Part shown: positions 1 to 32,103 of the stretch, one piece after another
Numbering within the stretch: position 1 is the first letter of the stretch
How the letters are laid out: every line of letters starts with the position of its first letter
Origin: a virus
DNA: 32,103 bases
IMG/VR virus record: IMGVR_UViG_3300021963_000430
Coordinates: 1-32,103 of that record
Reading direction: 5' to 3' (one strand)
Notes under the pieces: generated by a model
The model's database searches: none
Seen by the model: the letters and a program-made list of their open reading frames with translations, nothing else
What the model was told of the DNA's origin: nothing
Position numbers and translations under genes: made by a program

Positions 1-2
1 CG

Positions 3-305
3 CACAAGAAGTTGCCGATGAACTATCATCTCACCTACTCGTATGGCGGCGGCGATACGAACGATGCGATGTGGTGCTTGGACAACGGAGTGAATGTCTC
101 TGTCGTGTTCGACATCAAGCGTGGTCACAAACTTCCTTCCCACCATTGGGGATACGAAGTGATTGACGGCGATAAGCACGACCTGCGTTTCCTAGACAAG
201 CCAGACGGTCGTCACGGACGCATCGTTGGACTGCGAGCCAAAGGCAAAGCAGTCGGTGTCGAAGGCAAACAGTTCTCCTTCATCCAGAAAGGAGTCGTGT
301 CGTGA
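3..305 (+). CDS. Phage protein, C-terminal fragment (gp88-like?)
   Basis: This reading frame is already open at the window edge and shows no stop before 305, so it is probably the 3' end of a longer gene; the TTG at 12 and ATG at 18 are internal codons or weak alternative starts. The visible ~100 residues contain VIDGDKHDLRFLDKPDG and then IVGLRAKGKA. From memory this resembles the C-terminal end of a phage family sometimes labelled gp88-like, whose role is unknown to me. That link is recollection, not a search result. The gene ends in GTGTCGTGA and overlaps the GTG start of the next gene by four bases, which suggests co-translation with it. No membrane segment or catalytic motif is visible. 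Confidence 0.6.
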   Translation, partial: HKKLPMNYHLTYSYGGGDTNDAMWCLDNGVNVSVVFDIKRGHKLPSHHWGYEVIDGDKHDLRFLDKPDGRHGRIVGLRAKGKAVGVEGKQFSFIQKGVVS

Positions 306-718
306 AAACACACAGACTCTTCACCTACGAGCAAGCGATTGCTCGCCCTAGCACACATAAGTGGATTGACGGCAATGAAATCCATATTGTGTGCAAGTGT
401 TCGTGCGACAAATGCGAGTCCATTCGCACCAAGCGTGTTGAAAGCCGAAAGAACTACCTCGACTCTTACAGGAACGACCCTGCTAACCAAGAGCGACACA
501 AACTCTATCAGGCTAAACTGCGTAAGGTAGGCAAAGCAAAGACAGGACTCGCTTGTCTCCCAGTCGGCTGGACTGGATGCGGATACAGAGATGACCACAT
601 AGCGTTCTACGACAGCGTGAAAGCATTCTGTTTTAAGAATGGCGTTAGCGTAAACGAAATGGTCTACCTTGCCGTGTCCAAGTACATCATTCAGCACACG
701 AAAGGGGTGAAGTCGTGA
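302..718 (+). CDS. Small Cys-cluster protein with possible RHH C-terminus
   Basis: A 138-residue protein read from a GTG start that overlaps the previous stop (GTGA). No earlier ATG is possible, and the next in-frame Met lies far inside, so GTG is chosen. Near residues 31-38 is the cluster CKCSCDKC, which could bind zinc. The C-terminal third (FYDSVKAFCFKNGVSVNEMV and following) has the strand-helix-helix rhythm of ribbon-helix-helix DNA-binding proteins. I do not recognise the family as a whole. It ends in another GTGA overlap with the next gene, so the first three genes look like one translationally coupled unit. A regulatory or nucleic-acid-binding role is inference from these two features only. 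Confidence 0.6.
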   Translation: MKTHRLFTYEQAIARPSTHKWIDGNEIHIVCKCSCDKCESIRTKRVESRKNYLDSYRNDPANQERHKLYQAKLRKVGKAKTGLACLPVGWTGCGYRDDHIAFYDSVKAFCFKNGVSVNEMVYLAVSKYIIQHTKGVKS

Positions 719-1104
719 ACGAACACGACACGCAGGTGATGTGGATACAATCCGCAGCACAGGACTATATGTTTGAACCAGAAGAGCAGATGGTAACCAA
801 AAAAGGTTACACCGCTTTGCTGTTCGCAAAAGACGAGGTGAATAAAATCATCCGTCAATGCGAGAAGCGTTTCAATTGGAGGCCGAACATTCTTGGCAGT
901 CGCTGGGTGACCACGACTGTTCAAGACCCACGGCTCAACATTTGCGAATGCGGAAGCGGGCTTCAAACCTTCTGGCTCAACGATGGACACGGCATACCTC
1001 TCTGCAAGGTGTGTGACGATTGCAAGCAACGCAAGTTGTTGCGATACAGACCAGACATAATGTCCGCTTATGAGGCGGACGAACCGATTGACGATAATGA
1101 ATAA
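715..1104 (+). CDS. Zinc-ribbon-like phage protein
   Basis: A 129-residue protein with a GTG start inside the GTGA overlap with the preceding gene. Two cysteine pairs are visible: CECGSG near residue 79 and CKVCDDCKQRK near residues 98-108, followed by LLRYRPDIMSAYEADEPID. The pattern of a cysteine cluster followed by KLxRYRP and YEADEPID is one I remember from small proteins of many unrelated phages, where it is normally unannotated. The four to five cysteines suggest a structural zinc site. No catalytic residues are evident. It overlaps by eight bases with a 48-codon frame beginning at 1097. The function is unknown; binding of nucleic acid or of a host protein is possible but unproven. Confidence 0.65.
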   Translation: MNEHDTQVMWIQSAAQDYMFEPEEQMVTKKGYTALLFAKDEVNKIIRQCEKRFNWRPNILGSRWVTTTVQDPRLNICECGSGLQTFWLNDGHGIPLCKVCDDCKQRKLLRYRPDIMSAYEADEPIDDNE

Positions 1105-1243
1105 GAGTCGTCTTTCTGAATGGGAGGACAAACACGAAAACCTTCTCGCCGAACTGCTCTCCTCCCAGAGCGGTGAAGCGGAAACCCAAAATAAAAACAA
1201 CAATGACCAAGCGTCACAGCCGTCCCATCAAGGCTCAAACTAG
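1097..1243 (+). CDS. Short hydrophilic peptide (48 aa)
   Basis: ATG at 1097 sits inside the end of the previous gene (stop at 1104) and opens a 48-residue frame ending in TAG at 1243. The product starts MNKSRLSEWEDKHENLLAEL, a likely amphipathic helix, and finishes in a Gln/Asn/Ser-rich tail (QNKNNNDQASQPSHQ). It overlaps the next gene by about 40 bases in another frame. The 8-base overlap with the upstream gene copies the coupling used elsewhere in this cluster, which argues for a real gene, but overlapping use of the 3' part by the RHH-like gene means this could be chance. There is no recognisable family. Confidence 0.4.
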   Translation: MNKSRLSEWEDKHENLLAELLSSQSGEAETQNKNNNDQASQPSHQGSN

Positions 1244-1601
1244 ATGGAAACTGGTGAGCGAAGAATTGCTCACCTTCAACGAGGTCAACACGACCTCCGT
1301 AAACGCTGACAGCAATGTCAAGCGTACCAAGGGCAAGCCCAAGTGGCTTGCAACTCCCGAAGCAGAACAGAAGCGGCTCGATGCCATTCGTCTCCGTCAC
1401 CAACAGCGTAAGGATGCTCGTGAAGCGTCCAAGCGTTATATGGAAAAGCACGGACTCAAGTGCATCTCCGCTCGCATTCCTTCCAACATCGTAGACTCGT
1501 TCCAGTACATCTGCGAAAAGGAAGGCATCTGTCGTGCCGAAGTCATCGCCCGACTTCTCAACGGCTTCATCCAGCGTAACTCGTATAACAACACGAAGTA
1601 A
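1203..1601 (+). CDS. Ribbon-helix-helix-like DNA-binding protein
   Basis: A 132-residue protein if started at ATG 1203. A GTG at 1173 would add ten residues (MKRKPKIKTT). I prefer the ATG because it follows an A/C-rich stretch like the leaders of other genes here. The first 90 residues are strongly basic. The last 45 read GLKCISARIPSNIVDSFQ, then YICEKEGICRAEVIARLL, which is the beta-strand plus two-helix layout of CopG/Arc-type ribbon-helix-helix repressors. Such proteins dimerise and insert the strand into the DNA major groove. A transcriptional or plasmid-copy-type control role in the early region is therefore plausible. The gene is followed by an intergenic region with a structured RNA element and no obvious terminator. 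Confidence 0.65.
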   Translation: MTKRHSRPIKAQTRWKLVSEELLTFNEVNTTSVNADSNVKRTKGKPKWLATPEAEQKRLDAIRLRHQQRKDAREASKRYMEKHGLKCISARIPSNIVDSFQYICEKEGICRAEVIARLLNGFIQRNSYNNTK

Positions 1602-1619
1602 CGCATCCACTCGCTGTAT

Positions 1620-1662
1620 CCTGTGCGAAAGCCGCTACAAACATCTAGGCAAGTAGCACAGG
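1620..1662 (+). ncRNA. Structured intergenic RNA element A
   Basis: A 7-bp perfect stem, CCTGTGC (1620-1626) with GCACAGG (1656-1662), encloses GAAAGCC...GGC-AAGTA. The same architecture, GTGCGAAA(A)GC ... GTAGCACAG, recurs at 2887-2936 with base changes that keep pairing at the stem end. It lies between the RHH-like gene and the acidic-protein gene, just before an A/C-only leader. It may be a regulatory RNA, a processing site or a protein-binding hairpin; I cannot match it to a known riboswitch. Confidence 0.45.
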
Positions 1663-1668
1663 GTGCAT

Positions 1669-1704
1669 CAACCAAACCAAAAAACAAAACACCAACAAAC
1701 AACC
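1669..1704 (+). promoter_or_regulatory. A/C-only translation leader
   Basis: Thirty-six consecutive bases contain only A and C (CAACCAAACC onward) and stop three bases before the ATG at 1708. There is no Shine-Dalgarno sequence. Similar leaders precede the genes at 2958 and 5016. An unstructured ribosome landing site or S1-type enhancer is the most likely role; a G-free, C-containing tract could also be a Rho loading site. Confidence 0.45.
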
Positions 1705-1707
1705 GTT

Positions 1708-2547
1708 ATGAAAAACCTGTTCTCCACCGTCTGCTCTTGGTTCGCTCCCAAGAAGTACGAACCCAGCGAGGTCGATATGCTCCGCTTGGAGTATGCGGCC
1801 CGCATCCAGTCCCTTGAACACGATGTTCGTAGGCTCTGCACGATGCTCAATCACGACCAAGTCAGCGTGACCACCAGCGATGAAACGCTGAAGGAACACT
1901 TTGACGCTGTCGTGTCCAAGAGCGTTATGAAGTGGCTCGGCAATTGGGCTGACGATAAGTTCGTCTCCAACGACAACCTTGATGACGCAGTCAGCGATTG
2001 CATCAGCAATGGTTCGTTCATCAGCGATGAACTCGACAACGAAGATTGGGACTACCGTCTCCGTGACTGCCTCGACTGGGACAGGGTCGCCGACAAGGTC
2101 GTAGATAAAATCGACTGGTCTGATGTCGTATCCAACAACGACATCATCACTCGTGACGAACTCGACCCAGAAGATATTATGCTCAAGTCGGAGCATATGT
2201 CTGACGATGACCTCGTGACTCGTGAGAACCTGTCCGATATGGTCTGCGATGAACTCAAGCGTGACTGGTTCACCACCAAGTTGCAGGAAGACATCGCTCG
2301 TATCTTCAAGGATACGCTGTACGCCGCTCGTGAAAACGAGGAAGCCAACTACCGCAACGCAATCGACGATGCCATCGAGGCAAAACTCGACCTGCTGTTG
2401 GTCGAGCAGTTGAAGTCCAAGTTCGGCCCGCAGTTCGACATCTGGTTCCACAACCTCGTGGCCCACGCAGTCAAGACGGTTCTGGGCGAGATGGTCAAAG
2501 CGGCCTACGAAGAAGTCACCACCAGCGAGGGCAACAGCAATGCCTAA
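1708..2547 (+). CDS. Acidic helical protein of unknown function (279 aa)
   Basis: The start is ATG 1708, placed directly after the A/C-only leader; an upstream GTG at 1663 would translate the leader and is rejected. After a short N-terminus (MKNLFSTVCSWFAPKK) comes a likely coiled coil (LRLEYAARIQSLEHDVRRL, about residues 25-45). Residues 70-190 are rich in Asp and Trp, with recurring short units such as DWDYRLRDCLDWDRV and KIDWSDVVSNNDI. The C-terminal 80 residues look alpha-helical. No catalytic motif or family is recognised. The strong acidity invites comparison with DNA-mimic or scaffold-like proteins, but that is only a suggestion. It overlaps the next gene by eight bases. Confidence 0.75.
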   Translation: MKNLFSTVCSWFAPKKYEPSEVDMLRLEYAARIQSLEHDVRRLCTMLNHDQVSVTTSDETLKEHFDAVVSKSVMKWLGNWADDKFVSNDNLDDAVSDCISNGSFISDELDNEDWDYRLRDCLDWDRVADKVVDKIDWSDVVSNNDIITRDELDPEDIMLKSEHMSDDDLVTRENLSDMVCDELKRDWFTTKLQEDIARIFKDTLYAARENEEANYRNAIDDAIEAKLDLLLVEQLKSKFGPQFDIWFHNLVAHAVKTVLGEMVKAAYEEVTTSEGNSNA

Positions 2548-2875
2548 CCCTTACACGCAGGTCGTTGTCTGGCCTCACACGCTTCTCGGTGAAGACAACA
2601 CCGAGCAGGACTTCCAGAAGTTCGTCACCGAAACCTTTGATGCTCGCATCAAACTCATCGGTGAACATCGCATCAACAAGGACAGGACTGACCTCCTGTT
2701 CTACATCCACAGCGAGGACATTCGCAAGTTCGCTATCGCAAGGCTCTCTTGGGGTATGCGTTGGCTTGAAGATGTGATGGCTAATGACGGCAGTTACACG
2801 CCGCCAGAAGGCATCCTTCCTACTTGGAATGAAGACGCAATCATCGAGGCCAAGTCCAAACACCTGTCCTCTTAA
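2540..2875 (+). CDS. Hypothetical protein (111 aa)
   Basis: ATG 2540 lies within the last codons of the acidic-protein gene, so the two are likely translated together. The 111-residue product begins MPNPYTQVVVWPHTLLGED and looks like a mixed alpha/beta soluble protein. Its core, DRTDLLFYIHSEDIRKFAIARL, suggests a strand followed by a helix, and there is a Trp-rich stretch SWGMRWLEDVM. No cysteines, membrane segments or recognised catalytic residues are visible. I do not recognise the family. The position behind the acidic protein and before structured element B suggests it ends a small early transcription unit. Confidence 0.7.
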   Translation: MPNPYTQVVVWPHTLLGEDNTEQDFQKFVTETFDARIKLIGEHRINKDRTDLLFYIHSEDIRKFAIARLSWGMRWLEDVMANDGSYTPPEGILPTWNEDAIIEAKSKHLSS

Positions 2876-2886
2876 CCTCCAACCAA

Positions 2887-2936
2887 TTTGTGCGAAAAGC
2901 GAAGCGTCGACACAGGTGTTAGCCTAGTAGCACAGA
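2887..2936 (+). ncRNA. Structured intergenic RNA element B
   Basis: TTTGTGC (2887-2893) pairs with GCACAGA (2930-2936) through seven pairs, one of them a wobble. The outer C-G pair of element A at 1620-1662 is T-A here, a compensatory change that supports a selected RNA stem. The inside starts GAAAAGC and ends CTAGTA, as in A. It also contains the 13-mer CACAGGTGTTAGC (2911-2923), which is repeated at 4872-4884. An A/C-only leader and a start codon follow. Confidence 0.45.
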
Positions 2937-2956
2937 AACCAAACAAAAAACACACA
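2936..2956 (+). promoter_or_regulatory. A/C-only translation leader
   Basis: Twenty-one bases made only of A and C (AAACCAAACAAAAAACACAC onward) end one base before the ATG of the DUF932-like gene. No Shine-Dalgarno sequence is present. The layout, structured element then A/C leader then ATG, is the same as upstream of 1708. Confidence 0.45.
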
Positions 2957-2957
2957 T

Positions 2958-3887
2958 ATGTCACACGACATCGAGGGTGCTGGCCTCTCCCTAATCCGCC
3001 AGCAATACGAGAGCGAGACGCAAGTCGCTCGCTCCTACGGCCAGAAGGTCTCTTCTGGTTCTCACGCCCACGAATACACGGTCAAGTCTGTCCCGCTCTA
3101 CACGGCTGACGGCAAGCCCGCTAACGCTTGGGGCAACCAGCGTTCCGACAATGGCATCATCATCGGTGTCACATCGGAGCGTTACGGCATCGTCCAGAAC
3201 TCCGCATTCACCGACTCCATCGAGACTGGCTTCAATAGCCTTGGTCTTGAGCCGAGCAAGCGTGAGGCCATCGTCACCCGCTGGGGTGCAAGGTCGCACA
3301 TCGAGTACGAGTTCAATACCCGCACCGCACAACCCGCCAAGGGTGACACGGTTGCGTTGCGTATCATCGCTCGCAACTCGTTCGATGGCACGAGCAAATC
3401 GTCCATCAGCGTTGGTGCTGTCCGCTTGGTCTGCCTTAATGGTATGACCTCGTTCCGACAGGACTTGTCGATGTCCGTGCGACACACCACCAATGTGTCT
3501 CCCGCATTCGTCACCCGAGTCCTGCAACAGGCGATGGACGAGTGGTCTGAACTGAATGCAGTTTGGGCCAATATGAGCCGTGTCGGCATCTCGCAACAGC
3601 AGGGCTACACCATCATCGACAACCTCACGAAGCGTGGCATCTATGCCGAGCGTTTCGCCAAGGCCGTCACCGATGTGTGGGCACACCCTACCTACCGAGA
3701 AGACGAGTCTCGCAACATCTGGAATCTGTACAACGCTCACACGCAAGTGCTGACGCATAACTACGGCATCCAGAAGTACGAGATGACTCAACGCTCTGGT
3801 CATAACATCGTGTCCTCCCTCCGTGGTGCGGCACACAACGAGGCCGAGTTCCTGTCGCTGGTGACCCCAGTCGACATCAACAACTGA
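2958..3887 (+). CDS. DUF932-like phage/plasmid protein
   Basis: A 309-residue protein starting at the ATG behind an A/C leader. It carries the landmarks I associate with the DUF932 family (the phage/plasmid-like protein TIGR03299 group): ERYGIVQNSAFTDSIE near residues 75-90, GDTVALRIIARNSFDGTSK in the middle, VRLVCLNGMTSF near 155-167, and SVRHTTNV soon after. These match the family pattern of YGxVQN, an NSHDG-like turn and VRxVCxN followed by a His-containing strand. The biochemical function of the family is unknown; it is common in early regions of phages and on plasmids. All but one of its arginine codons are CGN (one AGG, no AGA), unlike the late genes. A strong hairpin follows the stop codon. 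Confidence 0.8.
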   Translation: MSHDIEGAGLSLIRQQYESETQVARSYGQKVSSGSHAHEYTVKSVPLYTADGKPANAWGNQRSDNGIIIGVTSERYGIVQNSAFTDSIETGFNSLGLEPSKREAIVTRWGARSHIEYEFNTRTAQPAKGDTVALRIIARNSFDGTSKSSISVGAVRLVCLNGMTSFRQDLSMSVRHTTNVSPAFVTRVLQQAMDEWSELNAVWANMSRVGISQQQGYTIIDNLTKRGIYAERFAKAVTDVWAHPTYREDESRNIWNLYNAHTQVLTHNYGIQKYEMTQRSGHNIVSSLRGAAHNEAEFLSLVTPVDINN

Positions 3888-3893
3888 TACACA

Positions 3894-3923
3894 GGGACGC
3901 ATCATCGCAAGGTGGTGCGTCCC
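3894..3923 (+). terminator. 13-bp intercistronic hairpin with GCAA loop
   Basis: GGGACGCATCATC (3894-3906) pairs along its whole length, with two T-G wobbles, with GGTGGTGCGTCCC (3911-3923), closing a GCAA tetraloop. No T tract follows, and the next ATG is ten bases downstream. It may therefore be an mRNA stabiliser, processing site or attenuator more than a full terminator. Confidence 0.5.
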
Positions 3924-3933
3924 GCCTATCACT

Positions 3934-4338
3934 ATGGGTCTCGACCAATACGCTTGGGCACAGCGTCCAGAAATCGCCCCGCTTGAACTAATCACCGAGC
4001 GTGAACTAACCGAACAAGAGTTTGAGACAATCGACAAAGGCAAGATTGACCTTTGCCAATGGCGTAAACACGCAGACCTCAACGCTTGGATGACGGAACT
4101 CTACTCCAGCAAGGGTGGTATGGATGAGTTCAACTGTGTCACGATGCCGCTCACTCGTGAAGATTTGCTGTCCCTACAGCAACACATCGAAGAGCATAAT
4201 GGATACGAACAGCGTGGCGAAGGTTTCTTCTGGGGTGCAACACAGCCCGAAGACATCGTCCGTGACAAAGCCTTCATCAAGGACGCTCTCAACGCCCTGT
4301 CCGAAGGTTACGAAGTCTTCTACTCCTGCTGGTACTAA
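3934..4338 (+). CDS. Conserved MGLDxY-type phage protein
   Basis: A 134-residue protein starting MGLDQYAWA at ATG 3934. In order it shows CQWRKHADLNAWMTELY around residues 40-57, then GGMDEFNCVTMPLTREDL, then GFFWG near 98, and ends YEVFYSCWY. I remember this set (MGLDxY, WRKHxxLxxWM, FNCVxxxLTxEDL, GFFxG, terminal aromatic strand) from a widespread family of small proteins of unknown function in phages of many hosts. The conserved Trp, His and Cys residues hint at a binding site, but no activity is known to me. The short gap carrying a hairpin separates it from the DUF932-like gene. The next gene starts eight bases after its stop. Confidence 0.75.
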   Translation: MGLDQYAWAQRPEIAPLELITERELTEQEFETIDKGKIDLCQWRKHADLNAWMTELYSSKGGMDEFNCVTMPLTREDLLSLQQHIEEHNGYEQRGEGFFWGATQPEDIVRDKAFIKDALNALSEGYEVFYSCWY

Positions 4339-4346
4339 TCATACCT

Positions 4347-4787
4347 ATGAGCCTAGACTTCAAGTTCCCAGAGTCCGTTGACCGCTCGCTCATCGAGTAC
4401 ACGACACAGCGAGCAGGTGACGATAAGCCACAACTGTACTGGCATCCTCGTGCCGAAGTGTTCATCTACTATCAGATGTTGCTTCAACACGACCTCACAG
4501 GCGAGATGACTACGGACAAGTTGATTGAGATTGCGAGACGCATCGCCCTCATCGACCTGTTCCATATCTCTCCTCAACTGTGGGAAGGTGATGTTGCATA
4601 TCGTGTGCAACTAGCCGATGTCATCGCCTATTGGGGCTTGTCCACAAATGTATCCCACCTTACTCGCAGTAAGTGGGATGCTTATTACCAGCGTTGCTTC
4701 ATCAAGCGTGACGCAAAGGATGTTATCGAGCGTCTGCGTGTGCGTGTGCCATACAGAACTAGAAACTCCGATGCCAACGCCAGTTGA
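4347..4787 (+). CDS. Hypothetical protein (146 aa)
   Basis: The ATG at 4347 lies eight bases after the previous stop. The 146-residue product looks mostly helical, with segments such as KLIEIARRIALIDLFHI and YRVQLADVIAYWGLS, and a basic C-terminal part (KRDAKDVIERLRVRVPYRTR). There are no cysteine clusters, signal peptide or known motif. I do not recognise a family. Its 3' end overlaps in a different frame with a 24-residue membrane-type peptide beginning at 4771, a sign of compact coupling. It is probably the penultimate gene of the transcript that ends near the hairpins at 4851-4921. Confidence 0.7.
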   Translation: MSLDFKFPESVDRSLIEYTTQRAGDDKPQLYWHPRAEVFIYYQMLLQHDLTGEMTTDKLIEIARRIALIDLFHISPQLWEGDVAYRVQLADVIAYWGLSTNVSHLTRSKWDAYYQRCFIKRDAKDVIERLRVRVPYRTRNSDANAS

Positions 4788-4845
4788 AGTGATTGTCCTA
4801 TCCTTGTTCGCAGTAGCCCTGTACAAGGCCGTACGCAAAAAATAG
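4771..4845 (+). CDS. Tiny single-span membrane peptide (24 aa)
   Basis: ATG 4771 lies in the last codons of the upstream gene (stop 4787) in another frame, and the peptide ends at TAG 4845. The product is MPTPVEVIVLSLFAVAL followed by YKAVRKK: a short N-terminus, one hydrophobic stretch of about 14 residues and a basic tail that would stay inside under the positive-inside rule. Such peptides are common in phages as membrane-active or host-modulating factors, and some small holin-like proteins look similar. Here no lysis partner is near, so function is not assigned. The 17-base overlap and the start-codon placement support it as a real gene. Confidence 0.45.
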   Translation: MPTPVEVIVLSLFAVALYKAVRKK

Positions 4846-4850
4846 AAATA

Positions 4851-4921
4851 GCACAAAAAGTCACCCACAGCCACAGGTGTTAGCGTGACTTTGAGTGCGG
4901 CGGCATATTCGGTGTGCCGCC
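4851..4921 (+). terminator. Two hairpins ending the early transcript
   Basis: First, AAAGTCAC (4857-4864) pairs with GTGACTTT (4885-4892), flanked by a further GCAC/GTGC pair (4851-4854, 4895-4898); its loop contains the repeated 13-mer CACAGGTGTTAGC. Second, GGCGGCA (4899-4905) pairs perfectly with TGCCGCC (4915-4921) and is followed by a pyrimidine-rich TCCATCTTTCC. The second could terminate transcription before the promoter near 4956, though its T tract is weak. Confidence 0.4.
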
Positions 4922-4952
4922 TCCATCTTTCCACAGACCCCTCCAAAGGTCG

Positions 4953-4961
4953 TGGTATAAT
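4953..4961 (+). promoter_or_regulatory. Extended -10 promoter candidate
   Basis: TGGTATAAT gives a perfect TATAAT at 4956-4961 preceded by the TGN of an extended -10 element. No good -35 hexamer lies 16-18 bases upstream, as is usual for extended -10 promoters. Transcription would start near 4968 and read through the A/C leader into the gene at 5016. Confidence 0.5.
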
Positions 4962-4989
4962 AAAGGAGTCGAGGCAATCACGCCGAGGC

Positions 4990-5015
4990 AAAACCAAAAC
5001 CAAACACACACCACA
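4990..5015 (+). promoter_or_regulatory. A/C-only translation leader
   Basis: A run of bases made only of A and C (AAAACCAAAACCAAACACAC onward) reaches the ATG at 5016 with no Shine-Dalgarno sequence. It is the third such leader in the early region and shares short words (CCAAAC, AAACACACA) with those before 1708 and 2958. Confidence 0.45.
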
Positions 5016-5444
5016 ATGAGCAAGTCCCCCAGCAAGTCCACCAAGTCCACCGCCGCCGAGAAGCAGCCGCTCAAGGCGAGCGAGTTCCTCACCGCCGCCG
5101 CCAAGGTCACCGCCGCCGCTCGCAAGAGCGTGAAGGTCGAGACGAGCAAGAGCGGCAAGAAGGTCGCGTCCATCAAGCCCACCGCCGAAGAGGCTCTCCG
5201 CTTCATCCTCGAGTGCGGCCCGATGGTCGCTGAGATGGTCGAAGCCGCACGCACGGCACGAGACGCCGCCAAGGCCGAAGGCTCCAAGGCTTTCACTGGC
5301 ACGGCGGCTGTCGTGTGCGAGAAAGTGAAGGGCATCAAACTCGATGACGCCGCCGTCATCAAACTCGGGACGGCCGCAATGAAGCGGGCAATGAACCTCG
5401 GTGACTTCAAGTCCCTCATCGCCGAGCGTCTCGCCAGCAAGTGA
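5016..5444 (+). CDS. Lys/Ala-rich basic protein (142 aa)
   Basis: The start is ATG 5016, directly after the promoter and A/C leader; longer readings from about 4914 would cross the promoter and are rejected. Residues 1-20 (MSKSPSKSTKSTAAEKQ) form a Lys/Ser tail. The rest is Ala/Lys-rich and probably helical (SEFLTAAAKVTAAARKSVKV; EMVEAARTARDAAKAEGSKA). The composition resembles histone-H1-like or nucleoid-type proteins, but no defined family is recognised, so DNA binding is an inference. It has its own promoter, and its codons are highly biased (GCC, AAG, CTC), suggesting strong expression. A structured 3' region and a strong terminator follow, so it may be a single-gene transcript. Confidence 0.75.
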   Translation: MSKSPSKSTKSTAAEKQPLKASEFLTAAAKVTAAARKSVKVETSKSGKKVASIKPTAEEALRFILECGPMVAEMVEAARTARDAAKAEGSKAFTGTAAVVCEKVKGIKLDDAAVIKLGTAAMKRAMNLGDFKSLIAERLASK

Positions 5445-5500
5445 GCGTGCTAGCACTCCTCGTGCTGCTCGCCGCCGTACGCATTGTAAACGGAAAGTGA
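5441..5500 (+). CDS. Possible 19-residue hydrophobic peptide
   Basis: A GTG overlapping the upstream stop (GTGA, the junction type seen at 302 and 715) opens a frame MSVLALLVLLAAVRIVNGK ending in TGA at 5500. It would be a single hydrophobic span with a basic end, similar in style to the peptide at 4771. The same bases also form extensive RNA stems, so the frame may be accidental. Confidence 0.25.
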   Translation: MSVLALLVLLAAVRIVNGK

Positions 5501-5519
5501 ATGCGTTGTAAGTAGCACG
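5447..5519 (+). ncRNA. Structured 3' UTR, possible small RNA
   Basis: A palindrome GTGCTAGCAC (5447-5456) is followed by a 9-bp stem CGTGCTGCT (5461-5469) with AGTAGCACG (5511-5519). This encloses a 7-bp stem ACGCATT (5479-5485) with AATGCGT (5500-5506). Eight bases later comes the terminator at 5527. Nested stems running into a terminator are the shape of a 3'-UTR-derived small RNA. The GTAGCAC closing strand is shared with elements A and B. Confidence 0.4.
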
Positions 5520-5526
5520 GCATTAC

Positions 5527-5580
5527 AGAGAAAGTGTTCCCCTCGCCAACACGGCGGGGGGGACACGCTTCTCTTCTTTT
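5527..5580 (+). terminator. Strong rho-independent terminator
   Basis: AGAGAA (5527-5532) pairs with TTCTCT (5569-5574); after a small internal loop, GTGTTCCCCTCGCC (5534-5547) pairs with GGCGGGGGGGACAC (5553-5566), with two T-G wobbles, around an AACAC loop. The tail is TCTTTT. It closes the early module and separates it from the late genes. There is no A tract on the left, so it acts only for + strand transcripts. Confidence 0.8.
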
Positions 5581-5648
5581 GCACCGTTCTTCAACGCATT
5601 ACTCTGGACACTATTTACGGTAAAAGGCAAGCATAGTCTGTAAAGGCT

Positions 5649-5670
5649 GGGGGTTATTAGGGGGTTTTAT
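5649..5670 (+). repeat. Two 11-bp G-run direct repeats
   Basis: GGGGGTTATTA (5649-5659) is followed at once by GGGGGTTTTAT (5660-5670), in the gene-free stretch 5501-5873. The second copy runs into TTATAATC, which contains TATAAT at 5668-5673. Together with the iterons 60 bases downstream this forms a G-rich, repeat-dense control region. Confidence 0.5.
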
Positions 5671-5731
5671 AATCTGTTTGTCAAGGCGGAACTGTAGAAA
5701 GTCGGTTTTTTGTCTGTTTTTATGCTCAAAA

Positions 5732-5800
5732 GGGGGGAGGAAATGTATTTCCTAGGGGGGTGAAGTGTATTTCCCGAGGGGGGTGCAATGGATTTCCTAC
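5732..5800 (+). repeat. Three tandem 23-bp iterons
   Basis: Three head-to-tail copies, 5732-5754, 5755-5777 and 5778-5800, each begin GGGGGG and end in ATTTCC plus two or three bases. Copy 1 contains the palindrome GGAAATGTATTTCC; copies 2 and 3 have it degenerate on the left side. The 23-bp period places each copy about two helical turns apart, as in iteron origins and multi-site operators. AT-rich DNA with TATAAT follows. The best readings are a replication origin or an operator for the late transcript starting downstream. Confidence 0.6.
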
Positions 5801-5815
5801 ATATAGTATAGTAGA

Positions 5816-5821
5816 TATAAT
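5816..5821 (+). promoter_or_regulatory. Possible late-operon -10 element
   Basis: TATAAT lies 16 bases after the third iteron in an AT-rich stretch, 53 bases before the ATG at 5874. At the expected distance upstream only TTTCCT (5793-5798, inside the third iteron) is present, a poor -35, so an activator bound to the iterons might be needed. Nothing else gene-like is seen between 5581 and 5873. Confidence 0.35.
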
Positions 5822-5873
5822 AGCGTATACATAAAAGGGTTGACATATCGATTTGTTGGGTTTTGGTAGACAT

Positions 5874-6401
5874 ATGGACAAGGAAGACATCAAGGAAAAG
5901 GACTTGGTAGACAAGTTCGGCATAAGCCGTAGCGAATTCAAAGAAATACGAGAATCCATTGAGGCAGAACATCAATTGGGTACTCTCTGGTACAGGGAAA
6001 ACTCAAACAAGCCCGAACATCTGCGTACTGTGTACTGGACAGGCAATGGTTTGCTGTATTTGAGATACTATATGGAAGTTAAGCGTCAGTTGACCGACAT
6101 TGTAGAGACCCCCAAGGAATGGAAGCCTATGACTAAGGGTGAGTTTGATAAATCGGTCAACAATACCTATTGGGCTGGCAAGGTTGTTGTAAATAACTAC
6201 AAAAACGCTACCTGCATAATGGTCGAGCATCAAACTGGATTCAAAGTCTTGACAAAGTGCAAAGACAACAAACAATACTCCAAGGGTTCGTATGTTTTGG
6301 TTGATTCAAAGAATCTGACTCACATTGTACGCACTCCCAGTTACAAATCATATGAAAAAGCCAACGAACAAGCCATCAAAGCAAATTCCAAATCCAAATA
6401 A
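5874..6401 (+). CDS. Hypothetical protein with HTH-like N-terminus
   Basis: The start is ATG 5874 (MDKEDIKEKD); a TTG at 5853 would add seven residues but is less likely. The product is 175 residues. Residues 8-28 (KDLVDKFGISRSEFKEIRES) have the spacing of a helix-turn-helix, including the Gly in the turn. The middle contains GTLWYRENSNKPEHLRTVYW and looks beta-rich, and the C-terminus (SYEKANEQAIKANSKSK) is basic. It is the first gene after the iteron region, so an origin-binding, regulatory or terminase-small-subunit role is possible, but I do not recognise the family. Codon use switches here to the AGA-containing late style. Its last 50 bases overlap a small gene in another frame. Confidence 0.7.
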   Translation: MDKEDIKEKDLVDKFGISRSEFKEIRESIEAEHQLGTLWYRENSNKPEHLRTVYWTGNGLLYLRYYMEVKRQLTDIVETPKEWKPMTKGEFDKSVNNTYWAGKVVVNNYKNATCIMVEHQTGFKVLTKCKDNKQYSKGSYVLVDSKNLTHIVRTPSYKSYEKANEQAIKANSKSK

Positions 6402-6504
6402 GGAGTTTATCGACAAGTTGACCAAGGATTTTGGTATACCCAAGTACGATAAGCGTAAAATCGAAGATGGATTCAACAATAACGACAAACCCAAGAAAAA
6501 GTAA
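6352..6504 (+). CDS. Small basic protein (50 aa), overlapping gene
   Basis: ATG 6352 lies inside the end of the preceding gene and opens a 50-residue frame that ends in a TAATG overlap with the next gene at 6504. The product starts MKKPTNKPSKQIPNPN, has a short helical middle (EFIDKLTKDFGIP) and ends in NNNDKPKKK. The Lys-rich ends suggest nucleic-acid or capsid contact, but no family is recognised. The exact TAATG junction, used at many other sites in the window, is good evidence that the frame is translated. Confidence 0.6.
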   Translation: MKKPTNKPSKQIPNPNKEFIDKLTKDFGIPKYDKRKIEDGFNNNDKPKKK

Positions 6505-6749
6505 TGGCTACATACAAAGGTCGTAAAGTTTCCCTTAACAAGCCCTTTAGAACTCCTAATGGCCCAAAGAAGTCTGCGGTCTATGTGAAGGGTTCGAAGG
6601 GAAAGGCAAAGATTGTGCGTTTCGGTGACCCGAAGATGTCAATCAAGAAGAATAACCCTGCTCGCAGAAAGTCTTTCCGTGCTAGACACAAGTGTGCTAC
6701 CGCTAAGGACAAGACCTCTGCCAGATACTGGAGTTGCAAGGCTTGGTAA
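6504..6749 (+). CDS. Conserved small basic phage protein (KSFRARHxC)
   Basis: An 81-residue, very basic protein with ATG in the TAATG overlap. It starts MATYKGRKVSLNKPFRT, continues GPKKSAVYVKGSKGKAKIVRFGDP and ends PARRKSFRARHKC followed by ARYWSCKAW. I remember near-identical proteins, with the pattern KGKKVxLNKPxR, VxFGDPxMxIKK, RRKSFRARHxC and ARYWSCxxW, in many large and marine phages, usually beside head or packaging genes and without known function. Two cysteines and several His/Arg may form a small metal- or DNA-binding fold. Its position ahead of terminase fits a packaging or virion role, which is inference. Confidence 0.75.
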   Translation: MATYKGRKVSLNKPFRTPNGPKKSAVYVKGSKGKAKIVRFGDPKMSIKKNNPARRKSFRARHKCATAKDKTSARYWSCKAW

Positions 6750-6756
6750 TATTTAT

Positions 6757-6819
6757 ATGAAAACTAAAAAGAAATCCTGTGGTTGCAAGAAAAAGTCTTG
6801 CGGTTGCAAGAAAAAGTAA
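6757..6819 (+). CDS. Lys/Cys repeat microprotein (20 aa)
   Basis: ATG 6757, seven bases after the previous stop, opens a 20-residue frame made of Lys, Cys, Gly, Ser and one Thr. After MKT come two exact copies of the unit KKKSCGC and a final KKK. The third-position differences between the two DNA copies (TCC/TCT, TGT/TGC) show an older duplication kept at the protein level. Paired CxC motifs could bind metal, and the lysines could bind nucleic acid. No family is assigned. There is no Shine-Dalgarno sequence, as with its neighbours. A hairpin follows directly. Confidence 0.55.
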   Translation: MKTKKKSCGCKKKSCGCKKK

Positions 6820-6824
6820 AACGA

Positions 6825-6844
6825 TGCGATGCTTACGCATCGCA
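6825..6844 (+). terminator. 8-bp hairpin before the tRNA
   Basis: TGCGATGC (6825-6832) and GCATCGCA (6837-6844) form a perfect stem with a TTAC loop, nine bases before the tRNA. No T tract follows. It may be a processing signal for freeing the tRNA 5' end, or protect the 3' end of the upstream mRNA. Confidence 0.45.
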
Positions 6845-6853
6845 AAGGTAAAG

Positions 6854-6929
6854 GCCACTGTAACTCAATCGGCAGAGTACCTGTTTTGTAAACAGACGGT
6901 TGTCGGTTCAAGTCCGACCAGTGGCTCCA
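6854..6929 (+). tRNA. tRNA-Thr(TGU)
   Basis: A complete cloverleaf: acceptor GCCACTG (6854-6860) with CAGTGGC (6919-6925), discriminator T and encoded CCA (6927-6929); D stem ACTC/GAGT; anticodon loop TTTGTAA with TGT at 6887-6889; T arm GTCGG-TTCAAGT-CCGAC. The anticodon stem CCTGT/ACAGA has one outer C-A mismatch. TGT reads the threonine codon ACA, which is more common in the late genes than in the early ones. An HNH endonuclease gene begins five bases after the CCA end. Confidence 0.93.
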
Positions 6930-6933
6930 CTTT

Positions 6934-7338
6934 ATGAACCAAGAAGAAGAATGGAGGCCAGTGCCAATCAAGCAATTTGAGGGGCTGTACGAGGTTTCAA
7001 GTCACGGACGGCTCAAGGCTTGCCCCAAGACTACAAGTGACGGCAGAAGGCTTCCAGAGCGGATTGTCGGTACGACCAAATTAAAGTCTGGCTACCTACA
7101 ATTTAAACTCTACAACGACGGGTTTAGGATAAACATAAATGCACACAAGTTAGTTGCAATTACATTTGGTCTGATATATTGGAACGAACATTCTTTGACG
7201 GAGTTACAGATAAATCACAAGGACGGCAACAAGGAGAACAACAGTGTCTCTAACCTTGAAGCCTGTACCCCAAGCGAGAATGTGCTACACGCATACCGAA
7301 CAGGGTTAAAATCATATGGACGAACCAACAGACATTAA
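6934..7338 (+). CDS. HNH homing endonuclease (NUMOD4-HNH)
   Basis: A 134-residue protein. The N-terminus EEWRPVPIKQFEGLYEVSSHGRLK is the NUMOD4 motif found in homing endonucleases of phages. The middle has an IxxHKL-type strand (ININAHKLVAITFGL), and the HNH core is LQINHKDGNKENNSVSNLEA, with His and Asn in the metal-binding positions. The C-terminal SENVLHAYRTGLK fits the helix found after the HNH in this family. Such enzymes nick or cut DNA at specific sites to spread their own gene. It is free-standing (no intron seen), placed just after the tRNA and overlapping the next gene by 23 bases. Confidence 0.88.
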   Translation: MNQEEEWRPVPIKQFEGLYEVSSHGRLKACPKTTSDGRRLPERIVGTTKLKSGYLQFKLYNDGFRININAHKLVAITFGLIYWNEHSLTELQINHKDGNKENNSVSNLEACTPSENVLHAYRTGLKSYGRTNRH

Positions 7339-8269
7339 CGAACTATTCAACAAAGGCCAAGTCAGTGCAAAGAAGGCTGATGAAACCTCAAAAGGCCCAG
7401 TTGAAACTGCTACATCTTTATGGAACAGAGGATACGCCCCAGAAATTACTGCCACTGGAGTTGCCGCAGTATATGGTGGTAACGCACTTAAGAATTACAT
7501 AAAGAACTTAAATGCAGTCAAGGAGGCCATTGCCGCAGAAGAAGAGGCAATGAGGTCGCTTAGAACTCCTGCAACTAAATCTGCCAGACAACCGTTCAGC
7601 AAGGAAGGATTTATGCTTTCTGGAGGCAGAGATGTAAAGGCTGTTATGCCTCAGCAAGGCGGTGCTGTTCCGTACACAAGACTTTCAAACATAATGCCTA
7701 TTGGTGGCCCCGAAGGAACAGGACTTGGTGTGCTTAAAGGCAAGGAGTATTCAACAGCCGCTAAGATGACCGCAGAGCAGATGTTCAGATATTTGTATCC
7801 TCAAAGTAATTTGGGAGTAACAGCCACCACTCCAAGAATTATGATTAAGGGTTTCCAACAGGGAGAACCTTTGCGTCAAACGCTTGCCGTAACTCCAGAA
7901 AATGTAAAGAGTGGAAAACTTCCTACAACTAAAATTCCTACAGGTAAACTTCCTGCACCAGAAACAAGTTTTATACCTAAAACCATCGGCAAGGTAGCAG
8001 GTCTGCTCAAAAAGATGGGCGGAGGTAGAAACATTGCAGGTGGTGCTTTTGATATAATACCTATGACGATAGGTGAAATGAACAGAACTAGGTCTGACTA
8101 TGAAAACCCCTTGACTGGAGAAGTCTACAGAAGAAACGAAGTCACAAATCTTGATGGTATTAATTATGCTAATTCTGATTTGGAAACCATTGCAATGTTC
8201 CACCCAGACAATGCAGAGAACTATCCAGAAATAACAGATGAGATGAGGGCAAACTTCTTTAGAAAGTAA
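7316..8269 (+). CDS. Hypothetical protein upstream of terminase (317 aa)
   Basis: ATG 7316 overlaps the end of the HNH gene, and the stop at 8269 abuts the terminase start. The product is Ala/Gly-rich near the start (EITATGVAAVYGGNALKNYI), with a short charged helix AVKEAIAAEEEAMRSL. In the middle it has a Pro/Lys repeat (SGKLPTTKIPTGKLPAPE), then a Gly-rich hydrophobic part (KVAGLLKKMGGGRNIAGGAF) and an acidic C-terminus. I recognise no family. The small-subunit terminase gene usually lies here, but the sequence lacks a clear helix-turn-helix and is long for that role. A minor virion protein is equally possible. Confidence 0.75.
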   Translation: MDEPTDINELFNKGQVSAKKADETSKGPVETATSLWNRGYAPEITATGVAAVYGGNALKNYIKNLNAVKEAIAAEEEAMRSLRTPATKSARQPFSKEGFMLSGGRDVKAVMPQQGGAVPYTRLSNIMPIGGPEGTGLGVLKGKEYSTAAKMTAEQMFRYLYPQSNLGVTATTPRIMIKGFQQGEPLRQTLAVTPENVKSGKLPTTKIPTGKLPAPETSFIPKTIGKVAGLLKKMGGGRNIAGGAFDIIPMTIGEMNRTRSDYENPLTGEVYRRNEVTNLDGINYANSDLETIAMFHPDNAENYPEITDEMRANFFRK

Positions 8270-9886
8270 GTGAGCGACCTTTCCTCGTTCAAGCCGACTC
8301 CGCATCCTGTAATTAAGATGCCAGATGTCAAAATGCTCGTTGAGCGTTTTGGTTTGGACAAGACCGCAGAGATACTTGAACTGAGAGAGGACAAGATACT
8401 TGCAGAGCAGTTAGACCCCTATCGTCACGGCTTTGAACCAGACCATTGGAAGGAAGCAGACCGACTGATAAAGGAAAAGCAAGAACTGCTCGTGCTTGGA
8501 GGCAATCGTGCTGGCAAAACGGAGTGGATGGCAAAGCGTGTCATCCAAACCTTGATAAATAAGGAAAAGGCAATGGTCTGGTGTCTGCACACAACGCAGA
8601 AGTCCAGCATTCAGATGCAACAGAATGTAGTCTGGAAGTATATGCCTCCAGAACTAAAGAACTGTAAGAAGACAAAAGTAACTAACATCGCTTACTCGCA
8701 GAAAAACGGATTCTCTGAAGAGTCGTTCATTTTGCCAAATGGGTCTCAGTGTGTGTTTATGAATTACGCACAGAAGCGAGATGTCATCGAAGGTGGCGAG
8801 TGCGACCTTATATGGTGCGATGAACTTGTGCCGATGGACTGGGTTGAGACGCTACGCTACCGTATTGTGACTCGTAGAGGGAAACTGGCGATTACATTTA
8901 CGCCAATTGCTGGATATTCGCAGGTTGTTAAGGAGTTTGTCGCTGGTTGTACCTTCAAAAGTTGGATGAAGGCCGACATTTTAGACCCAAACAATGTATA
9001 TGTCGGTGGAATACCTCGTGGACATATGCCGTTTACAGCAGAGTGTCATCGAAACAATGGTTCGGTCATCTGGTTTCATTCTCAACTCAATCCTTACAAC
9101 CCATTTGACGAACTTGTTAAGACTTTGGATGGCAAAAATCTGTACGAGAAGAAAATTCGTGCTTATGGATGGGCTGACAACACTGTCGGAAATCAATTCC
9201 CTAGATTTGGAGACAATCACATCATAGATGAGTCAGCAGTTCCAGAAACTGGGACTAATTATATGGTCACAGACCCTGCTGGAGCAAGAAATTGGTTTAT
9301 GCTATGGGCTAGAAAGGCTGATGATGGAAACCTTTATGTCTACAGAGAATGGCCCGACATATCATATGGCGAATGGGCTTTGCCTAGTGAAAAGGCAGAT
9401 GGCAAAGAAGGTATAGCACAGAGAAATGGGGCTGGTATGGGCATCGATGACTACAAACTTTTAATTGAAAAACTAGAAGAGGCTGATGAAGAGGAAGTTA
9501 TGGAAAGATATATTGACCCTCGTGCAGGAGCGACCCAAGCGATAGGTAGAGATGGAGGTACATCGGTTATTGAACTGCTTGATAGTGGAGAAAAGCCTAT
9601 GTACTTTGCTCCAGCCGCTGGAATAGCAGTTGAACAGGGAGTTTCTATGATTAATGACCTGCTGGCTTATAATATGGGAGAGCCCATATCCCCCCTCAAC
9701 CAACCCAAACTATTTGTAACTAAAAATTGCAAAAACCTCATATACTGTCTTAAAGAATGGACAGGAGCAGACGGAGATAAAGGTGCAACAAAAGACCCAA
9801 TAGACTGCCTTAGGTATTTAGTTGTAATGCAACCAGAATTTATAGACAATAAAACTAATATAAACAATACACCCTTCTCTTACTAA
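8270..9886 (+). CDS. terL: Terminase large subunit
   Basis: A 538-residue packaging motor, a typical length for the family. The ATPase half has Walker A GGNRAGKT (residues 77-84), Walker B CDLIWCDE (178-185) with the catalytic Glu, and the coupling motif TFTP (209-212). The nuclease half has RNase H-like acidic residues in VTDPAG (D335), YIDPRAG (D416) and KDPIDCLRYL (D509 or D512). It translocates DNA into the prohead through the portal and cuts concatemers. The start is a GTG directly after the previous TAA; no upstream in-frame alternative fits. It ends in a TAATG overlap with the portal gene, the usual packaging partner. No frameshift or missing motif is seen. Confidence 0.95.
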   Translation: MSDLSSFKPTPHPVIKMPDVKMLVERFGLDKTAEILELREDKILAEQLDPYRHGFEPDHWKEADRLIKEKQELLVLGGNRAGKTEWMAKRVIQTLINKEKAMVWCLHTTQKSSIQMQQNVVWKYMPPELKNCKKTKVTNIAYSQKNGFSEESFILPNGSQCVFMNYAQKRDVIEGGECDLIWCDELVPMDWVETLRYRIVTRRGKLAITFTPIAGYSQVVKEFVAGCTFKSWMKADILDPNNVYVGGIPRGHMPFTAECHRNNGSVIWFHSQLNPYNPFDELVKTLDGKNLYEKKIRAYGWADNTVGNQFPRFGDNHIIDESAVPETGTNYMVTDPAGARNWFMLWARKADDGNLYVYREWPDISYGEWALPSEKADGKEGIAQRNGAGMGIDDYKLLIEKLEEADEEEVMERYIDPRAGATQAIGRDGGTSVIELLDSGEKPMYFAPAAGIAVEQGVSMINDLLAYNMGEPISPLNQPKLFVTKNCKNLIYCLKEWTGADGDKGATKDPIDCLRYLVVMQPEFIDNKTNINNTPFSY

Positions 9887-12072
9887 TGGACGACCCAGAA
9901 TCATATTCCCACGAACTCAAGGAGACTCAAGACCCGCTTCTTATTGAGTCAGAAAAGCCTAATGTTCCAGAACTCATAAATGAACTTAGCCGTTCTTATT
10001 TGTTTGGTGCTAATACAACCGAACTGAACGACAATGACGACATTCGTTTTTGCAGATGGAACGGACAGACTTCTGACGGAAAGAAATTTTCCGAAAACCG
10101 TGACGAAGATGACCCCGCTCTTCCGTTTGAAGGTGCGTCTGACTCAAGAATTAGACTTATCGATAGAGTCATAAACGAGCAAGTGGCTCTCTGGATGAAC
10201 TCTTTGAAGGGTTCAAAACTTGGCGTTTCTGGCAGAACCCCAGATGATGCAAAGAACGCCAGTTCTATGTCTAGCCTCTTGGAATATGTAACGGCTGGAA
10301 GAATGAAGCAGGAAATGCGTAAGGAAGCAGAACTTCTTGCTCAGTACACAAACCAGTACGGATGGGGAGTCGTTCACATTGGTTGGGAACAGGAGATGGG
10401 TATGTCTGAGACAAAGTTCACATTGTCAGACTTGGTAAATATGTCTGCGGAAATGGCTCAAGGCAATCCAGACTCTCCAGTGGCAAATATTGCTCAGTTT
10501 GTCATAGACAAGGACAAGGAGGATGTTGCTGTGTCTATAATCCTTTCCGTGAAGCCAGAGTACGAGGAAAAGCAAGCCAGACAGATTGTGCAGGATTTGA
10601 GAACTAAGGGGTATACGACTATTTACAGTGAAATTATTTTAAAAAGCCTCCCGCAAGTTACATCTCTTAAGCCGTATGATGAACTTACATTTCCGCCCGA
10701 AACAATAGAACTTCAGAAGGCTCGTGTCGTATTCAGAAAGGTGTTTATGACCGAATTGGAAGTTCGTGCTATGATTAGAACGGACGAATGGGATGAGGAA
10801 GGAGTTGAAGAGGCGATTAAGACAAAGGGTATGTTCACTTGGTATAGAGACCCAAACATAGTTCCTACGAACAGATTAAACCAAGACTATAGGCTCAGAA
10901 CAAACAACCTCATTGAGATTTGTTACGCCTATTATAGGCAGATAAACGAGAATGGAGTACCTTGTGTTTACTACACGGTCTTCTCTCCTAACGCCAGTGA
11001 CCAGACACATTTGAAGCACGGTAAACTTGGATACGCACACGGTAAGTATCCATTCGTAGTGCTTCGCAGGGAGTACATCAGAAAGGCAATCTATGAGAGC
11101 CGTGGAATCACAGATATCCTGTCAACCGACCAAGCCGAACTCAAGGCACAGAGAGATGCTATGCGTGACCGCACTGCGTTCGAAACTGTCCCACCCCTAA
11201 TGTACAAGCGGCGTGTTGGTGGCACTGGTCGAATTGGGCCAGCGATGCTACTCCCTGTTTCAGATGTTAACTCAGATTTCAAGTGGATGGAGCCGCCTAG
11301 AGGTTCTCCGCAGATTGCTGAGTTTGTTGTGTCGCAGATTGAAAAAGATGCGGCTGGGTACTTTGGTCTTACCAGAGAGGATACGCCACCTGCGTTGTCG
11401 CAGATGCTTCAGCAGAACTCGGTGGATAACTGGCTGACGGCTTGGGGAGAGATATATACGCAAATGCTTCAACTTACGCTCCAGTATATGGACAGCGTTG
11501 AAGTCGAACGAATTTGTGGTATGCAAATACCCAAGGACATAGAAGACATAAACAGCCAGTACGACTTTGAAGTTAAGTTTGATGTCAGAAATCTGTACAG
11601 CGACCTAGTCCTTGAAAAACTTCAAGCCATCAACCAGTACATCCTTCCGCAGGATACTGGCGGTGTGATTGATAGAAACGCAATGGTTAGATTGTCTGTG
11701 GAAGCCGTTTCTTCAGATATAGCCAAGTCTGTTGTTGTTGACCAAACCACAGCAAGCCAGCGTATGTACAAGGAGGTTCAGAACGAAATTGGTATGATGA
11801 TGCTTGGTAACGAGGCTACTTATGTAGAGAACGACCCGACAGCCCAGACCAAGATGCAGTATCTTCAGCAGATTATGGCTAAGAACCCCAAGGCTCAACA
11901 GGCTCAACAGCAAGACCAAGTCTTTGTGATGCTGTTGCAGAATTATGTCAAAAACCTTCAGATGTCTGTTATGCAACAACAGAACAAACAAATAGGCCGT
12001 ATCGGAGTTACACCTGTGTCGGACAAGATTGCTCAAGAACAACAACAGCCACAAACCAATGAAGGATACTGA
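9886..12072 (+). CDS. Portal protein
   Basis: A 728-residue protein starting in the TAATG overlap after terL. Portal-type landmarks are the N-terminal part that lists residues around ALPFEGASDSRIRLIDRVIN, the central VVLRREYIRKAIYESRGI, and the long helix segment ILSTDQAELKAQRDAMRD, matching the G-x-D-L-x-x-x-Q-x-x-x-N/K pattern of portal stems. The C-terminus is Gln-rich (QQQDQVF, QEQQQPQ) and probably helical, like the barrel extensions of podovirus portals. Twelve copies would form the DNA channel at one vertex. Its place between terL and scaffold/capsid supports the call. The length is within the range of large podoviral portals. Confidence 0.88.
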   Translation: MDDPESYSHELKETQDPLLIESEKPNVPELINELSRSYLFGANTTELNDNDDIRFCRWNGQTSDGKKFSENRDEDDPALPFEGASDSRIRLIDRVINEQVALWMNSLKGSKLGVSGRTPDDAKNASSMSSLLEYVTAGRMKQEMRKEAELLAQYTNQYGWGVVHIGWEQEMGMSETKFTLSDLVNMSAEMAQGNPDSPVANIAQFVIDKDKEDVAVSIILSVKPEYEEKQARQIVQDLRTKGYTTIYSEIILKSLPQVTSLKPYDELTFPPETIELQKARVVFRKVFMTELEVRAMIRTDEWDEEGVEEAIKTKGMFTWYRDPNIVPTNRLNQDYRLRTNNLIEICYAYYRQINENGVPCVYYTVFSPNASDQTHLKHGKLGYAHGKYPFVVLRREYIRKAIYESRGITDILSTDQAELKAQRDAMRDRTAFETVPPLMYKRRVGGTGRIGPAMLLPVSDVNSDFKWMEPPRGSPQIAEFVVSQIEKDAAGYFGLTREDTPPALSQMLQQNSVDNWLTAWGEIYTQMLQLTLQYMDSVEVERICGMQIPKDIEDINSQYDFEVKFDVRNLYSDLVLEKLQAINQYILPQDTGGVIDRNAMVRLSVEAVSSDIAKSVVVDQTTASQRMYKEVQNEIGMMMLGNEATYVENDPTAQTKMQYLQQIMAKNPKAQQAQQQDQVFVMLLQNYVKNLQMSVMQQQNKQIGRIGVTPVSDKIAQEQQQPQTNEGY

Positions 12073-12304
12073 TTACGATAATAGTGTTTTTGGTTTCAGT
12101 GAACACAATAAGATGTGGGAACACCTCGTGTTTTTGCTAGACTTGAACATAAAAGCAGAAACTGAAAGGGCTATATCACCAGATATGGTTGGTGAAAATC
12201 GTGTACACCAATGCGGGAGGGCGGACGCTTTGACAAACTTTAAAGCCCTTCTTCTTGAAGAACGCAAGACGGCACGAATTAGGGCTGGATTAACTCCAGA
12301 ATAA
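12059..12304 (+). CDS. Small protein after portal (81 aa)
   Basis: The start is ATG 12059, inside the last codons of the portal gene (overlap 14 bases); a longer reading from 12029 would overlap more and is rejected. The 81-residue product, MKDTDYDNSVFGFSEHNKMW at the N-terminus, contains helical stretches (LDLNIKAETERAIS; ALTNFKALLLEERKTARI) and the motif RVHQCGRADAL. Small helical proteins with an HxxGRAxAL-like stretch occur just after portal genes in other phages as far as I recall. The role is unknown. It is followed by a 106-base gap, one of the few in the late region. Confidence 0.7.
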   Translation: MKDTDYDNSVFGFSEHNKMWEHLVFLLDLNIKAETERAISPDMVGENRVHQCGRADALTNFKALLLEERKTARIRAGLTPE

Positions 12305-12315
12305 TTTTACTTCTA

Positions 12316-12342
12316 CTTGACATCTGTAAAAAAGATGTAAAG
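12316..12342 (+). other. Intergenic hairpin before scaffold gene
   Basis: CTTGACATCT (12316-12325) pairs with AGATGTAAAG (12333-12342) in a 10-bp stem with one mismatch and a GTAAAAA loop. It sits in the 106-base gap 12305-12410, which otherwise shows only short repeats (CTGCAAAA twice near 12367-12382). It may modulate the large change in expression needed for scaffold and capsid. The TTGACA inside it has no matching -10. Confidence 0.4.
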
Positions 12343-12410
12343 TTGAGTCTAACAGTTTCTGGGAGTCTGCAAAAACCCTGCAAAACAAAAGGCACTTTAG
12401 ACCTTATCTA

Positions 12411-13400
12411 ATGGACAATACAAACCCACAAAACGGAGAAGCAGACGCATCCAACGCTGACAACAGCGAAAACAGTCTGCAGGAAAGCAACTTTCCTACA
12501 TCTGCTGAAATAAACAGCAGGTTGAACTCAATCCTGTTCGATGATGAAGTTGCTACGGAACAGGCGGAAGAGGGCGAAGACGACAGTAATCAGCCCCAAG
12601 ACCAGCAGACAGACGGTGAGTCGGAAACGAACACTGAAACTGATACTGAAGGCGATGAGGTTCATTCAAAGTCCGAGGAAGAGCAAGAGGAAGTTTCTCG
12701 TGGTGTGCAGAAGCGAATCGACAAACTGACAGCAAAGCGAAAAGAGGCGGAAGCCGAAATCGAAAAACTGAAGCAGGAAGTCGAGTCACTGAAGACCACT
12801 ACGACTAGTCGCAGAGAGCCAGAATTCACAGACGAACCTTTTTCCAACTTGAATACGATTGCAGAAATTGAGGCAGAGATTGCCCAAGCAAGGTCGGTTC
12901 GCAATTGGGCAGAGGAAAACGCTGATGGATATACGGAAACAAACGACAAGGGCGAGGAAATGTATTATGACCCTGCCAAGATAAGGCAGATTAAGGTAAA
13001 CGCTATGAGGGCTCTTGAAGAAGGGCTACCCAAGCGTTACCAGTACATCCAAGCGAGAGACCAAATCGACCAAGTTGCTGTTAAGGAATATCCGTGGTGG
13101 AAGGATAAGACTGCAAAGGAGCGTCAGATTGCTGACCAGTTCCTGCAGACTTTCCCGCACATCAAGAAGTTCCCAGACTACAAGATGGTTATTGGTGATT
13201 ACATCAGAGGCGTAAAAGCCCGAGAAGCGGCAGTAAAAGGTCAAAAGCCTGTCGTCAAAGCACCTGTTCAACCTCGTTCCAGTGGCATAGCCCCGACTGT
13301 CAAGAAAGAGGACATCCGCAGTCAGAACGCATATGCCAAGTTTGCCCAATCGGGAAGAACTGATGACCTTGCTAAAGTTATGGAGAAGTTCCTCGACTAA
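12411..13400 (+). CDS. Capsid scaffolding protein
   Basis: A 329-residue protein directly before the major capsid gene, where scaffolds lie. Residues 1-95 are highly acidic and Gln/Asn/Ser-rich, including EQAEEGEDDSNQPQDQQTDG. Residues 97-130 form a likely coiled coil (KRIDKLTAKRKEAEAEIEKL). The C-terminal part is basic and helical (RGVKAREAAVKGQKPVVKAP, then KEDIRSQNAYAKFAQ). Acidic N-terminus, coiled coil and basic C-terminal capsid-binding end are the standard scaffold layout. It guides coat assembly and then leaves or is degraded; no protease gene is visible nearby. Compared with T7 gp9 (about 307 residues) the size is close. Confidence 0.8.
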   Translation: MDNTNPQNGEADASNADNSENSLQESNFPTSAEINSRLNSILFDDEVATEQAEEGEDDSNQPQDQQTDGESETNTETDTEGDEVHSKSEEEQEEVSRGVQKRIDKLTAKRKEAEAEIEKLKQEVESLKTTTTSRREPEFTDEPFSNLNTIAEIEAEIAQARSVRNWAEENADGYTETNDKGEEMYYDPAKIRQIKVNAMRALEEGLPKRYQYIQARDQIDQVAVKEYPWWKDKTAKERQIADQFLQTFPHIKKFPDYKMVIGDYIRGVKAREAAVKGQKPVVKAPVQPRSSGIAPTVKKEDIRSQNAYAKFAQSGRTDDLAKVMEKFLD

Positions 13401-13412
13401 ATATATACTACT

Positions 13413-14444
13413 ATGGCAAGTCTAACAGAAAGAAATATCGTCTCTGGTAAGCGGGAAGCCCTCGCTGATACCATCTCACTCGTGGATGCTAAGTCCACTC
13501 CGTTCACATCAATGGCTCCGAAGGTTGCAAAACCAGGAAATACGCTGTTCCGCTGGCAGGTTGATTCCCTCCCCTCTGTGTCCGCTGAACAGGCTGGCAT
13601 CGTTGACGGTACGGATGTTGACCCGAATGGGGCTCAGATTAAGAACTATGTCAAGGATGGTGCTACCCAGTACCGCTATGAATTGTCCAACCACATTCAG
13701 ATTTTCAGAGAAAGCACTCGTGTGTCTCCTCTGACAACTGACATCGCTGTGGTTGCTGGCGTTCGTTCGGAACTGTCAAACAATGTCGCTAAGGCTACTG
13801 AAACGCTGAAGCGTAAGATGGAAAAGACCCTTTGTTCTGCTAACCTTCCGAAGGCCGATGACGGTGCTTCACAGGGTTATGCTACTCGTGGTCTTGATTC
13901 GTGGATTAAGAACGACTTCACAGGTGATGCTTATCTTCCTGTGCCTACAGCGTTCCGTACTCCTACTTCATCCATCTCGACTGTCGGTACTGCCGCTCTT
14001 GATGAGGCTGTTGTCCAGAATGTTCTGGCTTCCGTCTTTGAACAGCAGGGTCGTCCGCAGGAGTTTGACCTCCTTGGTGGCTACAAGTTGAAGCAAGCCT
14101 TCACTGCTCTCACCTACACAACTAGACAGAATGCCAACACGAATACCGCCTCGGTTATCCGTACCCTCAACAGAGAGTCGGAAAAGAGCGTGTACAAGTC
14201 CAGCATCGATGTCTTTGAAGGTGACTTTGGTTCTATTCGCATCCACACCTCTCTCTTCCTCAAGAACAACTTCTGCGGTTACCTGCTGAACTTTGACTTG
14301 GTTGGAGTTGGCTACGGAGGCAATATCGCTCAAGTCAAGGAACTGACGGACAATGGTGGTGGCCCTGCCAGAATGGTCGAGGCTATCGCTACTTGCATCG
14401 TCAAGAATCCTCTCGGTCTTGCGAAGTTCGACTTCACGACCTAA
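13413..14444 (+). CDS. Major capsid protein (DUF5309-like)
   Basis: A 343-residue protein in the scaffold-capsid position. The N-terminal pattern GKREALADTISLVDAKSTPF, then LFRWQVDSL and a DGTDVDPN loop, followed by YRYELSNHIQIFRESTRVS, is the one I know from DUF5309 proteins, which are HK97-fold coats of short-tailed phages. The helix KATETLKRKMEKTLCSAN fits the spine helix region, and the C-terminus (CIVKNPLGLAKFDF) ends in the typical hydrophobic strand. The codon use is nearer to that of the early genes (more CGN arginine than in neighbours), consistent with high expression. No Shine-Dalgarno sequence is present; an AT-rich leader ATATATACTACT precedes the ATG. Confidence 0.85.
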   Translation: MASLTERNIVSGKREALADTISLVDAKSTPFTSMAPKVAKPGNTLFRWQVDSLPSVSAEQAGIVDGTDVDPNGAQIKNYVKDGATQYRYELSNHIQIFRESTRVSPLTTDIAVVAGVRSELSNNVAKATETLKRKMEKTLCSANLPKADDGASQGYATRGLDSWIKNDFTGDAYLPVPTAFRTPTSSISTVGTAALDEAVVQNVLASVFEQQGRPQEFDLLGGYKLKQAFTALTYTTRQNANTNTASVIRTLNRESEKSVYKSSIDVFEGDFGSIRIHTSLFLKNNFCGYLLNFDLVGVGYGGNIAQVKELTDNGGGPARMVEAIATCIVKNPLGLAKFDFTT

Positions 14445-14450
14445 AGCGTA

Positions 14451-14816
14451 ATGGCTGATGCGTTCGTCCAGTCGTTGGTTGAGATAATCCCTCCTCATCT
14501 TCACAAGGAGATGGAAAGGGAACTCATCAACGGCTGGCGAATGCGTGAGTCACTTGCCAGAGCGGAAGCCAAGCAGATTGCCCATTTTGGGCATACTAAC
14601 GAGGCTCACGATGTTCAAGGGTTAGGTAGGAAGATTGCTGAAATCCCTGCCGATGCCTATCACTATTGGGGACAGAGACTAGGGTATGAATGCTGGAAGG
14701 ATAAGCAGTTTTTTAAGGAATTCCTGCGTGATAACCCAGAACTCGCTGTTCGCAATTATTGCAAAAAGACAGTTGTTCAAGGAACTGTTTTCACAGCGGA
14801 TGGTTACCAAGTATAA
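14451..14816 (+). CDS. Head-associated hypothetical protein (121 aa)
   Basis: The ATG lies six bases after the capsid stop and the stop is in a TAATG overlap with the connector gene. The 121-residue product is mostly helical: EMERELINGWRMRESLARAE near the start, then a His-rich turn (HFGHTNEAHD), the segment GRKIAEIPADAYHYWGQRLG and CWKDKQFFKEFLRDNPELAV. The stretch GxKIAEIPxxAYHYWxxxxG seems familiar from short genes beside podoviral coat genes, without a known role. By position it could help head completion. No catalytic motif is visible. Confidence 0.75.
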   Translation: MADAFVQSLVEIIPPHLHKEMERELINGWRMRESLARAEAKQIAHFGHTNEAHDVQGLGRKIAEIPADAYHYWGQRLGYECWKDKQFFKEFLRDNPELAVRNYCKKTVVQGTVFTADGYQV

Positions 14817-15589
14817 TGCGTACTACCGACTTTTCACAAATACTGTTTGAAGCCCTACAATATAGCGGCAATGACAGACATAATATTACGGACGAGACAT
14901 TTGCTCAGTTCCGTGATTTTATCACAGCCAGACTGCGTGAGGCTTGGGAGCAAGACGAATGGCCCGACCTTTGCAGACTAGCACAATTCACGACCAGCAT
15001 TGACGCAAACAATGTTGTTTCGTTCACTTTACCTTCAACCGCTGGGGAAGTCCTTGGCGTTTTTAACAAGAACCCACAAGCAAGCACAAGAGTTACAGAC
15101 CTTGGCTATGAACTATATGACGATGGAACTACAACCAAAGTCATTGTTCAAAACAGAATACTTACAGATGGATGGTTTCACTATAGAATCAAGTGTCCTG
15201 TCCTTACAGGAGATTTGTACAATCCTACGGTTGTATATTCGCAAGGGGCTCAAGTGTATTTTGACACAGGCTCAACAACTGGTACATATATGCCAGTCTC
15301 TGGAAAGCCCCATCGTGGCAATTTTTATATTGCTCTAGGTTCTACAGTTCCTGCCAACTACAATCCATCAACTCATCCTCTAGAGTGGCAGAAAATAGAG
15401 ATACCTTATATCTTTGGTAATTACTGTTCTTGGGGAGCCGCCGCTAATTGGTTGGTTTCAGAAGGACAATTGCAAGAAGCGGCTGGTTTGGATTCAAAGG
15501 CTTCTAGTATGTTGACCGCAGAAGCAGACAAGGTCGCAAGACAACAAAACCAAATCTCAAAGATTAGATTTATAAACCCATACACCTAA
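14816..15589 (+). CDS. Head-tail connector (adaptor) protein
   Basis: A 257-residue protein starting at ATG 14816 in a TAATG overlap; an upstream reading from 14759 is rejected. The first 50 residues (FSQILFEALQYSGNDRHNIT, then RDFITARLREAWEQDEWPD) match the helical start of podoviral adaptor or tail tubular A-type proteins (T7 gp11 class), which bind under the portal. A beta-rich middle follows, and the end (FGNYCSWGAAANWLVSEGQL) is helical again. It is longer than T7 gp11 (196 residues) because of the beta-rich insert around residues 110-190. The call rests on order and pattern, not on a search. Confidence 0.65.
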   Translation: MRTTDFSQILFEALQYSGNDRHNITDETFAQFRDFITARLREAWEQDEWPDLCRLAQFTTSIDANNVVSFTLPSTAGEVLGVFNKNPQASTRVTDLGYELYDDGTTTKVIVQNRILTDGWFHYRIKCPVLTGDLYNPTVVYSQGAQVYFDTGSTTGTYMPVSGKPHRGNFYIALGSTVPANYNPSTHPLEWQKIEIPYIFGNYCSWGAAANWLVSEGQLQEAAGLDSKASSMLTAEADKVARQQNQISKIRFINPYT

Positions 15590-15897
15590 TGTCCTCATCA
15601 TTCACTACATTCTCCAGTCCAGCACTGCGTAGGTTTAGCACCACGCAAGTTGCTACTAGCACAACCAAGACTCAAGTTCTTACACCTCCTGCCAACATTA
15701 CAACAAGGCGTATTGTTCTCCTTGTTCAGAACACATCCACAACCGATACGGTTCAGTTGATGGGTAATGCTACCGATACCGTTGGTGTGGTTCTTCCACC
15801 TCAGTCTCAGTTCTCGCTCGACAACTATAACGGTGGTCTTTGGGCTGTTGCTGACTCTGGTACTCCCGCAATCAACATCACAATTGGTTCTGTCTAA
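15589..15897 (+). CDS. Small beta-rich virion protein (102 aa)
   Basis: The start is in a TAATG overlap after the connector gene and the end in another. The 102-residue product is rich in Thr/Ser/Val, with alternating strands such as TRRIVLLVQNTSTTDTVQLM and FSLDNYNGGLWAVADSGTPA, and has no cysteine or membrane segment. It looks like a compact beta sandwich of the sort used for head decoration or for small tail-tip parts. I do not recognise a named family. Its tight coupling with connector and nozzle genes argues for a structural role. Confidence 0.7.
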   Translation: MSSSFTTFSSPALRRFSTTQVATSTTKTQVLTPPANITTRRIVLLVQNTSTTDTVQLMGNATDTVGVVLPPQSQFSLDNYNGGLWAVADSGTPAINITIGSV

Positions 15898-16286
15898 TGA
15901 GCATTAATGTTTCTACAGGCGTGATGATTCCAGCCAATGTGTTGGAAGTCGGAAACGAAATATCTGCTGACCAACTTGCGGCTATTCAGAACGCTTCTAT
16001 GGCTTCTGCCGCAAATCCTTTGGTCACCAAGGATAAGGCTTTGGCTAACGCCTTGGCTTCTATGGTTCAATACGCTTTTGATACAGGTACTGATTCAAAC
16101 AGAACCGCTTGTGGCATCTCAAATGCAGGTATACTTGCTGGAACAGGCTCTTTTGCTGGAATCTGGGATGGCACATCCGCATCTTGGGGTTTCCCTTCCA
16201 TCTATACATCGGCAAACAACAGTTCAACTCAGACGCTTTATGTTATCGTGAATAGCACCCTTTCAGACTTCAAAATCCAAAACTAA
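15897..16286 (+). CDS. Hypothetical virion protein (129 aa)
   Basis: A 129-residue protein beginning in a TAATG overlap. The first half is Ala-rich and helical (SADQLAAIQNASMASAANPL; KALANALASMVQYAFDTG). The second half is Gly/Ser-rich and beta-like (GILAGTGSFAGIWDGTSASW; SSTQTLYVIVNSTLSDFKIQ). A short helix plus a sandwich could be a head fibre, decoration or minor tail protein. No known domain is recognised. The TAA stop is one base before the ATG of the 39-codon membrane-protein gene. Confidence 0.7.
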   Translation: MSINVSTGVMIPANVLEVGNEISADQLAAIQNASMASAANPLVTKDKALANALASMVQYAFDTGTDSNRTACGISNAGILAGTGSFAGIWDGTSASWGFPSIYTSANNSSTQTLYVIVNSTLSDFKIQN

Positions 16287-16287
16287 T

Positions 16288-16407
16288 ATGTTTATTGTTC
16301 TTCTTTCAGTTGCTCTTGCTATTACAACTTTTCTTGCAGGAGTTTATGTCGGCACTCGCTGGTCTGAAAAGATTAAGGCTGTGTACGACTCTATCCTATC
16401 GCAGTAA
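16288..16407 (+). CDS. Single-pass membrane protein (39 aa)
   Basis: ATG 16288 lies one base after the previous stop and TAA 16405-16407 overlaps the nozzle gene start as TAATG. The product has an N-terminal hydrophobic helix of about 20 residues (MFIVLLSVALAITTFLAG), the segment VYVGTRWSEK and a short charged C-terminus. The layout (N-terminal anchor, 15-residue tail) resembles small holin- or spanin-like proteins, yet no endolysin is adjacent, so a lysis role is only a possibility. Exact coupling on both sides makes it very likely to be expressed with the tail genes. Confidence 0.7.
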   Translation: MFIVLLSVALAITTFLAGVYVGTRWSEKIKAVYDSILSQ

Positions 16408-18023
16408 TGCCTAATGAAGTTTTAAGAGATGGAGACATAGGATTTGTCGGGCTTAACAGCCGTGACAACCCTTCGACATTGCCAGCAGGTACTGTCTCTC
16501 TATCTCAGAACTTTAGGTTAGACAGAGGCGTTGCTACGGTAAGAAAGGGTCTTCAGCGTAAAACATCCTTTGCTCTTGTAGGCCAGACGGTCTATGGAAG
16601 CGGCTGTTATCTTGATACCAATGGACAAGAAGTGTTCATTGTCATTGTTGCCGATGGTCTGTATTCGTACAACCCGCAGACGGAGTTTATCTCAACAAAG
16701 GTTAATTTCCCTGTAGGCGTTACAATCACAACTTCAGATGGTTGTGATGTGGTACACGCTGTAGATAGAGTGTTTATCTCTAGAGGTTTTGGATACCGTC
16801 CTCTAATGTGGGATTTGTCTGGAAGTATTACAGAACTTCCTTTAACACCTACAGCAGGTCACGAATTCCCAAACTGCACAGGACTGTTGTATTATTCCAA
16901 CAGATTAATTGCACTTGGTAAACATCATCTGGATACGGATTTAAAAAGAAACCGTGATACTGTATCTGTAAGCAATTACTTAGATTACCAGCATTGGGAT
17001 GCACTTGATGCGTTTTCCTTCAACGAGGGCGGTAATGATGAAGTTGTTTCTGTGTCTCCTTGGACTCTTAATGAGTTCTTGGTTTTGATGCGTAACAGCA
17101 TCTTCTATGTAAATATTGGCTTAGGTCGTTATGCAGATGGTGAACAACTTGGAACTACATCGTTCATTAAGACGCTTGTAACAGACATTGGTTGTTCTGC
17201 TAAGCGAAGCGTTGTTCTGGCTAATGGTGGTGTAGTGTTTTTGTCGGACAATGGTGTATATTTCTTAAGCCCACAGTCTGTAGGTTCTAACGAATCTGTA
17301 AGGCTTCTTACCGTTGCAGACCCATTGTCTTCTCCTATTGACGATGTGATTCAAAGAATCAACAAAAACGCTTCAAAGAGGTCAGTAGCCACATATTGGA
17401 ACAACAGGTACTATTTGGCAGTTCCTCTGGACACATCTACAGACAATAACGCAATCCTTGTATATAATTTCATCCTAAAGGCTTGGGAGTCTGTAGATGT
17501 ATATCCTGCTGGGTTTGATGTTGCTTCATTCTTGATTGGTAAGAAAGACAATCAGCGTAGACTTTTTGCTGTAGACGGAGACCAAGGCTTCTTCTTGATG
17601 GAACAGTTGGAGTATGACGAATACGGCCCTGCTACTGGCACTCCTGTTCTTCCTTTTTTTCTTCCTGCTACTATTAGCACTGCATCGTTTACGCCTAACA
17701 CTATTAATGGAATCTTGGAGACCAGAAGATACACATTTAATAGCATTGGTGACAAGAGGTTCAGCACATCCGAAGTAGAACTCTCTTCTAATGCTGGAGG
17801 CCAAGTAAGAACATCCATTGATGTGTATAACCCAGATGTAACGACAATTACTGACTCGTTGGGTTTTGCCACAACAGAGGATTCAACAAGGCGTATTCCT
17901 ATTAGGAAAATTGGCTCTGGCATCAAACTGAAGTTTGAAACATTAAGCCTTCAAAGACCGTCCGTAAGGTCAGCATACATCTACGCCATCAATCAATTTA
18001 AAACCAACCAGAGCAAAAAATAA
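16407..18023 (+). CDS. Tail nozzle-like beta-propeller protein
   Basis: A 538-residue beta-rich protein. The N-terminus GLNSRDNPSTLPAGTVSLSQ followed by NFRLDRGVATVRKG matches the start of podoviral tail tube/nozzle proteins (T7 gp12 and P22 gp10 type), which read GxNxRxxPxxLxxGxAxxxxNxRxxxGxxxxRKG. The body contains repeating strand pairs such as GQEVFIVIVADGLYSYNPQ, GGVVFLSDNGVYFLSPQS and NAILVYNFILKAWESVD, typical of propeller blades that line the DNA exit channel. T7 gp12 is 794 residues, so this one is shorter. It is followed by a tail-fibre-like gene, as expected for a distal tail part. Confidence 0.75.
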   Translation: MPNEVLRDGDIGFVGLNSRDNPSTLPAGTVSLSQNFRLDRGVATVRKGLQRKTSFALVGQTVYGSGCYLDTNGQEVFIVIVADGLYSYNPQTEFISTKVNFPVGVTITTSDGCDVVHAVDRVFISRGFGYRPLMWDLSGSITELPLTPTAGHEFPNCTGLLYYSNRLIALGKHHLDTDLKRNRDTVSVSNYLDYQHWDALDAFSFNEGGNDEVVSVSPWTLNEFLVLMRNSIFYVNIGLGRYADGEQLGTTSFIKTLVTDIGCSAKRSVVLANGGVVFLSDNGVYFLSPQSVGSNESVRLLTVADPLSSPIDDVIQRINKNASKRSVATYWNNRYYLAVPLDTSTDNNAILVYNFILKAWESVDVYPAGFDVASFLIGKKDNQRRLFAVDGDQGFFLMEQLEYDEYGPATGTPVLPFFLPATISTASFTPNTINGILETRRYTFNSIGDKRFSTSEVELSSNAGGQVRTSIDVYNPDVTTITDSLGFATTEDSTRRIPIRKIGSGIKLKFETLSLQRPSVRSAYIYAINQFKTNQSKK

Positions 18024-18025
18024 CT

Positions 18026-19213
18026 ATGCCACAAATTCAGAAAGGCACTACATACAGTGCAATTAACAATCAGGTAAACTTCACGAACCTCAACAATCTT
18101 GTTGATGCGTCTGTACTTCTTGTTGGTGCTATCAGCGAACAACCGCTTATTACGGCCAACACGCTAGCATCTACTGATGAGTTTATTGTTAATGATGCAG
18201 GTGTTTTAAAGAGGACTACTGTCTCAGATATTCTTAACAGTTCTCTTAACGCCACGCTTGGAGTTGCACAGGCTACATCTGTTACTACAAATGCAATCAA
18301 CACGCTTACTGGAGATGACCTGCAGTTGACCGCAACAGACAAGGCAATTGTTACAAGCAAGGCGTTTTCTTCTGGCGATGGAATAAATGTGACGGTGTTT
18401 TCTACAGCCCACGGTCTTCTTGCCAATGCCATTGTTCTTGTTTCCGCTACAGTAGCGGAGTATTCTGGTACATTTAGAATTGCTTCTGTGGCTACTGATT
18501 CGTTTGTGTATGTGTTGAACACGACAGCAACGCCAACTAGCGGTACTTGCTCATACACGAAGAAGGCATCAGTTAATGTTAATGGTGGTCTTGTTTCCAA
18601 CTCCTTGTCTGTTTCCAAGGGAGACCATAGAGTTGATGGTGTGTTGTACGCAAAGGGTGCTATACAAGCGGATGGTGCGTTTACGAGTAACGGTGTAGCC
18701 AACTTTACAGGTACGCTACAAGTTAACGGAACTGTTGGATATGTGCTTACTGAAGTGTTGGATGAAACAATTCCTCCTTATACATCTGTTGGTGCAGGTA
18801 ATTCGGCAGGAATCTGGCAGTCTTTGTTGTTCACCAAACCTGCTGGTGAAGTTTGGATTTTTGAACTGAACTTTAATCACGGTTCAAATGTTCCTTCTTT
18901 CCAAACTGGTGCTATTAACTATGCATATGGTATTAGATATTATTCTACTGCAGTTTATACAGGGTCGTATAAATCTGCTTTTTCTGTTAATCGTCCTATT
19001 AGTGGTGCTTCACACGCAGATACTACCGTTATTCCTGCACAGGTAACTTGGGTTGAGCAGTCCGCTACTGTACTTACAAATGAAAGAGTGACTATTGATG
19101 TTTTTGTTGGTACTGCTATGAAGATGTTCTCTAATTCCAGTGCAATTTTTACTGGGTTTACAACTCCAGTTGCTAGTTCTGTTCTTAGAATCTACAAGTT
19201 CAAGACTGCTTGA
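18026..19213 (+). CDS. Tail fibre or tail appendage protein
   Basis: A 395-residue Ser/Thr/Val/Gly-rich protein. The N-terminal quarter (NNQVNFTNLNNLVDASVLLV) is probably the virion-attachment part. The middle has a repetitive beta pattern around GGLVSNSLSVSKGDHRVDGV, continuing as AKGAIQADGAFTSNGVANFT, which fits a trimeric beta-helical shaft. The last 150 residues (from about YVLTEVLDETIPPYTSV) form a likely globular receptor-binding head ending LRIYKFKTA. No enzyme motif for glycan cleavage is seen. The place next to the nozzle supports adsorption function. T7 places gp17 after gp16, so this order differs from T7. Confidence 0.65.
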   Translation: MPQIQKGTTYSAINNQVNFTNLNNLVDASVLLVGAISEQPLITANTLASTDEFIVNDAGVLKRTTVSDILNSSLNATLGVAQATSVTTNAINTLTGDDLQLTATDKAIVTSKAFSSGDGINVTVFSTAHGLLANAIVLVSATVAEYSGTFRIASVATDSFVYVLNTTATPTSGTCSYTKKASVNVNGGLVSNSLSVSKGDHRVDGVLYAKGAIQADGAFTSNGVANFTGTLQVNGTVGYVLTEVLDETIPPYTSVGAGNSAGIWQSLLFTKPAGEVWIFELNFNHGSNVPSFQTGAINYAYGIRYYSTAVYTGSYKSAFSVNRPISGASHADTTVIPAQVTWVEQSATVLTNERVTIDVFVGTAMKMFSNSSAIFTGFTTPVASSVLRIYKFKTA

Positions 19214-19635
19214 TGTTTCAAAATCAAGTCATTGATTTTATTAACGCCAACAGGTCTACAAAGTCTTTTGGCTTTGAAGGAAATCACTTGAAGATGTATC
19301 TGACTTGGGCATTTTCTTTTGACTACTTGTTTATCGTTTTTGAAAACAATGAAATTGTAGGTGTCGGTGTTGCATACCCGCTAAAAAGACCTTACAATGG
19401 GGATAAGTTTACCCTGTTTGTGTTCAACGAAATAGTGCCACCAAGTGAAGAACATAAACACGAATTATGTATTATGGACTTGGTAGCAGTTACGGATAGT
19501 GCAAGGAAAACACTTGTAAAAAACTTTCAACAACGCTACCCAAACTGGCAGAACCAGAAGAAATGGGGGCTTAGAGACGAAGAAACAAAAGAAATCTCAA
19601 ACCAATATATTAACCTTCTAAACAAAATTGACTAA
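19213..19635 (+). CDS. GNAT-like small virion protein (T7 gp13 position)
   Basis: The start is ATG 19213 within a TGATG overlap; the TTG at 19210 is not preferred. The 140-residue product has the strand pair FDYLFIVFENNEIVGVGVAY, then HELCIMDLVAVTD, a helix RKTLVKNFQQRYPNW and KKWGLRDEE. This is the order beta2-beta3, beta4, alpha3, beta5 of the GNAT fold, without a clear acetyl-CoA loop, so it is probably not an active acetyltransferase. T7 gp13 (138 residues), an internal virion protein, is described as GNAT-like and sits just before gp14-gp15-gp16, the same order as here. The match is by size, order and pattern. Confidence 0.5.
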   Translation: MFQNQVIDFINANRSTKSFGFEGNHLKMYLTWAFSFDYLFIVFENNEIVGVGVAYPLKRPYNGDKFTLFVFNEIVPPSEEHKHELCIMDLVAVTDSARKTLVKNFQQRYPNWQNQKKWGLRDEETKEISNQYINLLNKID

Positions 19636-20477
19636 TGGGTTCTAAAGTAAAAACACCTCCTCCTAGGGATTATTATGGAGAAATGAAAGGTACAATGGAT
19701 GCACAGAACAGGCTTGCTCCAGAAATGATAGCGTACGAACGGTCTCTTGTTCCCCAGTTGCAACAGTTGCAAAGGGAGCAGATGATGGGACAGGCCGACA
19801 ATCTCAAGACATTCTATAGGGGTGTTATGGGTGACAGTGCAAACTTGATGTCGCAGTATGGTTCCACCTTTGCCAATGCAATGGCTCCTATTGCACAAGG
19901 GTCTAGGACTACATATGAATCAAGCCTTGGAGGTGGAGTGAACTTGCAGAATTTGATGCGTTCACAGGCTATGTCTGAACTTAACGCTGGTACTGGTCTC
20001 ACTCCAGATATGCAGACACAGGCACAGCAAATGGCTAGAGCGGCTTCTTCTGCTAGAGGAATTACCAACACTAATAGAGGATTGGCAAATGAAGTTCTTA
20101 CTGGCTACAAGTTAGGTCAAGACAGACAAGATAGGGCTCGTACATTTGCCAATACTGTGCTTGGCAATGATGTTACTATGGCAGGTAATGCTTATACCCA
20201 ATACGGCTCTCCTCTCATACAAAACGGTATGGCGGCTCTTTCACCTATGGGACTTGCAGGACAGGCAATGCAGTACAACCAAAGCCTTGGCCCGACATAT
20301 CTGCAACCAGAGTCTCAGTACTCTGCTAATCTTGTTGGAGCAAATCAAAATATGGCTCTACAGGCCGCAATTGCAAATGCTCAAAACAAGAATGCTATTA
20401 CAACAGGTCTCATTAGTGGTGCGGCCTCAATTGCTACTGGTGGTCTTTCCAAGGGTGGGGCTTGGGCTCCTTCATAA
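19635..20477 (+). CDS. Internal virion (ejection) protein, T7 gp14-like position
   Basis: A 280-residue protein starting in a TAATG overlap. It is rich in Ala, Gly, Gln, Met and Asn. The N-terminal half is helical (VPQLQQLQREQMMGQADNLK), and the last 40 residues are hydrophobic (ALQAAIANAQNKNAITTGLI, then SGAASIATGG), a likely membrane-active end. This resembles gp14-type ejection proteins that form the outer-membrane channel of T7. T7 gp14 is 196 residues. The call rests on composition and order ahead of a gp15-sized gene. No start alternative is needed, and there is no Shine-Dalgarno sequence. Confidence 0.6.
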   Translation: MGSKVKTPPPRDYYGEMKGTMDAQNRLAPEMIAYERSLVPQLQQLQREQMMGQADNLKTFYRGVMGDSANLMSQYGSTFANAMAPIAQGSRTTYESSLGGGVNLQNLMRSQAMSELNAGTGLTPDMQTQAQQMARAASSARGITNTNRGLANEVLTGYKLGQDRQDRARTFANTVLGNDVTMAGNAYTQYGSPLIQNGMAALSPMGLAGQAMQYNQSLGPTYLQPESQYSANLVGANQNMALQAAIANAQNKNAITTGLISGAASIATGGLSKGGAWAPS

Positions 20478-20484
20478 TTAATTT

Positions 20485-22653
20485 ATGGCATCACCATTTC
20501 AAAAGTACCAAGGCGAACAAGTTCAGCCAATTAATATCCTGCCCTATACAGGGGCAATGGCTGAGAATACCTTTAAGGCATTAAGTGAAGTTGGAAAGAA
20601 TATTGGAGGTACACTAAGATATAATGCAGAAAAGGCACAAGAAAAATCCAAAGCCGCCTATATTGCCAATGGAGTAATCCAGAAGTACATAGAGCAAGAC
20701 GGCCCAGAAGACGATGCTACTGGTGAGGTTACCTATAAGTTATCTGATACAGCACCATCTCACATCAAGGATTTGTACTCAAAGGTACAAAAGCAACCAG
20801 ATGGCGTTGAAGGGATTTCAACTACGGACTTGATGGGTTTCTTGACGCTTGAGCAAAAGCATCAACAGGAAAGACAGCAAGACATAGAGAATTCCATCAA
20901 AGAAAGAGGTATTGGAATTCAAGAAGCAGAACAAGGGTTGCGTAAAGTACAGGTAGAGCAAGGAATAAAGAAGCAGGAACAAGACTATGCTTTTGCCGTT
21001 AGAGATTTGGAGTGGAGAATAAAGCGTGGAGAGACTGGAGATAAACTTGACCAAGATAAACTTGCGTTAGAAAAAGCCAGACTTGACCTTGAAAAGGCTG
21101 TAAACCCAGAAAGAATAAAACTGCTTACAGAACAGGCCAGACAAGAAGCGATAAAGACTGAGTCATTGACTCGTGCCGCCAATGCAGAAAAAGCAAAGGA
21201 AGCATTGATTCAAGCCAGAGAAGGGATTACGCCTACTGCTACTATTCCTCAATATGGCTTAACTGAAACTCGCTCTGGTATAGTCCGCACACCAGATGGT
21301 TTTTATGAAGTTACGGATGACATTGACCAGTTCCTAAAAGATACTGGACTTAAAGTTCAAGACATAGAAGCACCTAGTCCTTCTACAGACATTCCTTATT
21401 CTACGACTTTGTCTAGGGCTTTGTCTGGTGATGTTAAATTTGACCCTACACTTCCTGCTGTAAAAAACCCTTCTGTTAACAAGAAGAAGTTTGTTCAATC
21501 GGTATACGAACAGTTGATTAAAAACTTCCCAGATAAGCGGGATGTCATTGACCATCAGTTTAAGTGGAACCAACAACAGAAGGGGGAAAACAAGGATGTT
21601 GAACTAGACTCTGAAAGATACGACCTTGCTGTTAAGTACACCAACACTAAACAGTTTCAAGATGTTGTAGGAGGTAGCCTTGGTATAAAGAAAGAAACTG
21701 CAGAAGTTAAATCTTCAACTCCTCCTACTGGCGTACAAATTATATCTCAAACCAAAACTGGATACGGAACAATTAAGCAGGTTGTTGCATACAAGACTGA
21801 CCAAAGAATGGTTGATGAGTCTTATGATGCGGCTTTCCAGCAGTTTAAGGATAGAAATGTTCCGTTCCCTATGACCAGAGATGAGGCTTATAAGATATTT
21901 GGTCTCTTTGGTGGAATGAAGAGATGGATGACAGACGATGGTAAGGTTATGTACACCAACGAAAGGGGAGAAACCAAGTCGCAGGACGAACTGGAAGGTA
22001 TGGGTCTTACTAGACAGCCTACAACTGAGTACGGCTTGAAGCGACAAGCGGCTAACAACTGGCTTAGAAGATATGTGCCAGATGAAAAATCTGAAGGAAG
22101 AACAGTTGGTAACTACACATTTACAGCACAGACTAAAAACAAGGCAGACCCAATGTCCGAGTCTGGAATCATAAACCCAGAAAAGGCACAGGAAGATATG
22201 GTTATGATTGAGACAAACCTTACAAAGGCTGATGAGTATGTTGATAGAATGAAAGCGTTGTGGAGAGATGTTCCAGTTGGAGAGTCTGTAAAACTTTGGT
22301 CTGAGTGGCAGACGGAGTATACGACCCTTCAAAGAGGTCTGGAAACATTCAGAAAGTACTTCATTGCTCCAGGTACAGAAACTGAAAGAGATGCTGACAG
22401 ACTTGCCGAAATGATGGTTGAGCCTAGATTCAAGACTCACTGGCAAGACCCAGAAAAGAGACAGGAGGCTTTGGATATGGTAAGAGCCCTCATTGCAAAT
22501 GGAGCAAAGGCAAAGGCTGATGCATATGGTATTACCGTCACTCCGTCAAAAGGTATAACAAAATCAATGACAAACGAGCAAGTTTCAGAAAGGATAAAGG
22601 CAATGGCAAAGGAACTTGAGTCCAAGTATCCAGACAAATATCAAAAAAAATAA
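20485..22653 (+). CDS. Internal virion protein, T7 gp15-like position
   Basis: A 722-residue protein; T7 gp15 is 747. After the N-terminal MASPFQKYQGEQVQPINILP comes a long helical zone around residues 130-250, including ERQQDIENSIKERGIGIQEA and KLALEKARLDLEKAVNPER, with a strong coiled-coil pattern. The middle (FVQSVYEQLIKNFPDKRDVI) and the Met/Lys-rich C-terminal region (VSERIKAMAKELESKYPDKY) are mixed. Such rod-like helical proteins form the periplasmic tunnel with gp16. No enzymatic motif is seen. Arginine codons are mostly AGA. The gene ends eight bases before the giant gene. Confidence 0.6.
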   Translation: MASPFQKYQGEQVQPINILPYTGAMAENTFKALSEVGKNIGGTLRYNAEKAQEKSKAAYIANGVIQKYIEQDGPEDDATGEVTYKLSDTAPSHIKDLYSKVQKQPDGVEGISTTDLMGFLTLEQKHQQERQQDIENSIKERGIGIQEAEQGLRKVQVEQGIKKQEQDYAFAVRDLEWRIKRGETGDKLDQDKLALEKARLDLEKAVNPERIKLLTEQARQEAIKTESLTRAANAEKAKEALIQAREGITPTATIPQYGLTETRSGIVRTPDGFYEVTDDIDQFLKDTGLKVQDIEAPSPSTDIPYSTTLSRALSGDVKFDPTLPAVKNPSVNKKKFVQSVYEQLIKNFPDKRDVIDHQFKWNQQQKGENKDVELDSERYDLAVKYTNTKQFQDVVGGSLGIKKETAEVKSSTPPTGVQIISQTKTGYGTIKQVVAYKTDQRMVDESYDAAFQQFKDRNVPFPMTRDEAYKIFGLFGGMKRWMTDDGKVMYTNERGETKSQDELEGMGLTRQPTTEYGLKRQAANNWLRRYVPDEKSEGRTVGNYTFTAQTKNKADPMSESGIINPEKAQEDMVMIETNLTKADEYVDRMKALWRDVPVGESVKLWSEWQTEYTTLQRGLETFRKYFIAPGTETERDADRLAEMMVEPRFKTHWQDPEKRQEALDMVRALIANGAKAKADAYGITVTPSKGITKSMTNEQVSERIKAMAKELESKYPDKYQKK

Positions 22654-22661
22654 TCTAAAGA

Positions 22662-25600
22662 ATGTCCGAAATTTCTTATTCTAGTTCAGAAGAACTCCGC
22701 AGATATGCATCTCAGATGGGACTAAGGTTGCCAACTGAAGAGGCCATATCGAATCCAGAAGTTCCTTTGCAAAATGAGCAGAACGCAGACATACCAGCCG
22801 AAATTCCAGAAGAGTTCAAAGGTGAATATTTGGCTGAGATGGACAAGCGTTATGGTCACTTGGGCTATGTTATGCCCTTTGAAGACTATCAGATATACAA
22901 AAAGTTTTTGGATAAGAAGAAGGTCTCGATGTGGAATACCATCGGAGAAGCGGTTGCCGCAACTACTACAGACCTAGCAACTGGTGCTTGGGAACTAACA
23001 AAAGACACAGCAACGCTAAAGGTTCCTAAGGTCGTAGGCTCAACGATTGAAGGTGCGGCTGTAGGTACGAAGAATTGGTTGTATATGTATGAGCAAGCCA
23101 AGTACGACAAAAACTCTTGGCTTAGTAAGATGTTGTTTGACAACCACGCAACGCCAGAGGACGAGTACCTGTCTTATCAAGAAGCGTTGAAGGTTCGTGA
23201 GATGATACACAAAGACCAGAACGAAGGCATCTGGGTTCCGCCTAAGGTCAATGTTGGCGGTATGGAAATAGACCTAACAAACCCTGCAGTTGTTCAAGCA
23301 ATCTCATATGTAGCAGACCCTTCTTGGCTTATTCCTAATCTTGGAGTAGAGTCTGCCATCGCAAAGGGGATGAGAGGTGCTACAGCCGCAGTTGGTCTTG
23401 GTGAAAACCTAACGAAGGCTAGTGCCTATGCACTAAAGAAAGCGTCTCAAGGTTTCGGAAAACTTGGAGATATGGGAGAGACTATCTCCGCAAAGATTGC
23501 CAAGGTTGACAAGGGTGTTGGAGAAGTGATGTCTGATATGACTGGTCACGAACATCACATTACAGCACAGGGCAAAATCCAAGGTAACGAAGGTCTTGTC
23601 CGTTCTGCCGAAAGTGGTCTTGGCGTGAACAAAGTCACAATTCCTGCTTGGGCTCAAGTCTCAATGGTTTGGGGTGGTTCTAAACTAACAGAAGGCATTG
23701 GTCGGCTTGGTGAAACTACATTCAAGTTAGCCGCAGAAGAATCAAAGATTGCAGGTATGGCTCTGTCTGAGCGTGTAGCCCTTGAGTCTACGAACAAGTC
23801 AATCCAGAAGGTCGCCACATTCTGGTCTCAAAATGCCACTCCTTTTGTTGAATGGGTTACTAATACAACAAAGGTTGGTCTTCACTCTTCAATGTATGGT
23901 GGTGCTTTTGGCTTTGCTTTCGGAGGAGAAGAAGGTCTTTACCACGGACTTGGAACTGGTTTTGTTATTGGCTCCGCTTTCAATCAGATAGGTGTTCTTC
24001 ATAACACCGTGTCTGGCGGTGATGCAGTCAAAGATACTGTTAAGCAGTTCCTCTGGGCTACCAGCCACTACGACTTTCACAATCAAGAAGGCGTAATGCG
24101 TTATCTCGAGAATGCATATGCTGAAGGTGGAACTAAGGGACAACTTAGAGTTATGTCTCAGATAGCCGCCGCCGAGCGTCTGCTTCCAGACGACCCTATT
24201 CGTATCCTTACGGAAAAGAAGATTAAGGAGATGTCTACCAGCATCGAATGGGATGCTTACGAAAGACAGAACCTTGCAAACCCAGAGTTCGGTGGCATCA
24301 CTTTTGTGAAGAACAAGGATGGCAAATCTGTTATCCTTATCAACGCCGACAGAGCCGCTAGGTCTGCTGTATCTGAAGAGACATTCCACGGATTGCTTCT
24401 GACTAAGCGTTACGGCAAGGAGTTCTCAAAACACGCAATTGATGCACTTGTTGGAACGGAAGATAAACTTGGTGCGTTGTACAGAATGCCCAAGGATAAG
24501 GCTGTTGCTCTCCTTGAGCAGTTTAGAGACCAGTATTTCAACTTGGAGAAGAGTACCACAGGACATATCCCAGAAAATATGTCTGGTATGTACAAGAAGT
24601 TTAATGATGCCATAGAGCGATTTAAGGGTGGAGAAAAGCCTACAGTACTGAATGGATTCTTTGAAGAGTTTATGGCCTCTTATTGGAATCGGTTTGTCGA
24701 GGAAAAGCCATTGGACTATTTGCTCAAGGGAGGAGACCTTGGACTCATCAGAAACGCCATAGAAGGAGCAAAGGACTTCTATCGCAACACGATGGCAAAA
24801 GACTTGCAGGAGGCTGGCGTTCAGTTGGTCAAGGGAGAGACGGCAGATATGTTCCTTATAGACCAGAATACGAAGCAAAGAGTCAGAATTCCTATTCTGG
24901 AAAAACTGATGAAGCATTATGTTAAGGAACTTAACAGCGGAATGTATGATGGCTGGGCGTTGAACAACAAGAAGTATGCAGACACCAATACGCTTCTTAA
25001 CAGCGATTTTGACCATCTCTTGAGACAGGATGTCGAAAGTGGAACTGTCGTTCCCAAGAGCCTTGCAGAAGTTGAAAAGGAAATGCAGGGAAGAATTGCC
25101 GCTCTTGCTGAAGCATTGATTAACCTTCCTAAGGAAGACCGTGGCCTCAGACTTGATTTGATGAACGAGTCTGGGGAAAGCGTTGCACAGTTCCAGCCAG
25201 CAAAGCCACGCAAGAAGAAGCCTAAGAAGGAAGTTCTCCCAGAAACAACTAAGCCTTCAGAAGCCATAGACCTTCAAAAGGAAAGGGCTTGGTTCGAAAA
25301 GCATAGACGCAAGTTCTCTGGAACTGATGTTACACCTTCAGACCTTTCTGAACTTGGCCCTAAGAAGGGCGGCAAGCCAAGAAAGGTAGAGCGAGAAGCA
25401 GGTACAGGAAGATGGAGTTTGGAGAAGGAAGGTGATTTCTGGGAAAGCGTTTGGCAGGGCAATCCTCGTGTCAGAATAACAGGTCTCGCCACGCCAAAGG
25501 AGATAAGCCTCTTTGAGCAATACCTTGGTCAACATACAGCGGCTAGACTGCGTGAATTGAATTTGGTCATTGAAACATCTAGGGCTGGAAGAACAGACCA

Positions 25601-28600
25601 GATTTCAAACATTATCCGCTCTACTGTAATTACCTACGAGAAAAGCACAGAGGACGGAAGAGAGCAGGGTCGATTTGTTGAAGAGCGTAGGTTTGTACCT
25701 CTTGAACTCAATATGTACTTTAAGGCAAAGCCGAAGGGTAAGCCTAAGGATGGAATACAAAAGTATGTGGTTGGAGAGGCCAGACTTCTTGCAACAGTGT
25801 TTGATTGGGATGCATATCTGCGTAGAGAAGACTTTATCTACAACAAGATAGATGACGGAGAACTGCATTTTAAGGGTGTCAGAAACCTGTTTGCTACACA
25901 GCAAAATCTCAGAGAGTCAGTTAAGGCTTTGTTGAGCAATTACAGCCTTGGCAACCACGCAGAGGCTGGTCTCAAGTTGTTTTCTAGAGGAAGAGGCGGG
26001 GAAAGAGATGCCGCCCTTAAGAGAGACATTGTCAACGCCGCCATTGGTTTCCACCCGACCAAGGAGATGATGAAGAAGAGAAGGTATAAGAACACGCCTC
26101 TCGACTTCCAGATGCGTGAAGCAATGCCAGAGACCTTCAATGTAGTTAAGAGTTTCCGTGTGGACAGAATGTCTGGAGTAAGAGCAGAAAACGGAGAAGG
26201 TTTTAGATATGACCACAACGAGGCTTACAAACGAGTACAGGCCAACTTCTCTCCTGCAATCACACGCAGAGACAACAACGGACACATAATCCCTGCAGGT
26301 GCAGGTCATATAATCAAAGACACAGTTTACAGAAACAAGGAAGGTGAACACATCGCTGTGTACGGACTGAGAACTCCTTCCTCTGAAATACTGGTTCGTG
26401 CTGACAGAAGTAGGGTTTTTGATTATGTTGACGAAGGGCTTGCCGATAGTATGGAAGCATCAATTCCTAGCCTTAGAGGTAGCCAGTACACCTCCAAGAA
26501 TGGATGGCTTCACTTTACTCCAGACATCTACGAGGCAGGTTTCTTTGAAGACAAGAAGATGCGTGTCGGTTATATAGACTCGCAAAGCCACTTGGACATA
26601 TCTGACATTCCGTTTGGTACTGATATGCGTACAGCCGTTAGCACGGTTGCCAGCCGTATTGCTGAAACAACAGGCACTCCTATAGGCAAGGTAACAGAAG
26701 ACCTTTTGCGTATGAAGGACGATAACGGAAGACGCATCTTTGATACCTTCCAGAAGGACACAGACCCTATTTCTTCATCTATGCCTACGATGGATGAATG
26801 GCTGATGACGGCTAACAGCAAGAAACTGTTTAGAGATTATGGTATACACTCGATTGGATATAAGAACACAAACCCGATAACTGGACACGAGTACAGTTCA
26901 GTCGCTGTGTTTGAACCCAAGCGGTTTATCGAAAACAGACAGGTTAAAGGTCTTAACGACTTTATGTTCCAGCCGTCAAAGACGATTGGAGACAAGTACA
27001 AGGAGATGGTCAAGAAGGCAGGTTCTGACGACATCACAGCACTCCTCAAGTTCAAGATAAACGAGCAAGGAGAAGTTGTTCCTCGTGACAAGTTTGAACA
27101 CCAAATCACTGAACAGTCCATAAGAGATGTAGTTAACTTCAATGAGATGCTTGTGTCTGATGCATTAAAGTATCTTAAGGACGAGAAGGTCTTTACGCAG
27201 GAAACATACAAGCGGTTCAAGGAGACAATGACTCCAAAGGTCGCTCAAGTTCTCCGTGAAAGATTTAAGTCTGCACCCAAGGAAGTCATCGATAAGATAG
27301 CCCAGTTCTCGATGGATGGGTATGCTACCTATGTTTCAAGCCTTGCCGTTGCCAACAGACAGATTTCACCGTTTGGCAGAGAAACATACATACCGAAGGT
27401 GTCGCTTAATGCTGACTCTGCCTTGATACAAAACGCATCTAAGTATGGCATAACTCCAAAGACTCTTGCCGAGACTGGCATACCTTCACTTGGACACTGG
27501 GTTGAGATGTCTGAGGGAGAGTATATGGCACTCAAGAACTACAAGAATTGGGGTAAAACTCTGGAGTTCGTAAAGACGAATAGAGAACTTGAAGCAAACA
27601 AGAAGATTGCTGAACTTGAAAAGAAGGGAACAGGATATGGAAGAAGACTTTCTAAGACAGAAAGAGACGCTATCAGAGTTCCTTTGTTTGACATAGAGTC
27701 GATGAGAACAGAGGCGGTAGAGCGTATACTTAGAGAGAACAATGGAATTGCTGGCCTAGTAGACAATATGGCGGAGCGTCAGAAACAGTTGGTGTTCTTG
27801 GTTGATGCTTCAATCCTTGGAACAGGAAAGATTGGAGATGACAACCTTGTTCTGTCTACATACGCAAAGAACAGAATGATGGAGGCGTTTATGAAACGCA
27901 ACATAGGCTTTGCCAGACAGTTGATAAAGACCGAGCGTGGATATGCCAGACAAAGTATGCAGGAAATTGTTACAGCATATGATGCCATAGTTACATCTCG
28001 TCGTGACATTGCTGGTGAAGCATCTGAAGCGTGGGCTATGTGGGATAGACAAAACAGGGAAGTACAAAACATCATATCTGATGACGCTAAACAGCGTATC
28101 TTAGATTTCCTTTCCGCTTACCACATCAAGGATGTTAACCCAGAAATACTGGATAAAATCAGAGCAAAACTATACGATGAATCAGCAAAGGGCTTCATAG
28201 AACTTGGCACACCAGAAGCCATAGCAAGAAGCGTTGAGTTGTATGCCTTCTTTGATGCTGGAGGAAAGAGCAACTTGGCAAGAATCAGAGAGTCTATAAA
28301 GCGTAACTACATAGAATCCATCAATGCTCTTGAAAAGGAAGGTTTTTACGGAGTCAGATGGCAGAGCAAAGACCTCTCAAAGTCAGACGGCAATGTTGCC
28401 ATAAACGAAACCGTCACGATTAAGAATGTGAACAGGGCGTGGAATTTTGATGGCACTCACCTTACGGTTATCGAGAAGATAAGCGACAAAAACCCTTCAG
28501 AAAAAATCCTCACTCTACACGACAAGGATGGAAATGTTCTTATGAGAAAGAACTATCAGTCTCGTGTGGAAAAGCAGACAAAGGACAACCAAGGGACTTT

Positions 28601-31600
28601 CTTGGTGGAACTTCCTCAGAGCATAATAGATGAAAAGGTTGACTTGTTCCTGCAGGAAGCAACGCAGGTTGTAAGAAACAAGATAGGTACAGGAGATATC
28701 CCTGCACAGCAACTTATTGAGGGGCCGTATCAAGAAGTTAAAGGCAATATGAAGAACCTGTTGCTTGAGATTGCCAAGACCAAGAGAGGGTTTATGGGTC
28801 AGTCTTCAAACGACAGATACAGACTCTACAGAAATGGCGACTATTTCATAGCACAGGAAATCAACAACGAACTTGGCTTTGATGTCCCATCAAGAATCAA
28901 GCAACTTGAGGAACAACTTGCGTCTGGAAAAGCCAACGCAAGCAGACGCATAACTGATGCAGAGCGTATAAACATAACCAACAGGGTTAACAAGATAGAG
29001 GAAATCCTATCTCAGTCTAAGTTCGGAAATCCCCAAAGAGAACAGGAACTTAGGATTGAGATGGGAAGATTGAACGAGCAGTTGGAAAGCGGAACAAAGA
29101 AGTCCGACAAACTCAGCAAGACACAGGAACTTAGCATAGACGAAAAAGTAAAACTCAGAGATGAGATTACTAGACTTAAGAAGTTCCAGACTCAAGACCT
29201 TGGCTTCTCCTTTGTCATAGACAAGAAGTACAACGCTGAAATATTAACATTCAAGTTTGGTTCTCTTACTGAGCGTAACACTGAACTGACAAAGATGGTC
29301 ACGCATAAGGGAAGAGGTTCCAATGCGGCTTTCGAGAAGTTTGCAGAAAAGGCGTTCCTTGAATTCAACCAGTTCCTCAACGGTCAGCGTCTGAAGGAAA
29401 TGAACAGACTTGGCGTAATCCTTGGAGAAGGTACACACAAGGACAGCGTCATACCTCAAATCCGTCAACTTATGGACAAGTTGAACGAGATGGAAAAGGT
29501 TCAGAGAGGCTTCTACAACACAGAAAAGAAGCGTATAAACAACGAGCGTAGGCTTAACGGACAAAAGCCTCTTGAAGAGAAGAAGATTGTAGAGCAAATC
29601 AAGAAGGACTTGGATGCCTTGGACGATGCATCTATCGAGGCTGAAGCAATGCACCTTGCGGCGGCAGAACAGTTGTTCCAGTTGAATGTTCTCGATAAGA
29701 TGAACGGAATGACTCCAGAGCGTGTCGAGGAGTTGCTGTATCGCATTTCCGCAAAGAGAAGAGAAGTAGACCTCAATCAGTACCATATGCCTGTTCCAAA
29801 GAACAAGGATGTCGTTGGTATGATAGGTGAACTTCAGCGGTCTCTTGTTGAAAACGGAAACAAGTTTGCCGTGCTTCAAGACAAGTTCAACCAGATGCAC
29901 GATGGTTTGTACGGAAGGAGCGATGAACAGGCGGCGATAAAGGAACAGATTGGTTTCCTTTCAAGACGCTACCTGTATGCAAAGGGAATCAAACTTAACG
30001 CAAAGAGACAGTTCATAGAACAAGCAACCCTCCACGACTTTGATGTGGTGTCTAAGTTCGACTATATGAAGTTGCGTACTATGAGACCGCAGGGGGATGG
30101 AGTCTCTTATGGAGAGCCGTCATACCTAGTCGATGTTGATGGTGTGCTTGGCAGGGGACACGAGGAATACAGAACGACAAAGGACTACACTGACGAGTTT
30201 AAGGCAAGGCTCGTTGAACTGAAGTCATATTATGACATCGGACTTACGCAGGGAGACCTGTCCATAAAGAACATCCTTGGTATAGAACTTACTCCTGCTA
30301 ACACTGATATATCAATACACCATCATCTCAGAAACAGGCTTACACAAAAGAACCTTGGCGATGAAGGTTACGCTTGGGCTAACGACCCTCGAAACAGAAA
30401 GTTCATAAAGTCGCTTGATACGGACATTATGGAGGGACGCATTGACCACAACGAGGCAGTACAGCGTATAAAGGATGAACAGATTATATCGTCCATAGGT
30501 AAGGATGGAGTTGACTTGAAGGACACCGTACAGGCTATGAGCGATACAATCGAGAAGATTGCCATCGTTGCAAACAGGCTGAACCTTGCACATAGAGGCA
30601 TAGAATTGGTTGATATGAACTCTGACATACAGAGCGAGTTCCCTATGTTCAGAAAGTACAGGGCTGAAATACCGAAGGACATACCTAAACTTGAGACTGA
30701 ACTTAAGAAACTGAGAAGCCTTAAGACATCTCTCAAACAGCGTTACGAAAATATTCTCAAAAAGGCTGGAGACGACAAAGCACCTCCAGAGTTCAAGCGT
30801 CTTGTTGCCGAGTACAGGCACATAGATTATAGGGAAGCCATTGCAAAGAAGAACACAAAGCAGGACAGACAGCGTCTCCGTGAGATGGAGAAACTCAGAA
30901 AGTCTAGCATCAAAAACCTGTTCAGACAGTATGACGATTTTGCAAAGAACCTAGGAATGAAGGGCATAAGAGACTCACGGCTTGAGATACATCCGTCTGA
31001 CCCAAGAACTCAGTACATAGCATACGCATTCCCAGAGATAAGCAGTGACTTCTTCCAGTCTTCTTGGAGACAGTGGGACTTGAATACATCTAGCCCAGAA
31101 GGACATCCCAACGCTGGTATAGTTGGAGGCAGGGACTCACTGCCAGAAGCAGGAGCATTGCCCAATGCAAACCCTGCGATAAAGGCTTGGACTTCTACTG
31201 TTGGCCCAGAAGTAAGACGCTTCATTTCGCAGGAAAGCAGGGACTTGAAGAGACCTGTATACCTTGCGGACTACATACATTTTGCACACGCAAAGAGAGC
31301 ATACCACGAAAGAAATCCGTCTATGCCTATGTCTGCGGCTGACGCACACCTTCTTAAGTTCTTCTTCCCTAGGGAGACATCTCGTGGACTTCTTGCGGAC
31401 AAGATTAACAGAGTGCCAGAGGAGAAGATGAAACAGCACGAGGCTTATACCAACGGCATACTTGATAACCTAAAGAGTTCTACAGAAAGGGAACGCTTTA
31501 TTAGGTCATTCGTAGTAGATGCGTTGGATTTGATTACGGACAATGGAGGACTTAGAGAAGCCGCACTCAAGAAACTTAAGCAGATGTCCGACGCTGAGTT

Positions 31601-32103
31601 CAAGCAGTGGAAGGAACAGAACCCAGACTCTGTTGACAGAAGCCTAAACACGATTGAGGTGCTTGAGCAGTCTATGTATCTGCTTAAGAACGGTGTAGTT
31701 ACCGTTGGAAATAAGGGCGATAGGTTCAACTACAGAGACAGCATCCACACCACACTTAGCAAGGAAGACATTGATAAGATATATACAATTGCTGAAAAGA
31801 AGTTTGGTATAAGTAAAATTAGAGACAAGTGGGTAGAAGTTAAGGACTCAAATGGCGTTAAGAGATTGCAAAAAGTAAAGGCAGAAGATACTATTAAGAA
31901 GGTCACTGCAGAAATGGAACTATGGGTTCAAAAGCAGATTGACCAAGGGATAGTGGAAACTACGCCAAAGGAACTTAGACCTATACTAGCCAGAAGAAAG
32001 TCTCCGTTCATCACAAGAAGCGACATAGGTCACATTCCTGTTGACTCTCTTGTGCGTATGCAGGGCTTTATGGATGTCTGGAAGCAGGAGGTTGCAAAGC
32101 ATA
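22662..32103 (+). CDS. Giant virion/polyvalent protein, 3' end outside window
   Basis: ATG 22662 opens a frame with no stop in 3147 codons; the gene runs off the window, so the product exceeds 3147 residues. It fills the T7 gp16 position but is at least 2.4 times that protein's 1318 residues. Seen in order: hydrophilic N-terminus; Gly-rich hydrophobic stretch (residues 406-447); SEETFHGLL, like a zincin site lacking the first His (E573, H576); a basic linker KPRKKKPKK (about 848); an ADP-ribosyltransferase-like stretch (about 1250-1440) with LHFTPDIYEAGFF, DYGIHSIGYKN and GHEYSSVAVFEP (E1410); coiled coils at 2066-2182, 2277-2374 and 2660-2765. No N-terminal transglycosylase or RNA-polymerase motif is recognised. 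It is probably packed in the head and ejected. Codons are AGA-rich. Confidence 0.85.
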   Translation, partial: MSEISYSSSEELRRYASQMGLRLPTEEAISNPEVPLQNEQNADIPAEIPEEFKGEYLAEMDKRYGHLGYVMPFEDYQIYKKFLDKKKVSMWNTIGEAVAATTTDLATGAWELTKDTATLKVPKVVGSTIEGAAVGTKNWLYMYEQAKYDKNSWLSKMLFDNHATPEDEYLSYQEALKVREMIHKDQNEGIWVPPKVNVGGMEIDLTNPAVVQAISYVADPSWLIPNLGVESAIAKGMRGATAAVGLGENLTKASAYALKKASQGFGKLGDMGETISAKIAKVDKGVGEVMSDMTGHEHHITAQGKIQGNEGLVRSAESGLGVNKVTIPAWAQVSMVWGGSKLTEGIGRLGETTFKLAAEESKIAGMALSERVALESTNKSIQKVATFWSQNATPFVEWVTNTTKVGLHSSMYGGAFGFAFGGEEGLYHGLGTGFVIGSAFNQIGVLHNTVSGGDAVKDTVKQFLWATSHYDFHNQEGVMRYLENAYAEGGTKGQLRVMSQIAAAERLLPDDPIRILTEKKIKEMSTSIEWDAYERQNLANPEFGGITFVKNKDGKSVILINADRAARSAVSEETFHGLLLTKRYGKEFSKHAIDALVGTEDKLGALYRMPKDKAVALLEQFRDQYFNLEKSTTGHIPENMSGMYKKFNDAIERFKGGEKPTVLNGFFEEFMASYWNRFVEEKPLDYLLKGGDLGLIRNAIEGAKDFYRNTMAKDLQEAGVQLVKGETADMFLIDQNTKQRVRIPILEKLMKHYVKELNSGMYDGWALNNKKYADTNTLLNSDFDHLLRQDVESGTVVPKSLAEVEKEMQGRIAALAEALINLPKEDRGLRLDLMNESGESVAQFQPAKPRKKKPKKEVLPETTKPSEAIDLQKERAWFEKHRRKFSGTDVTPSDLSELGPKKGGKPRKVEREAGTGRWSLEKEGDFWESVWQGNPRVRITGLATPKEISLFEQYLGQHTAARLRELNLVIETSRAGRTDQISNIIRSTVITYEKSTEDGREQGRFVEERRFVPLELNMYFKAKPKGKPKDGIQKYVVGEARLLATVFDWDAYLRREDFIYNKIDDGELHFKGVRNLFATQQNLRESVKALLSNYSLGNHAEAGLKLFSRGRGGERDAALKRDIVNAAIGFHPTKEMMKKRRYKNTPLDFQMREAMPETFNVVKSFRVDRMSGVRAENGEGFRYDHNEAYKRVQANFSPAITRRDNNGHIIPAGAGHIIKDTVYRNKEGEHIAVYGLRTPSSEILVRADRSRVFDYVDEGLADSMEASIPSLRGSQYTSKNGWLHFTPDIYEAGFFEDKKMRVGYIDSQSHLDISDIPFGTDMRTAVSTVASRIAETTGTPIGKVTEDLLRMKDDNGRRIFDTFQKDTDPISSSMPTMDEWLMTANSKKLFRDYGIHSIGYKNTNPITGHEYSSVAVFEPKRFIENRQVKGLNDFMFQPSKTIGDKYKEMVKKAGSDDITALLKFKINEQGEVVPRDKFEHQITEQSIRDVVNFNEMLVSDALKYLKDEKVFTQETYKRFKETMTPKVAQVLRERFKSAPKEVIDKIAQFSMDGYATYVSSLAVANRQISPFGRETYIPKVSLNADSALIQNASKYGITPKTLAETGIPSLGHWVEMSEGEYMALKNYKNWGKTLEFVKTNRELEANKKIAELEKKGTGYGRRLSKTERDAIRVPLFDIESMRTEAVERILRENNGIAGLVDNMAERQKQLVFLVDASILGTGKIGDDNLVLSTYAKNRMMEAFMKRNIGFARQLIKTERGYARQSMQEIVTAYDAIVTSRRDIAGEASEAWAMWDRQNREVQNIISDDAKQRILDFLSAYHIKDVNPEILDKIRAKLYDESAKGFIELGTPEAIARSVELYAFFDAGGKSNLARIRESIKRNYIESINALEKEGFYGVRWQSKDLSKSDGNVAINETVTIKNVNRAWNFDGTHLTVIEKISDKNPSEKILTLHDKDGNVLMRKNYQSRVEKQTKDNQGTFLVELPQSIIDEKVDLFLQEATQVVRNKIGTGDIPAQQLIEGPYQEVKGNMKNLLLEIAKTKRGFMGQSSNDRYRLYRNGDYFIAQEINNELGFDVPSRIKQLEEQLASGKANASRRITDAERINITNRVNKIEEILSQSKFGNPQREQELRIEMGRLNEQLESGTKKSDKLSKTQELSIDEKVKLRDEITRLKKFQTQDLGFSFVIDKKYNAEILTFKFGSLTERNTELTKMVTHKGRGSNAAFEKFAEKAFLEFNQFLNGQRLKEMNRLGVILGEGTHKDSVIPQIRQLMDKLNEMEKVQRGFYNTEKKRINNERRLNGQKPLEEKKIVEQIKKDLDALDDASIEAEAMHLAAAEQLFQLNVLDKMNGMTPERVEELLYRISAKRREVDLNQYHMPVPKNKDVVGMIGELQRSLVENGNKFAVLQDKFNQMHDGLYGRSDEQAAIKEQIGFLSRRYLYAKGIKLNAKRQFIEQATLHDFDVVSKFDYMKLRTMRPQGDGVSYGEPSYLVDVDGVLGRGHEEYRTTKDYTDEFKARLVELKSYYDIGLTQGDLSIKNILGIELTPANTDISIHHHLRNRLTQKNLGDEGYAWANDPRNRKFIKSLDTDIMEGRIDHNEAVQRIKDEQIISSIGKDGVDLKDTVQAMSDTIEKIAIVANRLNLAHRGIELVDMNSDIQSEFPMFRKYRAEIPKDIPKLETELKKLRSLKTSLKQRYENILKKAGDDKAPPEFKRLVAEYRHIDYREAIAKKNTKQDRQRLREMEKLRKSSIKNLFRQYDDFAKNLGMKGIRDSRLEIHPSDPRTQYIAYAFPEISSDFFQSSWRQWDLNTSSPEGHPNAGIVGGRDSLPEAGALPNANPAIKAWTSTVGPEVRRFISQESRDLKRPVYLADYIHFAHAKRAYHERNPSMPMSAADAHLLKFFFPRETSRGLLADKINRVPEEKMKQHEAYTNGILDNLKSSTERERFIRSFVVDALDLITDNGGLREAALKKLKQMSDAEFKQWKEQNPDSVDRSLNTIEVLEQSMYLLKNGVVTVGNKGDRFNYRDSIHTTLSKEDIDKIYTIAEKKFGISKIRDKWVEVKDSNGVKRLQKVKAEDTIKKVTAEMELWVQKQIDQGIVETTPKELRPILARRKSPFITRSDIGHIPVDSLVRMQGFMDVWKQEVAKH

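Follow-up and report, generated by a model that had tools for sequence, protein, structure and literature searches.

The window analysed here, a 32,103-nt stretch of viral DNA (positions 1 to 32,103 of the IMG/VR record IMGVR_UViG_3300021963_000430), ends inside a giant gene whose product has 3,614 residues. We consider it likely that this protein serves a short-tailed phage as its third and largest ejection protein, polyvalent-like in character, and that it is probably carried in the head and from there threaded into the cell. Most of the known giant ejected phage proteins are RNA polymerases, as in N4, or shuffled antirestriction and polyvalent proteins, as in JC1 and P1. The giant would be a further case of an ejected protein of this size, for which no named relative was found and most of whose length matches nothing known.

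The giant gene and the cassette that precedes it

The initial annotation described a single frame that stays open from 22662 to the window edge, with more than 3147 codons. Both points are correct. The frame starts with ATG at 22662 on the forward strand, is free of stops through base 32102 and runs off the edge of the window at 32103. At the local base composition, 3,147 codons would stay open by chance with a probability of ~10^-86, and the other two forward frames of the region contain 157 and 245 stops. The extension past 32103 that the annotation had proposed was achieved through contig L002 (IMGVR_UViG_3300021962_011557), which is 99.84% identical to the window over 5,646 nt and carries the frame to its stop. 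Window and contig together give the full length of 3,614 aa, with one residue differing in 1,880. A sequencing error hiding stops, named at the outset as a possible refutation, is countered by this near-identical separate contig and by contig L003, where the gene is likewise one single ORF (3,558 aa, 77% protein identity to the window giant). The ORF is thus not a sequencing artefact. Contig L004 was considered as the missing right end of the genome and rejected; it belongs to a relative (92.5% identity over 483 aa).

In record G027, which is syntenic with the window, genes like the first ones of the window recur 12.7 kb beyond the point in the giant at which the window ends. The genome is therefore ~44.7 kb long by this synteny, and the 3,614 codons occupy ~24% of it. 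In two relatives, of 44.1 and 46.3 kb, the giant or its partner is split across the two ends of the contig, the pattern expected of a complete genome that is circular or permuted.

Pattern and profile scans of IMG/VR yielded ~20 contigs with a giant of the window type (~19 besides the window). Several are near-duplicates (hhalign's own filter kept 15 of 20), so the independent lineages are fewer than this. Giants with both ends measure 3,467-3,738 aa. BLAST alignments of new to earlier members run nearly end to end at 33-59% identity with no rearrangement, and all members tested are colinear, with a fixed order, along ~3,500 residues. The "modular appearance" noted in the initial annotation fits the sister family described below, the middle of which is variable, but not the window family. 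Between the window and L003, dN/dS is 0.10 over ~3,100 codons (dS 1.56, near saturation), and substitution is strongly constrained. A translated search of 50,697 named phage records with residues 501-3146, the N-terminal 833 residues or a sister protein found no relative. Bacterial genome contigs were also scanned for a prophage carrier of the giant, and none was found at the sensitivity of that search.

The gene order is terminase, portal (728 aa, assigned by position), a scaffold-like gene, SU10-type capsid and small genes, followed by genes for proteins of 538, 395, 141, 280 and 722 aa and by the giant (Table 1). Wherever the relatives allow the order to be read, three ejection-sized genes precede the giant, which comes last. 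The stop of the 722-aa gene overlaps the start of the giant (TAATG) in most relatives listed, whereas the window has a short gap instead. The cassette sizes of 141, 280 and 722 aa are indeed near those of T7 gp13, gp14 and gp15 (138, 196 and 747 aa), as had been pointed out. The giant is likewise in the position of T7 gp16 and P22 gp16, each the last gene of a gp14-gp15-gp16-like cassette; gp16 proteins of the T7/P22 type have 609-1337 aa in a review table, compared with 3,614 aa here (PMC8954989). Beyond this a T7 framework is not supported. The capsid is of the SU10 type, the four cassette proteins match no T7-type PHROG, and T7 gp16 has no profile match to the giant (hhalign below 1%; no PHROG match in 11 members). 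The label "gp16 slot" given in the initial annotation therefore holds by position only. No Pfam match in the giant corresponds to the N-terminal transglycosylase domain of T7 gp16, a domain that is absent in P22 and Sf6 (PMC8954989). For the membrane-spanning regions of T7 gp16, the one candidate counterpart in the giant is its conserved glycine-rich hydrophobic hairpin (Table 1).

Two further features lie upstream of the terminase gene. One is a tRNA-Thr gene with anticodon TGT (6854-6929), and the other, in the early part of the window, encodes a DUF932-family protein (2958-3887; PF06067 E 3.5e-22; phrog_1221).

Table 1. Coordinates of structural genes in the window and of elements within the giant (residue numbers refer to the giant protein).
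Feature	Position	Strand	Evidence or remark
Terminase large subunit	8270-9886	+	PF03237 E 4e-7
Major capsid protein, SU10 type	13413-14444	+	PF17236 E 2.5e-40; phrog_1328
Head-closure/stabilisation-like protein, 538 aa	16407-18023	+	phrog_3287 E 1.2e-10; phrog_578 Hc3 E 2e-4
gp13-sized protein, 141 aa	19210-19635	+	conserved
Candidate outer-membrane pore (gp14 position), 280 aa	19635-20477	+	conserved in both families; role by position
Candidate periplasmic tunnel (gp15 position), 722 aa	20485-22653	+	homolog in 14 of 14 relatives searched
Giant gene, first 3,147 of 3,614 codons	22662-32103	+	stop ~1.4 kb past the window, equivalent position 33506
N-terminal module, residues 1-1205, common to sister family	22662-26276	+	hhalign E 1.2e-41
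Glycine-rich hydrophobic hairpin, residues 404-450, glycine-zipper-like, candidate membrane element	23871-24011	+	in both families
Altered zincin motif EETFH, residues 572-576, aligned with sister HE[LI][FY]H	24375-24389	+	alignment of 19 + 10 sequences
EEF, residues 668-670, candidate third metal ligand region	24663-24671	+	at least 93% invariant in both families; putative ligand role
FQPAK, residues 844-848, first and least conserved boundary-motif copy	25191-25205	+	
NFSPA, residues 1195-1199, boundary motif at end of common module	26244-26258	+	N[FHY]SP[AS] in 20 of 20
FMFQPSK, residues 1434-1440, boundary motif	26961-26981	+	FxF[SQ]P[AS] in 19 of 20
Putative cargo region, residues 1206 onward, order fixed in family	26277-32103	+	colinear in relatives
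Coiled-coil region, residues ~2560-2730	30339-30851	+	profile matches to coiled-coil proteins only; long helices in model

The N-terminal module, the sister family and the peptidase site

A sister family occupies the same gene slot as the giant in 10 contigs. It was first met in the 88-kb record G002 as a distant homolog of 2,586 aa, and a search with the N-terminal part of this homolog gave a set of 10 proteins, nine of them complete (2,501-3,396 aa) and one cut by a contig end. Comparison of the two families by hhalign gave a probability of 100 and an E value of 1.2e-41 over residues 46 to ~1205 of the window giant (~1,150 residues). The last ~50 residues are probably common to both families as well; compared one against one, they gave a probability of 86 and an E value of 5.5e-6. 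Between these two parts, profile comparison found no match between the families. The extreme C-terminus of the sister proteins, ~70 residues in L084-L093 (WKNAVGWMI...FKVYNPQKAM.GIY), resembles that of the giant family, with the preceding regions unmatched, and is possibly a common docking or export tag. The N-terminal module was also compared with the slot proteins of BroderSalsa, HTVC106P and C75C1, and no homology was found.

The C-terminal part of the sister proteins varies in length, and their middle is variable. An ART-like domain is recognisable in them by comparison with the ART of Roseovarius Plymouth podovirus 1 (E 1e-4). GNAT acetyltransferase families are matched by some of the members, at best with E 2.4e-15. 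With its HExxH motif, its ART-like domain and, in some members, GNAT, the sister family has the layout of a polyvalent protein.

The most conserved 50-residue block of the giant is the glycine-rich hairpin. Across 28 sequences from the two families, nine of its glycines (413-437) show at least 93% invariance. The peptidase site lies downstream of it. HE[LI][FY]H is present in each of the 10 sister proteins. In the window family the aligned residues read EETFH, EELFH, EELLH or, once, AEFFH; the first histidine is replaced by glutamate in 18 of 19 members and by alanine in one, and no member has HExxH there. E573 and H576 are at least 93% invariant across the 28 sequences of both families. The catalytic glutamate and one ligand are therefore kept, and the first ligand is replaced. 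Judged from the HExxH of the sister family and the alignment to it, the domain of the window family is probably an altered, non-canonical zincin, and ordinary zincin catalysis by the EExxH domain is unlikely. The zincin-like HExxH metallopeptidase is the commonest domain of polyvalent proteins, present in ~36% of them, and has been proposed to process these proteins (Iyer et al. 2017, PMC5512222). The two families thus form a pair in the same slot, one with the protease motif kept and a variable middle, the other with an altered motif and a fixed order. With this pair, the proposed processing of polyvalent proteins by zincins after injection can be tested directly.

In record G002 (IMGVR_UViG_3300010970_000150) a window-type capsid gene goes with a sister-type giant, and a sister-type capsid gene with a window-type giant. 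This cross-pairing suggested a swap of giant genes between capsid backgrounds. However, the two 44-kb halves of the record have an exact run of 2,311 bp in common (L006 2580-4890, L081 4455-6765), and the pairing is consistent in the other records that contain both genes (capsid identity to that of the window 82-96% in the window family and 55-61% in the sister family). G002 is therefore most likely an assembly chimera of two fused ~44-kb phages, and the swap was rejected. A separate observation concerns a 129-aa gene at 15897-16286 of the window, which is 93% identical in the sister-family locus L090 and present in 0 of the other 12 loci compared. The genes near it in L090 are ~46-59% identical, and a 102-aa neighbour is 74% identical. 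This pattern suggests a recent transfer within the structural module.

Boundary motifs and the putative cargo region

A motif of the FSPA/FQPA type recurs at residues 844, 1195 and 1434, the latter two copies in nearly all members, at a frequency above that in shuffled sequences. The copy at 1195 falls about where the homology between the families ends. The sister family has a repeated motif of its own, of the [FYW]KV[SDN]D type, with 3-5 copies in five of eight tested proteins and none in the other three; not one of 500 shuffles reached the 3-5 copies of those five. These motifs may be processing sites, in line with the proposed role of the peptidase (PMC5512222). Such sites would suit a polyprotein-like precursor from which cuts at the FSPA/FQPA motifs would release individual virion or effector proteins, and the intact HExxH of the sister family, together with its own repeats, favours this as well. 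The zincin motif of the window family, however, lacks its first histidine, and the sites are few, two or three along 3,600 residues and confined to the first 40%. We regard such a precursor as quite improbable.

From residue 1206 onward no Pfam, PHROG or PDB sequence match was found, and no effector domain was identified in residues 1206-3614. Profile searches had been proposed in the initial annotation; across 11 giants they returned no Pfam match and no PHROG match, tail and fibre profiles included. The coiled coils it mentioned are supported around residues 2560-2730. An ADP-ribosyltransferase was spotted by eye at residues 1210-1434, and this reading was dropped after profile comparisons against two sets of ARTs returned 0.2%.

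The AlphaFold model of residues 455-1470 is of low confidence (mean pLDDT 55). With this model as the query, Foldseek found five significant matches among viral models (E 1.5e-13 to 4e-5). Two carry the label of a large polyvalent protein associated domain, and a third is labelled for a NAT_SF domain. We treat these matches as supporting evidence only, since the query model is poor. The C-terminal model had no significant match in the viral library. No convincing match came from PDB structure searches with the two low-confidence models: the lowest Foldseek E was 0.34, with the first model as query, and VIA-align Z did not exceed 5.8. Here an absent match carries no weight.

Proposed role and competing explanations

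The initial annotation offered two alternatives, an enlarged last ejection protein or a polyvalent protein carried in the virion. Both appear to hold at once, because the giant gene closes an ejection-type cassette and its product is related to polyvalent proteins. The steps that we propose follow from its position, its homology to an effector-bearing family and the precedents of T7 and N4/DEV; in the latter the third ejection protein is a giant of ~3,500 residues (PMC12633501). The giant would leave the head with or before the DNA, and its 280- and 722-aa neighbours would form the outer-membrane pore and the periplasmic tunnel. Its N-terminal ~1,150 residues may anchor at the inner membrane via the glycine-rich hairpin, with the altered zincin domain adjoining, and dock beside the tunnel of the two neighbours. 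The remaining ~2,400 residues, which are rich in predicted helices where modelled and have the short C-terminal module at their end, could cross into the cytoplasm or stay attached, as a fixed machine or an effector. A more specific and tentative reading is that of a distinct ejection machine, polyvalent in type, with HExxH changed to EExxH and ~2,400 residues of fixed cargo unlike any known domain. A quarter of the 44-kb genome would then be an undescribed injected machine or enzyme.

The N-terminal module is homologous to that of a family in which ART and GNAT domains occur, and two viral-model matches are labelled as polyvalent-associated. Both points would also suit a protein that is a polyvalent effector only, which disarms host defences, has no role in the channel and is dispensable in laboratory hosts, as is possible for antirestriction proteins. 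Yet the giant is present in every relative searched, with the same upstream partner alongside, and it fills the last ejection slot without a second large gene of this kind intervening. Its fixed colinear order is unlike that of shuffled effectors, and its glycine hairpin is conserved. For these reasons we find the effector-only explanation unlikely. Large phage genes near tail genes often encode fibres, and an external virion protein (fibre, spike or adhesin) was considered on this ground. The giant follows ejection-sized genes, however, matches no tail or fibre profile and is homologous to proteins with enzyme domains of the intracellular type, all of which make an external location very unlikely.

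The third, giant cassette member of N4/DEV (gp50, Schitoviridae; PMC12633501) has the same size and place as the giant, with N4 genes of 150, 644 and 3,500 aa in the order seen in the window as 280, 722 and giant. A virion RNA polymerase of the N4 type, diverged beyond recognition and transcribing early genes after injection, would account for this likeness. A profile of the five vRNAP domains found the N4 vRNAP at E 1e-131 as a positive control and gave only 0.2% probability against 11 giants (hhalign). The full N4 and RPP1 proteins did not match the giants, and the vRNAP Pfam domain, readily found in RPP1, is in no member. The polymerase identity was thus rejected by a profile comparison with a working control, and we consider it exceedingly improbable. 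The genomes differ in size too (~70 kb for N4/DEV, ~44 kb here). The HExxH of the C-terminal C1 domain of N4 has no counterpart in the window giant or in 18 of the 20 members; in L054 and L055 a non-conserved HEAKH occurs at ~3245.

The reading as a polyvalent-like ejection protein agrees with other known systems in part. Like polyvalent proteins (PMC5512222), the giant is very large and multidomain and is encoded among virion genes on the same strand as terminase and capsid, and its N-terminal module is homologous to a family with HExxH, ART-like and GNAT domains; it differs in its EExxH, in having no recognisable effector domain and in its fixed order in place of shuffled modules. The DarB-like JC1 gp69 (4,515 aa, 22% of the genome) is the last giant gene of a podovirus virion module and was found in virions by mass spectrometry (PMC9144972). 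Compared by domain matches, gp69 has helicase-type domains (HepA superfamily) and the window family none; the helicase/methylase-type domains of Bcep22-type DarB-like proteins likewise have no Pfam match in the window family. SU10 (Kuravirus) resembles the window by its capsid, which is of the same Pfam family; it is set apart by its description, with five ejected proteins, one with transglycosylase activity, and a genome of 75-80 kb (PMC9509320). No known ejection protein matched the giant in sequence. If the giant is ejected as proposed, it reopens the question of how a ~400-kDa protein threads through a podovirus tail. C75C1 (L036, OQ984151; 39.5 kb), which has a related capsid, carries two very large genes after its head-closure gene that have no detectable sequence relation to the giant, with products of ~2,769 and ~1,343 aa.
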